Source: a virus. From it: 64,000 nt of DNA. The stretch covers positions 1 to 64,000 of IMG/VR virus record IMGVR_UViG_3300012205_000277. One strand, given 5' to 3'. How positions within the stretch are numbered: the first letter of the stretch is position 1; every line of letters begins with the position of its first letter. The translations under genes and the position numbers were made by a program. Below, one piece after another: positions 1-64,000 of this stretch. Under the pieces are notes generated by a model, which was not told the origin of the DNA, made no database searches, and worked only from the letters and a program-made list of their open reading frames with translations.

Positions 1-2229
1 CGCTGCGCCTGGCGTCAGTACGATGTTGCCGCCGTTCGCGTTCGCACCGGTCCCAAGCGACGCTCCACCCGCGCCCGCCGTCAGATTGATCGCTCCACCC
101 GCTCCGCCTACCGCGTTCGTCCCTGTCCCGGCTCCGCCAGCTCCCGCTGCGATTGAAGGCGAACTGCCGATTCCGGCCGTTCCCGTTGCATTGCTGTCGG
201 CACCGCCCGTAACGCCGGTGATCGTGAGCAGTGCCATGGCATTCGTGCCCGTAGAAGTGGATACCGAAGCCGGCGCTGTCCCCGAAAGCGTGAATCCGGT
301 TGTTGCCGTATTTGGAAACGTGAAACTGCCGTTGCCGACTGGAGCAAGGAGTCCGGTCCCGGTTGAATCGAAAGTCGGAGAACTGGTTGCGCCACCGCGA
401 ACGATGGCAAAATAATTCGTGTTGTCGGAATAAATCCAGGCGCACTGGCCGGTGGTAAGTGCCAGAGTGGATGCGGCACTGGTATAAGCCGAGCCGGTCG
501 AATAACTGATATTCGATGTCGTTGGTGTGATCGTCGCCGTCCCTGTTCCAATATCGCAACCCACTATCACGAAGTTGGATCCAAAGCCCGCCGAGGCTGC
601 GCTTGGCAGCGTCACGGCGATCGAGCCCGCATTGCTGAAAGTGACGTAGCTGGCGCGGTCAGTAACCGCGATCGTGTAAGTCGTGCCCGTTTGCGCGTTC
701 GTTGGTACACCCGGAAGCGCCCAAGCTTCGAGCGCAGCAGCGCCGCCCGATGGAGTATTCGTCAAGATTTGCGGGACGCCATTCGGAGTCGTAGGACCAG
801 CCAAACGAGCCGCAGCGGGAGTGGAATTCTCAACGATGATATCGCCTAGGGTCGTCATGGGATTTGTAAAACTTCCGCACGTACCCCAAGAAGTCTGTTG
901 TGGGTTCGCACCATTTGTTTGCAGGCATTGCCCATTCGTTCCGGTGGTAGTCGGTAAATTGATACGATTTGGAGTTCCGGCTACGCTGGCTGCTCCGAAG
1001 GCCGCTGAACCACTCGTTGCGCCGTTGTAAATTGTCTGGCCCGGAGGATAGCTTACGCGATACACGTTGATGAAGTCGTACCAAGTAGTACCTGCAGTGC
1101 CAAACGGGGTCGAGACTAGCTCTAAGGTGGCAAATACAGCGTTCGATGGAACAACCCCAGTAGCAGCCAGCAGTACCCAACTTGTCGAAGAACTTGAGAT
1201 TACTAAAGCATCGCCTGGAAAGGCCGAGGTAGCCTGAAGATTCTTATCGATCCACCTGATGGCAATGTTCGCGGTCACTACCCCGTCTGTTTTGACCGCT
1301 CCACTCACATAGAAGGTTTCTCCAGGAATGACCGGAATATCGGTAAACGTAAATACTCCTGCCCCGGCAGTGTCCGTATTTGACAGACACTTCAAGCTCC
1401 GCAGCCCCTCATAAGGGGTGACGGTTTCATAGGAGCAAGTCATGTTAAGATTCGGGTCCCAACCGGGAGGAGGTAAAGGGGGATTCAAACCCTCGAAGTC
1501 ACCGTTATATACAACAGGCAGTGGACCCTCAATAAATGAACGCTTATTGAAGAAGGCCCCATCAGGGATGGTATCCATCGTAATCGCAGCACAACCCGGC
1601 GCGCTGTTGCGCGAAAAAGCATTCGCGAATTGATTGGCAGGACAATTCCCAACGCCGGAATAGGCCGATGTCAGCCCGGCATCGTTCAGAGTCCCGGATA
1701 AGGCGAATTGCTCGATGCCGCCGGAAGGATTCGATGCGGCGATGGTCAGGCCATTAACCGCGGATCCGTTTTGAAAATTCAGGATCGATTGCAGCGCATT
1801 GGGCGTGCCATTTGTTTGTAGCGTTGCGCTTCTGCCGCTCTGGGTAAAATAATTCGTTCCGTTATTGTATATGTCTACGCCGCTCCCGGTAGACAACGTT
1901 ATGCCAGATGAGCCATCAATGGTTCCAAAAAGAGGAGTGATGGTCACAAGCCCGGCACCCAAATTTTTCAATTGGAATACATATCCGGCGCCGCAGGTCG
2001 CAGCCGATGGAAGATTGACGGCAAAGGCCGAAGCACTGTTCAACGTAACAAGCTTCAAAGCGTCCGAACAGACAACGGTGTAAGGGGAAACGGTCTGGGC
2101 ATTCACGCCGCTGTTCATGCGCGCAGTGTTCTGCCCGTACAATGGGCCTGCCATGGCCAGAAGTAAAAGCAACTTATTGAATATTTTCGGGCCTCTCGCG
2201 GGGAACATCCATCTGATCGGATTTAGCAT
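1..2229 (-). CDS. Tail fiber / adhesin-like virion protein, 5' part (runs off left edge)
   Basis: The minus frame from ATG at 2229 stays open for 743 codons to the window edge, so the C-terminus is missing. The start follows a good ribosome site (AGGAAA, about 7 nt upstream). Residues about 15-33 form a basic then hydrophobic stretch (KLLLLLAMAGPLYGQ) like a signal peptide, odd for a phage fiber. Two related modules are visible near residues 47-130 and 510-600; both have a TYTI/PYTV start, an LPSAA core and end near NYF. Between them, near residue 250, a segment (NGDFEG, GW, GLRSLKC) resembles a carbohydrate-binding module of the CBM4/9 type. The visible end is Gly/Ala/Thr-rich, as in fiber shafts. 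The role in host binding is inferred from composition and from the neighbouring sugar genes. Confidence 0.75.
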   Translation of the reverse strand, partial: MLNPIRWMFPARGPKIFNKLLLLLAMAGPLYGQNTARMNSGVNAQTVSPYTVVCSDALKLVTLNSASAFAVNLPSAATCGAGYVFQLKNLGAGLVTITPLFGTIDGSSGITLSTGSGVDIYNNGTNYFTQSGRSATLQTNGTPNALQSILNFQNGSAVNGLTIAASNPSGGIEQFALSGTLNDAGLTSAYSGVGNCPANQFANAFSRNSAPGCAAITMDTIPDGAFFNKRSFIEGPLPVVYNGDFEGLNPPLPPPGWDPNLNMTCSYETVTPYEGLRSLKCLSNTDTAGAGVFTFTDIPVIPGETFYVSGAVKTDGVVTANIAIRWIDKNLQATSAFPGDALVISSSSTSWVLLAATGVVPSNAVFATLELVSTPFGTAGTTWYDFINVYRVSYPPGQTIYNGATSGSAAFGAASVAGTPNRINLPTTTGTNGQCLQTNGANPQQTSWGTCGSFTNPMTTLGDIIVENSTPAAARLAGPTTPNGVPQILTNTPSGGAAALEAWALPGVPTNAQTGTTYTIAVTDRASYVTFSNAGSIAVTLPSAASAGFGSNFVIVGCDIGTGTATITPTTSNISYSTGSAYTSAASTLALTTGQCAWIYSDNTNYFAIVRGGATSSPTFDSTGTGLLAPVGNGSFTFPNTATTGFTLSGTAPASVSTSTGTNAMALLTITGVTGGADSNATGTAGIGSSPSIAAGAGGAGTGTNAVGGAGGAINLTAGAGGASLGTGANANGGNIVLTPGAA

Positions 2230-2240
2230 GTGCGTTTCCT

Positions 2241-2276
2241 AAAAACGGTACCAAGGAAATGCACCACGGACAACCA
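2241..2276 (-). promoter_or_regulatory. Leader/promoter element, copy A
   Basis: This 36-nt stretch just upstream of the tail-fiber start matches 13234-13269, upstream of the prohead protease, at 29 of 36 positions. The shared core on the plus strand is GAAATGCACCAC. Both copies sit a few bases before a minus-strand virion gene, so a shared late promoter or leader is likely. No clear sigma-70 boxes are seen. Confidence 0.5.
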
Positions 2277-2281
2277 CTTTA

Positions 2282-3139
2282 CTAGAAGATGGTACCTGCG
2301 CAGGCGAGCGCTGCCGGCATATCGCCGATGAAAGTGTTCGTACCCATATGCGTTGATTTTATCCAGGGACAAAGCAAAACTTTGTAACCCATGGCGATGC
2401 TGCTGAAGCAAAACCAGTAATCTTCAGAATCGTATTCGTGTGTTTCCGGATTGATGCCGACCTTGAAAAAATCATGGATGCGGCCGGGATTCGATGCGGG
2501 ATCGTGGCGAGCTTCATACCAGCGGTCCGGATAGACTTTCATGAATTTCAAAAACACTTCGCGCTTGACCATCAGGATCCCGGTACCGACATGCTTCATC
2601 GGCTCCGGCTGATCGAGTTGAATGGTCTTTTCGCCTTCAAATGCCGGGAAATTCAAGACGAAGTCGCCGCCGATTCTAGGAAGATCCTCAGCCGTAAACG
2701 CCTGGCCGCTCGTCTTGAACTGATGCGCAAGGCCTGCAGGATCGAAACCATTCGGAGAAGGATTGTTGTGGCTCCATTCGAGGACGCGGCGCGCGATCGC
2801 GTATTGAATGCGGTCCCAGCGGATGGATTTCTTGCTGCAAGGAACGCCCAAAATATCCTTGTCCATTTCGAGCATCGCGACGATGTCGCGCGGATCGAAA
2901 CCGATATCGGCATCGATGAAGCAGGCATGGGTATTCGAGCTTTCTTTTAGAAAACTGTCGGCCAGGCGGTTCCGCGCCCGGCTGATCAAGGATTCGTTGT
3001 AGACGCTGCTCCAGCCGAAATCGACGCCCAGTTCTTTGCAGAGGTAGGCGAGATGCACAAAAGAATCGTGATAATTGATGGTGAGATTGCCGCCGTACAT
3101 CGGCGTCAGGATATACAGCGATTTCCCGCGTAGACTCAT
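2282..3139 (-). CDS. Phage glycosyltransferase, GT-A type
   Basis: The 285-aa product resembles phage-encoded GT-A glycosyltransferases. It has an N-terminal strand ending LTPMYGG, an SLISRARNRLA segment, and a DADIGF motif near residue 76 that supplies the DxD-type metal site. Later come HVGTGILMVKREVF and a C-terminal acceptor region (DSEDYWFCF). It probably transfers a sugar in the cytoplasm to a virion protein, DNA or a glycan; the acceptor is unknown. It is the last gene of the sugar cluster before the fiber. It ends in tandem stops, TAG then TAA, so amber readthrough would add one residue only. Confidence 0.75.
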   Translation of the reverse strand: MSLRGKSLYILTPMYGGNLTINYHDSFVHLAYLCKELGVDFGWSSVYNESLISRARNRLADSFLKESSNTHACFIDADIGFDPRDIVAMLEMDKDILGVPCSKKSIRWDRIQYAIARRVLEWSHNNPSPNGFDPAGLAHQFKTSGQAFTAEDLPRIGGDFVLNFPAFEGEKTIQLDQPEPMKHVGTGILMVKREVFLKFMKVYPDRWYEARHDPASNPGRIHDFFKVGINPETHEYDSEDYWFCFSSIAMGYKVLLCPWIKSTHMGTNTFIGDMPAALACAGTIF

Positions 3140-3163
3140 GCAGGCCGGAATAATATCACAAAT

Positions 3164-4372
3164 TCATTTTGAAGCGCTGCGCACCAATGATTCTTTTTCG
3201 GTGATGCGCATGGGATCGATCAGGAATTGCCCGGACTTGACTTGGAGTCCGCGATATTCCGCAGAATCTATTGTTATCACGATCGTGCGGCAGGCCAGCA
3301 CTTCCTCCAAGTGCTCCGCCATGATCAGCGGGTCATGAACCCTCACGGTTCGGCCCATGGCCCTTAATTCCGTCATGAGCGCCATGCCGGCAGATTCTTC
3401 GGTGATGGCTGTGCCCGCTTTGTAGGCAAGACCCAGGATCCCGACGTCGCCATTTACTGGAATCTGCGCCAAGATGAATTTCAGCATTGTTTCGTTGATG
3501 GCGTCGGTAGCGGCCGCCAAATGGGCGGTGATTCCGGCTTTTTTGGCAACACATTGGAACATCCGGTTATCGCGCGGGAAACAGGGCCCACCGTAGCTCA
3601 AACCCGGCTGTAATGCTTTGTGCCCGATACGGCTATCGCGGCCGATGAAATTGAGAATCATGTGTGGGTCGGCTCCCAATTGTTTCGCTACCATGCCCAC
3701 CTGGTTCGCAAAACTGATCTTCATGGTAATCGCGCAATTCAAGGAAATCTTCGCGAGTTCGGCTTCGACCAAAGACATGCTTTGGAAATCGCAAAGCTGC
3801 AGGCGTGAATAAAGGCGGAACACTTCCTCGGCTGCCGCCTTGTCATTGGCGCCAATCAAGCCAATGTCCGGATGAACCAGGTCGCGCATGACCGTTCCGA
3901 GAGCGATCAATTCCGGCTTGTAGACCAGCTGGATGTTGGCCGAATGCTGCTGGATGGCCGGCAAAAGAATCTTCTCGCAACTCCCCGGCGTCACCGTGGA
4001 TGCAATGATGAAAAAATACGGGCTCTTGCGGTTTTGCTCGCTGACCGCATTGGCAATCGCTGCGATTCCATCAAGTAGATGGTGGTTGCTAAAACTTCCG
4101 TCAGCAAGGCTTGGCGTGGGAGCAACGAAGATGCAAGCTTCCGTCGAGCCAACCGCTTCCTGCGGGTCGGTCGTCGCGTTTAGGAATGGCCCCGTTTTCT
4201 GGATGGCTACCTCGAGTTCAGGCTCCTGGATGGGAGAGCATTTCCCATTGACGTGATGAACTTTCATGCGATCGAGGTCGTACCCGGTTACCTGCAAGCC
4301 GGTGCGCGCAAACGATACCGCCAGGGGCAAGCCCAGGCGTCCTAATCCAAGTACGCAGAGATGGTTGATCAT
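3164..4372 (-). CDS. UDP-glucose / UDP-ManNAc-type 6-dehydrogenase
   Basis: The 402-aa product has the length and order of the nucleotide-sugar dehydrogenase family, which oxidises a UDP-hexose to the uronic acid with two NAD+. Residues 7-15 hold the Rossmann loop (LGLGRLGLP). The central helix AKISLNCAITMKISFANQ matches the dimerisation and substrate region. GGPCFPRD near residue 265 carries the catalytic cysteine. The C-terminal third (GILGLAYKAGT, VRVHDP) is the UDP-binding domain. The start overlaps the upstream stop by 4 nt (ATGA). In this context it should supply an acidic sugar to the adjacent glycosyltransferases. Confidence 0.85.
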   Translation of the reverse strand: MINHLCVLGLGRLGLPLAVSFARTGLQVTGYDLDRMKVHHVNGKCSPIQEPELEVAIQKTGPFLNATTDPQEAVGSTEACIFVAPTPSLADGSFSNHHLLDGIAAIANAVSEQNRKSPYFFIIASTVTPGSCEKILLPAIQQHSANIQLVYKPELIALGTVMRDLVHPDIGLIGANDKAAAEEVFRLYSRLQLCDFQSMSLVEAELAKISLNCAITMKISFANQVGMVAKQLGADPHMILNFIGRDSRIGHKALQPGLSYGGPCFPRDNRMFQCVAKKAGITAHLAAATDAINETMLKFILAQIPVNGDVGILGLAYKAGTAITEESAGMALMTELRAMGRTVRVHDPLIMAEHLEEVLACRTIVITIDSAEYRGLQVKSGQFLIDPMRITEKESLVRSASK

Positions 4373-4632
4373 CTGAGGGTAAACATAAATTCGTGCGGTT
4401 CGAGTATCCCGGTCAGATCAAGACGCACCGGGATTATGCCGCAAACGAAAAACCCTTCGGCATCGGAAATTTCGCGCAAACAAGACCAAAGAGCGCCGCC
4501 AATCATAAGCGACGGTTGCGGCTTGCCATGGACTCCTTGTAATAGCTGCTGGAATTCACCGAAGGCGGACAAGATCTGCTCGTAGGGCCATCCTTCGACC
4601 GCTGGCAAGGTGATGGAAGAAGTTTTTGACAT
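4369..4632 (-). CDS. Small hypothetical protein, possibly a readthrough extension of the upstream gene
   Basis: An 87-aa protein of unknown family (GWPYEQILSAFGEFQQLL, then GGALWSCLREI). It begins only 3 nt after the TAG stop of the upstream glycosyltransferase and in the same frame, so amber readthrough would fuse the two. No strong ribosome site precedes its ATG. Its stop overlaps the dehydrogenase start. Confidence 0.6.
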   Translation of the reverse strand: MSKTSSITLPAVEGWPYEQILSAFGEFQQLLQGVHGKPQPSLMIGGALWSCLREISDAEGFFVCGIIPVRLDLTGILEPHEFMFTLR

Positions 4633-4635
4633 TTT

Positions 4636-5343
4636 CTAGAACCAGGACTCTCCGCACTGGTTGCAGCGCCGCATCCCGCCGGCGAGCCCTGTCGCCGTAC
4701 TCCCACATTTTGGACAAACCGGCAACCGTTGTCCAACAAGAAGATCGGGAAGGTTCGTTCTTCGTATCTGGTCTACCGGCTGTACGTGGTCCGTTTTGCT
4801 GCCGCGGTAGAAGTAAAAATACATGACTTCGGGGATGTAATGCTCCGTCTTGACAATGCCCAGATTGCGCAACTGCGTTGACCAGCGCTCGTCCTCGCCG
4901 AAGCCGCCGGACATCTTGGCTTGCAGCGCCAATTCGCGGCGAATCGGATTTAGGTGCGAAATGTCGCGATAAAAACCGTCCTGGTCCGCATTCCATTCTT
5001 TGTATTGGAGCGAATGATAAGTCGGCTTCTGCTTTTCTCCGTCCACATACAATTGAAGACGAAAGCCCACGTAGTCGACTCCATCGAGCAATGGATAGAT
5101 TGTCGAGACATAGGAGGCCGGCACCAAATCGTCATCATCCACTTGCGATATATACTCAGCAGAGGATGCCTCGATCATAGCTTGGCGGTTAGTTCCTAGA
5201 TCCATGCGTTGGTCGAATAGGCGGGTCTTGAATTCAACATCCGAATATTCTTCAAGTTGAGGTTTTAGAACGGCACTGATGCGCGCCAGAAAACGTTCTC
5301 GAGAAGGTTGAGTCAAGCAAAGGATGCTCCATTTGGCGTTCAT
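4636..5343 (-). CDS. Family-2-like glycosyltransferase with C-terminal zinc ribbon
   Basis: A 235-aa protein. The start at 5343 is chosen because its ATG overlaps the upstream HNH stop (ATGA); the frame is open further but that part reads as shadow. ILCLTQPSRERFLARI resembles a GT2 N-terminus, and QVDDDDLVP near residue 79 supplies the acidic nucleotide/metal site. The last 40 residues hold CPKCG...CNQCG, a zinc ribbon. The stop is TAG and the next ORF follows in frame after one codon. Confidence 0.7.
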   Translation of the reverse strand: MNAKWSILCLTQPSRERFLARISAVLKPQLEEYSDVEFKTRLFDQRMDLGTNRQAMIEASSAEYISQVDDDDLVPASYVSTIYPLLDGVDYVGFRLQLYVDGEKQKPTYHSLQYKEWNADQDGFYRDISHLNPIRRELALQAKMSGGFGEDERWSTQLRNLGIVKTEHYIPEVMYFYFYRGSKTDHVQPVDQIRRTNLPDLLVGQRLPVCPKCGSTATGLAGGMRRCNQCGESWF

Positions 5344-5864
5344 AGGATGACAGTTCTGTGCGCTGTAACGGTGACCTGCCCCCAGTTCGCAAGAGCCTCT
5401 TTGAAGACGCGATTGGCTCGCATATTGTTTTGTTGTTGTTTCCGGGTGGCCCATCTACAATTTAAAGGCTCATAGTTACCAAGTTTGTTATTCCGCTCCA
5501 GGCTTTTATTCTTAGGGCGGTCGCCCATGTCAGCAAGGAAATGTAGGAATCCATCGGGACCGAGCCAACGATTGCAAACATTAATTCCACGGCCGCCATA
5601 TCGATGAAAATTATCGTTTCGTGGGTTACAGCAACGCTGTATCATATGGTCCCAAGACATGTAGGTTCGTGTTCTTCTCTTGCGTCGATTATGTCCATGA
5701 TGGGTAGCGGCTACGTGTCCAAGTGCTGCATTTTTTAATGGCCCAACCCAGCCTCGCGTCTTTGCATATTTCTGTCGTCTACTTGCGTACATACACGACC
5801 TACACTGTGCGGAATATTTACCCTTGATATTGCCGCAGCTACATTTATTCCACAGATGCCTCAT
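5340..5864 (-). CDS. HNH-family homing endonuclease-like protein
   Basis: A 174-aa protein with an N-terminal CxC...CRSC zinc knuckle (residues 8-24) and the block SWDHMIQRCCNPRND, YGGRGINVCNRW, DMGDRPKNKSLER, NCRWAT. This block is typical of phage free-standing HNH-type endonucleases. It lies between two glycosyltransferase genes and overlaps the upstream one by 20 nt, as expected for a mobile insertion that kept both neighbours intact. Confidence 0.75.
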   Translation of the reverse strand: MRHLWNKCSCGNIKGKYSAQCRSCMYASRRQKYAKTRGWVGPLKNAALGHVAATHHGHNRRKRRTRTYMSWDHMIQRCCNPRNDNFHRYGGRGINVCNRWLGPDGFLHFLADMGDRPKNKSLERNNKLGNYEPLNCRWATRKQQQNNMRANRVFKEALANWGQVTVTAHRTVIL

Positions 5865-6552
5865 AACTTGCCTTTCTTAATTTTTCTATATCGACCTCAC
5901 GCAACGGCGCTAGGTCTTCGTAGAGTTGAGATACATTGTCACGCGAATGACGTTCCAATCGATCGTCGTAGGTTTTATCTTGGGGGCCCTTGCCAAGCCA
6001 AAAATGGAGATGCTCTATGATAAAAGTCAAATATTTTCTCCTACCAAGAGCATTTGCAACTTCATTCAAGTGAGTATCGCCGTAGTCTGAGGAATAGAAT
6101 GGAGGAGTTAAATATCCGAGCGTCTCCAGCCATCTGCGATGAACAAATGGGTGACAGCCAAACTTTCCCTGACTACCACTCGGAAGGTTCGTTCCATCGG
6201 ATCCGTGAACCAGTAAAATTTTGTCAGGATATTTAGAGAATTCCCTATAAACCAAACTATCCCATCCACGTGTTCGGAATGCAATATCGTCATTCCCCTG
6301 ATGGAAAATTTCGCCAATGGCCGCGGCTGCGCATTTATTCCACATATTCGAAAGAACGATGCGCGGACCGATGAGGAATTGGACTTCGAGATTAAATTCC
6401 TCGTTGAAATTGAAATAGGTCAAGGCATCGTCTTGATCCACATAGGCGATAAATTGAAGGCAGTCACGATCATCTGCCGTGTCGAGAGCCGAACGGACGG
6501 CGTGTTCCAGGCCTCGGCGGCGTCCCCGCGTCGGAATTAAAATAGAAATCAT
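5845..6552 (-). CDS. Family-2-like glycosyltransferase
   Basis: A 235-aa protein. The start at 6552 overlaps the upstream methyltransferase stop (ATGA) and gives MISILIPTRGR, a classic GT2 beginning. YVDQDDALTYF near residue 37 and FHQGNDDIAF near residue 85 are the acidic nucleotide-sugar and metal segments. The C-terminal region (HLHFWLGKGPQDKTYDDRLE) is usual for phage GT2 relatives. It belongs to the sugar cluster behind the tail fiber. Confidence 0.75.
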   Translation of the reverse strand: MISILIPTRGRRRGLEHAVRSALDTADDRDCLQFIAYVDQDDALTYFNFNEEFNLEVQFLIGPRIVLSNMWNKCAAAAIGEIFHQGNDDIAFRTRGWDSLVYREFSKYPDKILLVHGSDGTNLPSGSQGKFGCHPFVHRRWLETLGYLTPPFYSSDYGDTHLNEVANALGRRKYLTFIIEHLHFWLGKGPQDKTYDDRLERHSRDNVSQLYEDLAPLREVDIEKLRKASYEASVE

Positions 6553-7046
6553 TCGGGGCGTTGGAAGATCGCGAAACCTACGACGGAGGGCAATACCAGA
6601 TGGGGCCAATCCCGCGCGGCGGCAAAGCTTCCGTACATATTCTGGTAGGCTACGCAGGCATCGTGCCAGCAGACAATCCCGCCGGGAGCAATATTGTGGT
6701 CTCCAAGGCTCATCAATTCCTTCTCGCGCACATTCGGGTCGCCGGAATCGATGTGGACAAAATGCATTGGCGAGGTCCTTGAAGCAAGAAGGTCTTGCCC
6801 TGACATCTGCACGACATCCACCATCGGCAGGTCTAAGAATCGTTGGCGCGCCGGACCGATGCGCTCTGGATCGATGTCGCAGGTAATCAAGCGTCCCGTG
6901 CCGTTATCGCGGAGAGCCCGGCCAATCCATTCGGCCGAATCGCCGACAAACGTGCCGGTTTCAATGCAGACGATCGGCTTAACCATCCGGACTAGCCCGT
7001 AAAGGAGCGCACCCACTTCCTGTTCGACCCCGCGGCCTTCGACCAT
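6549..7046 (-). CDS. SAM-dependent methyltransferase, class I
   Basis: The ATG at 7046 gives 165 aa; a GTG at 7097 would add 17 residues and overlap the upstream gene. CIETGTFVGDSAEWIG is the SAM-binding loop, ITCDIDPERIGPARQRF the acidic ribose contact, and VHIDSGDPNVREKEL the region after strand 4. The pattern is that of the Methyltransf_24 / cephalosporin-hydroxylase-like group seen in sugar modification clusters. Its substrate is probably a sugar built by neighbouring enzymes, by context only. Confidence 0.7.
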   Translation of the reverse strand: MVEGRGVEQEVGALLYGLVRMVKPIVCIETGTFVGDSAEWIGRALRDNGTGRLITCDIDPERIGPARQRFLDLPMVDVVQMSGQDLLASRTSPMHFVHIDSGDPNVREKELMSLGDHNIAPGGIVCWHDACVAYQNMYGSFAAARDWPHLVLPSVVGFAIFQRPE

Positions 7047-7056
7047 GTTGTACTGG

Positions 7057-8088
7057 CTACGCGGTCGACCCGCCGGCAATGCTTGGTACTGTCGCACGGT
7101 TCATCACCTTTCCGATCATTTTCTGGAGCATGCCTTCAAGGGTATAGTCCCGCCGCACCAACTCGCCGCCGGCGCGCGCGATTCTTTCACATTCTTCGGG
7201 ATGTTCCAGGTAATACTTGACTTGCTTCCCGTTGTTGGCGAAAAATCCCAGCTCATAGTAGACGATATGGATTCCCTCTTTAAAAATCGTGAGGTTCTTG
7301 GCGGCATCGCCCGGGAAACGCGGAAACATGACCAACGTATCGCTGGCCATGATATCGAAGGTTTTTTCCACCAGCAATCGTGACATTGGGGGCAAAAGAA
7401 AAAAAATTCTTATCTGACGGTAGTTCTCCGCCAGAAGCTCGGTCGTTTCGCGTTCGCGAAGCCCGCCGAGATCCTGGACGAGAACGCAGCCGGAATAGAA
7501 AGTGGTTTTTGCGCCGACGTGCTGGATCAGCTTCATCAGATATTCATGCCGTTGCTGATAGAGCGAGCCGATGAAGCCGAGATCGTATTTCTTTAGCTTA
7601 CTGATAATCGGTCCATCCGACAGACCGTTCAATGTCGGCGGATGGAAGATCGTGGTATCGGCGCCGTACGGCAGCCACTCGCCGCCATATTTTTCAGCGT
7701 CCTGGGCTGCCGGGAAGGAATAGTACCTTGCCCATTTCTTCAGTTCCGGCACGCGCTGCGGCAGCCAGAGGTCGCCGCGGTCCATGGACTCATCGAACCG
7801 CGCGAGCACCGGCACTTTCTCCATGAGCAGCTCCCACTGCTCGAATGGATATATCACTTTGAGCCAGGGCTGGGTGTATTCGTGATAGAACGAAATTACC
7901 AAATCCGATTCAAGCAACTGTTCCATGGTCGGCATCTTGGCCAGGATTTCAGCAGTGACTTGCACGGTGTTGCCGGGGAAAAAGCAATCGCGCACTTCAT
8001 GTCCCATTCTCGTCAGCGTATTGTAATAGCCGCCGAGAGCGTAGCTGCAGGCCAAAAAATTCCGCGGGTAAAAAATCGCGATCTTCAC
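7057..8088 (-). CDS. CgeB-like glycosyltransferase, GT-B fold
   Basis: A 343-aa protein. The start GTG at 8088 overlaps the upstream TGA by GTGA; a TTG at 8097 is also possible. The N-terminus (IAIFYPRNFLACSYALGGYY) and C-terminal half (LGFIGSLYQQRHEYLMKL, FDIMASDTLVMFPRFPGD, YYLEHPEECERIARAG) match the spore-protein CgeB / Glyco_trans_1_2 pattern. That family lacks a DxD motif and uses a C-terminal nucleotide-sugar domain. It is the first glycosyltransferase transcribed in the sugar cluster. Confidence 0.7.
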   Translation of the reverse strand: MKIAIFYPRNFLACSYALGGYYNTLTRMGHEVRDCFFPGNTVQVTAEILAKMPTMEQLLESDLVISFYHEYTQPWLKVIYPFEQWELLMEKVPVLARFDESMDRGDLWLPQRVPELKKWARYYSFPAAQDAEKYGGEWLPYGADTTIFHPPTLNGLSDGPIISKLKKYDLGFIGSLYQQRHEYLMKLIQHVGAKTTFYSGCVLVQDLGGLRERETTELLAENYRQIRIFFLLPPMSRLLVEKTFDIMASDTLVMFPRFPGDAAKNLTIFKEGIHIVYYELGFFANNGKQVKYYLEHPEECERIARAGGELVRRDYTLEGMLQKMIGKVMNRATVPSIAGGSTA

Positions 8089-8438
8089 GGTTTCCAACCT
8101 CTTGTGGTTTCCGCGGCCTTCGGTATATCGTAGCTGATGCCAAACTCGGTCGCGCGCATCCCGGGGAATTTTTCTTCGTATTGTCCGGAAAGATGGTCGG
8201 CTTCCTCGATCATCTGCTTCTGAAATTCTTCCACCGTAAAAATTCCTTTCTTGACCAAGAGGCCCAGCAAGGCGTTTAATTCAGCGCGCATCAGGATGGT
8301 AACTTCGCGATGATCTTTGACGGCCTTGCATTCCGCATCGGTATCGCTGCGCGTGCCCAACTGCCAGGCAGCAAAGGGCTGCCGCCACTTCGTCAAGATG
8401 TTCAGGTGGCGCATCAATTCTTGCTCTAGTTCAGCCAT
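8085..8438 (-). CDS. Hypothetical protein
   Basis: A 117-aa, mostly helical protein with charged segments (MAELEQELMRHLNILTKW; VEEFQKQMIEEADHLSGQ). No family recognised. It overlaps the upstream TAA by one base (TAATG) and the downstream GTG start, so it is translated with its neighbours. Confidence 0.7.
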   Translation of the reverse strand: MAELEQELMRHLNILTKWRQPFAAWQLGTRSDTDAECKAVKDHREVTILMRAELNALLGLLVKKGIFTVEEFQKQMIEEADHLSGQYEEKFPGMRATEFGISYDIPKAAETTRGWKP

Positions 8439-8884
8439 TAGGGATGCTCCTGTTGAAACATTTGAAACGTGGTCCGCCGCCCACAGGTCTTGCAGCAGAA
8501 CGTTTCCATACTGAAGTCGGGCTCGAACCCGGACGTGGATCCACAGCCTCTGCAGGCGAGCTCCGCCTGCAAGCCGATTTGGCCGAGATTGAAGTAATCG
8601 TTGAAGTCGCGGAATTGGGTTAGGTTTGGATTTTTCTTGATTGCCTGGCCAAGCGCTTCCTCATCGAGTGCGCCATTGGGCATTATCCAGCGCGGGCCGG
8701 GTAATTCCCAGGACCTAGGTGCGACCAGCGGCTGCCAGGTTTCCGGCCATTTCCATGGTGTACTTGGATTTGTAACGGACGGCCTAGCAACAGTGGGTGC
8801 GGATGCGATGGATGCTTGCGGCTCCGGCTCCGCAGGCGAGCAGATTTCCGAATCTTCGAGCACGATCCTGCGGTCGAGCGCCAT
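8438..8884 (-). CDS. Zinc-ribbon hypothetical protein
   Basis: A 148-aa protein with a Pro-rich first third (WKWPETWQPL, LPGPRW) and a C-terminal zinc ribbon, CRGCG...CCKTCG, in the last 40 residues. The family is unknown. It starts the run of overlapping genes that continues into the sugar cluster. Confidence 0.65.
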   Translation of the reverse strand: MALDRRIVLEDSEICSPAEPEPQASIASAPTVARPSVTNPSTPWKWPETWQPLVAPRSWELPGPRWIMPNGALDEEALGQAIKKNPNLTQFRDFNDYFNLGQIGLQAELACRGCGSTSGFEPDFSMETFCCKTCGRRTTFQMFQQEHP

Positions 8885-8920
8885 CGGCGGATTCTATAAT
8901 AGAAAATCTAAGAGGGCAAG

Positions 8921-9154
8921 TTATTGGGCGGTGATTTTTACGATTTGCTCGATTGGGATAAACGTCAGTACGCCGCTGGCATCTGTAAACCAAAACCCGC
9001 CGGAGCGCACAATATTCGAAACCATCAAGCTATAATCGGCCTGACTGCCTCCCGCTGAAACGATAGTTATCGTCACAGTCGTCGTTGTGATTACGGCTGG
9101 CGAAGCCCCGCTGTAGACTAAATAGGTGATTATTATTGTGGTTGGATTTGCCAA
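8921..9154 (-). CDS. Small hypothetical virion-block protein
   Basis: A 77-aa protein of alternating hydrophobic and Thr residues (TIIITYLVY, TTTTVTITIV), likely a beta-rich fold. It ends TAA. No family recognised. Position after the capsid genes suggests a small head or connector part. Confidence 0.55.
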   Translation of the reverse strand: MANPTTIIITYLVYSGASPAVITTTTVTITIVSAGGSQADYSLMVSNIVRSGGFWFTDASGVLTFIPIEQIVKITAQ

Positions 9155-9176
9155 CTTAGCCCCTTAGATGTATACT
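9148..9176 (+). promoter_or_regulatory. Sigma-70-like promoter, plus strand
   Basis: TTGCCA at 9148-9153 and TATACT at 9171-9176 are separated by exactly 17 nt. It points rightward, against the surrounding minus-strand genes, and would start a transcript near 9183. Confidence 0.55.
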
Positions 9177-9182
9177 TATGTT

Positions 9183-9275
9183 CGGCGTGGATAAGCCAGG
9201 TATGACTATATGGGCTGCGGCAAGACTTGCAATGGCAGGCAAGGCCGAGGGAGCGAATTCTGCTCCCTCTTTTTT
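9183..9275 (+). ncRNA. Candidate plus-strand small RNA in the virion block
   Basis: About 93 nt lie between a good plus-strand promoter and an intrinsic terminator in a gap between two minus-strand genes. An ATG at 9178 opens a 34-codon frame, but it starts before the predicted transcript, has no ribosome site and reads through the terminator stem, so a non-coding RNA is preferred. It would be divergent from the gene at 8921-9154. Confidence 0.45.
9247..9275 (+). terminator. Rho-independent terminator, plus strand
   Basis: GAGGGAGC at 9247-9254 pairs with GCTCCCTC at 9262-9269 (8 bp, 7-nt loop) and is followed by six T. There is no T-run in the opposite sense, so it acts on rightward transcription only. 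Confidence 0.75.
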
Positions 9276-9289
9276 CACCTGAATTCGCA

Positions 9290-9544
9290 TTACGTAACGT
9301 CCGGAGTGCCTTCGTCGATGATGCCCGGTTTTTGGCCGCCGTAAATATAAGCTTGATAATTCGTTACGGCCGTTTGTGCCGCTTGATAGGCAGCTTTGTT
9401 CGTTTCGCTGGTTTCGATGCCGGCCTGATAAGTAGCCAACGTCGACGCTGCCGTCGCCTGCAAAACGGCGAGCTGCGTCAATTGCGCCGCTGTCGGAACA
9501 TGAGGCGCATCTGCGCCTTGCGGATTCCCTGCTGCTGCTGGCAT
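9290..9544 (-). CDS. Small Ala/Gln-rich virion-block protein
   Basis: An 84-aa protein: Pro/Ala-rich start, then a long helix (TAAQLTQLAVLQATAAS, NKAAYQAAQTAVTNYQAY), consistent with a coiled coil. It sits directly downstream of the capsid gene. No family recognised; a minor head protein is possible. Confidence 0.6.
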   Translation of the reverse strand: MPAAAGNPQGADAPHVPTAAQLTQLAVLQATAASTLATYQAGIETSETNKAAYQAAQTAVTNYQAYIYGGQKPGIIDEGTPDVT

Positions 9545-9576
9545 AGGCCCTCTCCTTCAGAAATCGCCAGCCGCTA

Positions 9577-11256
9577 TCAGGCCGGGGCGACGAACGGTCC
9601 GCAGCCGGTGCGGATCGCGGAAACCCATGGCATGTAGTGCGCCAGGACTTCCTGTACGTAGGTACCGAAGGTCCACTGGCGCGTCACGATCGGCCATTCG
9701 ATCGCGTAGTAGTCGCGCTGCATGAGGAACGTGCGTACCGCGGGGATCCGGCTGTGCGGATACGGGTTCTTGTTGATGTCATAGAGCATCGTGCCTTGCG
9801 GGAACATGGGGTGAATGCGAATCGGGATAGTGTCGCCGCCGGTCGGGTTGACGCTGTACTTCGATTTGTAACCGGTCACGACGAACCCGCCGAGGATGCC
9901 GGCTTGCTGCTCCATCTGGCTGACCTGGAACATGTAGCTGTTGTTCCCGGTCGAAGAGAAGATGATGGCGGACTCGAGGTTGGCTTTGACGTCGGCGGAA
10001 ACCCAAATGGCATCGGGCTGCGCCTGGAAGTTGGTCCAGAGATATTGGAGGTCGCTTTCGAGTTCGGCGACTTGGCCGTTGCCTGCCGGAGTGAACGATC
10101 CGCCGTTCATATCGGTCCACAGGCCGTTCTGGAAAGTATAGGTGCCCAAGCCGTCGAAATCGGTTGGCTGGAAGCTGTTGTCGGTCGAGAGCCCGGCGGC
10201 GTTGCCAAGTTGGGTGCCGGCGGCGACGGCGGAAATCGTGTAGTTCGGCCAAGCAGTGATGGCGCCAAGCTTGACGTTGCCGGTGGCGGCGGTGACGTTG
10301 ACGCCCCAGAACCAGGCATAACCAACGGCACCCTTTACGGCGGGCACGGAAACGGTGACTTTCTGGGCCGTGGCGTTGGTCGTAACGATGGCGGCCACGT
10401 TTGAAATCGAGCTGCAGCCGCAAGCCACGTTCGTCGTGCTGCCATCGGCGTTCGTCCGGCTATAACTCGGGGTGATGCCGTTGACAACGCTTGGCGGCGC
10501 CGCATAACCGGCTTGGCCGCCCGGGTTCATGCCGTAAGCGGTGATGGCCACGACTGCGGCGACAACGTTTGCGCCGTTGCCAAGAGCGGTGCCGGCAATC
10601 AAGGTCGAGGTTACGTTCGGAGCCTGCCCAAGGGCGAAACCGAGGTTTCCCGCCGCCGTGCCGCTGTTGCCCCACAGCGTCATCATCTCTTCTTGCAGGC
10701 GCAGGCGCGCCAGGTTGCGGAAATGCTCATCGGCCAGGTTGTCGGTGTAGCCTTCGCCGGCAAACTGTGCCGTGAAGGTTTCCCCGCCTTCCATGCCGAG
10801 TTCCTTGTAGGTGGCCAGGTAATCGATTTCGTTCGGGGTGGCCGTCGCGTTGCGCTGCCCTTCGAGCACGCCGGCATAGACAAACGTGGAATTCGGATTG
10901 CGCGTGGCCTTCCAATGCGCCGCGGTGCCGACGCCATCGTTGACGCGGCCTTGGCGGGGGATCATCTGGATGAACGGAGTGAGCAGCGGGAAAATGAAGT
11001 AGGCCGGTCCCCGGAGGTCGAAAAAGTTGAAGCCCGTGCTGGTCGTGACGCCCGCCTTGATCAGCGCGCGCCCGACCGCCTTGACGAGCGGGTGATCCCA
11101 GTTCCAATCCTTCGGGTCGACTTCGCCGCCCAGCGTCTTCGGCATGGCTCGCTTCATCAAGATAGCGAGTTCCGATCCAGGAGCGTACGCCTTGGCCATG
11201 CTGCTGCGCGACCCGGCCATGGCGGCTTTGTAAAAATTCTGATCCATGCTTTTCAT
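9577..11256 (-). CDS. Major capsid protein with an inserted Ig-like domain
   Basis: A 559-aa protein in the position of the HK97-fold capsid, after the protease and the His-rich protein. FFDLRGPAYFIFPLLTPFIQ resembles capsid N-arm and E-loop regions. The C-terminal part (IWVSADVKANLESAI, GGFVVTGYKSKY, PIRIHPMFPQGTMLYD) has the P-domain pattern. Residues about 240-340 (TPSYSRTNADGSTTN, VTVSVPAVKGAVGYAWFWGV) read as a fibronectin/Ig-like insert displayed on the surface. The length is well above the usual 300-400 aa, explained by the insert. The start is supported by GGAG 8 nt upstream. Confidence 0.75.
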   Translation of the reverse strand: MKSMDQNFYKAAMAGSRSSMAKAYAPGSELAILMKRAMPKTLGGEVDPKDWNWDHPLVKAVGRALIKAGVTTSTGFNFFDLRGPAYFIFPLLTPFIQMIPRQGRVNDGVGTAAHWKATRNPNSTFVYAGVLEGQRNATATPNEIDYLATYKELGMEGGETFTAQFAGEGYTDNLADEHFRNLARLRLQEEMMTLWGNSGTAAGNLGFALGQAPNVTSTLIAGTALGNGANVVAAVVAITAYGMNPGGQAGYAAPPSVVNGITPSYSRTNADGSTTNVACGCSSISNVAAIVTTNATAQKVTVSVPAVKGAVGYAWFWGVNVTAATGNVKLGAITAWPNYTISAVAAGTQLGNAAGLSTDNSFQPTDFDGLGTYTFQNGLWTDMNGGSFTPAGNGQVAELESDLQYLWTNFQAQPDAIWVSADVKANLESAIIFSSTGNNSYMFQVSQMEQQAGILGGFVVTGYKSKYSVNPTGGDTIPIRIHPMFPQGTMLYDINKNPYPHSRIPAVRTFLMQRDYYAIEWPIVTRQWTFGTYVQEVLAHYMPWVSAIRTGCGPFVAPA

Positions 11257-11307
11257 TGCTGTGCTCCTAACGGAAATTTCGCTTCTTGAATCTTGGAACC
11301 GGCCTTA

Positions 11308-11991
11308 TCAGGCTTCGACGTCGGCCAGTTTTTCGAATTCCATGGGAACCGGGATCTTCTCCGCTGCGGCCGGCGCGCCCGCGCGGGGAACGGCAGTGAT
11401 CCCGGGCCGGTTCGGAGTGACCGCGGATACCGCCGTCGGTATGATCTTGTCGCCGAGCGTGGCGGAAATCCCCTTCAGCACCATCTCGCGAATCTTTTCC
11501 TGGACCGCAGGGTCGGTGTCGAAACTTTCCAGAGCCTTCTTGGTCAAATGCTGGGTCGTTTCATGAATCATGGCTTCGATGCCGCCGGAAGGCACAACAA
11601 GAGCAGTGCCATCGGCGCCTTTGACAACGCCAACGGTGCTGCCGCCCCACTCCGCGGCCATGGCCTTCATGGCGTCGATTTCGGCTTTCATCGTTTCGGC
11701 ATGAGCGGCATGCGCTTTTGCAAGGGCCTCGTGATGCGCGGCCATTTGCGTGTGGTGCGTGGCGCCCTTGGCCATGTGCGCCTTCATGTCGTGATCGTTG
11801 GCCATGCCGTCGTGCGTGGCCTTGTAGTGCGCGGCATGCTCGCTGTGCGCCGCCTTCATCGCGTCATGGTGCGCCGCTGCGGCGGCATGGAAAGCGTGGG
11901 TCTTTTCCAGGTCCTGCGCCTGCTTTGTGAAGAAATTCCCGATGGAGCGCCCGGCCTTCTCAAGATCGGCTGCTTCGGTAAGTTTGAACAT
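11308..11991 (-). CDS. His/Ala-rich coiled-coil protein, scaffold-like
   Basis: A 227-aa protein. The ATG at 11991 is preceded by AGGAGG with good spacing; the frame further upstream looks like shadow. Residues about 30-105 are an Ala/His/Met/Lys-rich helix with many HH and AxxH steps (AAAAAHHDAMKAAHSEHAAH). A helical region and a Pro-rich tail follow. Position between protease and capsid, and high helix content, suggest a scaffolding protein. The histidine density could also bind metal. Neither role is shown by a recognised family. Confidence 0.6.
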   Translation of the reverse strand: MFKLTEAADLEKAGRSIGNFFTKQAQDLEKTHAFHAAAAAHHDAMKAAHSEHAAHYKATHDGMANDHDMKAHMAKGATHHTQMAAHHEALAKAHAAHAETMKAEIDAMKAMAAEWGGSTVGVVKGADGTALVVPSGGIEAMIHETTQHLTKKALESFDTDPAVQEKIREMVLKGISATLGDKIIPTAVSAVTPNRPGITAVPRAGAPAAAEKIPVPMEFEKLADVEA

Positions 11992-12025
11992 CGTTCCTCC
12001 TAGAATCTTTAGAAAAAATCCCGTT

Positions 12026-13228
12026 TTAGGCCACGCGCGCCTTGACTTCGGCAAGCATTTCGCGCGTCTCTTCGTCCACCATGGCGACCAGCGTCTGTGT
12101 CAGCGCGGCCACGTTACCGGCCAGCATCTCGGGCAACTGCGAATTTTCGTCCAGTTCGTATTCCTGCTCGCAGGCAACCGAAAACACCAGGCAGGCCAGT
12201 TCCTCGAGCGAACAGGCTAAGCGCGAAACTTCCCACATGCCCTTGGCCAGCTTCCCCATATCGGCGTCGAGCGCGGCCAAGCGCTGGCTGGCAATCTTTT
12301 CCAGGTTCTGATTCAGATAAACCCGCGCGGACTTGCGCATCAGGGTGCGGATGGCGGCAATCTTCGTTTCCTCGGTAGTCACATCGACCCCGAATTTCTT
12401 GGCGGCAGCAACGATCTTGCCGCGTACTTTGGCCTTCTCTTTTTCCGGCGCGGCCACCATCTTCGCAATGCTCCGGCGGACATAGCCGGCTTCGTGCACC
12501 GGATAGTCCCAAGTTTCCGTCTTGTCGAGGTCGGGAACATGCGCAAAAGCCGTGCTCTCTAAATCCTTTCCGCCTATTCGCTTGGTTTTCTTGACTGGCG
12601 TTGCTGCTGCTGCTGCCGCGGGCATGATCCCTGTCGTAATCGGCGTCGCTTTGACTGCCTTCAAGAGGCTGACTTCGGCCTCGAGCGCCGCGATCCGCGG
12701 ATCGGATCCAGGAACTTCCGTCTTGAGGAACTTGCGCATTTCAATGCTTCCGTCGGTCTTTATGTATGCGAAGTGAGCCGTTGGGAGGCAGGGGTTGTCG
12801 ACTAAAGAAATTTCTGACGGATTCGCCACGTAGCGCATGCAGTTTTTGAAAACCGGATCGGGAACTTGATTGCCGACTTTGCGGCCGCCTTGAGAAAAAC
12901 CGGTGTAAACTCGCTCTTCGACTTTTTTCCAGGCATCGTCGTCAATTACCTTAAAAGTCATTTCGATCTCTTTGTCGGAGTCATCGAAATTGAATCCGAT
13001 GCCCTTGCCCACCGCGGAAAGCTGATGCATTTCTCGCAACGGCATGATATTCGCGCCGTCGGTGGCTTTTGACATTTCCGTGATCAGCGCCTGGTAGTAG
13101 GGCTTGGATTTTTCATAATCGCAAACTTCAAGATCCTTATCGGGCAATTCGGCGGTGACGATGCCCGACACTTCGCGCTTGGCGGCATTCACCTTTGTAA
13201 AAGGGAGGAATTTTAAGAGGTCAGACAT
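12026..13228 (-). CDS. Prohead protease-like protein (XkdF type) with long C-terminal region
   Basis: A 400-aa protein. Residues 1-150 match the XkdF-like prohead serine protease pattern: NIMPLREMHQLSAVGKG, RVYTGFSQGGRK, ANPSEISLVDNPCLPTAHF. The candidate catalytic His is in REMHQ and the Ser in GFS or EIS. Residues about 215-290 include a KRIGGKDL segment and a ChaB-like stretch (HEAGYVRRSIAKMVAAP). The rest is helical and may act as a built-in scaffold. Such enzymes cleave capsid scaffold during head maturation. ATG at 13228 has GGAG-type sequence nearby. Confidence 0.7.
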   Translation of the reverse strand: MSDLLKFLPFTKVNAAKREVSGIVTAELPDKDLEVCDYEKSKPYYQALITEMSKATDGANIMPLREMHQLSAVGKGIGFNFDDSDKEIEMTFKVIDDDAWKKVEERVYTGFSQGGRKVGNQVPDPVFKNCMRYVANPSEISLVDNPCLPTAHFAYIKTDGSIEMRKFLKTEVPGSDPRIAALEAEVSLLKAVKATPITTGIMPAAAAAATPVKKTKRIGGKDLESTAFAHVPDLDKTETWDYPVHEAGYVRRSIAKMVAAPEKEKAKVRGKIVAAAKKFGVDVTTEETKIAAIRTLMRKSARVYLNQNLEKIASQRLAALDADMGKLAKGMWEVSRLACSLEELACLVFSVACEQEYELDENSQLPEMLAGNVAALTQTLVAMVDEETREMLAEVKARVA

Positions 13229-13233
13229 TTCAC

Positions 13234-13269
13234 AAAAACCGTATCGAAGAAATGCACCACATACAACTA
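13234..13269 (-). promoter_or_regulatory. Leader/promoter element, copy B
   Basis: Matches 2241-2276 at 29 of 36 positions and sits 6 nt before the protease start. See copy A for the shared core. Confidence 0.5.
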
Positions 13270-13299
13270 ATTTCTTATAACTAGGATTGGCAGCATTAG

Positions 13300-13333
13300 A
13301 AACTTAGGCTGCGGGGAATAAAAACTTAGGCTG
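13300..13333. repeat. Direct repeat AAACTTAGGCTG, two copies
   Basis: AAACTTAGGCTG is exact at 13322-13333. At 13300-13311 the sequence is AAACTTAGGCTG, 22 nt earlier. A third exact copy is at 62156-62167, across the ligase stop codon. Three copies of a 12-mer are not expected by chance in 64 kb. Function unknown. Confidence 0.6.
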
Positions 13334-13412
13334 TTTCTGTTAAAATCAAGCGGCGGACGGCTGTTGAAAGCAGCGCGCCCGCCAGCATAACGAGTCGTTG
13401 GAGGACTCAACC

Positions 13413-13892
13413 ATGCGCTCTCACTTTAATGGCAAACCGGTACAGTTTCAATGGTTGATTCACCGGGTCAAAGAACACAAATCAAATAAATGTCTATTCT
13501 GGGATGGCCGTCTTGAGAAAACCGGATATGCAAGGATTCGGTCAGAGAATGGTCCAAAGGAATTCGTCCATCGAATAGCATATCGGCTGTTTGTAAAACC
13601 AATCCCGAAAGGCAAGTTTGTTCTGCATCATTGCGACAATCGTTCTTGTTTTTGGTATATGCATCTTTATCTTGGTACAAAGAAGAAGAATTCGGAGGAT
13701 ATGGTCGAACGCGGGAGAAGCATGCGCGGAGAAAGGAATTGTAAAGCAAAGCTCACACCAGAAAATGTTATTGAGATACGAAGGCTTTACAAAGAAGGAA
13801 TCAATGCAACGGTCTTGGGATTCCGCTTCGGGGTGGATAGAACCGTAGCGTGGCAGGCCGCCACGCGAAGAACATGGAAATATTTAACCTGA
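13413..13892 (+). CDS. HNH endonuclease (free-standing homing endonuclease type)
   Basis: A 159-aa protein, the only plus-strand gene in the virion block. CLFWDGRLEKTGYARIRS, FVHRIAYRLFVKPIPKGKFVLHHCDNRSCF and HLYLGTKKKNSEDM form the phage HNH pattern, with HHCDN holding catalytic histidines. The tail AKLTPENVIEIRRLYKEG is a DNA-binding HTH seen in this group. It lies between protease and MuF-like genes and overlaps the 3' end of the latter by 9 nt, like an insertion. A minor start at 13398 is less likely. Confidence 0.8.
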   Translation: MRSHFNGKPVQFQWLIHRVKEHKSNKCLFWDGRLEKTGYARIRSENGPKEFVHRIAYRLFVKPIPKGKFVLHHCDNRSCFWYMHLYLGTKKKNSEDMVERGRSMRGERNCKAKLTPENVIEIRRLYKEGINATVLGFRFGVDRTVAWQAATRRTWKYLT

Positions 13893-14753
13893 AACTTCTG
13901 TAACGATTAAAACACATGCACAATTCGGATGATCTGGCGGCATCACCGAGCCGCTGGCAAATGGTTTATTGATTTCCATTTCTCCTTGAGCTTCGTTAGT
14001 TAAACATTCGTCGCAAGGTTCAAGATTCGATGTGAGCCATTTCACTTTCCTCACTAGCCCCGACTGAATCCAGGCCGAAAAATTTCCCCCGGCTTGCGCC
14101 CGACTGATTTCCGTTCTAGCAATCATGGCCGCTCGCGCTTCGCTAAAAATACCACTACCGGTTGCCTCTTCTTCCAGTGCCTCATGAATAGCTGATTTTA
14201 TTTCTTCAAGCGGAGTCTCTTCGGTGAAGGCGTCAGCAATAATTTCACGTATTTTATCACGGCTCGTATTTGATATTGCCCATTTAGCGTCCGGATTCTG
14301 AACGAGGGTCCCTTCGACGTCCCGTTTCATGCCAACCATTTCGGCGGCACGCTCGCGAGCATAATTTTCGGCAGTGGTGTTGGCCGATGCGATCATGCCG
14401 GCAGTGGAGAATTCAATCTGCAGAGCTCCCTGGCCGATCCCGGAGAGCATCGCGGATTCGAGTGCCGGCTGGACCTCGAGCGGCAAGCTTTCCCATTCTT
14501 TTTCTAGCGCGGCAATCACAGCGTCGGCGAAGGCTTGCACATCGTCATCGAGAGACTTCCGGAGCAGCTTCGCGTAGCTTTTCGAAGCATGGGGCCCGGC
14601 GATGGAATTAGCCGAACTGAAGGCGATGCGTTCGCGCTCGGCCGCGGAATCGCCTTGATGCTTTTTCCACTCGCTGTTAAAGACGTGCAACCATTGACGC
14701 CGGCGCGACGAGGGAACGTATTTAGGGACCTGCGACTCACTAGAGTAAGGCAC
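13884..14753 (-). CDS. MuF-like head morphogenesis protein
   Basis: A 289-aa protein with a GTG start. Residues 1-55 (YVPSSRRRQWLHVFNSEWKK) resemble a ChaB-like domain. Residues about 150-285 match the Mu gpF / SPP1 gp7 family, ending with CDECLTNEAQGE and PPDHPNCACVL, the conserved Cys/His end of MuF domains. These proteins sit inside the head near the portal, and some are carriers for ejected effectors. It lies between the portal and capsid genes as usual, although several small genes intervene. Confidence 0.8.
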   Translation of the reverse strand: MPYSSESQVPKYVPSSRRRQWLHVFNSEWKKHQGDSAAERERIAFSSANSIAGPHASKSYAKLLRKSLDDDVQAFADAVIAALEKEWESLPLEVQPALESAMLSGIGQGALQIEFSTAGMIASANTTAENYARERAAEMVGMKRDVEGTLVQNPDAKWAISNTSRDKIREIIADAFTEETPLEEIKSAIHEALEEEATGSGIFSEARAAMIARTEISRAQAGGNFSAWIQSGLVRKVKWLTSNLEPCDECLTNEAQGEMEINKPFASGSVMPPDHPNCACVLIVTEVSG

Positions 14754-14791
14754 GGATGGATTGTGACTTCAGAATTGCCGACTCGTCAAGG

Positions 14792-15193
14792 TTATCTTCC
14801 GGCCAGCCGCGAGTTCATCCATCCCATGGCTTCTTCGATGCCCCGAGATGGAACTTCGACTTCGAATTCCTTATCGTCAAAATAAATTCGCCGAAGCTTC
14901 TTTGCTACATCAGCAGATGCTGCATCAGCAGGCCGAAAATCCCATAGGCATGTTGGTACTTTGGCGAGATTACGCATTTTTATCATCAAATCCCAGGTCC
15001 CGTACCGCCAAAGTTCGGTTTCGGGGTAGAACAGGCCGGCTTCTACTGGTTCGTTCAAAATCACTTCCCGGGCTCGCTTGTAAGCAATTGCGTCCGCCCA
15101 CATTTGGTCGTCAGCCGCTGCATTCAATTCCGGCGCCACAAAGAGGCCGATGATCCCGCCGAACAGAACTTTGAAAAAGGATTTACGCTCCAT
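14792..15193 (-). CDS. Chimeric small protein: exported-type N-terminus plus portal-derived C-terminus
   Basis: A 133-aa protein. It begins MERKSFFKVLFGGIIGLF, the same opening style as the next gene upstream (MERKSFLRTILLSPFAVL), like an export signal. The last 22 residues (VPSRGIEEAMGWMNSRLAG) match the portal segment DRIEEAMEWMNSQLAG. The DNA at 14795-14855 and 20125-20185 is close to 80% identical by eye. A recombination that pasted a portal fragment onto an unrelated gene is the simplest explanation. Function unknown. Confidence 0.65.
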   Translation of the reverse strand: MERKSFFKVLFGGIIGLFVAPELNAAADDQMWADAIAYKRAREVILNEPVEAGLFYPETELWRYGTWDLMIKMRNLAKVPTCLWDFRPADAASADVAKKLRRIYFDDKEFEVEVPSRGIEEAMGWMNSRLAGR

Positions 15194-15590
15194 GATTGAT
15201 CCTCAGCCACCGTCCGTCAGGAAGTGTTATAGTGCCAGTCTCTCGAAATTGCCGCATATTGTTTTTAAACGCCGTCACCTGCTCTGTTGTTGGCTGCTTT
15301 GGGTGTAAAAGACCGCATTTCTGGCAATCCTCCACATTAAACAGAAAGCCTCCCAGTTCGCCGTTCGGTTCACCGACTATGGCGGCAGCCTCTTTAAGCG
15401 TTAGGCGCGTGGGTTGTGATTGGCAATCCCAGGCTATACCAGGAGGAAGTAATCCGGGCATGCCCGGAGAATAATCTACCGTCATCTTAATATCGGTTGG
15501 CCTAGGCCACAAGCAAACGGCCTTCAGTTTTGCCGCCAGCACCGCGAACGGCGATAGCAGAATGGTGCGAAGAAAAGATTTACGTTCCAT
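15183..15590 (-). CDS. Hypothetical protein with signal-like N-terminus
   Basis: A 135-aa protein. The N-terminus MERKSFLRTILLSPFAVLAA is a basic-hydrophobic export-like segment and parallels the downstream gene. The middle has EDCQKCGLLHPKQP (two Cys) and the end TITLPDGRWLRIN. No family recognised. It overlaps the downstream start by 11 nt. Confidence 0.65.
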   Translation of the reverse strand: MERKSFLRTILLSPFAVLAAKLKAVCLWPRPTDIKMTVDYSPGMPGLLPPGIAWDCQSQPTRLTLKEAAAIVGEPNGELGGFLFNVEDCQKCGLLHPKQPTTEQVTAFKNNMRQFRETGTITLPDGRWLRINHGA

Positions 15591-15599
15591 ATTGCCTCC

Positions 15600-15806
15600 T
15601 CAATCAAAGTTCCTGGTCGTTGTTACGAGGTAAGAGTCCTTGCCCCTAATCTCAATGGTGAGCGTCTTAAACGCCGTACAAAGAGCTGGAGCTAATTTTT
15701 TTAGCAGTTCGTCGTCCAACCCTTCAGACTCCAAGGTAACAACGGTGCGAACCGACCAACTGTCACCTTTTTTATTTGGTTTGGTTTTACTAGTGGTTAT
15801 CTTCAT
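15600..15806 (-). CDS. Small hypothetical protein
   Basis: A 68-aa protein starting MKITTSKTKPNKKGDSWS at the ATG that overlaps the upstream stop (ATGA). Strand-rich pattern (VRTVVTLESEG, LTIEIRGKDSYLV). Family unknown. Confidence 0.65.
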   Translation of the reverse strand: MKITTSKTKPNKKGDSWSVRTVVTLESEGLDDELLKKLAPALCTAFKTLTIEIRGKDSYLVTTTRNFD

Positions 15807-16015
15807 AGCGATCCTATGTAGCTGAGAGTGGTCGAGCCACAATTCGGGCAATATTTCCAAGCTTTGCTGGCGATCCCTACACTATTTGATTCGCATACCA
15901 GACATTCAAAAACTTTTGCCCTGAGCAATAATTCTATAAGTTCTGTCGCGGCCGGCATGCCTTCTGCACAAGTTCGGAAAAGTTCTTCATCGGTCATTTC
16001 TTCCGCTGATTTCAT
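15803..16015 (-). CDS. Small zinc-ribbon protein
   Basis: A 70-aa protein with a helical N-terminus (EEMTDEELFRTCAEGM) and CLVCESNSVGI...YCPNCGS, a four-cysteine ribbon. It overlaps both neighbours by ATGA. A regulatory or nucleic-acid-binding role is likely but unproven. Confidence 0.7.
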   Translation of the reverse strand: MKSAEEMTDEELFRTCAEGMPAATELIELLLRAKVFECLVCESNSVGIASKAWKYCPNCGSTTLSYIGSL

Positions 16016-16236
16016 AATTGTCCCTTTGTCCTAACGCGCGCCTTCGGCTGCTCGCCGCCGACAACGCTCTTGCGAATGAACTGCTCGATATCCGACTCGC
16101 GGTATTTGATTGCGGAGCCCAAGCGCACAAAGGGCAGTCGAGGCGTGCCGAGTGATCGCCACTTTTCCAAAGTTTTTGGACTAAGGCCGAGTTTCTCGGC
16201 CGCTTCTCGCTGATTCAGCAGTTGCGCGGATGTCAT
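16012..16236 (-). CDS. Excisionase/AlpA-like winged-helix protein
   Basis: A 74-aa protein from MTSAQLLNQREAAEKLGL. NQREAAEKLGLSPKTLEKWR and VRLGSAIKYRESDIEQFI are the MerR-like HTH_17 hallmarks shared by excisionases and AlpA-type regulators. The reading frame is open upstream through GAA CGG to the TAG that ends the 16264-17217 gene, so amber readthrough would fuse them. Confidence 0.75.
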   Translation of the reverse strand: MTSAQLLNQREAAEKLGLSPKTLEKWRSLGTPRLPFVRLGSAIKYRESDIEQFIRKSVVGGEQPKARVRTKGQL

Positions 16237-16263
16237 TTTTTCCCCCCAGGGAAACAATTCCCG

Positions 16264-17217
16264 CTAATATACAGTTTTTGGAGTAGCTGCAAATTCACAC
16301 TCACCATTAGGCTGCCTCTCCGCGCATCGTGAGATCGTCCTGATTAATCCAAATACGTTTTCCATTCTAGCCCTTTCCTTGAGATGGTCTCTGGCGAATT
16401 GATCCAAATGTAAAATTGACAAACGAATACAATTCATCCGAGTCTTTATGTTTTCTCCAGGAACCATCCATCTGTCCAGGTCTTTAAACCACCAGATTGC
16501 ACAATTAAGTTCCTCATAGTTGTAAACATGCCCGCTTGGGCGCGGCCATAAAACCTCGCCATACATTACGGTTCGCTTCTCGTTTATTTGAAGAGGTTTT
16601 TTACGTTCCTCGTACATACGGATATCTGTTTGTTTGCGGAGCCCGTCAATAATGATTGACTCCGTCGTTGCTGGATGTGCGATGATTCGTTCCTTTGCCG
16701 CTATGGCTATTGGCAAAATCCGATCACGCACGGCAATCAAATCATCGGTTTTGGTTAAATCGTATCGCAGTCGAGTTCTGTGGTTTAACTTGGGGAATAG
16801 GGTGCGAAGGGTAGGTTTCGCAAAGACCTCGGATGTCGATATAAGAAGGCCGTTGTCCATAAGAGTTAAAAATAGGTTCCAGATATCTTGGCTACCGGAC
16901 CGCTTAATTGAGCTTGCTAGATATGACCTGGTTTGCAAATTTTTTATAAAGACGGCTAGTTCTTCCGCTCGCGGAAATGTATAAAATGCCCCATGTCTCT
17001 GTCTGGTCAGGGCATTTGTAGACCCGGACATTTTGTCCGGACCCGGCAAAATGTCCGGGTCGTACGGGGGATTGACTGGCACTGTGGCAATTCCCACCGA
17101 TGTATCTTCCGGTTGGCTGATAATCGAGACGTGCGAAATAACCGATGCATGACCGCATCCTGACAGTTTACCAATAAAACAATTAAGTTGCTCTTCTAAT
17201 TCAGATTCTGGAATCAT
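16264..17217 (-). CDS. Hypothetical protein, possible regulator or replication factor
   Basis: A 317-aa protein with no family I recognise. The middle (AELAVFIKNLQTRSYLASSI, SGSQDIWNLFLTLMDNGLLIST) looks like a winged-helix region. The C-terminal half has ELNCAIWWFKDLDRW and a long basic helix (DQFARDHLKERARMENVF). It lies between two excisionase-type HTH genes, which suggests a regulatory or replication module moved into the virion block. Base composition is more AT-rich than the flanking capsid genes. It ends in TAG. Confidence 0.6.
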   Translation of the reverse strand: MIPESELEEQLNCFIGKLSGCGHASVISHVSIISQPEDTSVGIATVPVNPPYDPDILPGPDKMSGSTNALTRQRHGAFYTFPRAEELAVFIKNLQTRSYLASSIKRSGSQDIWNLFLTLMDNGLLISTSEVFAKPTLRTLFPKLNHRTRLRYDLTKTDDLIAVRDRILPIAIAAKERIIAHPATTESIIIDGLRKQTDIRMYEERKKPLQINEKRTVMYGEVLWPRPSGHVYNYEELNCAIWWFKDLDRWMVPGENIKTRMNCIRLSILHLDQFARDHLKERARMENVFGLIRTISRCAERQPNGECEFAATPKTVY

Positions 17218-17248
17218 GTATTCCTTTGGAACCCCAGGGGTTGCCCAG

Positions 17249-17458
17249 CTAATCCCGTGTTTTGTGATCCCTTTTTAGAAATGCTTCCAAGCTGGTTTTG
17301 GGGATGAGTGTCTTACGGCCGATCTTCCTCCTCACCAGTTCCTTTGCTTTAAGCAGGTTATTGACGGTGCGAATCGAAATGCCCAAAAAAGTCGCGGCCT
17401 GCGATTTGGTGTACAGCGCCGGCTCAGGGCGCCAGTCGAGTTGGAACGTGTCCGCCAT
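17249..17458 (-). CDS. Excisionase-family HTH protein
   Basis: A 69-aa protein. YTKSQAATFLGISIRTVNNL and RKIGRKTLIPKTSLEAFL form an HTH_17 DNA-binding domain of the excisionase type. It ends in TAG just inside the start region of the next gene. Likely a small transcription regulator. Confidence 0.75.
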   Translation of the reverse strand: MADTFQLDWRPEPALYTKSQAATFLGISIRTVNNLLKAKELVRRKIGRKTLIPKTSLEAFLKRDHKTRD

Positions 17459-17536
17459 CTTTCATTGCACCAGTGCGAGAGCTGTTTCGTATTGGTCCTA
17501 TAGATTCCGGAACCGGCCGGAGGACTCCGCCTTGTT

Positions 17537-18526
17537 TTAATCGGCCGCGTCTTGCTTTGCGCTCGCAGGATATTGAACTTCGATTGGGCCGGCGGTGGCA
17601 TTTTTCTTAAATATACTTAATTTGTATACCCTGCCAAAGGAAAATTCCCGTAGCGCAAATGCTGCGACTCCTAGTTGCTTGGCAACACTGAGATGCTCTT
17701 TACGTTCGCTTGCATCCTGGGCATCTTCGATCACTTTACCGGCCTGAACAAGCACGTCCTCCGTACCATCGGGACTCGCTCCGGACTGTAGACGTCTCAG
17801 CTTCTCCAATAGTTCTGATTCCGGCCATTGCCAAAGAAGAAAAAGATAGGCCATCGTAGAAATCTTATCTAATTTCAATATTGGCTTTACCTGTCCCTCC
17901 ATCGACTTTTCAGCTATACGGATCGCCGTGTCAAGGATCGCATCTTGCCGTTCCATTTCCTGCTTGATTTCTTGCGGCGATTTCAATGCAGCCTGGCGAT
18001 TCCCTGCGGCGACGCGGTATGTTGCACTCACTTTAATGATTATTTCCTTTAGTCTCGCATTCAAGATCCCATCCATTTTGGCTGCGTCGGACGCACGGCG
18101 CACCTTAGGATTGTCGACAGTATCGATCGCATCGCGCGCCATTCCGCATACAATGGTTACTTTAAGCGAGTATCCCGCCATCGCCGCGGCGGCAAGTCGG
18201 TTTTGACCATCAGCCAGAGTGCCATCTTTGTAAAAACCAATCGAGGCACAGTTGAATTTCCATAACCCAGTAGTCATGCGCCGAACAAGTTCCGCAACCC
18301 ACTTTGAGTCAAGATCACGGTTGTGCTCATTGGTCGCCATAAATAACAACGCGCATACGCACGGGGAAAGTGTTTGTATCTTGCTAGCTTCGTGGCCAGC
18401 TTTAGCTATAGCCAATAGCTCTTCGAGATCGGCGCTATCTTTCGGCGAAGCATTTGCGGCAATTGATTCAATTTTCTTGCGGATCGTTACCTCAGGACTG
18501 TCCAGGGAAAATAATTCACGGTTCAT
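17537..18526 (-). CDS. ParB-like nuclease-fold protein
   Basis: A 329-aa protein. NEHNRDLDSKWVAELVRRM, GLWKFNCASIGFYKDGTLAD and GQNRLAAAAMAGYSLKVTIV match the ParB-superfamily domain common in phages (HNRPL...DGQHRL pattern; His in the last motif is Asn here). DTVDNPKVRRASDAAKMDG follows as usual. The C-terminal half is helical and of unknown role. In phages this family is not tied to partition and may bind or nick DNA or hydrolyse nucleotides. Confidence 0.7.
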   Translation of the reverse strand: MNRELFSLDSPEVTIRKKIESIAANASPKDSADLEELLAIAKAGHEASKIQTLSPCVCALLFMATNEHNRDLDSKWVAELVRRMTTGLWKFNCASIGFYKDGTLADGQNRLAAAAMAGYSLKVTIVCGMARDAIDTVDNPKVRRASDAAKMDGILNARLKEIIIKVSATYRVAAGNRQAALKSPQEIKQEMERQDAILDTAIRIAEKSMEGQVKPILKLDKISTMAYLFLLWQWPESELLEKLRRLQSGASPDGTEDVLVQAGKVIEDAQDASERKEHLSVAKQLGVAAFALREFSFGRVYKLSIFKKNATAGPIEVQYPASAKQDAAD

Positions 18527-18591
18527 AAATGCTCCTTTTTACGCAATCGTTTTAATTGGCCGAGCCACGATTTGCGATGTTCGGAGCTGAT

Positions 18592-18618
18592 AACTTAGAG
18601 TCTTTGAATATAGATTGT
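18592..18618 (-). promoter_or_regulatory. Sigma-70-like promoter for the 17537-18526 gene
   Basis: Reading leftward, TTGACA (18613-18618) is followed after about 18 nt by TAAGTT. It sits 65 nt upstream of the ParB-like start. The -10 match is partial. Confidence 0.4.
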
Positions 18619-18627
18619 CAAGGACTA

Positions 18628-18644
18628 TTTTAGGGTGTAAGATT
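18628..18644 (-). promoter_or_regulatory. Shared upstream element TCTTACACCCTAAAATA
   Basis: On the minus strand this reads TCTTACACCCTAAAATA. The same sequence with one A fewer is at 42097-42112, also upstream of a minus-strand gene. TAAAAT could serve as a -10 box. A phage-specific promoter or operator is likely. Confidence 0.4.
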
Positions 18645-18725
18645 ATGGCGGCACGGAGTGGGTTGGCTGGGCGGGATTTGGTCAGTCAGGAAGAGGCGTG
18701 CAACGATAAGGCATGGCAGGCATGG

Positions 18726-21700
18726 TTAAATCCCAAGGCGGCGAAGCCGTTCGCTCGGGAGTATCAGTTTCCCGAGGTCCTGTACGGTGTAATCGATTCC
18801 GCTATAAACCAAATTCCTCAGCGTAAATACTTCGCCTTCGATCCCGCTGCCGGCATCCACATATTTTTGTGCGTCGGCTTTCGGATCCAAGTACGCGACG
18901 CAAATGTGCGGCTTATATTCCGGATGGGTTTCTGTGTGCGGGAGTACTTTCAGATCCTCGTGTAACTTTCGCAATTTTTCGCTTTCGATTCGAATTACCA
19001 AAGGCACGCCATCTTCACCAACCGGGAAAGCTTCAAGTCCTTCGATCGTAACTTCTATATCGCCAATTCCTTTGGTGATTTTGTTGATTTGTTTGGCGGT
19101 CACTTCGGCGTGAAAACCCCAAAGTACGGTGACGTGCGGAGCGACATCCCTCCCCTTTTTGGCAAAATCTTCTTCCTCGACTGGAATCGCCAGCACCCGC
19201 TGGGCATCATCGGCCGATAGATTGAATTGGACGCTTCCATATTTGCGTTTCTCGAGAATGTTGCCGAGGATCTTCTGGAACCGGCCGGAAACGGACGTGA
19301 GCTGGGAATTGAACACTTTACGTACAGCATGCTGGATGGCGTGGACGGCTTGTTCGGATTCGGCCGTCAGTACGCCGGCTTCAATACGCGATCCGAGCCG
19401 CTTTTCGAATAACGCTTCGCGAATTTTTTTTTTACCGTCGAGGCTTTCCTTGCCGTTCTCGGCCCCGGTGTTTCTTCCCGTCGACCGGCCGCCACCAGCT
19501 TCCTGGCTGACGGGGGTTCCGCCGCGCGTGGCATTGTGCCCGCCGGCGCCGTTCGTTGCGGGTTTCATAGGCGGTGCCGTGGGCGTTACCGGATGCGGCT
19601 TGATATTTCCCTTTTCATCGACCATCAATCCCGCGGTTGCCGGAGCGACGCCCACCGGAATGAATCCGGTCCCGCTGATCACCCCGAGCTGGTCGGCTTC
19701 CGGCTCCGGCCGCAATTCCTCGCCAACGCGCTTCCGGGCTTCGTTCGGGGTCAGCACGGCTTTCCCGACCAGCATCGTAAGCGCCGCGGCATTCTTCAGC
19801 GGATCCGGCTCGGCATAGGGGTTGATCGCGATTTCATAATCGGTCATGCCCATCTTGCGCTGGATGATGAAATCGATGATCCCTTTGACCCAGAGCACCC
19901 AGGGAAGCGTCCCTTCGACTTCGGCGGCGTCCGAAGACGATTTGCCTTCCGTGCGGATCATCTTCATCAGCCGCTGGGGGCTTGTCCCGTAGCCAAAAGC
20001 GATTTCGCGGATATGCTTTTCGTCGTAGAGCCCGGCCAGGAGCGGCTCTTTCGGGAAAAGAATCTGGTCGATTTTGCCTGGTTCGTTGAATCCTTGCACG
20101 AGCCGCCACTGGTTGCGCTTCGCGAGGTTCCCGGCCAGCTGCGAGTTCATCCATTCCATCGCTTCTTCGATGCGGTCGGGTGAGGTTCCACGTGGAACGA
20201 CTTGAACGACGCCGGGAACGGATCCTTCGGTATTCCCGGACCATGCAACTTTTCCGTTGCGACGGACATAAAGGAATTTATTGGGAACACAGACGCAGCA
20301 AACGGGGCCGCTATATTGTTCGCGGGTTGCGGTCCATCCGCGCGTATTTATGCCTTTACGGCGCGTGACCATCCAGCCAATTCGAGATTTACCTGAACGG
20401 CTATCGGGAAACTTTGCGGTTTGCGCCTTGCGTGTCCATGTTGTTGAAGCATCACCCATCTTCTGGATGATTTCTGTGAGTTGGTCAGCTAGTTTCTTAC
20501 TGACTGTGAACACCTGCGGAGTTCCGGAAGCGCATCCATCACCCATCCAATAATACTTCCAAAAAATCTCCAATTGGCGCGTGGTGGTATCGCGAATATC
20601 ATCCGGGATGAATTTTTGATGCGAATGGCCAAGTGGTTTCAGAAAGTCAACGAGCACTCGGCGCTGAAACTCGAACTGATGGCCGGAATAACATGGCTCG
20701 TCACCGAGAATATCCGCAAGCAGTTTTAGGTAGAGTTCATAACTGCCACGTGTATCTCTTTTCTTTTGGGCAATCTGAATAGACCTTCTGCGCGTAGAGC
20801 CTTCTGCTAAATACATGCCCATGAAAGCGCAATATTGGTCACCAGTCATGCGGACTTCGAGTGGATCTGGGCCACTTCGCTTTTTTGTTGACTTGAACAC
20901 CTTCTCAGAAATCTCAGTTCCCATCCATACAGATGACTGCGGGATTCCGGTGCGTCCGGAATACACTTCTGCCAGTGCATCGGCTTCAATGACAAATTCT
21001 TTTTTGCGCCCAGGCTTGCCTTTTCCAAGAGCGCGAGGCAGTGAATCAACAAGCATCCGATGGTTTGGTGTAACGAGCAGATCCAAACTTTGGCCCTTAA
21101 AGTGGACCATCTCCCCTTCGTAATGTTTATAAAAAGTGTCGTATGCTTTTTGCCACTCAAAGATTCCTGTTTGAATTTGACGTGTCGCAAATTCATCATT
21201 CTCATTTGTTTCTGCAAAACGGAACCAGCCGCGTTTTGTCAAGACTTCGGTATCATCGGAGTAGCAATAGTAGGCAAGAACGAACTGCATGCGTTTGATG
21301 CCGATTTGAATTTCCGGGGCAAGTTGTTCAGTCACGGAATTCCCGTATAGCTGAGAGGCCAGCGTATTGCGGGGCACGATGCTGCGCGGCTTGTAAACGA
21401 GTTGGTCCGTAGTTAGGTCGACCAGCGGCAAGCCCCACCAGTTTTGGGCATAAGCCGGGCTCGGCGGCATGGGCGTAAATCCGTTGTTATCTATATAGCG
21501 CGTGATCATCTCCCCTCTTATCGTAGGGAGTTCCGCGATTTCTCCTTTGTATGTTTTCCTGATCAAAATGCTGGGCGCATCGATGACCAGCAGATCGTCG
21601 AGCAGCGGCCGAAGCCATTCCTGCCAGTTGTGCTCGCGGTCGGGATATTCAAAGAACCGGTTCAGTTTGATCAGGTCGTCTTTGTTGTCTTTGGCGCGCT

Positions 21701-22070
21701 GCGCTACGTCCTTGCGCGACTCCATCGGGTTGGCGCGCATCTGGATTTCCCAGGGCGCGCGCGTCACGGTGTCTTTCACGTTCTCGATGCAGATGCGCGC
21801 CAGCGGATACGTCGCGAGCGCTTTCAGGTCGGCGGCGGAAAATTCCGCGTCGGCCCGCGGGGTAAAAATCAGGTTCTGCCCGGCCCACGTCTGGAAGCCG
21901 CGCGGCTCGGTTCCCGGGGGAGCTAGCGGGCGCACCGGCTGCAGGGGAGAATACCAACTGTCTTGATCGATGCCGCGGATGGTTTCTGGCGGGCGCTGAT
22001 ACAGCGATGTGAGTCCTTGCACCAATTGGGCAACAGGACGGATGACGAGACCGGTGCGGCCGTTTGCCAT
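18726..22070 (-). CDS. Portal protein precursor with intein and C-terminal 2H-phosphoesterase-like domain
   Basis: A 1114-aa precursor. Residues 1-268 and 614 to about 850 are a phage portal: TWAGQNLIFTPRADAEFS, LVYKPRSIVPRNTLASQLYG, IREIAFGYGTSPQRLMKMIR. Residues 269-613 are an intein, so the spliced product is about 769 aa. A Gly/Ala/Thr linker (PATNGAGGHNATRGG) precedes a helical region. Residues about 930-1114 look like a 2H phosphoesterase (LigT-like): HVTVLWGF at 979 and HICVAYL at 1055 are the paired HxT/S-type motifs, the second with Cys instead of Ser/Thr. The portal ring is the DNA entry and exit channel, so about twelve copies of the extra domain would sit in or at the head. Confidence 0.85.
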   Translation of the reverse strand: MANGRTGLVIRPVAQLVQGLTSLYQRPPETIRGIDQDSWYSPLQPVRPLAPPGTEPRGFQTWAGQNLIFTPRADAEFSAADLKALATYPLARICIENVKDTVTRAPWEIQMRANPMESRKDVAQRAKDNKDDLIKLNRFFEYPDREHNWQEWLRPLLDDLLVIDAPSILIRKTYKGEIAELPTIRGEMITRYIDNNGFTPMPPSPAYAQNWWGLPLVDLTTDQLVYKPRSIVPRNTLASQLYGNSVTEQLAPEIQIGIKRMQFVLAYYCYSDDTEVLTKRGWFRFAETNENDEFATRQIQTGIFEWQKAYDTFYKHYEGEMVHFKGQSLDLLVTPNHRMLVDSLPRALGKGKPGRKKEFVIEADALAEVYSGRTGIPQSSVWMGTEISEKVFKSTKKRSGPDPLEVRMTGDQYCAFMGMYLAEGSTRRRSIQIAQKKRDTRGSYELYLKLLADILGDEPCYSGHQFEFQRRVLVDFLKPLGHSHQKFIPDDIRDTTTRQLEIFWKYYWMGDGCASGTPQVFTVSKKLADQLTEIIQKMGDASTTWTRKAQTAKFPDSRSGKSRIGWMVTRRKGINTRGWTATREQYSGPVCCVCVPNKFLYVRRNGKVAWSGNTEGSVPGVVQVVPRGTSPDRIEEAMEWMNSQLAGNLAKRNQWRLVQGFNEPGKIDQILFPKEPLLAGLYDEKHIREIAFGYGTSPQRLMKMIRTEGKSSSDAAEVEGTLPWVLWVKGIIDFIIQRKMGMTDYEIAINPYAEPDPLKNAAALTMLVGKAVLTPNEARKRVGEELRPEPEADQLGVISGTGFIPVGVAPATAGLMVDEKGNIKPHPVTPTAPPMKPATNGAGGHNATRGGTPVSQEAGGGRSTGRNTGAENGKESLDGKKKIREALFEKRLGSRIEAGVLTAESEQAVHAIQHAVRKVFNSQLTSVSGRFQKILGNILEKRKYGSVQFNLSADDAQRVLAIPVEEEDFAKKGRDVAPHVTVLWGFHAEVTAKQINKITKGIGDIEVTIEGLEAFPVGEDGVPLVIRIESEKLRKLHEDLKVLPHTETHPEYKPHICVAYLDPKADAQKYVDAGSGIEGEVFTLRNLVYSGIDYTVQDLGKLILPSERLRRLGI
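20232..21266 (-). other. Intein with LAGLIDADG homing endonuclease, inside the portal gene
   Basis: 345 residues interrupt the portal between AYY and TEGSVPG. It begins CYSDDTEVLTKRGW (Cys1, block A) and has LVTPNHRML (block B, T-x-x-H). The two LAGLIDADG motifs are GMYLAEGS and YYWMGDGC, about 90 residues apart. It ends VPNKFLYVRRNGKVAWSGN followed by Thr+1. The penultimate His of most inteins is Gly here. Gene order outside is unaffected, so splicing should restore the portal. Confidence 0.9.
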
Positions 22071-22099
22071 TTAGTGGGCCAGTGTATTCCAAATATGTA

Positions 22100-22465
22100 C
22101 TATGTGGAAGATGCAGTTTCCCCTTCTTCCTGCAGGAATGCTTGCCGGTCTTCTTTTGTTTCGAGATCCGTCCGCGCCACCGATGGCAATACTTTCGAGG
22201 GATCGACGGCTTTGGCGATCGGAGAATCGAACCAGCGCGCGCCGTCGACCGCACACGTATGCTGGCAAAGAATCTGCCCGCCGATGACGGGGTTTTTCGC
22301 GGTTGGACCCGGTTTGGCTTTGAGAACGCACCGTAAACGCCCTTCGCGAGCGCCGCATACCGGGCAGCGCGCATTCGGATCGATCCGTGCAAGTTCTTCC
22401 GGCTTGGGAATCCGCAAAAACCATACGAAGCGCTTCAAGGCGACGATCAGCCAATAAAAGAGCAT
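22100..22465 (-). CDS. Hypothetical membrane-anchored zinc-binding protein
   Basis: A 121-aa protein. MLFYWLIVALKRFVWFLRI is an N-terminal membrane segment; NARCPVCGAREGRLRCVL is a Cys pair motif, with QHTC further on. Start ATG at 22465 overlaps the upstream TGA. It ends TAG 30 nt before the portal start, out of frame with it. Confidence 0.65.
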   Translation of the reverse strand: MLFYWLIVALKRFVWFLRIPKPEELARIDPNARCPVCGAREGRLRCVLKAKPGPTAKNPVIGGQILCQHTCAVDGARWFDSPIAKAVDPSKVLPSVARTDLETKEDRQAFLQEEGETASST

Positions 22466-22740
22466 CACTCCCTCCGGCGGAATTGCCGCCGATCGCTATA
22501 GAGCTTGTCGGCTTCGTGTTCGATGGTTTCGCGCGACGGGAACCAGCGCACAAAATCGGGCCTGGTCTCGACCGAATCCATTATGAATTGGAGGCTCCCA
22601 TAATCGCAATTGATGCAGACCACTTCCCCATCGCGCCCTCTGAGGATAAAGCCGAACTTGAAGGGCCGCGCTGCCTCTTTCAAGGCCGCGAGTTCCTGGC
22701 TCCTGGTCAGGACGGGCGGGTCTCTTTTCTTGCCGTTCAT
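22465..22740 (-). CDS. Hypothetical protein
   Basis: A 91-aa protein from MNGKKRDPPVLTRSQELAAL; the longer open frame upstream overlaps another gene and is not used. Contains GFILRGRDGEVVCINCDYGS and a basic tail (DRRQFRRRE). Overlaps both neighbours by 1-4 nt. Confidence 0.65.
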   Translation of the reverse strand: MNGKKRDPPVLTRSQELAALKEAARPFKFGFILRGRDGEVVCINCDYGSLQFIMDSVETRPDFVRWFPSRETIEHEADKLYSDRRQFRRRE

Positions 22741-23027
22741 CAATTCTTCCAATTTCCCCAAGGGGCCACGCGCATCAGTTCCCGGATGCGCTTTTGCTCG
22801 GCTAGAATTCCCGGAGCGGTATGCTTCGGCAGGGCGCGGTGAGGCTGCATGAGTTTCGCCGCGTCCGCCCCGGAGATGACGCCCACCACGTTTTTCTCGT
22901 AGCCGAAACGGCCGTTCCACAGTTGCGCGTATTCGTTCCAACTGTTCGCCGTACGCCGCCAAGAGCGCGAACTGCAGGCCTGGGCCTTATAAAGTTCGCC
23001 GTTACGGAACCACACAACGATGGTCAC
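22740..23027 (-). CDS. Hypothetical protein
   Basis: A 95-aa protein with a GTG start preceded by GGGGAG. Sequence TIVVWFRNGELYKAQA then a helical, Trp-containing C-terminal half (LAEQKRIRELMRVAPWGN). No family recognised. Confidence 0.6.
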   Translation of the reverse strand: MTIVVWFRNGELYKAQACSSRSWRRTANSWNEYAQLWNGRFGYEKNVVGVISGADAAKLMQPHRALPKHTAPGILAEQKRIRELMRVAPWGNWKN

Positions 23028-23030
23028 GTT

Positions 23031-23399
23031 TCACTCCCCAAATTTCCATTGGTTCCAGCGCCGCAGGAGTTCTTCTTTTGCCGCCGCTGTCGTTAAACGC
23101 TCGAGACAACCTGTGGTCATCCCTTCGAAACAATAATCCATTTGGTCCCAGAGTTCGCCGCCGAAGATTCTCCCATTGCAGTAGAACGCTTCCGCAATTT
23201 CCGCGCAAATCAGACACGTGTCGGCTACCCACATGTCCCCTTCGAACTTGCCGGTGGCATGCTCATAACGCTCGCCAGATAGGATTTCCTTGCTGCACTC
23301 GCTGCATTTGTGCGGCTTCCGGGCCCGGCGAACTTCCACGTGGAAGAATTCACAAGAGCCTTCCGGTTCCGCTCCGATGCAAATTCCACAATCGCTCAT
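23031..23399 (-). CDS. Zinc-binding phage protein
   Basis: A 122-aa protein from MSDCGICIGAEPEGSCEFFH at the ATG overlapping the upstream stop. KPHKCSECSKEILSGERYEH is a treble-clef-like zinc motif, followed by ADTCLICAEIAEAF. This layout is common in small phage proteins of unknown role. Confidence 0.7.
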   Translation of the reverse strand: MSDCGICIGAEPEGSCEFFHVEVRRARKPHKCSECSKEILSGERYEHATGKFEGDMWVADTCLICAEIAEAFYCNGRIFGGELWDQMDYCFEGMTTGCLERLTTAAAKEELLRRWNQWKFGE

Positions 23400-23605
23400 C
23401 GCCGCTCCTCGTCCTGCTTCATATCGAAAAGCGCGTCGACCAGTCTCTTGGCTTTTTCGGGGTCGAGCCCGGGACGCGTCGCGAGCACCGCCTTGAAGAT
23501 CCCGCCTGCCGGCCGGTTCATCTGGATCAGCGGCCGCATGACGTTCACATAGTTTCGCCGGCGCTTCCATCGGCGATTGCTCGTGCGGTCGACGCCGAAG
23601 CCCAT
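23396..23605 (-). CDS. Small basic hypothetical protein
   Basis: A 69-aa protein with an Arg-rich N-terminus (DRTSNRRWKRRRNYVNVMRP) and a helical end (DPEKAKRLVDALFDMKQDE). The ribosome site is duplicated in tandem: AGAAAGGCTA occurs twice just upstream (23609-23631). Role unknown. Confidence 0.6.
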   Translation of the reverse strand: MGFGVDRTSNRRWKRRRNYVNVMRPLIQMNRPAGGIFKAVLATRPGLDPEKAKRLVDALFDMKQDEERR

Positions 23606-23750
23606 TTTAGCCTTTCTTTAGCCTTTCTTTAGAGCGGAGGCCGGTCCCTTTTCCATCGTACCCACCGGCCCACGCTCCTCCTGGCGGTCAACTATCCCGC
23701 CGGAATCCAATCATGTGCCCAGCTGCTTGTCGGTCCCTTCCCAGACGAAT

Positions 23751-23981
23751 TCAGTCAACGGGGCGGGGTTTCAGTTCGCGTTCCTTCCAATATTTTTGCC
23801 GGGCTTCCTGTTCCGCTTCCTCCGCTTTCCGGATGAGGAGGTAGCCAAGATTCCGCGCCTGGTCCGGGGAGAAAACGATATGCCCAACGCCGTTCGCGTC
23901 CGGCTGCAAATCCGGATGATTCACTACGACTTCGCCGTCCAAAGTGCCCACTTCGAGAATACCTCCGGTTTTATTGTCCAC
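23751..23981 (-). CDS. Small hypothetical protein
   Basis: A 76-aa protein: GEVVVNHPDLQPDANGVGHI, then FSPDQARNLGYLLIRKAEEAE, a charged helix at the end. Family unknown. The 145 nt upstream hold no gene I can support. Confidence 0.6.
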   Translation of the reverse strand: MDNKTGGILEVGTLDGEVVVNHPDLQPDANGVGHIVFSPDQARNLGYLLIRKAEEAEQEARQKYWKERELKPRPVD

Positions 23982-24396
23982 CCGGCACCTCCCAATTGAA
24001 GATTCCTTGCGCGCCTTTCTGCGGGAAGGGCTTGTCGAATTTACGGACGAGCGTCAGGAACCATCCGAAGCGCCCCGGCGTAAAATCCCCGTAGCGGCCT
24101 TCCTGGTACAGCATGATTTCTTTGTAAAAGTCCTGCGTGAACCGTTCGCACTTATCGAGCCGTACGATCCCGAGCACGGCGCCGCGCGGTATGCTGTCGG
24201 CGGAATAGCCCCAGGAAGCGCACATGCAGCGGTCGACATATTTGGTCGCATGAATCGCCAGTTCCGCCCCGATGAGCCAGGCCGGCGCGGGCCAGTGGCG
24301 CGTTTCGATCTGTTTTCTGCCGTCGGTTATGAGACTTGCCCACGGCTGCCAGAGGGAAATACATTTGAGAGTGGTCGGTAGCGTCGTCGTGCCCAT
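23971..24396 (-). CDS. ASCH-domain protein
   Basis: A 141-aa protein. LKCISLWQPWASLITDGRKQ, IETRHWPAPAWLIG and AVLGIVRLDKCER match the ASCH fold (PUA-like) signature of ISLWQPWA and ETRxW. ASCH proteins bind RNA or modified bases, and one group are RNases or N4-acetylcytidine amidohydrolases. Start at 24396 overlaps the upstream TAA (TAATG). A second ASCH-like gene follows upstream. Confidence 0.75.
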   Translation of the reverse strand: MGTTTLPTTLKCISLWQPWASLITDGRKQIETRHWPAPAWLIGAELAIHATKYVDRCMCASWGYSADSIPRGAVLGIVRLDKCERFTQDFYKEIMLYQEGRYGDFTPGRFGWFLTLVRKFDKPFPQKGAQGIFNWEVPGGQ

Positions 24397-24785
24397 TATC
24401 GTGCCCGCCAATGAATGATTTCTCCGCTAAACGGCAGCCGGTTCTTCGGCGTGGTCCAGAATTTCATCATCTCGCGAAGGCTTTTGAAACCGTCGCGGCG
24501 CGCGAAATGGTCGCATTCGGAATCATCCAGTTCCACGCCATCGATCGTTATGCCCATGGTCTTTAGACTTCCAAGCGCCCGGATGATGGGCCAGATATTG
24601 ATTTGCTCCACCTTGACGCATTCAACTTCCATAAGTAGCTTCGCTTCTTTGGTGCGCAGCCCGGTGTAGAGGTAGAGCGTGTCGCCAGGCTTGTCGGGAT
24701 ACTTCCGCGCCGCGCGGATAGTGTGCTTCTTCTTCCCGGCGAGGATCGCTCCTGCAAACATCGGTTTGAAATTGTACAAGCCCAT
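24396..24785 (-). CDS. Second ASCH-like domain protein
   Basis: A 129-aa protein: MGLYNFKPMFAGAILAGKKK, HTIRAARKYPDKPGDTLYLY and KLLMEVECVKV follow the ASCH pattern (mobile loop after the KxxTIR motif). The central LDDSECDHFARRDGFKSLRE is also typical. Together with the neighbour it forms an ASCH pair, perhaps acting on RNA or modified nucleosides. Confidence 0.7.
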   Translation of the reverse strand: MGLYNFKPMFAGAILAGKKKHTIRAARKYPDKPGDTLYLYTGLRTKEAKLLMEVECVKVEQINIWPIIRALGSLKTMGITIDGVELDDSECDHFARRDGFKSLREMMKFWTTPKNRLPFSGEIIHWRAR

Positions 24786-24787
24786 TT

Positions 24788-25039
24788 TCAGCAGTCCCGC
24801 CAAACGCCTTTTTCAAGATAGCCGTGTTTTTCGACCGGCTTCCCGGAATCGTGCCCGGTCGTCAGTATCGACGGGCTTGCCGTGATCGTCCCGTCTTCGT
24901 GCTCGACGATTTTGTGATTGGCCAGATTCCCCAGGCCACAACCGGGCATGTACAGATACCAGATGCCTTCTTGCTTGAAATAACAGAATTTCGTATCGTC
25001 CAGATCCTCAAATTTTTCGATGCGATACGCTGGGGTCAT
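24788..25039 (-). CDS. DUF6527-like small protein
   Basis: An 83-aa protein with YMPGCGLGNLANHKI, a lone CGxGNxxNH motif, and TITASPSILTTGH...HGYLEKGVW. The order (CGCG/H, SPSI, H) resembles the phage DUF6527 family, which is of unknown function. Confidence 0.55.
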   Translation of the reverse strand: MTPAYRIEKFEDLDDTKFCYFKQEGIWYLYMPGCGLGNLANHKIVEHEDGTITASPSILTTGHDSGKPVEKHGYLEKGVWRDC

Positions 25040-25045
25040 TCTTTT

Positions 25046-25420
25046 TCACCAGGCAATCGATTCGAGCTTGGCCCAGGCATGGTCCCATTCCTCGGCGTTC
25101 AGTACCACCACGCGCTGCGCTTCGCAAGCCTGAGTCATGTCCGGATGGGCGACGCACGGGCAATTCTTCTTGCAGTCCGCCTCGTCCGCATACACCTTGC
25201 TGCCGCCAAGGGCATGCCCCAGCTCGTAAGCAAAATCGGTAGAATCCATCCAGCCGATTCTTTTCCTCCGCATGGCTTCAAGCAGCGGCAGTAAATGCTC
25301 CGCCAGCACCTTTTTGCCGTGTTCGATGACCTGTTGGCGGACGTAATGGTTTACCAGGCCTTCGCTCGGAGCGATGCGCGAAGCCAGGTTGTGGAGCAAC
25401 TGCTCTTCTTTGAGATTCAT
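25046..25420 (-). CDS. Hypothetical protein with cysteine cluster
   Basis: A 124-aa protein from MNLKEEQLLHNLASRIAP. Helical, with ADEADCKKNCPCVAHPDMTQAC in the last third, a possible metal site. The much longer open frame upstream is judged to be shadow. Confidence 0.6.
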   Translation of the reverse strand: MNLKEEQLLHNLASRIAPSEGLVNHYVRQQVIEHGKKVLAEHLLPLLEAMRRKRIGWMDSTDFAYELGHALGGSKVYADEADCKKNCPCVAHPDMTQACEAQRVVVLNAEEWDHAWAKLESIAW

Positions 25421-25428
25421 GCGGTCCC

Positions 25429-26022
25429 TCACAGGAAATAGATGGCACGCGCTTCGGCAAGCGCCCGGAGACGCCCGCGGCCCAGTTCGCGAAGTTTTTG
25501 ATACAGCCACAGATACTCTCTCAGCCCGGTGCCAACCTCCAAACGGTCGGCATTGTAAATGATCCGGCCATCTTCTTGAACCGCATAGACGGGATTTGAC
25601 CAGTGACGGTGGTGTCCGGGACCGTATTTCGCGATCGTCCAGCGGGGATACCGGGTTAAAAATTCCGGCGCTATCGCCAATTCCGGCTGCCCTGCTTCTC
25701 CGCACGATGGCTCATCCGGAACTTTTTCGGTTGCCATGGTTACCGGCGTCCGGCCATCGGCCGGCCAGGGATCGGAACTGAGCACCGGCGATACGATGTT
25801 TCGCGGAGGCGGTGCCGCCGGCATGGGTGGAAGTGGCTTAGGTAAGGGCGGATACGCCAGGGAAGTCAGTGGTGGCAATAGCGGATCGCGATAGAACCGC
25901 GCCATCGCTCCGTTATTGAATAGCGCCACTTCTTCGCCATTGCGCTCGATGATGCGGTAGGGCATGTTCGCCGAATCAAGCGGCCGGCCTTTCATCACTC
26001 CGGTGGCATATTTCAGTGTCAT
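25429..26022 (-). CDS. Hypothetical Pro-rich protein
   Basis: A 197-aa protein. The ATG at 26022 overlaps the upstream FkbM stop. Residues about 48-80 are Pro-rich (YPPLPKPLPPMPAAPPPR); the C-terminal third (TRYPRWTIAKYGPGHHRHW, AVQEDGRIIYNA) looks like a small folded domain. No family recognised. Confidence 0.6.
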   Translation of the reverse strand: MTLKYATGVMKGRPLDSANMPYRIIERNGEEVALFNNGAMARFYRDPLLPPLTSLAYPPLPKPLPPMPAAPPPRNIVSPVLSSDPWPADGRTPVTMATEKVPDEPSCGEAGQPELAIAPEFLTRYPRWTIAKYGPGHHRHWSNPVYAVQEDGRIIYNADRLEVGTGLREYLWLYQKLRELGRGRLRALAEARAIYFL

Positions 26023-26651
26023 GATTTCCCCTCGAAATGATCGTTGACGACCAGCATGTTCCAAGGAAACGTTTCAACGACCGTCCATCCAGGAAGCATG
26101 CCGAGGAGCTCCGCCTTTGTCGCCATCCCTTCATATACCGGAGTATCGAAGCATTCCACAAACAAATAATGCGTGCGCTTCAAAGCTTCTCTCCCGAACG
26201 CGATCATATCTTTTTCGGCCCCGTGGATGTCCACCCACAGCAAATCGATCTCGTCGAGCCCGGCATCGGCAAAAAGACGGTCGAAGGTGAGGCAGGGAAT
26301 GGCCGTAATTTTTTTGAATTGTGCCGGCAGCACGCTCAAGCCTGAAAGCGGCGGATAAATCGATCCGAACCCCCCACCGGAATCGCGGCATTCCCAGAAA
26401 TCGCACGTGCCATCGTGACCCGCGATGGCTCCGTGAAGATAATAATGATTCCCGGGGAGCCCGCGGGTGACCAGCTTCATGAAATTCACGTGGTCGGCTT
26501 CGACCATCACCGCGCGCGCGGGCTTCCCGCCGACAGCCTCGAGCATCCATTCCATGTCTTCGCCTTCGTGCGCGCCCAACTCGACAATCGTTGGCACGTT
26601 CAAGATTTTGAGGATCGCGGTGATGCGTTCCTGCTCGACTGGAAAAGTCAT
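26019..26651 (-). CDS. FkbM-family methyltransferase
   Basis: A 210-aa protein. IVELGAHEGEDMEWMLEAVG is the SAM loop, ARAVMVEADHVNFMKLV the acidic strand-2 end, and LTFDRLFADAGLDEIDLLWVDIHGAE the FkbM hallmark with conserved D-x-HGAE. FkbM enzymes O-methylate sugars and polyketides. In phages they may decorate glycans. It lies away from the sugar cluster, so the partner is unknown. Confidence 0.8.
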   Translation of the reverse strand: MTFPVEQERITAILKILNVPTIVELGAHEGEDMEWMLEAVGGKPARAVMVEADHVNFMKLVTRGLPGNHYYLHGAIAGHDGTCDFWECRDSGGGFGSIYPPLSGLSVLPAQFKKITAIPCLTFDRLFADAGLDEIDLLWVDIHGAEKDMIAFGREALKRTHYLFVECFDTPVYEGMATKAELLGMLPGWTVVETFPWNMLVVNDHFEGKS

Positions 26652-26890
26652 TCTTTTATGTCCTCGATTTCGCGGAAAAATTCGCCCACCTGCAAGGCTA
26701 CCTGTTCGAAATTGAGCACGCCGATCCGCGCCAGCACGGCATTGGCTTCCGCCAGCTGCGCGGCGATTTCCGTCAAGATTTCCAGTTGCGTCAAGGCGAT
26801 TTCGCGGTCGAGTGTCGGGGTGACCGCGCCTTGCTGCTGCATAAGGTTCCGCAAGCGCCAGTATTTGGCCCGGATTTCGCTGACATTCAT
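26648..26890 (-). CDS. Small coiled-coil protein
   Basis: An 80-aa, nearly all-helical protein (IRAKYWRLRNLMQQQG, LTQLEILTEIAAQLAEANAV). It overlaps both neighbours by 4 nt. Family unknown. Confidence 0.6.
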   Translation of the reverse strand: MNVSEIRAKYWRLRNLMQQQGAVTPTLDREIALTQLEILTEIAAQLAEANAVLARIGVLNFEQVALQVGEFFREIEDIKE

Positions 26891-27084
26891 CGGAACATTC
26901 TCTTTTTTGCCAATTTCGCGATCGCGAGCCGGCTGGGAGCGTGGAGCTTTTTTCTCAAGCTGCAGACGGCGTTCTTGGCGCTTTGCACTTTGATCGACAA
27001 CTGCTCGGCGATTTGGCGGTCCGTGAGGTTGCGCTCAAGCAGCGCCAGCAAATCCCATTCGCGTTTGGTCAGCCGGAGGGCCAT
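26887..27084 (-). CDS. LuxR-type HTH protein
   Basis: A 65-aa stand-alone helix-turn-helix: LTKREWDLLALLERNLTDRQ, IAEQLSIKVQSAKNAVCSL and RKKLHAPSRLAIAKLA match the GerE/LuxR DNA-binding domain (LTxRE, IAxxL, V-x-x-H-x-x-x-L). No sensor domain. A similar small LuxR-type gene is at 45968. Confidence 0.75.
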   Translation of the reverse strand: MALRLTKREWDLLALLERNLTDRQIAEQLSIKVQSAKNAVCSLRKKLHAPSRLAIAKLAKKRMFR

Positions 27085-27088
27085 TTGT

Positions 27089-27337
27089 TTAGTTCACCAA
27101 TAATTTCTGCTGGTGTTCCCAGGCGGCCACCGCGGCGTCGGCAGCCTGGCGCACCGTCAAGCCTTCCGGATCGGTTTCCCCGGAATCGAGGATATAGCAC
27201 CCGCAGCGCCGCTCGATATGCGCGACGCTCCCAATGATTGTCCGCATAAAGCAGTTCTTGTGCGCCAGGTCGCCGTCGGGATACCGATGCACGGGATCTT
27301 CCGGGCCGATCGGTTCCTGGCAATGGAAGCACTTCAT
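27089..27337 (-). CDS. Small zinc-binding protein
   Basis: An 82-aa protein with MKCFHCQEPIGPEDPVHRY and AHKNCF, a CxxC...HxxC site, then a helical tail (VRQAADAAVAAWEHQQKLL). Start overlaps the DnaB stop. Confidence 0.65.
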   Translation of the reverse strand: MKCFHCQEPIGPEDPVHRYPDGDLAHKNCFMRTIIGSVAHIERRCGCYILDSGETDPEGLTVRQAADAAVAAWEHQQKLLVN

Positions 27338-28701
27338 TGCGGTTCTCCGAACATGTCCGGGGCGGCTTCCTCGAACCGCGTGTAATTGGATAGGAACACG
27401 AACCGGACCATGTCCGTCGGGCCGTTGCGCTGCTTGCCGATGATCAGTTCGGCTTCGTCGCGTTCTTCCTGGGTGGCGCTATGTTTGTACAGGTTCGGGC
27501 GGTGGATGAACAAGACCACGTCCGAATCTTGTTCAAGGCTCCCACTCTCGCGCAAATCGGATAGGTGCGGAGCGCGGTCTTCTTTGTCCGGAGCCCGGGT
27601 GAGCTGGCTCAGCGCCACGACCGGCACGCCAAGATTTTTCGCCAAGGCTTTTAAGCCGCGGCTGACGTCGGCAACTTCTTCCTGGCGGCTGCGCAGATGC
27701 CGCGAGCTAGCTACCAGCTGCAAGTAATCCACGATCACCAGGCTCAGGCCATGCTCGTTTTGGACGCGTTCTGCGCGCGCCATGATTTCACCGACGGTAG
27801 CGAGGGAAGAATCGTCGATCCACAGCGGGGCCGGAGCGATCGTCGCGAGCGCGGTAACGATTCTCTGCCAGTCTTCTTTGGTGAGGTGCCCGGTCCTGAA
27901 TTTATGCGCATTGATTTTGGCTAGAGACGCAAGCAAGCGCAGGAGGAGCGAATCGGCGCTCATTTCGAGGGAAAACAGCGCGACCGGCTGGTGGCTCCGG
28001 ATGGCCACGTTTTCCGCGATGTTCACGGCCAAAGACGATTTCCCGCAACTGGGGCGCGCCGCGAGGATCGTTAGTTCCCCGGGCTGGAGGCCGGCAAGGG
28101 CTTTATCGAGTTCGCCGTAGCCGGTAGGGAGTCCGGTAACGTTTTTGCCTTCTTTATAGATTTTCTCCAGCCGCTCGAAATTCCCTTTGACGATGCCCAT
28201 GACCGGCCGGAGGCTTCCGGCCGACTGCAGTTGCTGCAGCTGGTTCAGCCGGCTGCGGGCTTCTTCGAGGACGGCGGCCGAGGTTTCTCCTTCAAATGCA
28301 TGGAGCTGGACGGCTTCGGCCATGCGGATGATCTGCCGCAATACGGCTTTTTCCTTGACGATTTTCGCGTAATGCTCGACGTTCGAAATTTTCGGCATGC
28401 CGTCGACCAGGCTCGCGAGGTAGGCGGTGCCGCCGATGGCCTCGAGTTCCTGTTCCTGGGCCAGGCGGTCGTTGACGGTAACGAGATCGACGGGGATCCC
28501 GGCGGTGTGCAGGGCCAGGAAATGCCCGAAGATATGCACGTGCGGGGCATAGTGGAAATCTTCGGGCTCGAGGAGCTCCTGGGCGGCGAGCAAGGCTTGG
28601 TTGTTGGCCAAAATGCCGCCTAGGACAGAACGTTCGGCTTCATGGTTGTTCGGCAAAGCCGGAGCGATCGCTTTGGCCTGCGTCATTTTTGGGCTAGCCA
28701 T
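27334..28701 (-). CDS. dnaB: Replicative DNA helicase, DnaB family
   Basis: A 455-aa protein of normal DnaB length. The N-terminal domain shows PNNHEAERSVLGGILANN and VDLVTVNDRLAQEQELEAIGG. The RecA-like domain shows GLPTGYGELDKALAGLQPGE, Walker A ILAARPSCGKSSLAVNIA (Cys replaces the usual Met), ALFSLEMSA, Walker B LVIVDYLQLV, VVALSQLTRAPDKEDRAPHL and SDLRESGSLEQDSDVVLFIH. It unwinds DNA ahead of the phage replisome. ATG at 28701 or 28686 could be used. The two genes upstream are likely its loader and initiator. Confidence 0.95.
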   Translation of the reverse strand: MASPKMTQAKAIAPALPNNHEAERSVLGGILANNQALLAAQELLEPEDFHYAPHVHIFGHFLALHTAGIPVDLVTVNDRLAQEQELEAIGGTAYLASLVDGMPKISNVEHYAKIVKEKAVLRQIIRMAEAVQLHAFEGETSAAVLEEARSRLNQLQQLQSAGSLRPVMGIVKGNFERLEKIYKEGKNVTGLPTGYGELDKALAGLQPGELTILAARPSCGKSSLAVNIAENVAIRSHQPVALFSLEMSADSLLLRLLASLAKINAHKFRTGHLTKEDWQRIVTALATIAPAPLWIDDSSLATVGEIMARAERVQNEHGLSLVIVDYLQLVASSRHLRSRQEEVADVSRGLKALAKNLGVPVVALSQLTRAPDKEDRAPHLSDLRESGSLEQDSDVVLFIHRPNLYKHSATQEERDEAELIIGKQRNGPTDMVRFVFLSNYTRFEEAAPDMFGEPQ

Positions 28702-29308
28702 GCTTCTCCCTGAATTTTTTCATGGCCTTCTCGAGCAACGGCCGCATTTCCGGAGAGAGGAATCCCCCCGGCTGGGAATATTTTTCTAGTGCGATATGGA
28801 GCAAATAGGCTTCCATGTAGGTTTTTTTGGCCCACACAAGCTGTTCGCGCGTGGCCGTGGCGAGATAAGCGACGCCGCCGGCGGAGCGGATAGCGTATGC
28901 GCTTCTGGGAGTGAATTTCGGTCCGCGGCCGAGATCGGGATAATAATTCTTGTCGATCGCTTTGAGGGCTTCCTGCCAGGAATCTTCGTTTTCCTCCCTG
29001 TCGGCGGTTTCTTCTATCCCCTTCAAAATATCCCAGACATGGGTGGGTGCCGGGAAAGGGCAGGCCATGCTAGGAATGAACGTTTTCATCAATTGCCCGA
29101 AAGCGAGTTCCAGGAGCGGCGGATCCACGTCCGCCAGACTTTCCAGCCATAGCGGCTCCCAAGCTTCATTCACCTCGCGATCGAATAGCACGGCGAGGCG
29201 GAAAAGCCCTTCACGGATGGTCAAGTCTAAGGGTTTTGGCGGCTTTCTGGGCACGATTTCGGTATTCTTCGGTGGTACGGCCGGCAGGTCCGATGATTCG
29301 TCGGGCAT
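28694..29308 (-). CDS. Replication-associated protein, possible helicase loader
   Basis: A 204-aa protein: Pro-rich N-terminus, then LAVLFDREVNEAWEPLWLES, FGQLMKTFIPSMACPFPAP and a helical C-terminus. The pattern (about 200 aa, helicase gene immediately downstream, PxPxxxxDI segment) is that of non-ATPase phage helicase loaders or P-like proteins; no Walker motif is seen. It ends TAG, overlapping the DnaB start region out of frame. Confidence 0.5.
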   Translation of the reverse strand: MPDESSDLPAVPPKNTEIVPRKPPKPLDLTIREGLFRLAVLFDREVNEAWEPLWLESLADVDPPLLELAFGQLMKTFIPSMACPFPAPTHVWDILKGIEETADREENEDSWQEALKAIDKNYYPDLGRGPKFTPRSAYAIRSAGGVAYLATATREQLVWAKKTYMEAYLLHIALEKYSQPGGFLSPEMRPLLEKAMKKFREKHG

Positions 29309-30221
29309 TGGTATTCTCCTTTGGAGGTGATTTTTTCCAGTTTTCTTCCTGCAACCACTTCCTGGCTTTCTGGATGAATCCTTGCTGCCATTGCGGCGAA
29401 GCTTTGTAGACGAGTACGGCGGCGATCACGTCGTCCAGGACGGCGACGGGCAAATACAGGAAAATGGTTTTTGCCGATTGCTCGTCCTGTTTATTCGGAT
29501 ACAGCTCCCAGAACAGTTCCCACTTGGCCTGTTTGAATTTTTGGGATTCATCGCCGTTTCCCTCGGCGCGCCCGGCATATTCTTTGCCGATGGCCGCGGC
29601 TTCGGCCTGGAGGGCTGCCGGAGCGGGGAATAAGCGAAGCGTCTCCGGGTCGGCTTTGAGGCCGTTCCAGTATTTTTCTATGGCTTTATCGCTGGGGGTC
29701 GTAACGTCCAGTTTCGGGTAATGGTTGCGCTGGGATTTGGGCGGCAGCCGCCCGGGCTTGTTGCTGCCGGTCCAGTGCCCGTATTTCTTCCCGTGCTCTT
29801 CCCAGATATAGAGCAAGCCGTGACGATGGAAATCGTCCAAGACTTGCCGCAACGTATCGATACCGAAATGCGGCCGGATGGCGGCGACTTTGCCGTGGAT
29901 CACCCGCAAATCGCCGATTTCGAAATTGCCGTTGGCGTCCGCCAGCGCGTACAGCCAGGTATATTCCGGAATGAATTCCTCCTTGCAGTTCGCCAGTTTC
30001 GAACTGCCCCAGACCGCATCGCCGTCGATGATTCTTTTTGCCGTAGCCCCTCCCGGTCTTTTTTTTAGCGCAGCCCCGGCAGGGCCGCGTTCGCTTCTTT
30101 CAGCAAGGTCATGCGGCTTCGCCAGCCTTCGTATTCGGGTGCCGTGTGTCCCGGCCGGTAGGCGCAATTCCCCTGGACGCACCCGTGCGCTTCGGCTCCC
30201 GCCAGCGGCCACCCGCAACAC
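29211..30221 (-). CDS. Replication initiator-like protein (start uncertain)
   Basis: The open frame has 336 codons, but the believable protein begins near IIDGDAVWGSSKLANCK (about 30030). No ATG/GTG/TTG lies there; upstream residues overlap another gene by over 150 nt. AAGGAGG just before an ATT at about 29985 is the best ribosome site. The N-terminal part (YTWLYALADANGNFEI, LDDFHRHGLLYIWEEHGKKY) matches winged-helix initiator domains of phages. The C-terminal part (WELFWELYPNKQDEQSAKTI, FIQKARKWLQEENW) is the usual replisome organiser end. It likely binds the origin. Confidence 0.6.
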   Translation of the reverse strand: MLRVAAGGSRSARVRPGELRLPAGTHGTRIRRLAKPHDLAERSERGPAGAALKKRPGGATAKRIIDGDAVWGSSKLANCKEEFIPEYTWLYALADANGNFEIGDLRVIHGKVAAIRPHFGIDTLRQVLDDFHRHGLLYIWEEHGKKYGHWTGSNKPGRLPPKSQRNHYPKLDVTTPSDKAIEKYWNGLKADPETLRLFPAPAALQAEAAAIGKEYAGRAEGNGDESQKFKQAKWELFWELYPNKQDEQSAKTIFLYLPVAVLDDVIAAVLVYKASPQWQQGFIQKARKWLQEENWKKSPPKENTNARRIIGPAGRTTEEYRNRAQKAAKTLRLDHP

Positions 30222-30313
30222 ATGCAGCGCCGGACGGAAGCGAGCGCCACCATTTCCTGCAACGCCATCAGCTTCGCTTCGAGAAAAGCATTGGTGAATT
30301 GCTGTTCGTTCAT
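30065..30313 (-). CDS. Small zinc-binding protein
   Basis: An 82-aa protein from MNEQQFTNAFLEAKLMALQE. VRRCMCCGWPLAGAEAHGC and VQGNCAYRPGH give a CxCC...C/H metal site. Start overlaps the upstream stop by ATGA. Confidence 0.65.
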   Translation of the reverse strand: MNEQQFTNAFLEAKLMALQEMVALASVRRCMCCGWPLAGAEAHGCVQGNCAYRPGHTAPEYEGWRSRMTLLKEANAALPGLR

Positions 30314-30399
30314 TTCTTTCCTGTAAAGATTTTCTTCAGGAGCAAAATCAGGAGGACGGAAAAGCAAACCGCCAAAACCAAAGCCGCGAATTGTTCCAT
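30310..30399 (-). CDS. 29-aa single-span membrane peptide
   Basis: MEQFAALVLAVCFSVLLILL then KKIFTGKK: one hydrophobic span with a basic end. The start is a clean ATG at 30399 and the stop overlaps the next start by ATGA, which supports translation. Role unknown. Confidence 0.55.
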   Translation of the reverse strand: MEQFAALVLAVCFSVLLILLLKKIFTGKK

Positions 30400-30419
30400 T
30401 TCCCCGGGCCCCCTGGATC

Positions 30420-30650
30420 TTAAAAATGTTTGGGACAAAAATCCTTGCCGGCCGTCGAACGCGCGCAGTACCGGCAAACCGGGCGGTCGCAGGTGAAGAT
30501 TGCGCCCCCGAGCGAACGCCCTATTTCGTAATCGCAAACAAGCGTGGCGGGCTGGGACCCGGAACAGAATTTGCACCGCGGCGCACGCCGGGCGGCATGC
30601 TTCACGATCGCCACTACGCCGTCCGGGAACTTGACATGCGAGCAGGGCAT
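30420..30650 (-). CDS. Small cysteine-rich protein
   Basis: A 76-aa protein with CKFCSG, CDYEIG, CDRPVCRYC and CPKHF, enough Cys/His for two zinc sites. It is the first gene of the leftward operon after the promoter near 30830. Confidence 0.65.
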   Translation of the reverse strand: MPCSHVKFPDGVVAIVKHAARRAPRCKFCSGSQPATLVCDYEIGRSLGGAIFTCDRPVCRYCARSTAGKDFCPKHF

Positions 30651-30729
30651 GAACGACCTAAAAAAAGAGCTGCAGGAAGGAAGGAAAACCTAGGGAGAAC
30701 GGGCTGCGGATAGAGGGAGAAAAAGATGG

Positions 30730-30782
30730 ACGGTTTAGCCGGTTTTACCCGGCCTAGCGCTTCACCGATTTCGTTCTAAACC
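30730..30782 (-). promoter_or_regulatory. Inverted repeat in the leader of the leftward operon
   Basis: CGGTTTAG and CTAAACCG flank about 37 nt between the promoter and the first gene. It could fold in the leader RNA or be an operator. No T-run follows. Confidence 0.35.
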
Positions 30783-30816
30783 GTTCACCGGTTCTCCTTC
30801 CCCCCGCAGGAGCCGT

Positions 30817-30845
30817 ACACTAGTACTATGGTCCTAGCGTGTCAA
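30817..30845 (-). promoter_or_regulatory. Leftward promoter for the replication operon
   Basis: Reading leftward, a perfect TTGACA (30840-30845) is followed by 17 nt and TAGTGT (30817-30822), which keeps the three most conserved -10 positions. The transcript would start near 30810 and enter the 30420-30650 gene and DnaB operon. Confidence 0.55.
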
Positions 30846-30925
30846 GTTTCATTTCTGTTTTCTCCAAAATCCGTCCGTGGATTGCTGTGGGAAACCACTA
30901 AAAACCATGGGAAAAAGTTTTCTGT

Positions 30926-31078
30926 CTAGGCAATGCCTAGCTGTTGCGTAGGCAGCCAATTTGGTTGCCTAGATAGGTTTGGGTTTGGTTTGGGTTTGGT
31001 TTAGGTGTAGGTAACACATACTATCTAGGCGCGGTCCTTTTTGCCTAGGCAAGGATGCCAAGTCGTCTCATTGTGAGA
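30926..31078. promoter_or_regulatory. Cluster of CCTAGGC-type palindromes (operators)
   Basis: Four related dyads: CTAGGC-aat-GCCTAG (30926-30940), TAGGCAgCCA/TGGtTGCCTA (30949-30971), CTAGGC/GCCTAG around 31025-31048, and the perfect TTGCCTAGGCAA (31041-31052). A different dyad TCTCA-ttg-TGAGA is at 31066-31078. Spacing and repetition suggest binding of a dimeric repressor upstream of the leftward promoter. Confidence 0.5.
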
Positions 31079-31268
31079 TTTCCTGTGCTCCTACAATCCA
31101 ACCCGAAATGAAACCCACAAGACCAAACTAATTTCTTTCCCCGAGTAGTACTACCCCCCCCCTCGGAGTTTACCTGATTGACTTCCACTCCTCCCTTGCC
31201 ACACTCAATTCTGGCCTGCTCTTAGGCCTAAAGAAAAAGGCAAATTTTTGCCCGCGGATCCCGTCCCC

Positions 31269-31469
31269 ATGACCCGTGAACGTAAAACCGATTCCGCCCT
31301 CAAATCCGCCTGGTTCTCCGGCCTCCTCTCCCCCTCCCTCGCCGCCGATTCCTCCCTCCTCGATTCCTTCCCCGATGGCCATTCCGCCGACCGCTCCCTC
31401 TCCCGCTTCCTACGGAGAAAAAAACTCAGAATCCTGCCCCAAAAATTCCTCGAGTCCAAACGCGCCTGA
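31269..31469 (+). CDS. Doubtful small basic protein
   Basis: A 66-codon plus frame (MTRERKTDSALKSAWFSGLL ... basic end RFLRRKKLRILPQKFLE). No ribosome site precedes it, and open frames exist on the other strand too because the region is C-rich. I keep it only because the amino-acid pattern is protein-like. The rest of 30850-31760 holds regulatory repeats and no gene I can support. Confidence 0.25.
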   Translation: MTRERKTDSALKSAWFSGLLSPSLAADSSLLDSFPDGHSADRSLSRFLRRKKLRILPQKFLESKRA

Positions 31470-31518
31470 AAGTCCCGAATTTTACCCAAAAATTTTCGCG
31501 GGGCTAGAAGAGCCCTGG

Positions 31519-31712
31519 CGCGCATCGCATCCCAGAAGTTATGAGCCGCATCGCATCGCAGATCGTCGCGCCTTGCGGCTCTGTGTCGCATGAGCGCGCA
31601 TCCTAGGACGCATCGCAACCGCATCGCATCGCAGGCTAGGGCGCATGCTGGCCGCACTGGGAGAGAGGCGCGCAAAATAAAAAAGCGCAATAGGGGCGCA
31701 TTAGGGCGCATT
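31519..31712. repeat. GCATCGCA / GGCGCAT repeat cluster
   Basis: GCATCGCA or CGCATCGCA occurs repeatedly at 31519-31530, 31547-31560, 31609-31633, and GGCGCAT/GCGCGCAT units at 31594-31712. The units are unevenly spaced. Iteron-like clusters of this kind often bind an initiator; an origin role is inferred from position between the leftward replication operon and the rightward block. Confidence 0.4.
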
Positions 31713-31765
31713 TAGAATCTAGGGCAAGTTAGGTAGTAGGTTGCTGGCTGGGAGTCTGTAGGAGC

Positions 31766-31795
31766 AAAAAAAAAGGCCGGGCTCGCGGCCCGGCC
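31766..31795 (-). terminator. Rho-independent terminator, leftward
   Basis: GGCCGGGC at 31775-31782 pairs with GCCCGGCC at 31788-31795 (8 bp, 5-nt loop). On the minus strand it is followed by a T-run of nine (A-run at 31766-31774). It ends the short operon 31813-32367. Confidence 0.85.
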
Positions 31796-31812
31796 AGTTA
31801 GGGTTAGTGTGT

Positions 31813-32001
31813 TCAGAGTTTGCCTGACCGGAGGGTCCGCACCGATGGAAGTGCGCGCAAGGAACTATGGGCTATCTTGTGCGCGGTACTCTCTGCGATG
31901 CTGAGGCGCGTTGCAATAGTGCGGAGAGACAATCCGTACTCTTGTAGCGCGCGCACCCTAGCGGCTAGGCTAGGGGTAATTTGAAACGGTTTGCCAATCA
32001 T
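31813..32001 (-). CDS. Small HTH protein
   Basis: A 62-aa protein from MIGKPFQITPSLAARVRALQ. EYGLSLRTIATRLSIAESTA is a resolvase-like helix-turn-helix; it ends just before a strong terminator. A candidate regulator of the nearby palindromes, by position only. Confidence 0.65.
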   Translation of the reverse strand: MIGKPFQITPSLAARVRALQEYGLSLRTIATRLSIAESTAHKIAHSSLRALPSVRTLRSGKL

Positions 32002-32130
32002 GCTTTCCTCCCGGGATAGAGACAGGCATCCCATACCGTTTGGTCCCGCGAATCATCCCGCAAAAAAGTATCGCGGAATAGATCCCCGAGAAGGAACAGC
32101 ACCAAAAATACTTCGAAGAATGGGAGCATG

Positions 32131-32367
32131 TTAGATGCTCTGTTTCTTGGCGGCTAAGTAAGACTCAAGCGCCGCCTGTAGGTTGTTATGGCGAAGGAAA
32201 GATTCTAGGTCCGCATCCGTTTGGAACATGTAGCAGGGATTCGGCAATTCGGCGAACGGAATCAGAATGCGCGCGCCGTTTGCTTTTTTGCAAAAGCGCA
32301 TTGCGGCGAGGCGGATTCTCTCCGATCGTTCGCGCACTGTCCGCTGAACGGTTTGCTTTGTAATCAT
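32131..32367 (-). CDS. Small hypothetical protein
   Basis: A 78-aa protein from MITKQTVQRTVRERSERIRL; upstream in-frame ATGs at 32418-32373 are possible. Basic N-terminus, then PFAELPNPCYMFQTDADLES and a helical end. Family unknown. Confidence 0.6.
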   Translation of the reverse strand: MITKQTVQRTVRERSERIRLAAMRFCKKANGARILIPFAELPNPCYMFQTDADLESFLRHNNLQAALESYLAAKKQSI

Positions 32368-32430
32368 AGGCATGGATTCTCTTTTCTTAACTGGCCGTCT
32401 AGTTTGGTTCATGCTCACTAGGCGGCCAGC

Positions 32431-32465
32431 TAAAAAAAATGGGAGCGGAAAAATAATCCGCTCCC
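32431..32465 (-). terminator. Rho-independent terminator, leftward
   Basis: GGGAGCGG at 32441-32448 pairs with CCGCTCCC at 32458-32465. On the minus strand a run of eight T follows (A-run 32432-32439). It lies directly after the 49-aa gene. Confidence 0.85.
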
Positions 32466-32478
32466 AGGCCGGAAGAAA

Positions 32479-32628
32479 TTACCGATTGTCCAGAAAAGAC
32501 TCGACCGCCTTGCGGCCCTTTTTGGCGGCGCGGAGATACGCTTGAGATTTCATCGTTTTCCAAGCGGCAAATGCCGCCTTGCGCGCACTGGCTGACCGAC
32601 GCGATGCTGACTTGGATTGCTTGCTCAT
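32479..32628 (-). CDS. 49-aa basic peptide
   Basis: MSKQSKSASRRSASARKAAF then AAWKTMKSQAYLRAAKKGRK and VESFLDNR. Strongly basic, no acidic stretch, so nucleic-acid binding is plausible. It has its own promoter upstream and terminator downstream, which supports a real, separately regulated gene. Confidence 0.6.
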   Translation of the reverse strand: MSKQSKSASRRSASARKAAFAAWKTMKSQAYLRAAKKGRKAVESFLDNR

Positions 32629-32692
32629 GGAGTGATTCTCTTTTCCGACTGGCCTAGCTTTGGTCGGGCTCGCTTGTGGCCAATCTGTAAGA

Positions 32693-32721
32693 AGTATGAA
32701 CCTAGCCTATAAGATTGTCAA
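32693..32721 (-). promoter_or_regulatory. Leftward promoter for the 49-aa gene
   Basis: Reading leftward: perfect TTGACA (32716-32721), 17-nt spacer, CATACT (32693-32698; four of six). A start near 32686 gives a leader of about 58 nt. Confidence 0.6.
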
Positions 32722-32810
32722 CACAATTCGGAGTTAGGGCCAAAGAATAATTTGAATACAAGATTGGCCGATGCATGCAAAATACGGATACATACCGATG
32801 TATCAACGTT

Positions 32811-32840
32811 CGCTTTAGTTACGCTTTAGTTACGCTTTCC
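32811..32840. repeat. Short tandem repeat ACGCTTTAGTT
   Basis: CGCTTTAGTTA is repeated twice with a partial third copy (CGCTTTCCG). The AT-rich area 32730-33100 also has several TACCATTT/TTCCATTT variants. No gene is supported between 32629 and 33116. Confidence 0.5.
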
Positions 32841-33116
32841 GCGCATACCATTTTCGGCATTCGATACCATTTATCATTTCGCGCATTCCATTTTCCATTT
32901 TTCCGCATATGCATTCCCATACGGAAAACCCTGACCCTCCAAAATCTCTCTGGCGCAAAATACCGGGAAAGTATTTTCCAGTCCAGGAAATCAAAACGGA
33001 TTTGAAAGGGGGGTCAATCGGCCATCTTGGGATCGCCGGCATTCTTGGGATTTAATGTTTGGTGAGTAGAACCTACCGGGCAACTTTATTGCTTGGACCG
33101 TGGTAAACTTGCGGCC

Positions 33117-33326
33117 ATGAATCAACAGCAACAACACTGGCGAGATCCAAAAGAAAAAGTATTTTATATCGCGTGGATGACTAGCAAGAATGTGCCATGT
33201 ATCTTAACCGGGCCGTTCGAAAATACCGATCAAGCAAAACAGGCGATTGATGCGCTGCAACCACTGCATCGCAATAGACGCCTGGTCTATGTCGGGGGAG
33301 AACTCTGGCGCAGAATCGGATGGTAG
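33117..33326 (+). CDS. Small hypothetical protein
   Basis: A 69-aa protein from MNQQQQHWRDPKEKVFYIAW. GPFENTDQAKQAIDALQPLH and VYVGGELWRRIGW suggest a small alpha/beta fold. It ends TAG and opens the rightward block. No clear ribosome site. Confidence 0.55.
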   Translation: MNQQQQHWRDPKEKVFYIAWMTSKNVPCILTGPFENTDQAKQAIDALQPLHRNRRLVYVGGELWRRIGW

Positions 33327-33462
33327 ACTTTCGCCTGTCGTCGCACGCCACAGTCTGATAAGACCTAAAAGGTTAACCTGGGGTCCATGTATCGTGGTGT
33401 GTGTTCAATAACTTACAGGGTAGCAGTAATTATGCGGACCTTCGCCACTACTAATTGCGGTA

Positions 33463-33921
33463 CTACTCGCCAGTTTTGCTCGATTCTTCATCTTCGAGCT
33501 GCTGCGTAACGCTCTCGACCACCGCGGCTTCGATCACTTTGTTTTCGATCTTCTCTTCGAGCATGCGTGTTTTCGCCGGCGCTTCAAAAGAAATTTGTAC
33601 TTGCCAGCCACGATCTTCAGGTGAATGAATTTCTACGCGCTGCGTGGGCTTGCCTTCAATGCGATCCGCAATTTCTTTTGCCGCGAGCGTTCCTCCGCGT
33701 GTTAATGCTTCGCGTGCGCGAGCAAGCGCCATCGCGCGGCCCCACGTTGTTCCAACCGGCAATCCCAAAGCCTTGCGTTCTTTCTCCGGCAAATCTTCTC
33801 GCACCAATTCGTCGTACTCTTCAGTCATCGGCCGTTTACGCGGCCGGCCAGGGCTTATTGGCGGCGGATTATTCGGGCCCCAAGGCTTCAGGGTGGAAGG
33901 ATTTCCGTTGGGATTTGGCAT
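33463..33921 (-). CDS. DUF5681-like protein, possible small terminase relative
   Basis: A 152-aa protein on the minus strand. NPSTLKPWGPNNPPPISPGR and RPRKRPMTEEYDELV match the DUF5681 pattern (GNPxGRPK). MALARAREALTRGGTLAAKE and IADRIEGKPTQRVEI are also typical of that family, which is found near phage packaging genes. Its orientation opposite to the terminase is odd. Confidence 0.6.
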   Translation of the reverse strand: MPNPNGNPSTLKPWGPNNPPPISPGRPRKRPMTEEYDELVREDLPEKERKALGLPVGTTWGRAMALARAREALTRGGTLAAKEIADRIEGKPTQRVEIHSPEDRGWQVQISFEAPAKTRMLEEKIENKVIEAAVVESVTQQLEDEESSKTGE

Positions 33922-34096
33922 TTCAGCTTTGAAGCAGCAATACCGGGTGCTTCAATCGACAGGATAGCCGCGCAAGGATTTTTCCGCAAGAGCAAGTTAG
34001 CAACCATGTGCGGAAAGGATATTTTCCGCTTTTTATTTCCTTTGGAAAAACTTAGACTCAATTCGTGTCGAAGCCTGGCGAAGGGAGAAGCGAAAA

Positions 34097-34483
34097 ATGG
34101 CCGACGAGCCCACCGCAGCGAAACCTACAGGGAAAGTAAAGATATCGAAAGTGGTGGAACCGCCGGCGCCTCCGCCGGAAACATTCGGGTTGGTGGTGAG
34201 CGCGGTTTTTGATATTCAGAGCAAATTGGGCGAGCAAACAAAAACGGTGGAGACGCTGAACACGCGGTACATGGAGCAGCGGGAGGACATCCGCATCCTG
34301 GAAAAATTAATCGAAACGAAAGTTTTGGAGTTGACGACGGCGATGACTTTGATGAACAGGACACTTTATGCCGGGTGGATATTGCTGGTGACGATCGGGG
34401 GGATAGCGGCATGGACGATTTACCGGGTATGGGAAGTGATCCTACCCCTAATCCAGAGCAAGCTAGGGATACCGGTGAGGTAA
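34097..34483 (+). CDS. Coiled-coil protein with C-terminal membrane segment (holin/XhlA-like)
   Basis: A 128-aa protein: Pro-rich start, a helix with heptads (QTKTVETLNTRYMEQREDIR, ILEKLIETKVLELTTAM), then one membrane span (LYAGWILLVTIGGIAAWTIY). The architecture fits haemolysin XhlA-like lysis accessories or single-span holins. No endolysin is recognised beside it, so a lysis role is only suggested. Confidence 0.55.
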   Translation: MADEPTAAKPTGKVKISKVVEPPAPPPETFGLVVSAVFDIQSKLGEQTKTVETLNTRYMEQREDIRILEKLIETKVLELTTAMTLMNRTLYAGWILLVTIGGIAAWTIYRVWEVILPLIQSKLGIPVR

Positions 34484-34498
34484 GGCAAGGAGGCCGAA

Positions 34499-34882
34499 AT
34501 GGAAATTTCATCCGAGAACCAAGTCAACCGCGGCATGGAAGTTTTCGCCGTATCTACTGAAGAACCAACGCCATGCAGTTCATGTGGGAACTGGAGGATT
34601 GGGAAATACCGCGTCCCGGGAATATCGGGAGTGTTCTGTTCGGTGGGTTGCCTGGAAACCGAGCTATTCGGGCAGAAGCACTGCCGGTGGTGCGGAAGGC
34701 CGATGGAGAACCCTTACACGAGCATCGAAGCGCGGCTGTGTTCAGAGAACTGCAGCGTAAGTTATTGGAAACACGTGAAGGGCGACCGAAGTGCCGCATT
34801 GGGATCTGGTAAGCGCTTCGTCGGCTGGCTCCAGGAAAACTCCCCAAGAGCGTTTGCCATGCTCATGGGCAATAGAGCGTAA
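34499..34882 (+). CDS. Zinc-binding hypothetical protein
   Basis: A 127-aa protein with CSSCG, FCSVGCLETELFG, CRWCGRPM and LCSENC, enough for two treble-clef or FLZ-like zinc sites. C-terminal helix FVGWLQENSPRAFAMLMG. Family unknown. Confidence 0.65.
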   Translation: MEISSENQVNRGMEVFAVSTEEPTPCSSCGNWRIGKYRVPGISGVFCSVGCLETELFGQKHCRWCGRPMENPYTSIEARLCSENCSVSYWKHVKGDRSAALGSGKRFVGWLQENSPRAFAMLMGNRA

Positions 34883-34989
34883 TGGGTGTTTTCACCAAGA
34901 ATCCGTTTTTGCCTGTGGAAAACGTTCCTGCGCAGCCTGGAACTGCCAGCATTGGCATGTTTGAACAGATTTCGCAAAGTCTCCCATGA
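34882..34989 (+). CDS. 35-aa peptide
   Basis: MGVFTKNPFLPVENVPAQPG then TASIGMFEQISQSLP. It begins within the upstream stop (TAATG) and ends over the next start (ATGA), so the frame is tightly embedded in an operon. Function unknown. Confidence 0.5.
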   Translation: MGVFTKNPFLPVENVPAQPGTASIGMFEQISQSLP

Positions 34990-35174
34990 AACCGGGCTTC
35001 ACAACTGAGCGGTGTTCCTGCGGGGGCAAAGACCCGTTTTGCGGCAAATGCTCCGGGTTGGGCCGGGTGATGGTGGAGAGAACACCAGAGCCTACGCATT
35101 GGCATAGACTAGGCTGGGTAGTGTTTTGGGTAGTGGTGTTATTCTTGCTGACGATTCTGGTTACGGTGAAGTGA
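34986..35174 (+). CDS. Small zinc-knuckle membrane protein
   Basis: A 62-aa protein. CSCGGKDPFCGKCSGLG is a compact zinc/DnaJ-like Cys motif, followed by a membrane span (WVVFWVVVLFLLTILVTV) at the C-terminus. A host-membrane or lysis accessory role is possible. Confidence 0.6.
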   Translation: MKPGFTTERCSCGGKDPFCGKCSGLGRVMVERTPEPTHWHRLGWVVFWVVVLFLLTILVTVK

Positions 35175-35315
35175 ATGGGGTGGCTGAAACCAAAGCGCGG
35201 GAACCTGGGGCCGGGCTGGCTCTCGCAGCATGGCGCGGAAGTTTGCCGGCAATGCGGGACGTGTGTCGCGGCGATGGTCGGCGGCCCGAAAACCATGCGA
35301 CTAGGGAAGCCATGA
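35175..35315 (+). CDS. 46-aa peptide
   Basis: MGWLKPKRGNLGPGWLSQHG then EVCRQCGTCVAAMVGG. It starts directly after the upstream TGA and overlaps the next ATG (ATGA). One CxxCxxC motif. Function unknown. Confidence 0.5.
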   Translation: MGWLKPKRGNLGPGWLSQHGAEVCRQCGTCVAAMVGGPKTMRLGKP

Positions 35316-35581
35316 ACCGGCGTTACTTCGCTAGTAAACTTCTGGGCGCGATCGCGGTGTGGCCCTGGCATTTTCGCGGCGCCCCGATCGACTGCGCCGA
35401 AGGGAAAGACTTGTGCCCGCTGGGGCATTGCCAAGTCAGTGAAGATTTCCTGCAGTTGCCGGCCGAGCCCCACCAGCGGATCCTCGCGGAAATGGTAGCG
35501 AGCTGGACACTCAAAGCCAAAGTCTGCACGCACGCAGGTTGCGGGATCGTGTACGTGCCGCGCGCGGGGCTTAAAACATGA
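35312..35581 (+). CDS. Small protein with export-like N-terminus
   Basis: An 89-aa protein from MNRRYFASKLLGAIAVWPW, a Tat-like twin-Arg opening similar to the MERKSF genes at 14792-15590. CAEGKDLCPLGHC and VCTHAGCGIVYV give several Cys/His. Family unknown. Confidence 0.55.
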   Translation: MNRRYFASKLLGAIAVWPWHFRGAPIDCAEGKDLCPLGHCQVSEDFLQLPAEPHQRILAEMVASWTLKAKVCTHAGCGIVYVPRAGLKT

Positions 35582-35754
35582 AAATCTGTTTCCTGGCCCT
35601 GGCACTGGCGTTTTGCGGGTGTTCGGCGCGGCGCGCGGGCTCGTTGCGCTCCCCGTGCCGGCCGGGCTTCTGGAATCCGGAGACGCGCTCTTGCCAGCAG
35701 TGGCATTACTGCTTGGAGAATTGCCGCTGGGACCCTACGGTTACTACGGAATAA
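35578..35754 (+). CDS. Small predicted lipoprotein (outer spanin-like size)
   Basis: A 58-aa protein: MKICFLALALAFCGCSARR has a lipobox (LAFC or FCGC) at residues 10-15. The rest has five further Cys (SPCRPGFW, SCQQWHYCLENC). Size and lipidation resemble Rz1-type outer spanins, but no Pro-rich region or overlapping inner spanin is seen. Confidence 0.55.
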   Translation: MKICFLALALAFCGCSARRAGSLRSPCRPGFWNPETRSCQQWHYCLENCRWDPTVTTE

Positions 35755-35758
35755 AATT

Positions 35759-37390
35759 ATGCCGGCAGCCAAACCCACCACCCCCGAGCCGGACATCCCC
35801 CAGGAGCTGATCGACAAGTTCACGCCCAAAAGGTTAATCACTGTCAAACTCCGGAATCCCGCCGGGCATCCGGGGCAGGAACGGATCTGCTATTCCACCA
35901 AGAAACGCATCATCGTAAGGGCCGGAAGACGTGGAGGCAAAACTTCCGCCAGTGCCATCAAGGCGGTGATGTCGTTTTTAGGGGACCCCGATAGAGGCAT
36001 TCCACCGAAACGCGTCCTTTATGCCGCGCCGACCATCGACCAGGTGCGTAAATTCTGGGAAGAAGTCAAACGCGCCTTGCACGAAGGCCTGGCCTACAAG
36101 GTGTATTACAAAAACGAGACCAACCATATTATCGAGCCCTTCGGAACTCCGCCGGTGATGCCCGGAGAACGTCCCCGGCACCCACGGATCCGCGCCAAAA
36201 CCGCCTTCAACGCGGAGAGTTTGCGTGGAGATTTCGCCGACGTTTTGATCCTCGATGAATACCAACTGATGGATGAAACCGCCTGGACGGAAGTCGGCGC
36301 GCCGATGCTGATGGACAATAACGGGGATGTGATTTTCATATACACGCCACCCAGCCTCGAAAGCCGCTCGGCATCGAAGGCGCGCGACCCGCAGCATGCC
36401 GCGAAAATGTACCGCGAACATAAAGACGATCCGTTGTGGGAATGCATCCATTTCGCGAGCAGAGAAAACCCGCACATCTCTGAAGAAGGGATCGAAGAAG
36501 CCAGTAAGAACATGACGGCGCTCGCCTACCGCCAGGAGATTCTCGCCGAAGATACCGAAGAAATTCCGGGAGCCTTGTGGACGCGGAAAATCATCGAAGA
36601 GTCCAGAGTGAAATCGATTCCGTGCGAACTGCGGCGGGTGGTGGTGGCGGTCGATCCGAGCGGCGGAAACCTTACCGAAGTCGGGATCATGGCGGCCGGC
36701 GAAGGCGCCGACGGGCATTACTATGTGCTGCGCGACGCTTCGATGAAAGCCAGCCGGCCGAAAGAATGGGCGCAGCGCGCGGTGAACCTGTATTACGAGC
36801 TCCTCGCCGACCGGGTAATCGCGGAACGCAACTACGGCGGGGACATGGTCGAAGAAACGCTACGTAACGTGGATGAAAACGTGTCTTACCACGACGTTGT
36901 TTCTTCGCGCGGGAAACTGGTGCGCGCCGAGCCCATCCTGGCGCTGTTCCAGCAAAACAAGATGCACCTGGTATGCCGCTGCGGGCAATCGCCCTGCCGC
37001 GAATTCGCGGAACTGGAAGAAGAACTCGTCACGTACACGGCCGAAGCCGGCCAGAAATCGCCGAACCGCTTAGACGCCATGGTCTTTGCAGGAACGGAAC
37101 TTTCCGGCATGGGCAGCCTCGGCCTGCTCGACCTGTTCAAGTCCGGGCGCGCCGGGAAAATGGCGGAACGGGAAATCGCGAAGATCAAGACGTCGACCTC
37201 GCTGGCCGCGATCGCGACAAACGACAAGACCCCGCGGTGCACGAATTGCGGAAGCTTGACGCTAAGCGTGCTCAGCCGCGGGCCGCAATTCGACGGCGGG
37301 ATCGAGTACCGCTGCCAGGCTTGCGGAAACCAGCAACCCAAGCCCACCATTTTGGGAATCGGCAGCCGACGAATCCAATTGGAAAAATAA
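35759..37390 (+). CDS. terL: Terminase large subunit
   Basis: A 543-aa packaging ATPase/nuclease. Residues about 50-65: Walker A IIVRAGRRGGKTSASAI. VLILDEYQLMDETAW is Walker B with the catalytic acid. FIYTPPS is the coupling motif. The nuclease domain shows VVVAVDPSGG, RVIAERNYGGDMVEETL and SPNRLDAMVFAG, supplying the acidic metal ligands. The last 60 residues add a zinc ribbon (CTNCGS...CQACGN) not usual for TerL. It cuts and translocates DNA into the prohead at the portal. No certain small subunit is adjacent. Confidence 0.92.
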   Translation: MPAAKPTTPEPDIPQELIDKFTPKRLITVKLRNPAGHPGQERICYSTKKRIIVRAGRRGGKTSASAIKAVMSFLGDPDRGIPPKRVLYAAPTIDQVRKFWEEVKRALHEGLAYKVYYKNETNHIIEPFGTPPVMPGERPRHPRIRAKTAFNAESLRGDFADVLILDEYQLMDETAWTEVGAPMLMDNNGDVIFIYTPPSLESRSASKARDPQHAAKMYREHKDDPLWECIHFASRENPHISEEGIEEASKNMTALAYRQEILAEDTEEIPGALWTRKIIEESRVKSIPCELRRVVVAVDPSGGNLTEVGIMAAGEGADGHYYVLRDASMKASRPKEWAQRAVNLYYELLADRVIAERNYGGDMVEETLRNVDENVSYHDVVSSRGKLVRAEPILALFQQNKMHLVCRCGQSPCREFAELEEELVTYTAEAGQKSPNRLDAMVFAGTELSGMGSLGLLDLFKSGRAGKMAEREIAKIKTSTSLAAIATNDKTPRCTNCGSLTLSVLSRGPQFDGGIEYRCQACGNQQPKPTILGIGSRRIQLEK

Positions 37391-37505
37391 TGCAATGCCT
37401 GCCCTGCCTCGTTCGCGCCGTTTCTAACCCTGTTCGTGCCAATGCTCAACTCTCCTCGCCTGATTCCAAGTCTACTATCTTACCCGGCAGGTTGTCAAGG
37501 ATTGC

Positions 37506-37534
37506 TTGACCTGGGGAAACAAAGGCGGTAAGTT
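37506..37534 (+). promoter_or_regulatory. Possible promoter before the 37536 gene
   Basis: TTGACC, 17 nt, TAAGTT. If used, the message would start almost at the ATG, so this is weak. Confidence 0.25.
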
Positions 37535-37535
37535 G

Positions 37536-38273
37536 ATGGGTATGCAGTTCTCGACCGCCGGCGTGATCCAGTATTTATCGATGCGGCTGGACTTCGTGCG
37601 CGACATCGACCATGAAGTGATCCGGCGGGTGGCGAACTACGTCGTCAAAGGCGACTGGACGATGGCCGAAGCGGAAGAATTTTTAAGGCAAGTCCAGGCG
37701 CAAGATGTGCGCTTGAAAAGAGGCAATCCCCCGAGAAAGGCGGTTCCCTCTTTGACCCGCACGGCCACGCAAATGCTGCAGCAGCAGGAAGCCGCCAGGG
37801 AGCGAATGAAAACGGTTTTTAATGACATGATGGGGCCAGGCTATTGGGAAAGCTGCGAGGACCAGCGGCGGGCGCGGTTAGCCGCATTGGACACGTTCGG
37901 AATCCCGCCGGAGAGGGTGCCACCAGACGGTGCGAACCGGGCGACGGCGGAAGTCTTGCAACAGGAACAGGAATCGGCCACCGAGCAAATGATTATAGCT
38001 TTCAATGAACTGATGGGAGAAAACTATTTACAAATCCCCTCTGCGCTCCGCACGGCCGAGCAGCAAGGCCAGATTGCGAGAGCCGAACTGCAGCGCCAGG
38101 ATGAGGAGAATCGCTATCGGCTCGAATTGCTGAAAGACATGCCTTTTATCGTGCCGGGAGAAACTGTCGATGAATTGCGTGCTAGAAAGTCGAGTCCAAG
38201 TTCACCGGGAATCATACAGACCGAGCCGGAAACCTCTTTTCTTACCGGCAAGCGCAAAATTGTTTTGGAGTGA
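37536..38273 (+). CDS. Hypothetical helical protein with internal repeat
   Basis: A 245-aa protein. Two related segments, MLQQQEAARERMKTVFNDMM and VLQQEQESATEQMIIAFNEL, indicate an internal duplication of about 60 residues. ATG at 37536 follows AAGGCGGTAAG. Position after TerL suggests a packaging or head-completion role, unproven. Confidence 0.6.
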   Translation: MGMQFSTAGVIQYLSMRLDFVRDIDHEVIRRVANYVVKGDWTMAEAEEFLRQVQAQDVRLKRGNPPRKAVPSLTRTATQMLQQQEAARERMKTVFNDMMGPGYWESCEDQRRARLAALDTFGIPPERVPPDGANRATAEVLQQEQESATEQMIIAFNELMGENYLQIPSALRTAEQQGQIARAELQRQDEENRYRLELLKDMPFIVPGETVDELRARKSSPSSPGIIQTEPETSFLTGKRKIVLE

Positions 38274-38276
38274 ATC

Positions 38277-38354
38277 ATGACACGCTGGCTGAAAAATGAA
38301 TGGCGATTCATTAAATATATTTTCCGGTATGCGGAGTTTAAGCCAAAGGAATAA
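38277..38354 (+). CDS. 25-aa peptide
   Basis: MTRWLKNEWRFIKYIFRYAE then FKPKE. It starts 3 nt after the upstream TGA and ends just before the next ATG. Aromatic and basic. Could be spurious. Confidence 0.35.
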   Translation: MTRWLKNEWRFIKYIFRYAEFKPKE

Positions 38355-38356
38355 TC

Positions 38357-38809
38357 ATGTGCTTCCCGATGAAAGATGCCATCGAAAAAGAATGGCGCTA
38401 CGCTGGCCTCGATTGCGTGGTGGCACGCGCCGACCTGGCGCACGCCGTGGGTGGCTGGGAAGGTGTGATGAAGCATCGCTGCGGCTATGTGCGCGTTCCG
38501 GCCGGACACCGCTTCCATGGACAACCGTACGACGATATCGATGTGGACGTGCATGGCGGACTGACGTTTGCCGAAATCGAGCCGTGCGCCCATGAAGACG
38601 GCATCGGCTATTGGATTGGATTCGATTGCGCCCATTCCGGAGATGCCAACTGCCCGCCAGGCGATCCGGACGCCGTGCGTCTTGGACTACGCAGTATGCT
38701 CCAGGGCCATTACTGGACGCTCGATGAGGTCCAGGCGGAAACCGAACGCTTGGCGGAACAAGTCCTCGCGGCTGCCGCTCTTGGCGGCCGGCACATCGTT
38801 GTGGCATAA
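38357..38809 (+). CDS. Hypothetical protein
   Basis: A 150-aa protein. CGYVRVPAGHRFHGQPYDDI, DVDVHGGLTFAEIE and YWIGFDCAHSGDANCP are a conserved-looking block (HxxxG, DVHGGLT, GFDxAHxGD) found in phage proteins of unknown function. The C-terminus is a helix (VQAETERLAEQVLAAAA). Confidence 0.7.
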   Translation: MCFPMKDAIEKEWRYAGLDCVVARADLAHAVGGWEGVMKHRCGYVRVPAGHRFHGQPYDDIDVDVHGGLTFAEIEPCAHEDGIGYWIGFDCAHSGDANCPPGDPDAVRLGLRSMLQGHYWTLDEVQAETERLAEQVLAAAALGGRHIVVA

Positions 38810-39004
38810 ATGAAAGAAAAAGGGTGGCTTGGCCGGGTTATCTGTTTCCTGCATCTGTGCACGCTCGATCAGATCAGATACGACTGGGATCCGTTCATTC
38901 AGCACAAGCGGCGGAAATTCGGGATTTGCTCGCGGTGTTTGCGCAGTAAACGCCTGCCGGCACCTTGGCTTTGCCCGCATTGCCACGCCTTCCACTGGAG
39001 ATAA
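38810..39004 (+). CDS. Small zinc-binding protein
   Basis: A 64-aa protein with CSRCLRSKRLPAPWLCPHCH, a four-ligand zinc knuckle, after a short hydrophobic start (VICFLHLC). It overlaps the upstream stop by one base. Confidence 0.6.
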   Translation: MKEKGWLGRVICFLHLCTLDQIRYDWDPFIQHKRRKFGICSRCLRSKRLPAPWLCPHCHAFHWR

Positions 39005-39010
39005 TTCGGC

Positions 39011-39040
39011 TTGACAGCGCGGGCGGAGTTCTGGCAAAGT
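39011..39040 (+). promoter_or_regulatory. Promoter upstream of the PTH2-like gene
   Basis: Perfect TTGACA at 39011-39016, 18-nt spacer, then an extended -10 (TGg-CAAAGT, hexamer 39035-39040). A start near 39047 leaves only about 3 nt before ATG 39050, a nearly leaderless message. The hexamer itself matches at three positions only. Confidence 0.4.
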
Positions 39041-39049
39041 CTTCGCATC

Positions 39050-39487
39050 ATGACCTAGATTCCACAAGAAGAATCTTACGTTTTTTGTTTCATCCGCACT
39101 AACCTCCCGACCGAACATCAATTTGTGCAAGCCCTTCATTCCGTCTATCATCTGGCACAACTCCGCCGCGAAGATGGCACGCCCAACATCGTCCTGATCG
39201 GGTTGCCGGATGCGGCGGCGCTCCGGCGCGCGGAACAGAAGCTGATTGCCGCGAAGATCCCGCATTTTGTTTGGGAAGAGCCGGATTATAATTTTGGGCT
39301 TACGAGCATTGCGACGGCGCCGATCCGCGGCGATGAGCGCAAGGCTTTGGCCAATTATCGAGTTTACAAAGCACCGGTGGTGTCAAGTAGCACGTCGCCC
39401 TCTAAAGGTGAAAGTGTCTGCTCAATACAGACCCGGTGCGCCAATTCCAGTGGGGCAGGCACGGTTGCTAGCGCTGTGCGGGTTTGA
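39050..39487 (+). CDS. Peptidyl-tRNA hydrolase 2 (PTH2)-like protein with in-frame TAG at codon 3
   Basis: The frame reads M-T-(TAG)-I-P-Q-E-E-S-Y-V-F-C-F-I-R-T-N-L-P. The stretch after TAG is needed for the fold: YVFCFIRTNLPTEHQFVQAL matches the first strand and helix of PTH2-like proteins (VRxDLxxxxxxVQxxH). NIVLIGLPDAAALRRAE, IPHFVWEEPDYNFGLTSIAT and GDERKALANYRVYK match the rest. The usual catalytic Lys of the first helix is absent. Starts after the TAG would be ATT 39059 or GTG 39125; the latter removes strand 1. PTH2 enzymes release peptides from stalled peptidyl-tRNA. The last 35 residues are low-complexity and overlap a tRNA-like sequence, so the original stop may be lost. Confidence 0.6.
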
Positions 39488-39504
39488 GTACCACTGCCCC
39501 ACCA
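39451..39504 (+). pseudogene. Degenerate tRNA-like sequence lacking a D arm
   Basis: TGGGGCA (39451-39457) pairs perfectly with TGCCCCA (39495-39501), followed by CCA. Inside are a 7-bp hairpin (39459-39465 with 39473-39479) whose loop is TGCTAGC, and a T-arm-like GCGGGTTTGAGTACCAC with two mismatches. At 54 nt it lacks a D arm, so a decayed tRNA is the best reading. Confidence 0.4.
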
Positions 39505-39510
39505 GTTTGA

Positions 39511-39585
39511 CCGCGTGTAGCTCAGTGGCAGAGCAGGGACTTCTAAACTCCTTGGGCGCGAGTTCGATTCTCGCCACGCGGTCCA
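39511..39585 (+). tRNA. tRNA with CUA anticodon (amber suppressor type)
   Basis: A 75-nt cloverleaf with encoded CCA. Acceptor CCGCGTG/CACGCGG is 7 bp, D stem GCTC/GAGC, T stem GCGAG/CTCGC with loop TTCGATT, 5-nt variable loop. The anticodon stem GGGAC/CTCCT has one G-U and one C-C mismatch next to the loop TTCTAAA, so positions 34-36 are CUA, which reads UAG. A shifted reading would give UCU (Arg), but then only three stem pairs form and spacing is irregular. Discriminator base is U. Confidence 0.75.
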
Positions 39586-39619
39586 AATGTCAAGTTTCCG
39601 GCGCAAAAACTTGACATTT
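39585..39619. promoter_or_regulatory. Perfect 13-bp inverted repeat overlapping tRNA end and -35 box
   Basis: AAATGTCAAGTTT (39585-39597) and AAACTTGACATTT (39607-39619) are exact inverted copies 9 nt apart. The left arm begins at the last A of the tRNA CCA; the right arm contains the -35 TTGACA of the next promoter. There is no T-run, so an operator is favoured over a terminator. Confidence 0.65.
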
Positions 39620-39638
39620 AGAAACGGAATCTTATACT
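39611..39638 (+). promoter_or_regulatory. Sigma-70 promoter for the 39688 gene
   Basis: TTGACA (39611-39616), 16-nt spacer, TATACT (39633-39638). A start near 39645 gives a leader of about 43 nt with a small hairpin (TGCGGA/TCCGCA) before the ribosome site AAGGAG. Confidence 0.7.
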
Positions 39639-39687
39639 CTTCGACGGAACTACCTGCGGAAGAATCCGCATCGAAAAGGAGAACCTG

Positions 39688-40794
39688 ATGCCAAACCTCG
39701 AGCTATCCGTCAATTCCATTTGTAAAATCGTTTCCGAAGAAAAATACGGTTTCAAATTCGGCAAGCCCGATCGTCCGTCGGCCGAATCGTTGTCTTGCAT
39801 CCTCCCGATCCTGCGCAAGACGGCGCAAGTCCGCCAATACGTGACGTATCCGGAAAGCGATCAAGTCCTCGTCCACGACTCCGGCAGCATCAACAAAGTC
39901 AACCTGCTCAATTCCTCGAAAGAAAATGTTTTCGTCCGCAGCGGAACGATTTTCGAGGGCAAAGGCACGCAAAGCCGCGCGTTGACGCGCAGTGCGGTGC
40001 TCTTTCCCGGCCAGGCGGTGGCGCTCGATGTGCGCTGCGTGCATGCCTCGCACGGGATCCGCAGCGGGTCGGCATTCGTTTACGGCGGGATCACCCCGCT
40101 GAGCGTCGATACGGCTTTCTATCGTTCCGGGTACACTCCGGGCGATCAGCACACCATGTGGAATACGGTAACGGCCAGCACCACTTCGATGAGCGGCATG
40201 TCGGCTGGCGAGGTCCCCGAACCGGTCCGCGGCAGCTTTGAAAAATGGGCTGGCGCCCCAAGGCGCGGAAGCCGTCGCAGCCTCATGGCTTCCGGCGGAA
40301 GCGTCGTCCAGGACTTCGGCAGAGCCGTCATTGGCGAAGCCGGCCATGAAACGTACCTGCCCAACGCTGACAACCTCAAAGAGAACTTCGATGCGTTCGC
40401 CAAGAACTTTGACGAGATCCTGTCGAAAGCGCGGCTGCATGACAACCAGGTCGGTCTCGGGCTGATTACCGACAAAGGATGCAAAACCGTTGAACTTTTT
40501 GATATAGGCAAATCCTGGGAAGCGGTCCACAAGGATTCTGTAAAACGCGTGGGCGCAGAATTGCTTCGCGGCGAGGACAAAACGAATGTGTTCGAATACA
40601 AGCCGGAGCATGCGGTCAATGCGGTTCGCGCGGTCCTTGGATTGCCGTTCAAAACCAACCTGATCTACCAACATAAGCCGTCGAACGGCGAGCCGCCGGT
40701 ATCGATCTTTGGATTGACGGCCGAGCGCTTCGTCGGCGAAGTGGTCGAGTTGGATTCGCGAGTGATCCACCTGGTCATTATTGAGACGGTGTAA
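39688..40794 (+). CDS. ARPP-1-like domain protein
   Basis: A 368-aa protein after a strong ribosome site (AAAGGAG). NVFVRSGTIFEGKGTQSRAL, TRSAVLFPGQAVALDVRCVH resemble the ARPP-1 domain (GKQNRxL, VPVxCVE pattern), which was described beside ADP-ribose- and NAD-related enzymes. A second half (NVFEYKPEHAVNAVRAVLGL, VGEVVELDSRVIHLVII) is of unknown fold. Its own regulated promoter sits just after the amber tRNA. Function is open; a role in counter-defence is only a guess. Confidence 0.5.
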   Translation: MPNLELSVNSICKIVSEEKYGFKFGKPDRPSAESLSCILPILRKTAQVRQYVTYPESDQVLVHDSGSINKVNLLNSSKENVFVRSGTIFEGKGTQSRALTRSAVLFPGQAVALDVRCVHASHGIRSGSAFVYGGITPLSVDTAFYRSGYTPGDQHTMWNTVTASTTSMSGMSAGEVPEPVRGSFEKWAGAPRRGSRRSLMASGGSVVQDFGRAVIGEAGHETYLPNADNLKENFDAFAKNFDEILSKARLHDNQVGLGLITDKGCKTVELFDIGKSWEAVHKDSVKRVGAELLRGEDKTNVFEYKPEHAVNAVRAVLGLPFKTNLIYQHKPSNGEPPVSIFGLTAERFVGEVVELDSRVIHLVIIETV

Positions 40795-40803
40795 ACTCAT
40801 GGA

Positions 40804-41001
40804 ATGGGTCTTACCGCCGAAGAACGCGAGAAATTCGCGGCCTATCTCGAGCAAAACGCCAGGGACACCGAGAAACTGGTGCAGCAACTGCTGAATCTCC
40901 CGGCAGGCCGGCAACTGGCCGCACGATTCGAGAAAGAAGCGGAGGCTTCCCGGATCATCGCGGAGAAATTGCGGAACACCCTGAGGCAGGAAATCAAATA
41001 A
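40804..41001 (+). CDS. Small helical protein
   Basis: A 65-aa protein, almost one helix: LTAEEREKFAAYLEQNARDT, EKLVQQ and a charged end. It is followed by a strong two-way terminator. Family unknown. Confidence 0.65.
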   Translation: MGLTAEEREKFAAYLEQNARDTEKLVQQLLNLPAGRQLAARFEKEAEASRIIAEKLRNTLRQEIK

Positions 41002-41053
41002 TCAAGGGTACTCGCTTGCTGTGGGACGCCCCAAGCTTTCCCCTTGATTATTT
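40996..41053. terminator. Bidirectional terminator between convergent genes
   Basis: AAATAATCAAGGG (40996-41008) pairs with CCCTTGATTATTT (41041-41053), a 13-bp stem with T-runs on both strands. It separates the plus gene ending 41001 from the minus gene ending 41059. Confidence 0.8.
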
Positions 41054-41058
41054 TTCCT

Positions 41059-41394
41059 CTATCCGACCGGAACGCCAAGCCCGAAGGAAATCTGTGCCGC
41101 CGGCCCGCTCACGATATCGATCGAGACCGCCCCGGTTGGACCCGGCGTCCCGTCCGTATTCGTCACCGCGGCATTGATCTGCACGGTCCCGAGCTTCGCT
41201 CCGCCGGCAATCACCCCGCTCGCGACCGTTCCGCTGGCAGGAGTGGCATCCGGCAACACCGTGGCACTGGCCGGGTCGCTCGAACTGACCGTGATCGTGC
41301 CGCCCGGCGCCAGCTGCGCCGGGTTTCCGTCCGCATCCACGGCGGTCAACTGGTAAGGCACCTTCTGAACGTCTTGCAATTGGAAATTGGACAT
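41059..41394 (-). CDS. Ig-like / Big-domain small protein
   Basis: A 111-aa protein. VPYQLTAVDADGNPAQLAPG, TITVSSSDPASATVLPD and KLGTVQINAAVTNTDGT follow bacterial Ig-like (Big2/Big3) repeats. Such proteins decorate capsids or tails. It is the last of a four-gene minus-strand cluster inside the rightward block. Confidence 0.65.
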   Translation of the reverse strand: MSNFQLQDVQKVPYQLTAVDADGNPAQLAPGGTITVSSSDPASATVLPDATPASGTVASGVIAGGAKLGTVQINAAVTNTDGTPGPTGAVSIDIVSGPAAQISFGLGVPVG

Positions 41395-41413
41395 TTTGTA
41401 AATTTCCTCCTTT

Positions 41414-41608
41414 TTATTTCGGTAGTCCCAAAGAAAATTTCAATACCACTGCTGTACGCCCGTGTAAAGCATCCAGGATTTTCTGTTGCAAGACCAGGGA
41501 CTCTTTTTGCAGGTGCAGCGATAGCGCCAACTGGTTTCTGAGCAAAGCCAGGTTGTCTTCGATCTCGGTCAGCAACCGCCGGTCTTCCTTGCCGTAGAAC
41601 GTGAGCAT
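41414..41608 (-). CDS. Small helical protein
   Basis: A 64-aa protein from MLTFYGKEDRRLLTEIEDNL. Coiled-coil like (LLRNQLALSLHLQKESLVL). Located between two small genes; role unknown. Confidence 0.6.
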   Translation of the reverse strand: MLTFYGKEDRRLLTEIEDNLALLRNQLALSLHLQKESLVLQQKILDALHGRTAVVLKFSLGLPK

Positions 41609-41609
41609 T

Positions 41610-41876
41610 TTATTCGGCCTCGAGCCGGATGGCGCGAATGCCATCGAGCGGGAAACGGTCTACGGGGATTTCCGGGTCGGGAGTTGCGGCGAGATCCGCG
41701 CGGAGTCCGCGGTAATCCAATTCGGCGATCAGGCTGTCTCTCAGCCAGCGCCATTCCGGGGAAGTCATCACAAAGGTGGTCGTGAGAAAAGATAAATAAG
41801 AATCGGACAACAAGCGGATACGGGTGCCTTTATGCTTTCCGAATGGGATCACCGCCCTGCCATGCCGCCGTGCCAT
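41610..41876 (-). CDS. DUF3820-like small protein
   Basis: An 88-aa protein with AVIPFGKHKGTRIRLLSDSY then LSFLTT and WLRDSLIAEL. The PFGKxKG...LPxxYLxxL pattern is that of the DUF3820 family, also called putative quorum-sensing-regulated virulence factor; the name is not evidence of that function here. Confidence 0.65.
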   Translation of the reverse strand: MARRHGRAVIPFGKHKGTRIRLLSDSYLSFLTTTFVMTSPEWRWLRDSLIAELDYRGLRADLAATPDPEIPVDRFPLDGIRAIRLEAE

Positions 41877-41881
41877 GACGG

Positions 41882-42064
41882 TTATTCTGGCACGAGCGTC
41901 ACGATTTGGATATCGTTTTCAACGCGGACTTCGCTAACTTTCCACCAGACGGATCTTTCACAGATCGGATCGCCAACGGCATAAAGCCGGCTGTATAGCA
42001 TGGGCTCTTCCCAGAGAACATCACCGTCGTGGATATAGCGAATCGTGTTGATAACATCGGCCAT
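41882..42064 (-). CDS. Small hypothetical protein
   Basis: A 60-aa protein from MADVINTIRYIHDGDVLWEE, after GAGGAG. SH3-like strand pattern (PICERSVWWKVSEVRVENDI). It is the first gene of this minus-strand cluster; the shared element at 42097 lies upstream. Confidence 0.65.
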   Translation of the reverse strand: MADVINTIRYIHDGDVLWEEPMLYSRLYAVGDPICERSVWWKVSEVRVENDIQIVTLVPE

Positions 42065-42096
42065 GGAGAGTTCTCCTCGGGCGGAGTCTAACATAT

Positions 42097-42112
42097 TTAG
42101 GGTGTAAGAAAG
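42097..42112 (-). promoter_or_regulatory. Shared upstream element TCTTACACCCTAAATA
   Basis: Minus-strand copy of the element also found at 18628-18644 (one A shorter). It lies 33 nt before the 42064 start. TTGCAA about 17 nt earlier may act as a -35 box. Confidence 0.4.
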
Positions 42113-42136
42113 TAGTTGCAATCCGCCATGAGGTTA

Positions 42137-42149
42137 CCTAGACTCTAGG
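42137..42149. promoter_or_regulatory. Palindrome CCTAGA-c-TCTAGG
   Basis: A perfect 6+1+6 dyad in the divergent gap between 42064 and 42250, related in sequence to the CCTAGGC operators at 30926-31052. Possible site for the same regulator. Confidence 0.35.
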
Positions 42150-42152
42150 CCA

Positions 42153-42225
42153 CGTGCCGGTTGCTGCGAGCCGGAAAGGGTGAAACCCTCGCCCTCAAGG
42201 GCCCGCGCGGGGACAGGCCGGCACG
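42153..42225 (+). ncRNA. Structured RNA element in the leader of the 42250 gene
   Basis: CGTGCCGG (42153-42160) pairs with CCGGCACG (42218-42225). Inside are AGGG-tgaaa-CCCT (42177-42189), GCCC-tcaa-GGGC (42191-42202) and CCCGCGCGGG. A closed multi-hairpin element 25 nt before an ATG with GGGGAGG is cis-regulatory in look. It matches no riboswitch class I can name. Confidence 0.45.
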
Positions 42226-42249
42226 ATTGATTTTGGGGAGGAATCGGAA

Positions 42250-42687
42250 ATGGCGCGATGGGTGAAATGGTCGATTGGCGGTACCGCCGGCCTGGTCATA
42301 GCCTTCTTGTTCTATCTGGCCTTGTTTAATCATATCGCCATCAACGAAATCGGCGTAGCTTACAATTCCATCGGCGGCAAAGTCTGGGTGCAGGATCATC
42401 CCGGGTGGTATGTGACCGCGCCAACCGTGGAAGTGGCGGTCATCCCGACAGTCCCTTTGCGGGTAACGATACCTTCCGAAGCCAAGGTGATCAACACGAA
42501 AATCGTCCGGTTCAATCCCAAAGGCGTCGATGAATTTATCCGCCTGCAAGGCTTCAGTTATTTTTCAAATCAAGGAATCGAAAATATCCTGATGGGCTAC
42601 GCGTTTTCCGGACAGAAGTATCCTTTCCTGGATGTGCTGCAGGAAAGCGGCGGCGAGAACGCCACTTCCGCTCCGCTCCGGCAATGA
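42250..42687 (+). CDS. Single-span membrane protein, SPFH-like
   Basis: A 145-aa protein: one N-terminal membrane span (GGTAGLVIAFLFYLALF), then NEIGVAYNSIGGKVWVQDHP and GWYVTAPTVEVAVIPTVPLR. The phrase order (GV.Y....G.....PG......) resembles the start of SPFH/band-7 proteins, although the domain is short. Strong ribosome site (GGGGAGG). Confidence 0.65.
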   Translation: MARWVKWSIGGTAGLVIAFLFYLALFNHIAINEIGVAYNSIGGKVWVQDHPGWYVTAPTVEVAVIPTVPLRVTIPSEAKVINTKIVRFNPKGVDEFIRLQGFSYFSNQGIENILMGYAFSGQKYPFLDVLQESGGENATSAPLRQ

Positions 42688-42953
42688 AATGGCGCATCGC
42701 GATGACGCTAAGCCTCGCGGCTGTTGCGGTGCGACTGCTGTATGGCTGGAGGCAACTCACGTTCCTCGTATGGACGGTTGCGGCGGTCATCAACCATGCG
42801 CATCCGCTTCTGACCGTATCGGCGATCGAAGGGACAGTGATTCTTGGCATCGTCAAGGCCTCGTGGTTGGCGGCAGGAAGGATTCTTGATTTTTGGATGG
42901 AGCTAAAATGGAAGTGCGTATCTCGCTATCGGAAGAGCAATTCAAGAAACTAG
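42684..42953 (+). CDS. Small membrane protein
   Basis: An 89-aa protein whose start overlaps the upstream stop (ATGA). Hydrophobic helices: MTLSLAAVAVRLLYGW and LTFLVWTVAAVINHA, then GTVILGIVKASWLAAG. It ends TAG inside the next gene. Membrane accessory of unknown role. Confidence 0.55.
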   Translation: MKWRIAMTLSLAAVAVRLLYGWRQLTFLVWTVAAVINHAHPLLTVSAIEGTVILGIVKASWLAAGRILDFWMELKWKCVSRYRKSNSRN

Positions 42954-43114
42954 TTGCCGGCGAAATCGTGGACACCGAACTGCCCCATCCAGAGACTTAT
43001 GGTCTTGTCCCCATCAAGCTGGCGCTCCAGGATATCGGTTTCAAAGTCATGCTGCGCGCTGTTTATGATGCTATGGCCGCACAAGCCAAGAAGAACCGGG
43101 AAGCAGCCCGATGA
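42908..43114 (+). CDS. Small hypothetical protein
   Basis: A 68-aa protein, MEVRISLSEEQFKKLVAGEI then VPIKLALQDIGFKVMLRAV. Overlaps the previous gene by 46 nt in another frame and the next by ATGA. Family unknown. Confidence 0.6.
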   Translation: MEVRISLSEEQFKKLVAGEIVDTELPHPETYGLVPIKLALQDIGFKVMLRAVYDAMAAQAKKNREAAR

Positions 43115-43305
43115 GACGCCGCTGGCTTACCGCCGAAGAGTACTCGCGGATCAAGGCGCTGCGCGGGCAAGGATTGACCTACCAACAGATTGCGTCGCGC
43201 TTTGGGATTCCGTTGCCGACGATCGAGACGATCGCGAGAGGCCGGTCGAAGCCGCATGTTTATGCCAAACTGAAACCGAGCGATACCCGGAGCGCGACCC
43301 GATGA
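43111..43305 (+). CDS. Small HTH protein
   Basis: A 64-aa protein. LTAEEYSRIKALRGQGLTYQ and QIASRFGIPLPTIETIARGR form a resolvase/HTH_38-like helix-turn-helix. It overlaps both neighbours by 4 nt. Possible transcription regulator or endonuclease remnant tail. Confidence 0.65.
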   Translation: MRRRWLTAEEYSRIKALRGQGLTYQQIASRFGIPLPTIETIARGRSKPHVYAKLKPSDTRSATR

Positions 43306-43592
43306 AAACGTATTTCCGCAAAGTGAATGGTATGTACCATGTCGATGAGGAGGGTTATTTGGTCAAGACCAGCAATGGCGAGCGCGTGCCGCCAGAAGAG
43401 CCGCTGTTCATTTTGCGCGGCCGCGATGCGCTTGCTGTTGAAACCATTCATCATTACGTGGGATTGCTCGCTGGCAATGGAGGAGATCCGCAGAGAATGT
43501 TCGAACTTGGCGGCGTGGTTCACGATTTTTTGATGTTCAGGAAAGACCATCCCGAACGCATGAAACTGCCAGGGAGCACCAAAGGCAAATGA
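43302..43592 (+). CDS. Hypothetical protein
   Basis: A 96-aa protein: MKTYFRKVNGMYHVDEEGYL, EEPLFILRGRDALAVETIHH and a helical end. This FxLRGRDxLA block is frequent in small phage genes of unknown function. Confidence 0.65.
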   Translation: MKTYFRKVNGMYHVDEEGYLVKTSNGERVPPEEPLFILRGRDALAVETIHHYVGLLAGNGGDPQRMFELGGVVHDFLMFRKDHPERMKLPGSTKGK

Positions 43593-43879
43593 TTGTCAAA
43601 GTCAAGATCGCGCCGTTTGAAAAATGGTGTGAGCCGATGCGGCAGGCCATGGCGCTTGCGCCGCCGCACCTTCTTCATAGATTTGGCCTTCCTATCGGCG
43701 TGGAAATTAGCATCGAAACGTCCTCAATGAGGACCACGCAAACGGTTATTCCCTGCGGTGGAAAAGAATGGCGCGTTGTGGAGTTGCCGGCCGAGATCAC
43801 GCCGTTTGATGCGGAAACCGGCGAAGTGAAGAAGGGCGGACGCGGCTGGATTTGCGAGCATGTTCTCGAAATGGATTGA
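43589..43879 (+). CDS. Hypothetical protein
   Basis: A 96-aa protein, MIVKVKIAPFEKWCEPMRQA, central TVIPCGGKEWRVVELPAEIT, end GGRGWICEHVLEMD. Overlaps the upstream stop by ATGA. Strand-rich; family unknown. Confidence 0.6.
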   Translation: MIVKVKIAPFEKWCEPMRQAMALAPPHLLHRFGLPIGVEISIETSSMRTTQTVIPCGGKEWRVVELPAEITPFDAETGEVKKGGRGWICEHVLEMD

Positions 43880-43889
43880 ACTGAAAAAA

Positions 43890-44210
43890 ATGGACCAGCA
43901 AGAAAGACTTGAAGCCGTCAAAGCCTCGGTCGAACAAGTCCGCCAACTGACTTTGCAAAGCTGGCCTTCGACCCACTCGAATCCCCCGGATATCGAGAAT
44001 TGGCGGACGACGATTGCCTGTCTGATTAAAAATTGCGATGAATTACAAAGGGCTCTGCGCCAGCAGCGTTGGATCGATGAGAATTTTGCTTCTTATGTGC
44101 TGGATCAATGCGAACGGGCAAAAATATCGACGCGCGCCGGCCATCCCATGGATTGGATGGCGCTGATGGACAGCTTAATCGTTGCCTGCCGCGACGTTCT
44201 TGACCGATGA
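43890..44210 (+). CDS. Hypothetical helical protein
   Basis: A 106-aa protein from MDQQERLEAVKASVEQVRQL. Contains WRTTIACLIKNCDELQRALR, similar in pattern to part of the gene at 44992 (WMAVFLAVRTCADELESALR), which suggests distant relatedness. Confidence 0.6.
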   Translation: MDQQERLEAVKASVEQVRQLTLQSWPSTHSNPPDIENWRTTIACLIKNCDELQRALRQQRWIDENFASYVLDQCERAKISTRAGHPMDWMALMDSLIVACRDVLDR

Positions 44211-44229
44211 TCTGCCCGAAGGAGTGACG

Positions 44230-44460
44230 ATGCCGCTATTTGAATGTGAGCAATGCCATTGCGTGGACAACACAGCGCTTACAAACTTCTGGCAAGCGCA
44301 CATTGAGGAAAAGCCTCAGCTATGCAGCGCGTGCGACCCTGAAATTGGGAAGTGGCATGATAAGTTTCCGAGGATTCCAGCAGCCGAATACACGGAGAAG
44401 TATCCGAAGGCCAGAAAAGTTGAATATCCGGCTAAGGGCGCGGCGCAAAGCCGTGGGTGA
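44230..44460 (+). CDS. Small zinc-binding protein
   Basis: A 76-aa protein with FECEQCHCVDNTAL and QLCSACDPE, a CxxC...CxxC zinc ribbon, then RIPAAEYTEKYPKARKVEYP. ATG at 44230 follows GGAGTGACG. Confidence 0.65.
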   Translation: MPLFECEQCHCVDNTALTNFWQAHIEEKPQLCSACDPEIGKWHDKFPRIPAAEYTEKYPKARKVEYPAKGAAQSRG

Positions 44461-44654
44461 GGAGACGGCGGGCCGATGAAAAGACGAGCATTGCAGATGG
44501 AATTCGTACCCTAGCCCAAGCAGCCCATCCCGCTCGCTGCATTGGCTATCCTGATTGCGATGGTGACCTAGAAGGCGAGAAGCATAGTGAGAAGTGCAAG
44601 GCAGCCCATCCCAGAGTTTCAGGCGCAACTAGCGCCGCGAAGGATGGTGATTGA
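44457..44654 (+). CDS. Small zinc-binding protein
   Basis: A 65-aa protein from a GTG overlapping the upstream stop. CIGYPDCDGDLEGEKHSEKC is a metal-binding motif of the kind seen in phage proteins. Another frame here (ATG 44476) would need two TAG readthroughs and is rejected. Confidence 0.5.
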   Translation: MRRRRADEKTSIADGIRTLAQAAHPARCIGYPDCDGDLEGEKHSEKCKAAHPRVSGATSAAKDGD

Positions 44655-44657
44655 CAA

Positions 44658-44870
44658 ATGCTAAATCCGTTGTTTGAAGTCCATATGCTGAACGAGCAGG
44701 GCAAGGGACTGGCAAAGTCGTTGGCTGGGGAATTTCATGGCTTCCTGTGTTCTATCGAGGGCATGTGCGGCACGGAAGGCCGGGAAATGGCAATCGTGCG
44801 AACAAAGTTAGAGGAGGCGTCGTTTTTCGCAAAGAAGGCGATGGCAAATCAGAAGTGCAACCAGCAATAA
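44658..44870 (+). CDS. Helical-hairpin protein, Acb2/Tad1-like (candidate anti-CBASS/anti-Thoeris)
   Basis: A 70-aa protein: MLNPLFEVHMLNEQGKGLAK, SLAGEFHGFLCSIEGMCG, then GREMAIVRTKLEEASFFAKK. Small phage proteins with LNExG...REMxxxxTKLEEAxFFAKKA resemble the Acb2/Tad1 hairpin group, which binds cyclic nucleotides or NAD-derived signals and blocks CBASS or Thoeris. I cannot confirm membership without a profile search. Confidence 0.5.
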   Translation: MLNPLFEVHMLNEQGKGLAKSLAGEFHGFLCSIEGMCGTEGREMAIVRTKLEEASFFAKKAMANQKCNQQ

Positions 44871-44991
44871 ATAGCGGTGACTTGATGCGCGTGAGGACTT
44901 GGGGCTGCGGTGCGCAGTTAGCTTGAAATCAGAAACCACAAGCAACAAGCGCAGGACAGCCACAGCCCCAAGATTTCAGGAGAAATGGGCC

Positions 44992-45981
44992 ATGAGCGAA
45001 GCCAAACGCGACTTTTATGGTGATCTGGTTGGTCCTGACCGGCAACCTGAGCAGGAGCGAGCCATGAGCGAAGTGGCAAAGCTAGTTGAGAAGTGGCGCA
45101 AAGAGCAATTTACATATTCAGGCATCCCAGACTGGATGGCCGTATTTCTGGCAGTTAGAACATGCGCCGACGAACTGGAATCCGCGCTACGAGCGGATGA
45201 ACAAGCACCAGAAAGCACAGGAGGGATTTACAAAGGAGGTACCCGCTACGAGGGCACGAACGAACGGGCCGCGAGTGAGACTGAAGACTATCCCGGCCAG
45301 GCTTTCTTCCATGAGAACAATCCGAATATCAAACGGGCTGAGGAGCGAATTGTGAGCCGGGAAGAGTTCAATGGCAGTATCAGTGATGAGGCTGCGCAGT
45401 CCACCCTAGAGGAAAGAGCGAGGGAGTTTGCCGACAAAATAGCTGGCCTGCTTGACCCCCAGCAACTTGCGACAATTGGAAAAGGTGGCCGCGTTCCTTC
45501 TAGCACACTTCGGTATAACGTTCGACAGGCGAAGAAAGCAATAGAACCTTTGGCCTTAGAAATGCTCACCAGCGTCCAAGCCGAAGCGGAAGGCCATGTC
45601 GTCATCCGAATTAGGAACGTCCTCGCGGTGCTCGCAGGTGCTCCATTTGACAATCTCACGCCGGAAATTCAGGGACTAGTAAAACATTGGCAGCCAGCAA
45701 TCCAAGCCAAGTTGGAAACGGCGCTCCAGCCCCAAGCCGCAAGTGCTGGGGCGCTGAGTGCTATAAAAGAGAAAATACACTGGTATGTCGGCAGTGATTC
45801 AATGAGTGACTGTTGGGCAGAGATCTTGCCGCTGCTCGCTGCCCACGATCAAAAGGTGCGAGAAGGGATGCTGGATTTGCTACGAAAATGTCCGGAGTGG
45901 GCCACACCAAAAGCAAATTGGCTAAAGGCCGCCCTGGCCTCCCGAACAGAGGAGAAGGAGACGAGTCATGGCAAGACTTAG
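44992..45981 (+). CDS. Hypothetical protein with two possible starts
   Basis: A 329-aa protein from ATG 44992, or 305 aa from ATG 45064, which has AGGAGCGAGCC upstream. Both starts share the phrase GCCATGAGCGAAG. Segments: WRKEQFTYSGIPDWMAVFLA, NVRQAKKAIEPLALEML and HWYVGSDSMSDCWAEILPLL. No family recognised. It ends TAG, overlapping the next gene by 14 nt. Confidence 0.6.
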   Translation: MSEAKRDFYGDLVGPDRQPEQERAMSEVAKLVEKWRKEQFTYSGIPDWMAVFLAVRTCADELESALRADEQAPESTGGIYKGGTRYEGTNERAASETEDYPGQAFFHENNPNIKRAEERIVSREEFNGSISDEAAQSTLEERAREFADKIAGLLDPQQLATIGKGGRVPSSTLRYNVRQAKKAIEPLALEMLTSVQAEAEGHVVIRIRNVLAVLAGAPFDNLTPEIQGLVKHWQPAIQAKLETALQPQAASAGALSAIKEKIHWYVGSDSMSDCWAEILPLLAAHDQKVREGMLDLLRKCPEWATPKANWLKAALASRTEEKETSHGKT

Positions 45982-46165
45982 CCCAAGGTCCAGAGAGCTA
46001 GTCACGTTGCTGATCTGTGGGCTTACTATCAAAGAAGCGGCATCCTACATGGACATTTGCCACGGCGCAGCCAGGAAACTCTTGATGAAAGCAAGAATCA
46101 AGCTCGGCTGTCGAACTGCCTGGCAACTGCTATACGAACTTGGGATGGAGTGTAATCTCAAATGA
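45968..46165 (+). CDS. LuxR-type HTH protein
   Basis: A 65-aa protein: LSPRSRELVTLLICGLTIKE, AASYMDICHGAARKLLMKAR and LGCRTAWQLLYELG fit the GerE/LuxR DNA-binding domain without a sensor. Overlaps neighbours on both sides. Second such gene after 26887. Confidence 0.7.
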   Translation: MARLSPRSRELVTLLICGLTIKEAASYMDICHGAARKLLMKARIKLGCRTAWQLLYELGMECNLK

Positions 46166-46347
46166 GCGAAGCAACCGAAATAGTCCACTGGCCCGGCCAG
46201 GACACTCCGATGTGTGACCGTCATACGTTGCAAGCGAAGCGTATCGGTCAGGCTATGGGAATCACCGTCAGCTCTACTCCATGGCCGGTAGAAGGCACGA
46301 TCTGCAAGAACTGCGAGAACGAAGCAAAGAAGGCAGCAGCCAAATAG
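46162..46347 (+). CDS. Small hypothetical protein
   Basis: A 61-aa protein, WPGQDTPMCDRHTLQAKRIG with a CxxH and TICKNCENEAKKA, a likely zinc site. It ends in tandem stops TAG TGA. Confidence 0.6.
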   Translation: MSEATEIVHWPGQDTPMCDRHTLQAKRIGQAMGITVSSTPWPVEGTICKNCENEAKKAAAK

Positions 46348-46357
46348 TGAGGTAGCA

Positions 46358-46570
46358 ATGGACGAACGACGCTCCGGAAAAAATAAATCACACTCGACTT
46401 TGGAGCAAAAGGTGGAATGGCTGCTGAGGCATCCTCTCTTCCTGAAAGAGATTCTGGACAAGAAGAAACTTGTGGCGGAGATGAAGAAGGACAAACTGAT
46501 CGCGCCGTCCACCTATTGGAGAGATATCAATCTGGAGGATGCGATTAAGCAGGCGAAGATTAGGACATGA
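46358..46570 (+). CDS. Small basic helical protein
   Basis: A 70-aa protein: STLEQKVEWLLRHPLFLKEI, LDKKKLVAEMKKDKLIAPST. A hairpin follows. Family unknown. Confidence 0.6.
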   Translation: MDERRSGKNKSHSTLEQKVEWLLRHPLFLKEILDKKKLVAEMKKDKLIAPSTYWRDINLEDAIKQAKIRT

Positions 46571-46585
46571 GACTGGGGATGAAAA

Positions 46586-46612
46586 GAGGACTGCCCGGAA
46601 TGCGCAGTCCTC
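46586..46612. terminator. Hairpin between convergent genes
   Basis: GAGGACTGC (46586-46594) pairs with GCAGTCCTC (46604-46612), 9 bp. No T-run, so terminator activity is uncertain. Confidence 0.35.
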
Positions 46613-46644
46613 AGCCCTAGCCCAGACACCTGCCAAACCGAAGT

Positions 46645-46821
46645 TTACTTCGCGCCAGCGGATTTTTCAAGGATTGAACCAATGGTATTTTCTGCAAAAG
46701 AAAGAGGTTTGAGGTCGCCAAGTAAAAGCATTTTTTTTTGGAGCAGCCGACAGACTTCGAGGCGCACCTCGAGCGGCCATGCCTCATCGTGGATTACATG
46801 GTTGTGGATATCCAGTAACAT
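46645..46821 (-). CDS. Small hypothetical protein on the minus strand
   Basis: A 58-aa protein from MLLDIHNHVIHDEAWPLEVR; a start 5 codons earlier is possible. VCRLLQKKMLLLGDLKPL is helical. Isolated among plus-strand genes. Confidence 0.5.
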   Translation of the reverse strand: MLLDIHNHVIHDEAWPLEVRLEVCRLLQKKMLLLGDLKPLSFAENTIGSILEKSAGAK

Positions 46822-46940
46822 GTACCAGCGCCGCATACGGGAGCAGCCTCTGTTCTGTTACCTGTAAAATTGGTTTAATTCGTACGCTTAAACCACTACG
46901 ATAGCAATAGTACCGGGAGGCAAGTACGGAAGTACTCTCC

Positions 46941-47153
46941 ATGATCTCTCCCATTGACGTCCACACCATAGAATCAATTGATACCGACGTGAATAAATTC
47001 GCCGGTGGCTTCATCGTCGCGCGGGCCGAAGGGAATACTCTCGTCGAGGCCTATCATTGTGATACGCAGTCGGAAGCGGACAGTCTGGCCCGCAGCTTAT
47101 TCGAGGACAAACTAGGATATGTGGAAGTCTTTATCAAGGAAACCATTCATTGA
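46941..47153 (+). CDS. Small hypothetical protein
   Basis: A 70-aa protein: AGGFIVARAEGNTLVEAYHC, DTQSEADSLARSLFEDKLG. Alpha/beta pattern; family unknown. Overlaps the next gene by 4 nt. Confidence 0.55.
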   Translation: MISPIDVHTIESIDTDVNKFAGGFIVARAEGNTLVEAYHCDTQSEADSLARSLFEDKLGYVEVFIKETIH

Positions 47154-47446
47154 GCGAAGAAAAACGCCCTTTCACGAAAGAGCAACCGCATTATGGAGAA
47201 TCGATTCTTCATTGCGGCCATCCCAATAGCCGGCCGCAGCACTTCTACAGTTTTGGCCCAGGCATGCCGGAGAAAGAATGGAAATCGCCGGATGGAAGAG
47301 CAGTGATGTCGCGCTGGATGGTGTTGTGCGATGATTGCAACAAAATCTATGGCTTCACGCCGCATTTGGCAATTCAAGCGGATGCCACATGGAAAGCGCT
47401 CGATCCGGTGATCCAAATACCGGAAGTAAGGAAAAATAAAATATGA
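47150..47446 (+). CDS. Small zinc-binding protein
   Basis: A 98-aa protein with a TTG start in TTGA overlap. SILHCGHPNSRPQHFYSFGP and WMVLCDDCNKIYGF give Cys/His ligands. Family unknown. Confidence 0.55.
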   Translation: MSEEKRPFTKEQPHYGESILHCGHPNSRPQHFYSFGPGMPEKEWKSPDGRAVMSRWMVLCDDCNKIYGFTPHLAIQADATWKALDPVIQIPEVRKNKI

Positions 47447-47724
47447 GATCGATATCGCCAGTAATTCCCGGGATGGACCTGGAAGAAACTGTTTTTGCAA
47501 AGCATCAGCCGCAATACAATCCGTTGCCGGCCGTCATGGTCGATGGCCGCGTGATCAGCCGGTGGAAGCTGACCTGGCGTGAACGGTTCAAGCTGCTCGT
47601 AACCGGGAACCTTTGGCTGACGCTGTTGACTTTCGGGCAGCCGCTCCAGCCGATTCTCATCGAGATAGACTCACCCAAACGTTATCTCGAAGAAGAGAAA
47701 GAAGAAACGCTGGCCGACGCTTAA
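47443..47724 (+). CDS. Hypothetical protein, last of the rightward block
   Basis: A 93-aa protein: WKLTWRERFKLLVTGNLWLT then LLTFGQPLQPILIEI. The W-R-E-R-F-x-x-L-x-x-G-x-L-W motif is common in a phage family of unknown function. Converges with the minus block at 47730. Confidence 0.65.
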   Translation: MRSISPVIPGMDLEETVFAKHQPQYNPLPAVMVDGRVISRWKLTWRERFKLLVTGNLWLTLLTFGQPLQPILIEIDSPKRYLEEEKEETLADA

Positions 47725-47729
47725 AGTTT

Positions 47730-47894
47730 TCAATATCCGTGCACTGCACAGCCTCGGCTTCTAAAAAGCACGGTGCGTTCGCTTTTGTTACATCGAGTGC
47801 ATGTCCACAAACAATCGAGGCACCCACACCGAAGAGTGATATTTATTTTCTCCCACCGATGCCTGAAGATTTTACAAAGCAGGCCCAGCTTCAT
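47730..47894 (-). CDS. Small cysteine-rich protein
   Basis: A 54-aa protein from MKLGLLCKIFRHRWEKINIT, with LRCGCLDCLWTCTRC. Start overlaps the upstream stop (ATGA). Basic start of this type (ClxxxxHxW) is frequent in phage zinc peptides. Confidence 0.55.
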   Translation of the reverse strand: MKLGLLCKIFRHRWEKINITLRCGCLDCLWTCTRCNKSERTVLFRSRGCAVHGY

Positions 47895-48079
47895 AGCGAC
47901 ACTCGATTGAGCAATGCAATTTCCGGAGGGGAAAGTTTGCCAGCGCACAGGAAACAGATCCAGGAATCCTCGAGTTTTTCCGTGCGCGCCGGGCAAAGTG
48001 GCCCGGGATCGCCAAGACGCCGCGGCAGCGTGCACGTTCGCAAGTGTCCGCATTTGGAGCAAAAATGAGTGTGGGTCAT
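47891..48079 (-). CDS. Small zinc-binding protein
   Basis: A 62-aa protein from MTHTHFCSKCGHLRTCTLPR, with LCPARTEKLEDSWICFLC. Start overlaps the synthetase stop (ATGA). Two CxxC pairs. Confidence 0.6.
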   Translation of the reverse strand: MTHTHFCSKCGHLRTCTLPRRLGDPGPLCPARTEKLEDSWICFLCAGKLSPPEIALLNRVSL

Positions 48080-49203
48080 GGGCATTGGGATTCCTTCCGA
48101 TCGTTGTAAGTCGGCCCATAGCCTTCGATGCGAACCAGTTTCCGGAATTCGGCTGGCAGCGGGTTTGGCGCCTGGTCCAGATGGTTCAAGGCAATCCAGT
48201 CGACCCCGCCGCAAATAGCGAGTGCTTTGCGGAATAGCTGCTCGTCGAAACGGCCGTACCGGAATGCTCCGGGGAATCCTGGCTCGTTGTGCGGCTCGGG
48301 ATAGCTCAGAGTCGGATCTTCGGTCGGGAATGCTCCGAGGCCGTGCCGTGTGTAGTAGGTACGGATAATGCCGACGCGCGTGCGTTTGCCATCATAGCCG
48401 GATTCATTCAGGAGCGTATCCGCATTGTGGAATGTGCAATCCGTCCACGTATTGAATCCCGGCTCGCCATGATTCTCATCGAGCAGCACGCCCTGGGCCC
48501 CTTCGAAGATGGCGCAATCTGTCTCGGCGAGCAAGGTTTTCAGATGCCCGCGGTCGACCACCTTCGCCGGCCAGTTTTTGTACCAGCTCCAGCACACGTC
48601 GATCAGATCGTCTTTCTGCAGCGTTGGATCGACATAGCGTACGAATGGCTTGGTCATAAACCCGGCGGCGCTCAATTCATCCGAGGCCCAGAGTTCGATA
48701 AACTTAAGTTTCTGGCGAACTAAAGTTTCATTTTTTAGGTCGCCGGCGAACAGTGCCCGATCGCCAAACTCCAGATGGAATTGGCGGCACTTGCCGATGC
48801 CCTGGCCGCAAGTGTTCGTGCGGTTGCCTGGAAGAGTCAAGAGGCGGTTCAATTCTCTGTGGAAAGGGGTGACGATTAATGCTTCGGCGTCGACCGTTGT
48901 ACGCTCCCAGGCGTCAGTGACGCCAAGTGATGCCAAATGCTCAGCTTCTCTCATAGCATTTATTGGATTGTAAAGCATAAATCTTGAGATATGCGTGCGC
49001 ACACCGGGATGGAAAGTGCCACTCCCGAATTGCTGGAAGATATGATGCCGGCCGTCGGGTGTCACTACGGAATGCCCTGCTTGGCAGCCTCCGGAATAGC
49101 GGACGACAAGCCCGGCATTATGCCAAAAAGTAAGTGCGTCAACTGTACTGCCTTTGCCGCAGTCGCCAAAACCCAAGCCGCAGACGAGGAAACTTTGCTT
49201 CAC
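48076..49203 (-). CDS. Adenylosuccinate synthetase-like enzyme (PurA/PurZ superfamily)
   Basis: A 375-aa protein, GTG start after TTAGGAGGG. GLGFGDCGKGSTVDAL is the GTP/ATP loop, and GGCQAGHSVV keeps the catalytic His. RVGIIRTYYTRHGLGAFPTE and GVDWIALNHLD are conserved PurA segments. The aspartate-binding GRxRR of PurA is replaced by PGAFRYGRFD, a form I associate with phage PurZ-like enzymes. In PurZ the GD aspartate is reported to be substituted so that dGMP is accepted; here GD is kept and the next Glu is Cys. It may therefore make AMP precursor from IMP or belong to a divergent branch. No dATPase or DNA polymerase is seen nearby to support diaminopurine DNA. Confidence 0.8.
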   Translation of the reverse strand: MKQSFLVCGLGFGDCGKGSTVDALTFWHNAGLVVRYSGGCQAGHSVVTPDGRHHIFQQFGSGTFHPGVRTHISRFMLYNPINAMREAEHLASLGVTDAWERTTVDAEALIVTPFHRELNRLLTLPGNRTNTCGQGIGKCRQFHLEFGDRALFAGDLKNETLVRQKLKFIELWASDELSAAGFMTKPFVRYVDPTLQKDDLIDVCWSWYKNWPAKVVDRGHLKTLLAETDCAIFEGAQGVLLDENHGEPGFNTWTDCTFHNADTLLNESGYDGKRTRVGIIRTYYTRHGLGAFPTEDPTLSYPEPHNEPGFPGAFRYGRFDEQLFRKALAICGGVDWIALNHLDQAPNPLPAEFRKLVRIEGYGPTYNDRKESQCP

Positions 49204-49220
49204 AATCCCTCCTAAATTAA

Positions 49221-49247
49221 GATAGGGCCGCGATTAACGGCCCTATC
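49221..49247 (-). promoter_or_regulatory. Hairpin just upstream of the synthetase ribosome site
   Basis: GATAGGGCCG (49221-49230) pairs with CGGCCCTATC (49238-49247), 10 bp, 7-nt loop. On the minus strand it lies about 8 nt before the Shine-Dalgarno sequence. Terminator for the upstream gene or attenuator; the following TTAATTTAGG is only partly T-rich. Confidence 0.45.
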
Positions 49248-49334
49248 CATTTGACGTGCCTGCCACACCCAGCCCTGGCTCGACCGGTCTTTCCATGCCT
49301 TTGCATTCCAAGGCCCGCCTGCAGCGTCAAACTC

Positions 49335-49532
49335 TTATCGCAATTCTATCCATCTGTGTGCCGCGTTCTTGCGAAGCCACTCCCCGGCTTTTTGATAAAG
49401 CGGATTGTTCGGTTCGCGGCTGTAGCCGTAGCCGTCGGTCACACCGTTCCGGTAGGACCACTTCATGCAGAAGCTGGCTACGATGATCCATGTCAAATTC
49501 CCAATGAGTATCCAACCGAATATTTCAGTCAT
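49335..49532 (-). CDS. Small membrane protein
   Basis: A 65-aa protein from MTEIFGWILIGNLTWIIVAS, one membrane span, then GVTDGYGYSREPNNPLYQKA. Ribosome site AAAGGGACG. Role unknown; three tiny membrane proteins lie in a row here. Confidence 0.55.
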   Translation of the reverse strand: MTEIFGWILIGNLTWIIVASFCMKWSYRNGVTDGYGYSREPNNPLYQKAGEWLRKNAAHRWIELR

Positions 49533-49543
49533 CGTCGTCCCTT

Positions 49544-49681
49544 TCATTTCTTGTCGAGGCAGGCTGTAGGATCGAGTCCGCAATTCGGGACCGGGACATG
49601 CCGCATGAGATAACCCCAAACCAAACCGGAAGCGATGATACAGAAATAGATCAGCAAAGCCTTCTTCGTCTCTTTCTTCAT
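49544..49681 (-). CDS. 45-aa membrane peptide
   Basis: MKKETKKALLIYFCIIASGL then VWGYLMRHVPV and a short tail with two Cys (NCGLDPTACL). One span with a basic N-terminus, type II-like. Confidence 0.5.
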   Translation of the reverse strand: MKKETKKALLIYFCIIASGLVWGYLMRHVPVPNCGLDPTACLDKK

Positions 49682-49684
49682 GGC

Positions 49685-49786
49685 TTACCCCCCCTTATCG
49701 CGTGTAGGCCAAAAGACCCAAACTATGGCGAGGTTCACAAAGCCTACGACCATCAGTATCGCCAATAGCCACTCTACCCCGCCCAT
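49685..49786 (-). CDS. 33-aa membrane peptide
   Basis: MGGVEWLLAILMVVGFVNLA then IVWVFWPTRDKGG. A single span and basic end. The ATG lies inside the 3' end of the upstream HTH gene (12-nt overlap). Confidence 0.45.
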   Translation of the reverse strand: MGGVEWLLAILMVVGFVNLAIVWVFWPTRDKGG

Positions 49787-49965
49787 TGTGGCCTTCGCTT
49801 TGCCAGAGCCTTCTGCACGGTCGTCGCATGAATGCACAAGAGCTTCGCAATTTCCGGTTTGCTGACCCCGCGCGCGGCGAGACGGCGAATCTCGTCGGCG
49901 CGGGCATCGGCATTCTTCTTTTTGCGGGCTGCGACAGCGGTTCTCTTTGTGAGTTGATAGTCCAT
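49774..49965 (-). CDS. Small HTH protein
   Basis: A 63-aa protein: basic N-terminus (KRTAVAARKKKNADAR), then RADEIRRLAARGVSKPEIAK and LLCIHATTVQKAL, a resolvase-like helix-turn-helix. Ends TAG. Overlaps the vWA gene stop. Confidence 0.65.
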   Translation of the reverse strand: MDYQLTKRTAVAARKKKNADARADEIRRLAARGVSKPEIAKLLCIHATTVQKALAKRRPQWAG

Positions 49966-50897
49966 CAGGCTGTCGCGGAAGTTCCCAGATTGATCTTGCG
50001 GCCGCCCCAGAGGATTTTGCTGATGGCGGCAGCTTCGGCGGCGTCAGTGCCAGCGGCTACGAGGTCCGTGACGGCATCGGCTTCACTGTTCAGCCGGCCT
50101 TCGGTCATGCCGATGAGCGATCCGATTACTTCGCAAATCAGGTTCGGATGCTGGAGCGTGATGACGCATTCGTTGCCGAACAGGCGCACGTACTGTTCCC
50201 TGGCATTATCGAAGCCGCCTACCGGCCAGAGCACGAAAACGTTGTAGAGCTGCTTGAGCGCCAGGATGGTTGTTTCAATCGGAATCGATCCAGGAAGGCT
50301 GTCGCCAAACACTGACCGGGCATGTTCCGCGCTGGTTGTCGAGAAAATGGGTTCATCGGCATACATGAAGAAGTAACCCTTCCGGTTGCGCTTCTCCATG
50401 CAATCGAGGATGGTCTTATTGGCGGCCGCATACATGACGAGATCGTAGGACTCCCCCTGATTGCCGCCACCTTGTCCGACCAGCATCAGCTTGCGAATGT
50501 GCTCGTCGATCCGGTTGTCGGATTCGAAGTCTGAGATTTGTGTAGATTTGTCCCGGACCACGGTCCAATCGTCGTTGGCGGCAATCGCTACCTGGGGATC
50601 GGGAAGATAGCGCTCAAGCAGCGCCATGAGGTTCGGAAGTTTCTGCTGCGCTTCGCGCGCCCGCGAGATGTTCGATCCAGTGACGTCCAAGCAAAGCAGG
50701 ACGGCATTCGATTCCGGGTGCTCCGTGCTGTCGCGGCTCTCGAGTTTCCCGAACGGCTTTGCTTTGATCCGTTTCGGATCGAGGTCCGGGTGGATGGTTG
50801 TCGCTGTTTGCGTGTATTCGAAATCATCCTTCCCGGTGAGTCTGCGCGTTGATGCCGCGCGTGAGTAGGTAGGTGCATCAAAACGTCCACTGCCCAT
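49965..50897 (-). CDS. vWA-like domain protein
   Basis: A 310-aa protein from MGSGRFDAPTYSRAASTRRL, after AAAAGGAG. VLLCLDVTGSNISRAREAQ has a MIDAS-like D-x-T-x-S variant (DVTGSN). VAIAANDDWTVVRDKSTQIS, GGGNQGESYDLVMYAAANKT and GYFFMYADEPIF continue the Rossmann-like fold. Such vWA proteins bind metal and partner proteins; some phages carry them of unknown use. Confidence 0.7.
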   Translation of the reverse strand: MGSGRFDAPTYSRAASTRRLTGKDDFEYTQTATTIHPDLDPKRIKAKPFGKLESRDSTEHPESNAVLLCLDVTGSNISRAREAQQKLPNLMALLERYLPDPQVAIAANDDWTVVRDKSTQISDFESDNRIDEHIRKLMLVGQGGGNQGESYDLVMYAAANKTILDCMEKRNRKGYFFMYADEPIFSTTSAEHARSVFGDSLPGSIPIETTILALKQLYNVFVLWPVGGFDNAREQYVRLFGNECVITLQHPNLICEVIGSLIGMTEGRLNSEADAVTDLVAAGTDAAEAAAISKILWGGRKINLGTSATA

Positions 50898-50947
50898 GTG
50901 AATTCTCCTTTTAATTTTGGCCCGTTTGGCTACGCGACCGGAAAAAT

Positions 50948-51172
50948 TTATTCCAAGACAATTCTGCGTCCTGAGAAAAACGGTTCCACCGTCGGTGGCT
51001 GCTTGCTCAGCCAAATGCGGCTCCCTTCGGCAAGACAATCACAGTCGGGCGGGCCGATAACGGCCGGATGATAGTTCTCGCAATGCGCCGGCCCGCGCTC
51101 CCGGTGAAGCGCGAATCCAATGTCATTCATTTCGTTGACTTCCTTGATGGTGAAATCGGAATACCGGATCAT
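50948..51172 (-). CDS. Small hypothetical protein
   Basis: A 74-aa protein: MIRYSDFTIKEVNEMNDIGF, then AHCENYHPAVIGPPDCDCL, a possible Cys/His site. Family unknown. Confidence 0.55.
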   Translation of the reverse strand: MIRYSDFTIKEVNEMNDIGFALHRERGPAHCENYHPAVIGPPDCDCLAEGSRIWLSKQPPTVEPFFSGRRIVLE

Positions 51173-51175
51173 TTC

Positions 51176-51487
51176 TCACCTCGTCCCGGTTTTGGCGCGT
51201 CCTTTCCAGGACATTTCCTTGCAGAGTTCCGCATACTTGATCCTGCACAATCGGTGCGGACAATACTCCGAATTTAGCCATGTCGAGATATGATCAGGCT
51301 CCAGGAGTGGCCAGTTGATCCAGCTTGGCTGCCCGCACATGCACAGAATTCGTTCATTTCCATCGGAATTGACCACACTGGCTTTCTGCCAGATCCAATC
51401 GTTCTTCTTACAGTGCGCGCAAACAATGGGCTTCGAATCCACGTTGACGGATCCAAACATCGGAACGTGGATAAAGAGAGCCGTCAT
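51176..51487 (-). CDS. Small zinc-ribbon protein
   Basis: A 103-aa protein with VCAHCKKNDWIWQKASV, ILCMCGQPSWINW and YCPHRLC. The first two pairs form a zinc ribbon. Family unknown. Confidence 0.6.
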   Translation of the reverse strand: MTALFIHVPMFGSVNVDSKPIVCAHCKKNDWIWQKASVVNSDGNERILCMCGQPSWINWPLLEPDHISTWLNSEYCPHRLCRIKYAELCKEMSWKGRAKTGTR

Positions 51488-51774
51488 TTCTCGCCGATGG
51501 CCCGGATAGGCGCTCCCAATTGCTTCCCGGTACCGAGCCCCTTCGATTCAAAGAAGGTCCCGGTCTTTTTAGGGTCGGCCAGCGCCGGCAACCGTTCCTG
51601 GCCGACTATGTTCAGGAATTGGAGCTCCACCTTGGCCGAATTGATGATTTGCGCGGCCACGTGAGCTACCGCTTCGGCGCGCTCAACCGGCATGGGATTG
51701 TCTTTGTCTTTTAGCTTTTCGAGCGCGTCGAACAAATGATCGCGCAAGTCTGACATCTTCCTGTTGTTTTCCAT
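51484..51774 (-). CDS. Hypothetical protein
   Basis: A 96-aa protein; ATG 51756 (MSDLRDHLFDALEKLKDKDN) is an alternative. PVERAEAVAHVAAQIINSAK and VELQFLNIVGQ suggest a helical phage family seen with DUF-type regulators. Its start overlaps the HNH gene 3' end by about 90 nt. Confidence 0.6.
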   Translation of the reverse strand: MENNRKMSDLRDHLFDALEKLKDKDNPMPVERAEAVAHVAAQIINSAKVELQFLNIVGQERLPALADPKKTGTFFESKGLGTGKQLGAPIRAIGEK

Positions 51775-52579
51775 ACTTTTCCTTTCTTTCTCGGATTTGC
51801 CGTTTCAGTGCTCCGGTCAAAAGAATCACTTTCCTGAGTTCGGGAGGATAGCTTGGCCGGTGAATGGAATTGCGCCGCATCAGCTCCGCCCTGGTGATGC
51901 ATTCCAGGTTCGTAAGAACGGTATTCTGTTTGTTGCCATCCTTGAAAACCACGGCATGCCCTGGAGGAACCTTTCCATGCGCCTCTTTCCATATGCGAAG
52001 ATGCACAAATTCCCATACTTTCTGATTGCCGAATCCGCCCAGGACTCGATCGGCAATCTTCCTTCGCAGGTAGCCGTCGGAATCCGCCTTGATGGTTCCG
52101 ACTGGAAACCAGTTGCGTGACCGCTGGCCTTTCTTGAAGGTTGTCTCCGCCATGCGGCCATGCGCCAAGGAATACCCTGGACGTCGCAAGCCTTTGTTAT
52201 GAGGAACCTGCCCGGGCTTGAACCGCGTTTGAACGCTGCACCGGCGCAAGCGCGCGCTTTCGGCTGCGTGAAGAGTCTCTGTGTATGCTTTTGTTTTATG
52301 TAGATGCAATATGCCCGCTTGAGCATGGACGCTATTGAGAGTGCGGCCCAAGAGGCCAGCCACTTCGGCACAAGGCAAGTGCGGATAGATTTTACGGAAC
52401 TGTGCATGATCGGCAGCCGTCCAAGGCTTGCAGCCAAATCTTTTTCTGATTCCAAGTTTCTCCGCGCGGCTCTTGATCGAATCATCGGACCGGTGAAGTT
52501 TGGCGGCAAGTTCTTTCCGGGGATGATCGGGATAGAGCCGACATAAAATCAGGTCTTCACGTTTTGACCAGTATCGCAT
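51683..52579 (-). CDS. HNH endonuclease with N-terminal DNA-binding repeats
   Basis: A 298-aa protein from MRYWSKREDLILCRLYPDHP. Two HTH-like repeats come first (LYPDHPRKELAAKLHRSDDS; IYPHLPCAEVAGLLGRTLNS). NKGLRRPGYSLAHGRMAETT, FKKGQRSRNWFPVGTIKADS and GHAVVFKDGNKQNTVLTNLE form the phage HNH pattern, followed by RAELMRRNSIH. It overlaps the next gene, as mobile endonuclease genes often do. Confidence 0.8.
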   Translation of the reverse strand: MRYWSKREDLILCRLYPDHPRKELAAKLHRSDDSIKSRAEKLGIRKRFGCKPWTAADHAQFRKIYPHLPCAEVAGLLGRTLNSVHAQAGILHLHKTKAYTETLHAAESARLRRCSVQTRFKPGQVPHNKGLRRPGYSLAHGRMAETTFKKGQRSRNWFPVGTIKADSDGYLRRKIADRVLGGFGNQKVWEFVHLRIWKEAHGKVPPGHAVVFKDGNKQNTVLTNLECITRAELMRRNSIHRPSYPPELRKVILLTGALKRQIRERKEKYGKQQEDVRLARSFVRRARKAKRQRQSHAG

Positions 52580-52748
52580 GGTGCCTCCTTTCTTTTTTGA
52601 GCGCGGCTCGCGTTCGCTTCGACAACCACCACATAGCGTCAATTTCAGCATCCGTACGCGGCGGTGGCGGCGGCGGCTTTGGCGGCCGGGGACCGCCAAG
52701 AGCACGCCAGAGAATTTCTTGATTCCGCGGACTGCGCCTGGTTCTCAA
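52557..52748 (-). CDS. Small Pro-rich protein
   Basis: A 63-aa protein: basic start, PRPPKPPPPPPRTDAEIDAM, then a basic helix (KRTRAALKKERRHH). Overlaps neighbours at both ends. Function unknown. Confidence 0.5.
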   Translation of the reverse strand: MRTRRSPRNQEILWRALGGPRPPKPPPPPPRTDAEIDAMWWLSKRTRAALKKERRHHAILVKT

Positions 52749-53008
52749 TTTTTGAATCCTTCGAGGGCGGTCAAAGCCGCTTGGATCTGGCCTTGGAATC
52801 TACTGATAACTTCCAAATCGCCGGATGCCCTGGAATTCATGCAGGTAAATCGGTGCCAGGCTTGGCGTTCCGGCAAAGTTAATTTATCGAATATGGCTAG
52901 GATCAATTTCATTTCCGGGGAATCATCCGGCAGTCTTGCGCCTGTGGCGAGGTTGAGCATCGCTGGCTTGCATCCGGGACAGGCATCCTCGTAGGTTTCC
53001 CAGCTCAT
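52745..53008 (-). CDS. Hypothetical protein
   Basis: An 87-aa protein: MSWETYEDACPGCKPAMLNL then EMKLILAIFDKLTLPERQAW. A CPGCKP motif at the start; otherwise helical. Family unknown. Confidence 0.6.
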   Translation of the reverse strand: MSWETYEDACPGCKPAMLNLATGARLPDDSPEMKLILAIFDKLTLPERQAWHRFTCMNSRASGDLEVISRFQGQIQAALTALEGFKN

Positions 53009-53313
53009 GATTGATTCCCTAGGGCCTCTAGTGCGCGAAGCACCACTTGCCCATATTCCGTGGCGGTGCCAAAGCCGCTTTCGACGCAGGCAATCCGTTT
53101 TTGCCAGTAGGGGTCGTCCAGTAAATCCCGCAGGGCTTTCTCTAGCGCTGATTGTTTCGAAAGCCAGCGTGCGATAATTGGCTCGATTCGGTCGATATCC
53201 TGGGCAATGATTTCATCGAGCTGGCCGATGGCGTCTACGCTGGCTGCTTCTGGTAATTCTGGATCGCGCAATGCATTGAAGAGTTCCTGCCGTTGCTTGT
53301 CCGATAGTTTCAT
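53005..53313 (-). CDS. Hypothetical helical protein
   Basis: A 102-aa protein: MKLSDKQRQELFNALRDPEL, DEIIAQDIDRIEPIIARWLS, EKALRDLLDDPYWQKRI. Unknown family. It is directly abutted by the upstream stop. Confidence 0.6.
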   Translation of the reverse strand: MKLSDKQRQELFNALRDPELPEAASVDAIGQLDEIIAQDIDRIEPIIARWLSKQSALEKALRDLLDDPYWQKRIACVESGFGTATEYGQVVLRALEALGNQS

Positions 53314-53607
53314 TCATTGGCTCCGCACGGTTGTATCGATGGGAATCGAGCACGGAATCTTGATCGACCGCGGATCGTCCGGCCGGCCAGCCGTTGTCAC
53401 GATGCCTGTCCATCCGCACCGCGAGCAGGAAATGAGATACTGCCCACAACGCGGCGCTGGATATGGCAAGGCCGTCTGGCAGGTAAACTGGAACGGATGG
53501 CCGTTTGAAACATCGATATCGATGCCATTCGGATATTTCGGGTCCGGAGCGTTTTGAGGCTCCCGGTGGCCGTCAATCCACTCTACCGTTAGATTTTCGC
53601 TGTTCAT
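53314..53607 (-). CDS. Hypothetical zinc-binding protein
   Basis: A 97-aa protein: LTVEWIDGHREPQNAPDPKY, VSNGHPFQFTCQTALPYPAP, then YLISCSRCGWTGIVTTAGRP. The C-terminal block (CxxCG, TTAGRPDDPRS) recurs in small phage proteins. Confidence 0.65.
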   Translation of the reverse strand: MNSENLTVEWIDGHREPQNAPDPKYPNGIDIDVSNGHPFQFTCQTALPYPAPRCGQYLISCSRCGWTGIVTTAGRPDDPRSIKIPCSIPIDTTVRSQ

Positions 53608-53708
53608 TGAGTTCCTTCGTTAGTTCTGAAATGACCCGAGCAATATCGAGAGCCGCAAAATATCCGGGCAAGCCAGCCGAACTGGTGGCTAAAAAGATGG
53701 CCTGTCAC
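53604..53708 (-). CDS. 34-aa peptide
   Basis: MTGHLFSHQFGWLARIFCGS then RYCSGHFRTNEGTQ. GTG start overlapping the upstream stop (GTGA) and ATGA at its end. Could be spurious despite the overlaps. Confidence 0.35.
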   Translation of the reverse strand: MTGHLFSHQFGWLARIFCGSRYCSGHFRTNEGTQ

Positions 53709-53812
53709 GTGGTAGAACCGTGCCCGCGCGCAATGGCTAGAATCTGTTCGCGTGTCAAACCGCATAAAAGGGCCTGGCCTATCGCGGCTTCGAGCCGTTC
53801 ATATGCCGTCAT
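53705..53812 (-). CDS. 35-aa peptide
   Basis: MTAYERLEAAIGQALLCGLT then REQILAIARGHGSTT. Helical, with an LTREQI phrase seen in small HTH-like peptides. Starts over the upstream stop (ATGA). Confidence 0.45.
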   Translation of the reverse strand: MTAYERLEAAIGQALLCGLTREQILAIARGHGSTT

Positions 53813-53985
53813 GGATCTTTCCTCTTCTTGCGTCTGTGCGGCGCACCGGAAAGGTGAATTCGCTCCAACCCTTCTGCTTCGGGGACGCTCTTGATTGACG
53901 ATAGCGGCACCTTGCATTCGTGAAGCGGGAAGCGCACTGACACTAATGCTTTGCAAACTGGACAACGAATTACGCTGCTCATCAT
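53809..53985 (-). CDS. Small zinc-binding basic protein
   Basis: A 58-aa protein: MMSSVIRCPVCKALVSVRFP, LHECKVPLSSIKSV and a basic end (PHRRKKRKDP). CPxC...HxxC is a zinc site. The frame is bounded by ATGA overlaps on both sides. Confidence 0.6.
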   Translation of the reverse strand: MMSSVIRCPVCKALVSVRFPLHECKVPLSSIKSVPEAEGLERIHLSGAPHRRKKRKDP

Positions 53986-54200
53986 TTTTTCCTCACTCTC
54001 TCAAGGGCATAGCAGCCGCTAACTCCTGTCAGCCAAATAACGGCAGTATGGCCACTAAGCATCTCCGCCTCGCTGCGCGTGGTCGTTTCTATTTCTGTGC
54101 CATCGTCTTTTTCAACGATCACCGGAGTCCCAATCGGAACCTGGCCCCAAGCGTCAAAGATTTTCTGCTGCTGCTTTACGTAGCCGGTTGGATGTCTCAT
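53982..54200 (-). CDS. Small hypothetical protein
   Basis: A 72-aa protein: VPIGTPVIVEKDDGTEIETT, SEAEMLSGHTAVIWLTGVSG and CYALERVRKK. This strand-rich layout (GTxVxVxxDxG...T.VA.L..V.G..) is common in phage genes of unknown role. Confidence 0.65.
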   Translation of the reverse strand: MRHPTGYVKQQQKIFDAWGQVPIGTPVIVEKDDGTEIETTTRSEAEMLSGHTAVIWLTGVSGCYALERVRKK

Positions 54201-55003
54201 GGGAACAATCCACTTTTCTCTTTGCCGTACTGGAAGTAGGCAGATGGATATTCTTGAATTTTGCCTTCGCCTTCTAGCTCAATTTTCATTTCTGTTCTGG
54301 GAGCACTGCTTTGTTTGAACCAGAAAGCAATATCATGCTTCCTACAAATCTTCAGGATGCGCCTGGCCCACTCATGATCCATGAAACGAAATAAGTCAGA
54401 ATTGTTTCCGGATTCTCCGCCCACAATCAGTTGCGAGAAGCCGTCAACATATTCCTCTAGGTCCGGCGTAATGTCTTCGAGCAATGGCTCGGCGGATACA
54501 AACCGAACGTATGCGGGAATCGCGCGGAGCACTGCCATGCGTTTCAAATACTTTTTGCTTTCGACGCTCACTCCCATCCAACAATTCTTATAACCAATCC
54601 CCCAATCAGTAGGTAGGCGCCGCTCAATCAATTCCGGGCGCTTGGTCAATATCTGATAGACCAGGTTCGGAGTGTCTCGGATGATCTTCCATACTTCCGG
54701 ACGCCATTGGTCGGCATCTTGAATGAAGAAATCACTCAAGCTGCAAGTAAAAACCAGATCGTAACGCTTGGCCTTTTCTGCTTCCCGTTGCCAGCGTTTT
54801 GGATCGTTCCAAGTTTTTGTGCGGACTACCGTATCAAATGGATGAGGATTCGCCGGTGTGCCGCGCATCCGGTTAATCATTGCTCGGGCATAGCATGCGT
54901 GGCACCCTGGCGACACGGTCCTGCAGCCAATAAATGGATTCCAAGTTTTTGAGGCCCAGCTAATACGCGTTGTATCGCCCAAATTTACTCCTTTCACCTT
55001 CAC
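54197..55003 (-). CDS. Phage Gp37/Gp68-family protein (DUF5131)
   Basis: A 268-aa protein of the family's usual length. WASKTWNPFIGCRTVSPGCH ACYA holds the CxxxxxxCxxCYA three-cysteine motif, as in radical-SAM-like proteins. LVFTCSLSDFFIQDADQW, LTKRPELIERRLPTDWG, WMGVSVESKKYLKRM and LIVGGESGNNSDLFRFMDHE are family hallmarks. The name comes from mycobacteriophage proteins; biochemical role is unknown, a metal-cluster enzyme is probable. Confidence 0.9.
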   Translation of the reverse strand: MKVKGVNLGDTTRISWASKTWNPFIGCRTVSPGCHACYARAMINRMRGTPANPHPFDTVVRTKTWNDPKRWQREAEKAKRYDLVFTCSLSDFFIQDADQWRPEVWKIIRDTPNLVYQILTKRPELIERRLPTDWGIGYKNCWMGVSVESKKYLKRMAVLRAIPAYVRFVSAEPLLEDITPDLEEYVDGFSQLIVGGESGNNSDLFRFMDHEWARRILKICRKHDIAFWFKQSSAPRTEMKIELEGEGKIQEYPSAYFQYGKEKSGLFP

Positions 55004-55125
55004 TGACTTACCTGTCCCTGCCGTACAATTCCAAGAACGCGAACACCGCGCCTAACCCAAGCGGGCCAGTTCGTGTCTTGTCCCGCCGAGGCTGGACATG
55101 CCATGACTAACCGGTCCGGGTTAAG

Positions 55126-55152
55126 ATTATAACTTAGGGTCTAATTTGTCAA
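55126..55152 (-). promoter_or_regulatory. Leftward promoter-like sequence upstream of the Gp37/68 gene
   Basis: Reading leftward: TTGACA (55147-55152) and a perfect TATAAT (55126-55131), but only 15 nt apart. The spacer contains ACCCTAAGTT, related to the 18592 promoter region. The rest of 55004-55158 has no gene. Confidence 0.45.
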
Positions 55153-55158
55153 TGATTT

Positions 55159-55839
55159 TTACTGCGCTTCGACAAGCAAGCCGTAGTAATCGACTCTTCC
55201 TAGATTGATAACATAGCCTCTGGTAATATGGGCCGTCGGGCACGGCATCGTCAGAAGACATTTGTCCGCGTAATCAAATACTTCTTTCTTTCCGGGAACA
55301 TTCCAACTCTCAGGGATACCCATCACCCGCTTTGCCAACTTGCTGATCGGCATCTTGCCGCTTCCGGGTCCGTGTTGGCCATAAGATACAGTCCCGCGCG
55401 TCAAAAATACAACTGTGCGTTGCTTGATCCGGAATAGCAATTCATGCCAGATCTCCCATGGATCGCCGTAACAGTCCACGTCCACCGTGTTATACCTACC
55501 CAAGCCTGTGCCGGTGTATTCATCGACTTTCGTATCGCCATTCAAGGCCGCGATAAAGCGCGGCGTGATTTTAATTTGGAGCTGGCCGGCTTGCTTCGCG
55601 ACTGCATCGACCGGCGTATACGTTTGGACTTGCAAGGCCCGCGGCTGATCCTCGGGAGATAAGTCCGGATCGTAGCGCGGCTGGCGCCGGAGCTCCGACC
55701 AAACCATTCCCTCCCCGGCAAATAAATCAAGGACACGCAGCGGTTCCATCTGGGCTTCCTCAATCAGGAACCTTCGTAGGTAAACTTTATCGGCTAAAGA
55801 ACGATTGTCGGTTTTTTTCTGCAGCGCCGAAGCACTCAT
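55159..55839 (-). CDS. Class I methyltransferase-like protein
   Basis: A 226-aa protein from MSASALQKKTDNRSLADKVY, whose ATG overlaps the upstream stop. MEPLRVLDLFAGEGMVWSEL is a SAM-binding loop (DLFAGEG). YTPVDAVAKQAGQLQIKI and DVDCYGDPWEIWHELLFR continue the fold. No DNA-methylase NPPY/DPPY motif is seen, so substrate is open (RNA, small molecule or DNA). Confidence 0.7.
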   Translation of the reverse strand: MSASALQKKTDNRSLADKVYLRRFLIEEAQMEPLRVLDLFAGEGMVWSELRRQPRYDPDLSPEDQPRALQVQTYTPVDAVAKQAGQLQIKITPRFIAALNGDTKVDEYTGTGLGRYNTVDVDCYGDPWEIWHELLFRIKQRTVVFLTRGTVSYGQHGPGSGKMPISKLAKRVMGIPESWNVPGKKEVFDYADKCLLTMPCPTAHITRGYVINLGRVDYYGLLVEAQ

Positions 55840-56150
55840 AGCGGATCGAGCCCGATATCGAGCGCCTTGAAAATCCACTGGCTTATTTCTGTCGCCGTGG
55901 CCAAGTCGCGCGCGCTGATTCTCAGGTCTGCAAGTTCGGTTTGGAATTCCGGCTGGTCCCAACAGGGAGCGTTGATCCAATGGCAAAGATAGTCGCGCAC
56001 CAAAGAAATCTGTTCGTCAGTAACCGTGGTTCCTTTGATCCGATTGTCCAGGTAAGCGTTGACGGCGCTGATCAATGTTCCGGAGACTTCATCGCGCCAA
56101 AAAAAAGGGAGCCCCAGCGGGGGCTTGTACGCGGCCGGCATAATTGTCAT
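55836..56150 (-). CDS. Hypothetical protein
   Basis: A 104-aa protein: MTIMPAAYKPPLGLPFFWRD, SAVNAYLDNRIKGTTVTDEQ and SLVRDYLCHWINAPCWDQPE. The YL-x-H-x-I-x-A-P-x-W phrase is typical of a phage family without known function. Upstream TAG stop is in frame with its ATG after four codons. Confidence 0.65.
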   Translation of the reverse strand: MTIMPAAYKPPLGLPFFWRDEVSGTLISAVNAYLDNRIKGTTVTDEQISLVRDYLCHWINAPCWDQPEFQTELADLRISARDLATATEISQWIFKALDIGLDPL

Positions 56151-56162
56151 GGGGATTTGTCT

Positions 56163-56357
56163 CTAGGCAACAGCAGCTTCAGATTCGGGTTCAGGCTTTT
56201 TCTTTTTGGAGCCGGGCGGTCTGCCGCCAAGTTTTGCCCATCTGGATAATTGCGCGGCGGAATGTCTTTTTGCGCGAGCGCGGCCGCCTTTGCTGCCAAC
56301 TTTTTGGAAAAATTCCAAAGCCGGGCCGCTCAATTTCAATTTGTCTTTCTTTGCCAT
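56163..56357 (-). CDS. Small basic protein
   Basis: A 64-aa Lys/Arg/Gly-rich protein: EFFQKVGSKGGRARAKRHSA then QLSRWAKLGGRPPGSKKKK. GGxARAxxxs...W.KlGGRP is a common phage/plasmid DNA-binding-like motif. It ends TAG; readthrough would continue in frame into the next gene. Confidence 0.65.
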   Translation of the reverse strand: MAKKDKLKLSGPALEFFQKVGSKGGRARAKRHSAAQLSRWAKLGGRPPGSKKKKPEPESEAAVA

Positions 56358-56385
56358 TGGTTCCTCGTCTGGTCATAAGTATACA

Positions 56386-56982
56386 CTAGGTTTTTGCCAG
56401 GAAATCGTAAACTTCATTTAGAAGATTGGTCACTTCCTCGAAAGAAGGTTTGAGTCCTTTTTGTCTAAGATGCATCCATAACGCGACGCGGAGAACTTGC
56501 TCCGACCTAGAATCACCTTTTATCGTATTCGCCCTGCGGGAGATAACGGATACATTACCATTGACATACCCAAGCTGAGGATAGAACTTATCAATACTGG
56601 CACAGTCTGGGTCAGGCGAACCCTTCGTTTTCTTCTGCACAAACGGCGTTCCGAATACCGGGCACTTCATTGGAAGTACGAGTCCCAATAGGTCGCCATA
56701 GGCGATGTGAGATTGTCCGTGCTTTCTCGCATACGCCTTGGCTCGCGAGAGCATTGCCCTGGCAATAGCGGGAGCACCTCCGCATTCCATACATTTGCCA
56801 CGGATTTTACCGTGAGTGCAAACATTGCTCCCGCCGCATTCTTTGCAGTTAGTGCGCCTCTTTTTATGTTTGCAGAAACGGTGAGGAGCGCACCTTGCAC
56901 AGTTGGACGCAGCGTTGCCGTGTTTGCATCTTTTACTCCTGTAAACTCGCGTCATGCCGCCGAATAAGTCTGGTGAGTTCAT
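56386..56982 (-). CDS. Zinc-finger / endonuclease VII-like protein
   Basis: A 198-aa protein. The first 75 residues are repeats of the CxHGxxxxxCxxC type (RCKHGNAASNCARC; CTHGKIRGKCMECGG). The C-terminal half has PMKCPVFGTPFVQKK, DCASIDKFYPQLGYVNGNVS and VISRRANTIKGD, the HNH/endonuclease-VII pattern of phage mobile nucleases. A fourth free-standing endonuclease in the window. Confidence 0.75.
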   Translation of the reverse strand: MNSPDLFGGMTRVYRSKRCKHGNAASNCARCAPHRFCKHKKRRTNCKECGGSNVCTHGKIRGKCMECGGAPAIARAMLSRAKAYARKHGQSHIAYGDLLGLVLPMKCPVFGTPFVQKKTKGSPDPDCASIDKFYPQLGYVNGNVSVISRRANTIKGDSRSEQVLRVALWMHLRQKGLKPSFEEVTNLLNEVYDFLAKT

Positions 56983-57041
56983 GTGCTGTGATTATATCAA
57001 TCTTTGTCTCTATGTTTCAAGCCAGCGAGGCATGTGCTGCC

Positions 57042-57554
57042 TTACGGCTGTAGCAACCGCTGGATATATAATTTTGCCTTATCGTAGCCCCAGGCATGAA
57101 TCGAATGGTCAATCTTGGTGACGTCCTCATTCGGGAACACAACGTCAGCCGGGCCAGCGACTGACGGTTCCCAATTTATTGCGATGACTCGCTTGCGCCA
57201 GCCCAAAGTGACTCGGCCTTTCCTTGTGGTTATGGTGTACCACGGCTTCTGGCTGCAACAAGGCTGGGAGCAATAGCCGTTGGGAATTTCCTCTACGAAA
57301 ATTAGCCCGGTAAGCGAAAAGGGTTCAAATAGGCCAACCAGTGCTTGGCGTTCAACTTCCCGTTCGACGGCAACATCGGGATCGAGCCGCGCTGTTTCCA
57401 GCTCCAATGCTTCTACCAGTTTGTCGGCTAAGTCCCTCGCGGCGCGTTCATCGGCTTCGGTTACCGGCCGATGCAAAGAAACGCGAACCTCGATGCCCAA
57501 AGCATGCTTGCCAATGATTTCCTGCTTGTAAAGTGTCTTGTATTCGAGATTCAT
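57042..57554 (-). CDS. Hypothetical protein
   Basis: A 170-aa protein: VRVSLHRPVTEADERAARDL then ADKLVEALELETARLDPDVA, and a C-terminal domain WYTITTRKGRVTLGWRKRVI with AINWEPS and HAWGYDKAKLYIQRLL. CSQPCCSQKPW is a Cys cluster. No family recognised. Start overlaps the clamp-loader stop. Confidence 0.65.
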   Translation of the reverse strand: MNLEYKTLYKQEIIGKHALGIEVRVSLHRPVTEADERAARDLADKLVEALELETARLDPDVAVEREVERQALVGLFEPFSLTGLIFVEEIPNGYCSQPCCSQKPWYTITTRKGRVTLGWRKRVIAINWEPSVAGPADVVFPNEDVTKIDHSIHAWGYDKAKLYIQRLLQP

Positions 57555-58438
57555 GGTCGTCCTTTCTTTTTATGCTTCAAGTCCTCAGCAATATTGCGAC
57601 GAATTGTTCGCCAAGCTTTTTGCGCGCGCAAACTGCCGATGCTCGAAGCACCGCCGCATGTCGGACAAATGGTCAGGTGTGGCAGTTTGCATTTCAACTC
57701 CGAACACTTCCACGGCTTGTGGCATTTCTCGCAATCGTGGGTGTGTACTGGAAGGATTTTCAAATCCCCATTTGGAAGACCTTCCCGTTTATCACCGAGG
57801 AGCAATTCCACTTGCAATTTGTTTAGCGCGTCCCGAACATTGAATTGAACGCTCTTGGCCAGATCGCAGAAATTTACAGGATATTTGCCGCCCTCTTTCT
57901 TGTAAATCGCGCCTAAGTAGGCTCCAAGTTCTTCTTCCAGGGTTTCGGCATCGAATTCGAGCACGCTGCACCTGGACATAAATCGAGGCTCCAGATTCAA
58001 TCTGCTGTTGGCTGTGAAAATGAAAATGGTTTTCGGCGGCCATGCGGTCGAATCCATTTTGGACAGGAGAGAGATTTGGGCCGCTGGCGACATTTTATCG
58101 GCCTCGTGAATAGAGAGGATATGCCAGTCGCAGGTTTTGCCGGTATCGAAATTGAATGCGCCGTATCTGCACATTTCCGTCTCGCGCCTTACCCGGTCCA
58201 GGTCGCATTCAGCGCTCGGGACTTCGTGAAGTTCGGCATTGATTTCTTCGGCGATGGCCTGTACCAGGGCCGTTTTCCCAAGGCCAGATCCGCCGAGAAA
58301 GAACCAGCTATGTTCGAATGGTTTCTTGACGAATGGTTCGATCGTGCGTTTCACCTTCATCAATCCGATGAATTCGCTCACTCGCCGCGGGCGGTATTTC
58401 TCCGTTAGTGGCTCGGGGAACGGCAAGCTTTTCGTCAC
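57551..58438 (-). CDS. Clamp-loader-like AAA+ ATPase with zinc ribbon
   Basis: A 295-aa protein; GTG at 58438 overlaps the upstream stop (GTGA). LTEKYRPRRVSEFIGLMKVK is the RFC/DnaX N-terminal box, SWFFLGGSGLGKTALVQAIA Walker A, WHILSIHEADKMSPAAQISL Walker B (HEAD rather than DExx), and TANSRLNLEPRFMSRCSVLE sensor 1 with the SRC arginine finger. The last 70 residues have CEKCHKPWKC...CPTCGG zinc sites. It should open a sliding clamp for phage replication; no clamp gene is in the window. Confidence 0.85.
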   Translation of the reverse strand: MTKSLPFPEPLTEKYRPRRVSEFIGLMKVKRTIEPFVKKPFEHSWFFLGGSGLGKTALVQAIAEEINAELHEVPSAECDLDRVRRETEMCRYGAFNFDTGKTCDWHILSIHEADKMSPAAQISLLSKMDSTAWPPKTIFIFTANSRLNLEPRFMSRCSVLEFDAETLEEELGAYLGAIYKKEGGKYPVNFCDLAKSVQFNVRDALNKLQVELLLGDKREGLPNGDLKILPVHTHDCEKCHKPWKCSELKCKLPHLTICPTCGGASSIGSLRAQKAWRTIRRNIAEDLKHKKKGRP

Positions 58439-58716
58439 TTGAGCTGCCCTCCCTGACCCCAAAGATTGACGAAGACGCGCTTGCCATGCTCATCTTTCAT
58501 CATGTTTGGGTGGGCGATGTCCTGACCCTGACAGTCATAATCGTAGATTTCCACGGTCATGCCGGGCGGGATGTTGTGAATCCTATGAATGACACCGCCA
58601 TTCATGACGACGCGGATTGGCTTCTGTGTAGGAACTTCATGGCCCTTGCAATGCGTCCATTGGCCGGATTGCACCTGTGGACAATTTTTGTTGTCGCCGT
58701 GATGCATGGTGGTCAT
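58435..58716 (-). CDS. Hypothetical protein
   Basis: A 93-aa protein after AAAGGGAGAAACAC. IRVVMNGGVIHRIHNIPPGM then TVEIYDYDCQGQDIAHP. The VxNGxVxxVxxIPxGxxVExxDYD phrase marks a phage family of unknown function. Confidence 0.65.
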   Translation of the reverse strand: MTTMHHGDNKNCPQVQSGQWTHCKGHEVPTQKPIRVVMNGGVIHRIHNIPPGMTVEIYDYDCQGQDIAHPNMMKDEHGKRVFVNLWGQGGQLK

Positions 58717-58797
58717 GTGTTTCTCCCTTTGGACGCTTAGGCCGCGCCCTGGCTTGAATCTTAGACACTAACATAAGTCCCGGCAGGGCAGGCGCGG

Positions 58798-59223
58798 TTA
58801 ATCCTGCAAGACAATTGATCGCGTCGTTTGCAATAAAAATATCGGCTCGATCGGAGCACTGCTTGTGATTTTGCGGCCGGCCCGGAGGAATGCCTGTTCC
58901 GCCGCAGGAGTCGTCCGGCTCTTATCCACTGGTTCCTTGGACAAGATCAGGTCGATGTGCTTGCACGCGATCTTCGGCGCTTTGTGAAACTTCCAGAACG
59001 GGCAGGAACATGCCCAGGTCCCGTCCGCTTTCATGGAAACTACGTATTGGGCATCGGAAGTCATGCTGGTGACTTGCCAACGCGCGATGTACTGCGCACT
59101 CGGTTTCAGTTTCGTAACCATTTTGTTTCTCCCTTTTTTTGATTCCAACCACTGTTTCACTTCGGCTTTGATGGCTGCATCAATTGTCTGCATCGTCTTC
59201 GGGAAGATTTTGTGCTTCTTCAT
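58798..59223 (-). CDS. SWIM zinc-finger-like protein with two in-frame starts
   Basis: A 141-aa protein from ATG 59223, or 107 aa from ATG 59121. Each start has its own strong ribosome site (GGAGGAAACAAAATG; GGGAGAAACAAAATG). WACSCPFWKFHKAPKIACKH is the SWIM signature CxCx(n)CxH. The extra N-terminal part is a helix (TIDAAIKAEVKQWLES). SWIM domains bind DNA or proteins. Two isoforms may be made. Confidence 0.7.
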   Translation of the reverse strand: MKKHKIFPKTMQTIDAAIKAEVKQWLESKKGRNKMVTKLKPSAQYIARWQVTSMTSDAQYVVSMKADGTWACSCPFWKFHKAPKIACKHIDLILSKEPVDKSRTTPAAEQAFLRAGRKITSSAPIEPIFLLQTTRSIVLQD

Positions 59224-59765
59224 TTTGTTTCCTCCATCAGTCGTATGCATTCCTCAAGGCGCCCGGCGCGCAATAATCGGAGACGCTCACTCGCCGCCGG
59301 GATCGCCATCTCTCCTTTCCATCGTTGTTTGAGAAGCGGAAATCCGCGATGCCAATCGTTGAGCACACAAGCATCGCCGTCCCACGTGGCCTCATCGGCA
59401 CGCTCTAGGGAAAATTCCACACCCAAATAAGCGGAACCTTCATTGAACCAGGTTGAGTCGAGCAGAATATTCTGCGCGTCTGCGTTCCAGGCATGAGGAA
59501 CTGGCAAGGCGGCCCCACCAAAACCGGGCAGCGCATAGCCTTCGACATATTTAAGGTTGTAGATCGCGCCTGCAAAAACGGAATTCCCGTAGCAGTGTTT
59601 TGGAAGGCCGCGATAACCGTCTGGCGGATAAGCCACCGGCTCGTACCAGATCCCATGCTCGATGATGAAGTCGGCGGAACAGGAATAGACAAAGCCATCC
59701 GGCTTCGTCATGCATTCCCGTATCTGTTCGAGGGCACGCAACAAGCGGTTTCGTGCCTGGTTCAT
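59220..59765 (-). CDS. Cysteine-protease/transglutaminase-like protein
   Basis: A 181-aa protein from MNQARNRLLRALEQIRECMT. KHCYGNSVFAGAIYNLKYVE, LPVPHAWNADAQNILLDSTW give a Cys...His...Asp order as in transglutaminase-like or NlpC-like folds. YLGVEFSLERADEATW follows. The family is found in phages and is uncharacterised; it could cleave a peptide bond or deamidate a host protein. Confidence 0.65.
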   Translation of the reverse strand: MNQARNRLLRALEQIRECMTKPDGFVYSCSADFIIEHGIWYEPVAYPPDGYRGLPKHCYGNSVFAGAIYNLKYVEGYALPGFGGAALPVPHAWNADAQNILLDSTWFNEGSAYLGVEFSLERADEATWDGDACVLNDWHRGFPLLKQRWKGEMAIPAASERLRLLRAGRLEECIRLMEETK

Positions 59766-59962
59766 TTCTTGACCCATGGGACGGTATGCCAAGTCCTCAA
59801 GAGGAGGACATGCGGGATGGGATATGGTGTCCCGGCTTTAACTGCCTTCATGATCTTGCGCATCCCGTTCTTTCCGAACATCAACTCCATGTCCTTATAG
59901 AAGGCCGCAAGATGCTTGATCGGCACGGTGATATCCAGGGTGACGACGACCTCTGATTTCAT
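59762..59962 (-). CDS. Small hypothetical protein
   Basis: A 66-aa protein, MKSEVVVTLDITVPIKHLAA then FYKDMELMFGKNGMRKIMKA. Ferredoxin-like alternation of strand and helix. Overlaps both neighbours by 4 nt. Confidence 0.6.
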   Translation of the reverse strand: MKSEVVVTLDITVPIKHLAAFYKDMELMFGKNGMRKIMKAVKAGTPYPIPHVLLLRTWHTVPWVKK

Positions 59963-61461
59963 GCGACCTTCTTCGGCGCGGCCTTTGGCTTGGATTTCTT
60001 TTCGCTGGCTTGTTTGGCCAATTGGGCGAGTGGGACACCAGCTTGTTTTGCTTTAGCATCGAGCAGTTGCGCCTTGTTGGTGCTGCCGCTGTGGAACCAC
60101 AGGTCGGATTCCGCCAGCATGAGCAGATAGAGCCACTGATAAACGGCGTCTGCGGTCAATTTGGCAAGGTTCTTCTTGACTGTGCCGTGATAGTCCTTCC
60201 CGCCATACTTCGCGGCTGCTGGCTGCCATTCCATGGCGTCAGCGAGACTTTTGGCGTGATCGTGGCTGAGTCCTTCGATCGCGTGGCCCAAGATTACGCG
60301 GTAGTCTTTAGTGGCCATCGGGAAGGTATCCGACGCCAGTTCTTTGAATACCAGTGCGCGGCGCCGCAGCTCGATCTTGCGCTTTCGATCGGCCTGCTTT
60401 GATGCATCACTGCGTTTATAGCCCGAGTCAGAAGCATAAGACTGATGCGTCTTGCATTTCTGGTTCGTGCAAATCTTCAATATTTGACCAAGTTTCGCTT
60501 CCTGGTTGTGATTGGCATAGTGGCTGATCTGTTCGACCACCACGCCTTGTTTCGTGTCCGGGCAATTCTTGTCGCCGGCTTTTACCCAGGTCGTCAGGTG
60601 TTTGGCTCTGGAAGATTCATACTGCGAGGCAATGCTCAGCAGGACCGCGTCCTTGTGGGTACCCACCTGAATCTTGATGAAGGCCCGGGTCTTTTCCTCG
60701 AAGCAGGCCGGATCGGTGCAGGTGTCGGCGCTTCGCACGTCTTCAAAAAGCGCCTTGTTGAATCCGGTGCGTTTCGGGCAAGTCACACAGGACCCCGCTT
60801 TGGCTACCAGCTTCGCGTCAGTCGTATCGAATGGAGCCTGCTTCAGCACCAGAAAGAAATGCCGTGCGATTTCATCCGCGAGGTTGCGCGCACTGTCGCC
60901 ACGCTTCAGCCAAGGCACGATTTGTTTCTGCTGCTCCGGCTGGAGCCGCGCGGCCTGGTCGGCATGGCCAACGCCGATTTTGTTTTCGAGAAACAGCTTC
61001 CGGATTGGCTCGATGAGATCCGCGTATTTCAATCGTCGCTGCACATACGCAGTTGACTTCCCTAGCCGTGTTGCGAGCTGCTCCAAGGACAAATTCCCTT
61101 CCTTCTGCAATTGCTGGTAGCCGGTACATTGTTCGAGTGGGTGAATATTTTCCCGTTGATCGTTTTCAAGAACCATCAGTTCGACGGCCTGCTGATCGGT
61201 CATTTCGCGGACGAGTACTGGCACTTCGACCAAGCCAGCATCTTTTGCGGCGAGATATCGCCGATGACCGGAGACGATCTCCAAATGCTTGTAGACCGGG
61301 CCTACGCCATTTTGCACTGGTCTCGCGAGCAAGGGCGTAACGATTCCTTGCTCGCGGATACTGGCAACCAATTCGGTCATGGCCTTCTTATCGAAGAATC
61401 GACGCGGATTGTTTTTTGACTCTTGCAGACTTCCGATTGGCACTTTTTGTAGTTCTGACAT
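59959..61461 (-). CDS. ParB/Spo0J-family protein
   Basis: A 500-aa protein after AAGGGAGAAACGAA. PIGSLQESKNNPRRFFDKKA, SIREQGIVTPLLARPV and LEIVSGHRRYLAAKDAGLVE are the ParB N-terminal CTPase/nuclease domain (GHRRY motif intact). DQRENIHPLEQCTGYQQLQK and LSLEQLATRLGKSTAYVQRR are box II and HTH. The C-terminal half is unusual: CVTCPKRTGF, CTDPACFEEK, CTNQKCKTH zinc motifs as in plasmid ParB/KorB-like proteins with a CxxC block. A partner ParA is absent, so regulation or DNA binding rather than partition is likely. Confidence 0.85.
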   Translation of the reverse strand: MSELQKVPIGSLQESKNNPRRFFDKKAMTELVASIREQGIVTPLLARPVQNGVGPVYKHLEIVSGHRRYLAAKDAGLVEVPVLVREMTDQQAVELMVLENDQRENIHPLEQCTGYQQLQKEGNLSLEQLATRLGKSTAYVQRRLKYADLIEPIRKLFLENKIGVGHADQAARLQPEQQKQIVPWLKRGDSARNLADEIARHFFLVLKQAPFDTTDAKLVAKAGSCVTCPKRTGFNKALFEDVRSADTCTDPACFEEKTRAFIKIQVGTHKDAVLLSIASQYESSRAKHLTTWVKAGDKNCPDTKQGVVVEQISHYANHNQEAKLGQILKICTNQKCKTHQSYASDSGYKRSDASKQADRKRKIELRRRALVFKELASDTFPMATKDYRVILGHAIEGLSHDHAKSLADAMEWQPAAAKYGGKDYHGTVKKNLAKLTADAVYQWLYLLMLAESDLWFHSGSTNKAQLLDAKAKQAGVPLAQLAKQASEKKSKPKAAPKKVA

Positions 61462-61503
61462 TTCGTTTCTCCCTTGCAAAACTTCCAGGCGTCTTGCTGC
61501 CCT

Positions 61504-61671
61504 TTAAATAACTTTCCCTTGCTTATTGAGGAAGGCTTTCCAAGTGAACCGCGTGCACTCGCATTGGAGGCATTCAAGATGATGCAGGTCTCCGCCATGC
61601 TGTGACCTCTTGTGGCCGCAGCAGCAGAGTTCTTCGATGACCTTTGACCAATCGCGTTTCTTCTTCTTCAT
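61504..61671 (-). CDS. Small cysteine/histidine-rich protein
   Basis: A 55-aa protein from MKKKKRDWSKVIEELCCCGH then KRSQHGGDLHHLECLQCECT. Likely zinc-binding (CCCGHxxSxH...CxxCxC), as in small phage proteins. Confidence 0.6.
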   Translation of the reverse strand: MKKKKRDWSKVIEELCCCGHKRSQHGGDLHHLECLQCECTRFTWKAFLNKQGKVI

Positions 61672-61675
61672 CAGG

Positions 61676-61813
61676 CTAGTTTCCGGCCATTGCGATTGCG
61701 CGCTTGATTGTTCGGGTAGAAAGACGCATTGTGAAATAGGTCCACTTCCGCCCCACTTTCGTGCTGAAAATCTTACCGCCTGCAAGTTGTGGCTTCAGAT
61801 GAATCGCTTTCAT
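61676..61813 (-). CDS. 45-aa basic peptide
   Basis: MKAIHLKPQLAGGKIFSTKV then GRKWTYFTMRLSTRTIKRAI. It has the block's standard ribosome site (GGAGAAACCAA) and ends TAG. Function unknown. Confidence 0.5.
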   Translation of the reverse strand: MKAIHLKPQLAGGKIFSTKVGRKWTYFTMRLSTRTIKRAIAMAGN

Positions 61814-61830
61814 TTGGTTTCTCCTTTTTG

Positions 61831-62031
61831 TTATCGAGCATGTGTTTCGATAAATTCAGCGGCCTTGATGGCCATTGCCCGCCGATCGTCCATCGATACG
61901 GCTGTCTGTGAATGGCTTGGCCCTATCAGCCATCCGGCCCAGAACGCCAGTGCCGGCCCGGCCTCGGAATCAGATACTTCTGGTACTTCTCCGGTAAGCT
62001 GATACTGCCGCAGCCATTCGCTCACTTTCAT
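61831..62031 (-). CDS. Small hypothetical protein
   Basis: A 66-aa protein: MKVSEWLRQYQLTGEVPEVS, then PALAFWAGWLIGPSHSQTAV and a helical end. Family unknown. The 128 nt upstream to the ligase stop show no gene. Confidence 0.6.
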   Translation of the reverse strand: MKVSEWLRQYQLTGEVPEVSDSEAGPALAFWAGWLIGPSHSQTAVSMDDRRAMAIKAAEFIETHAR

Positions 62032-62159
62032 GTTTGGTACCTCTTAAAATTAGCGGCGGTTCCCGGCCCGCGTTTGCCGTTCCTGCCTTGCCGGGCCAAG
62101 GCGGGCCTTTTCGCAACTTTGCCCGCCTCTCCTTCCTTTCCTAGCCTGCCACGGCAAAC

Positions 62160-63230
62160 TTAGGCTGCAATCCCTTCTTTGAAAGCTTTCTTTAGTTGAG
62201 AAAAAACACATTCCGATTCCGCTATATCGGTGCGCATTTCCTTGACCCGCGGCTGAAAAAGTCTTCCACCGGCGCCGACATATAAGAATGTGATTTCGAG
62301 AATTGAACCAATCCTAATTCGAGAATCTTTCCCGTTCAAACTAACGCGGCCAACTTCACGCCATTTGCCTTCGTCGAGCAGTGCGAGTGTCGCGGAATTG
62401 TGACCTTTATGACCCATTCCAATGACCTTGCAACTCGCGCTCTTTAAGAATTTGAATTTCTTGTGTTGGCCGTTCCGACCTGCACGGTAAGGTGCATCTT
62501 TGCATTTGAAGCAGACACCTTCAGCGCGTTTTTTCAGAAGCAATGCTAAGGCGGCTTGCTTTTGTGTCGTTGAAAGCCAGGTATCGACCGTGAATTCCGG
62601 AGCCTTCTCGTCAAGAAGTAGCCAGCGCTTTTCGTAAGGCATGGTTTTGATATTCGTTCCATCGGCAAAGAAAATATCGAAGGCGTAATACTTGTCGCCG
62701 ATGATCTCGCCATCTATGAAAAAAGAATCAAGGGCGATGGCTTTGAGACTGTCGACCAATTCTGCCGGGAGTGCAACTGTTTCACCCTTTTTGTTATAGC
62801 CCACGAAATTGCTGGCCTTTGTCTTTTCAATTTGGCGGCGATGTCCGTCGAGTTTGGTTTGCAGAATATAGCGGTCATCTTTGACTAATGCTTCCGCTTC
62901 TTCTCGCGTGATTTCTTCCAACAACTCGACCGGGAACTGCGTCCGCGTGCTGTTGGCTGGCGGTTCAACTGGTGCGAGCGGTGCCGCGGTGCCAGCTTCC
63001 GCGCCGACGTAGCCCTTGCTTGTTTTTTCGCGGACCAGGCGTTCGTAAATCTTGGTTGCTTCTTCGAGCGAAACTGGCGTTGGCGTCTTAGTCCCCGCGG
63101 TCAAAGTCCCAGCGCGACGACCATATTGAAAAAGCACAACGTATGCAGTACCTTTTTTGACCAACTGAAGCCGATACTCCTTATCCGAGTTCTCTTCGAG
63201 GCTCTTGTAATACAAAATCGTTGCCTTCAT
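62160..63230 (-). CDS. ATP-dependent DNA ligase with N-terminal WGR domain
   Basis: A 356-aa protein after GGGAGAATCAAA. Residues 1-80 are a WGR domain (YRLQLVKKGTAYVVLFQYGR, RAGTLTAGTKTP). The nucleotidyltransferase domain begins near residue 110: motif I YILQTKLDGHRRQIEK (KxDG), motif III-like SFFIDGEIIGDKYYAFDIFF, motif IV region AEGVCFKCKDAPYRAGR, motif V HKKFKFLKSASCKVIGM. An OB-like end follows (IRIGSILEITFLYVGAGGRL). WGR domains bind nicked DNA in PARPs. It should seal nicks in phage DNA. Confidence 0.88.
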   Translation of the reverse strand: MKATILYYKSLEENSDKEYRLQLVKKGTAYVVLFQYGRRAGTLTAGTKTPTPVSLEEATKIYERLVREKTSKGYVGAEAGTAAPLAPVEPPANSTRTQFPVELLEEITREEAEALVKDDRYILQTKLDGHRRQIEKTKASNFVGYNKKGETVALPAELVDSLKAIALDSFFIDGEIIGDKYYAFDIFFADGTNIKTMPYEKRWLLLDEKAPEFTVDTWLSTTQKQAALALLLKKRAEGVCFKCKDAPYRAGRNGQHKKFKFLKSASCKVIGMGHKGHNSATLALLDEGKWREVGRVSLNGKDSRIRIGSILEITFLYVGAGGRLFQPRVKEMRTDIAESECVFSQLKKAFKEGIAA

Positions 63231-63283
63231 TTTGATTCTCCCTTTGCATCGGATTCCAGGCTCGATGTTGCCCACAAAAATCG

Positions 63284-63463
63284 TCAAACTGTCACGTCGA
63301 ACTGTTCCAAGAGGTCGGCGATGGCTTCCTCTTCGGTCGCTCCTTTTCCAATGATTGCCTTCGAATCAGGATCTCCACCATCGATTGTGCCGTCCACATA
63401 GGCTTGCCAGTCGTAGTTGCGCGTTGGAATTGGAGGACAGACGAATACGGTTTTGATGTTCAT
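63284..63463 (-). CDS. Small hypothetical protein
   Basis: A 59-aa protein: MNIKTVFVCPPIPTRNYDWQ, DGTIDGGDPDSKAIIGKGAT and EEEAIADLLEQFDV. The pattern PPIPxRxxDWxA...Gx(D/G)xxxxxGxGxTExEAxxDL is widespread in phages, function unknown. Starts over the upstream stop (ATGA). Confidence 0.7.
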   Translation of the reverse strand: MNIKTVFVCPPIPTRNYDWQAYVDGTIDGGDPDSKAIIGKGATEEEAIADLLEQFDVTV

Positions 63464-63972
63464 GGTTTCTCCATTCGCAGATAATCTTCGATATCTTCTT
63501 TCGTGACATCGCGGAGGTCGGCGGGCCGGCTTTCGTCATCCCATTTGCGCTGCCTCGCGCCAAGATCATAGCCACCTTCCGATACCCAGCGCTCGTTGTA
63601 TCCAACGGGCCACTTCATGCCTTTGATACTCCAAAGCGAAAATTCATTGGATGTATCCACTAATCTGGATTCGGCTGGAAAAAGTTCGATGGCTTCTTCC
63701 TCCGGGCCGAGCAATTCATTTTTGATTCTCTGGAAGTGCCGCCAATCGCGGCGTGTGCTGCGAGCGTGATCGTGTATGGAGAGTTGAATTACTGTCCCAA
63801 CTTCGATTCCATCCTTGTCGAAGAGTGGTGTCTCGCGTTTGTGAACGGTGTATAAATTGTTTCTGTATATCGATGTCTCTCTCTCATTCTTCTGTTCCAT
63901 GCGCTTTCCCAAGTCTGTGTCCGGGGCTCTGGATACGCCAAAAGCTGGCTGGAGCGGCTCCCATTTGATCAT
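63460..63972 (-). CDS. DUF7694-like protein
   Basis: A 170-aa protein. TVIQLSIHDHARSTRRDWRH, FQRIKNELLGPEEEAIELFP and AESRLVDTSNEFSLWS match a phage family often named DUF7694 (DWR...QxIKNExxGPExEAxELxPAESRLVD). The last part (GMKWPVGYNERWVSE) is also conserved. Function unknown. Only 28 nt remain to the window edge. Confidence 0.75.
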   Translation of the reverse strand: MIKWEPLQPAFGVSRAPDTDLGKRMEQKNERETSIYRNNLYTVHKRETPLFDKDGIEVGTVIQLSIHDHARSTRRDWRHFQRIKNELLGPEEEAIELFPAESRLVDTSNEFSLWSIKGMKWPVGYNERWVSEGGYDLGARQRKWDDESRPADLRDVTKEDIEDYLRMEKP

Positions 63973-64000
63973 TCGAGTTCCTTTCTCATTTTGGCGCGAA

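Follow-up and report, generated by a model that had tools for sequence, protein, structure and literature searches.

Fusions of 2H phosphoesterase domains to MuF (minor head) proteins and to portals were reported by Iyer et al. 2017, who proposed RNase action, which they linked with the MuF/portal fusions, or defence-nucleotide degradation, and argued against RNA repair (PMC5512222). A 2022 follow-up proposed that such proteins are packaged, injected and directed against SMODS signalling (PMC9503650). With both the fusions and an anti-immunity role published in 2017 and 2022, the concept was therefore already known. The locus described here is like these polyvalent fusions in architecture and in proposed role against nucleotide-activated immunity (PMC5512222, PMC9503650); it differs in its H-x-C second motif, in a resolved slot position, in a MuF that has been split off and in a portal intein, and the published examples may include this lineage. 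What the lineage adds is a second motif fixed as H-x-C and a slot whose place between portal and MuF is resolved.

Three further groups were compared with the locus. The Acb1 proteins (T4 57B; FBB1, 7T26/7T27; BCSR5, 9Q2G/9Q2Y) share with its 2H domain the fold, the two His, the first Thr, phrog_755 and profile similarity. T4 and FBB1 Acb1 are stand-alone HxT/HxT proteins, whereas the domain studied here is portal-fused and HxT/HxC, lies at the Pfam cut-off and shows no obvious counterparts of the lid residues. The LigT/RNA 2',3'-cyclic phosphodiesterase family (PF13563, PF02834, TIGR02258) shares the fold and the first motif and is set apart by the second-motif Cys and by a TIGR02258 score of 20.4 of 65.7 bits. 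Portal-MuF proteins (phrog_2662; phages Polewnik, Mufasa8 and Sonali) have homologous portal and MuF parts without 2H, and the 2H domain occupies the slot where Mufasa8 and Sonali have NUDIX.

The window was the whole stretch of DNA analysed, 64,000 nt (IMG/VR record IMGVR_UViG_3300012205_000277, positions 1-64,000). A minus-strand ORF (22070→18726) encodes 1114 aa and ends at a TAA stop. Its parts and the associated head genes are given below, with relatives referred to by L numbers.

21267..22070, minus strand: portal, N-terminal part, residues 1-268 (phrog_2662 at 2e-31; alignment with L001/L008/L009; portal fold of L009)
20232..21266, minus strand: intein with LAGLIDADG endonuclease, residues 269-613, C...SGN|T (missing from L001, L008 and L009; junction AYY|C..N|TEGS)
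19578..20231, minus strand: portal, C-terminal part, residues 614-831 (86-94% identity across five family members)
19404..19577, minus strand: low-complexity linker, residues ~832-889 (from the sequence; low confidence in the L009 model)
19248..19403, minus strand: helical stretch KRLGSRIE..., N-terminal to the 2H domain (also precedes MuF in L092, without a 2H domain)
18729..19247, minus strand: predicted 2H phosphoesterase-fold domain, residues ~942-1114 (PF13563, PF23474, phrog_755; AF2 model; PDB matches)
19128..19136, minus strand: catalytic motif 1, H979-V-T981 (no change of His or Thr across the 54 aligned relatives)
18900..18908, minus strand: catalytic motif 2, H1055-I-C1057, with Cys for Thr/Ser (Cys in 9/9 lineage members)
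13884..14753, minus strand: MuF (minor head protein) gene (PF04233, 29.9 bits; phrog_2662 positions 582-708)
12026..13228, minus strand: probable head maturation protease (phrog_34096 at 1.6e-5, phrog_9427 at 7e-4)

An initial annotation had read the ORF as a portal fused to a 2H-phosphoesterase-like domain at residues 930-1114, and this placement (19283-18726, minus strand) was correct in coordinates and residues. The portal identity likewise stood: the N-terminal portion of the ORF matched phrog_2662 in a PHROG profile search (E=2e-31), and a model of the close homologue L009 matched the solved portals of phage 812, T5 and HK97 with E down to 1.6e-14 (the full-length model has a mean pLDDT of 59 and is reliable for the portal core alone). 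Profile searches and the predicted domain model together confirmed ORF 22070→18726 as a portal protein with a C-terminal 2H-phosphoesterase-fold domain. Separately, two adjacent predicted tRNAs with CTA (amber suppressor) anticodons were found at 39371-39443 and 39511-39585 (plus strand), and TAG is the stop codon of 7 of 43 sampled window ORFs, which read-through would extend by up to 88 residues; stop-codon recoding in the window is possible from these sequences. Since the portal-2H ORF ends in TAA, amber (TAG) recoding would leave it unaffected.

The window portal is interrupted by the intein at residues 269-613, which is absent from the initial annotation and was delimited by alignment to the three homologues that lack it; matches of the LAGLIDADG_3 and intein_Nterm profiles both fell under their cut-offs. 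Splicing would remove the intein and leave a portal with an independent C-terminal 2H-fold domain. An intein in L108 (residues 247-590) is 74% identical to that of the window and lies 24 residues away in the same portal gene (LYGM|C..N|SPTEQ, against AYY|C..N|TEGS in the window). Such identity at different sites suggests, at the level of sequence, that the intein moved between neighbouring sites of one portal gene. The L006 intein (residues 245-596) occupies the L108 site, yet is just ~45% identical, and the window site is also occupied in the distant portals L244 and L245.

Against the whole protein, Pfam returned PF13563 at E=1e-7 (32.6 bits, over the cut-off of 27) and the Acb1 family PF23474 at E=3e-6 (27.5 bits, cut-off 27). 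On the isolated domain PF23474 scored 32 bits against the same cut-off, and other lineage members scored 25.1-27.7. For comparison, T4 Acb1 reaches 202.7 bits on PF23474 and falls short of the PF13563 cut-off; the window domain scores slightly higher on PF13563 than on PF23474, and its membership of the Acb1 family is borderline by profile score. The sole PHROG matched by the domain was phrog_755 (E=6e-10), to which T4 Acb1 also belongs (5e-68). TIGR02258 (RNA 2',3'-cyclic phosphodiesterase) remained far under its cut-off.

An AlphaFold (AF2) model of the domain, built from 54 relatives, had a pLDDT of 90.3 and a pTM of 0.82 and matched 2H enzymes in the PDB (E 2e-6 to 1e-3, prob 1.00, TM 0.42-0.65). 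The top matches were the Burkholderia phage BCSR5 phosphodiesterase/Acb1, penguinpox cGAMP phosphodiesterase, Arabidopsis cyclic phosphodiesterase and FBB1 Acb1, followed by Usb1 and LigT. When a five-sequence family profile was searched against PDB sequences, the top three were all Acb1 (9q2g, 6.7e-6; 7t26, 6.4e-5; 9q2y, 1.5e-4). The initial annotation had named lack of a paired-His bilobal fold as one finding that would overturn it. That fold is present in the predicted model, and with the Acb1-topped profile matches the domain survives this test. Its claims of a 2H fold (PF13563 over cut-off, phrog_755, the AF2 model) and of kinship to Acb1 (PF23474 at cut-off, phrog_755, Acb1 best among PDB sequences) were both upheld.

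Both motifs pointed out in the annotation are there, H979-V-T981 within HVTVLWGF and H1055-I-C1057 within HICVAYL. H979, T981 and H1055 are retained, and both His and the first Thr are invariant among the 54 aligned relatives. A Ser/Thr is expected two residues past each His: HVT fits, HIC does not. The Acb1 active-site tetrad is HxT/HxT (PMC9117128), and the window has HVT/HIC; a canonical Acb1 was rejected on this ground. C1057 stands at the position of T4 Acb1 T115, which is Thr in 47/54 and Cys in 7/54 of the aligned sequences. The annotation had noted this Cys in place of Ser/Thr; it was found to be common to 9/9 distinct portal-2H lineage members (the window, L001, L006/L007, L008/L091, L009, L090, L108, L099 and L246). 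A degenerate DNA pattern of the second motif with Cys recovered eight stretches in the viral collection, all on lineage contigs; the same pattern with Thr instead gave at least 118 matches. Cys also occurs in the second motif of L047 (fused to another portal family), L069 and L073. As all nine members carry it, the Cys is, on these alignments, a fixed lineage trait that has arisen elsewhere too, rather than random decay.

Selection on the 2H domain is purifying (pN 0.12-0.21 vs pS 0.56-0.81), with dN/dS of 0.07-0.15 counting comparisons with unsaturated dS. With the Cys fixed and dN/dS low, a degenerate, decaying domain was rejected as the simplest reading, and a chance motif match was ruled out by the Pfam, PHROG, fold and selection evidence. 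At substrate-contacting positions of Acb1, the base-stacking aromatic W74 is Phe in 54/54 aligned sequences, and F107 corresponds to His in the window and Trp in three sister portals. Y12, in the N-terminal part of Acb1, could not be reliably aligned among the 54 sequences, and no obvious counterparts of E141 (adenine contact) or of lid W147 were seen in the C-terminal region, which is unreliably aligned. The literature library searched contained no paper on H-x-C 2H enzymes or on the BCSR5 phosphodiesterase.

Portal and 2H lie in a single ORF in nine distinct lineage members, and an assembly or frameshift artefact was rejected because the identical fusion occurs on several independent contigs. 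The annotation's proposal of a polyvalent-type fusion, a head protein joined to an effector-type enzyme domain, is borne out by the same nine. Most relatives of the window portal without 2H are single portal-MuF proteins (L092-L095, L097, L102-L104, L110-L114; L092 Pfam-checked, the others read from sequence). In L092 (78% identity to L009 over its best portal segment), the matching helix (KRLGARIE...VHHIQTALQKVF) runs directly into MuF with no 2H domain. This portal-MuF layout without 2H is also that of a cultured phage, Brevundimonas phage Polewnik. In Arthrobacter phages Mufasa8 and Sonali (L247 2134-5136, L249 2144-5131), NUDIX stands between portal and MuF in one protein; L099 and L107/L115 have portal-2H-MuF within one ORF. 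In the window, 2H remains on the portal and MuF is a gene of its own ~4 kb downstream (13884-14753), which aligns with positions 582-708 of the portal-MuF family phrog_2662.

The simplest account of these layouts is that 2H was inserted at the portal-MuF junction and that MuF then separated. The L107 second motif has Thr, so its 2H domain may be an independent insertion. From the Mufasa8 and Sonali arrangement, the junction is apparently a swappable slot, empty or filled by NUDIX or 2H in relatives, in which nucleotide hydrolases would come and go. The ~4 kb between portal-2H and MuF in the window (14792-18526) holds genes of unknown function, of which 17537-18526 matches phrog_5931 (unknown function); in L001, unlike the window, portal-2H and MuF are close neighbours. 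An HNH_3 endonuclease gene on the opposite strand (13398-13892, plus), possibly a homing endonuclease, overlaps the end of the MuF gene. L001 ORF 429-3254 carries an additional Cys-rich extension of unknown function beyond the 2H domain (residues ~790-941).

Related 2H domains are joined to three portal families: PF04860 (L025, L031, L079), PF06074 (L050 above cut-off; L003 and L023 slightly under) and PF06381 (L047). MuF is fused to related 2H domains in L023, L025, L036, L079 and L086, and other partners include ART, LPD, transglycosylase, helicase and poly(A) polymerase domains, which is the pattern of the polyvalent proteins described in 2017 (PMC5512222). A 2H domain with canonical HIT/HIT was also seen in an ORF beside portal and capsid genes (L002 5341-6855 / L019 4341-5855), which resembles a head protease as judged by eye only.

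The favoured role, for which the balance of evidence was judged about even, is that of a polyvalent portal carrying a virion-associated Acb1-like hydrolase of defence nucleotides (CBASS-type or related). It is supported by the Acb1-topped profiles and folds, the invariant His/His/Thr, purifying selection, the hydrolase-holding slot, and the occurrence of related 2H domains in polyvalent proteins with ART, LPD and portal/MuF domains. Against it stand the H-x-C second motif, the lack of clear E141/W147 counterparts, Pfam scores slightly nearer the 2'-5' RNA ligase family, and fold matches that extend to enzymes with other substrates (Usb1, LigT and CPDase). From portal biology, each portal ring would carry up to 12 copies of the 2H domain on its inner face, the crown. 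A phosphodiester would be held by both His together with the first Thr, and probably by the Cys as well, for metal-independent transesterification as in Acb1, and small defence nucleotides such as CBASS-type cyclic oligonucleotides or a related nucleotide would be removed.

Its main action would fall in late infection, when the portal is made and CBASS fires. Since T4 Acb1 activity and CBASS cell death are both late in infection (PMC9117128), portal-2H made at that stage could work inside the cell that produces it, with no need for injection. Alternatively, the domain might be released, ejected with the DNA and act in the next host. The portal normally remains on the capsid, and delivery would thus need proteolysis to release the domain; the gene of a probable head maturation protease lies close by (12026-13228). 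In SPP1, it is the portal that brings the MuF protein gp7 into the procapsid, and gp7 helps infection to get started (PMC6316719).

An RNA-processing enzyme, acting on 2',3'-cyclic phosphate ends or as a Usb1-like 2H RNase on host or phage RNA/tRNA, was considered rather unlikely. The top Pfam match is PF13563 (2'-5' RNA ligase family), the weak TIGR02258 match and the presence of Usb1 and LigT among the fold matches point the same way, and the RNase option has been linked to MuF/portal fusions (PMC5512222); however, Acb1 came first among solved structures in the profile searches. RNA repair with an ATP-grasp ligase was rejected: PF09414 (RNA_ligase family), the one ligase family searched, had no match in 11 records, which are possibly fragments, and this too counts against RNA processing. 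Hydrolysis of ADP-ribose-type nucleotides (e.g. ADP-ribose 1'',2''-cyclic phosphate or TIR-made signals) instead of CBASS signals was held to be improbable. The best fold matches include the plant Appr>p cyclic phosphodiesterase (1jh7, 1fsi), and the equivalent slot of the Arthrobacter phages is filled by NUDIX, whose members frequently act on ADP-ribose, but the sequence profile prefers Acb1 and the window has no direct sign of NAD/ADP-ribose chemistry.

The Cys itself bears on two further readings. A 2H-derived domain that the Cys has made catalytically weak or dead, and that persists because it binds nucleotides or RNA or contributes to the structure of the portal crown, is a distinctly unlikely outcome. 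It would fit H-x-C in place of H-x-[ST] in 9/9 lineage members, and an inactive nuclease domain is found in phage Mu MuF (PMC5512222). Both His and the first Thr are nevertheless retained in every member, Cys is a mild change that has arisen in other 2H proteins (L047, L069, L073), and selection is purifying, though this alone is also compatible with a binding role. Highly speculative is the proposal that Thr-to-Cys is an adaptation of head-borne 2H enzymes, e.g. for redox-gated or substrate-shifted catalysis (off in the virion, on in the cytosol), defining a new nucleotide-hydrolase subclass in an exchangeable portal-MuF slot.

The fixed H-x-C motif offers a way to ask whether a 2H enzyme can do without the Ser/Thr of its signature, and the slot found empty or filled by NUDIX or 2H provides a clean natural comparison for the function of head-borne enzymes. 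If the domain is active and virion-bound, the virion's DNA gate would itself carry a counter-defence function.
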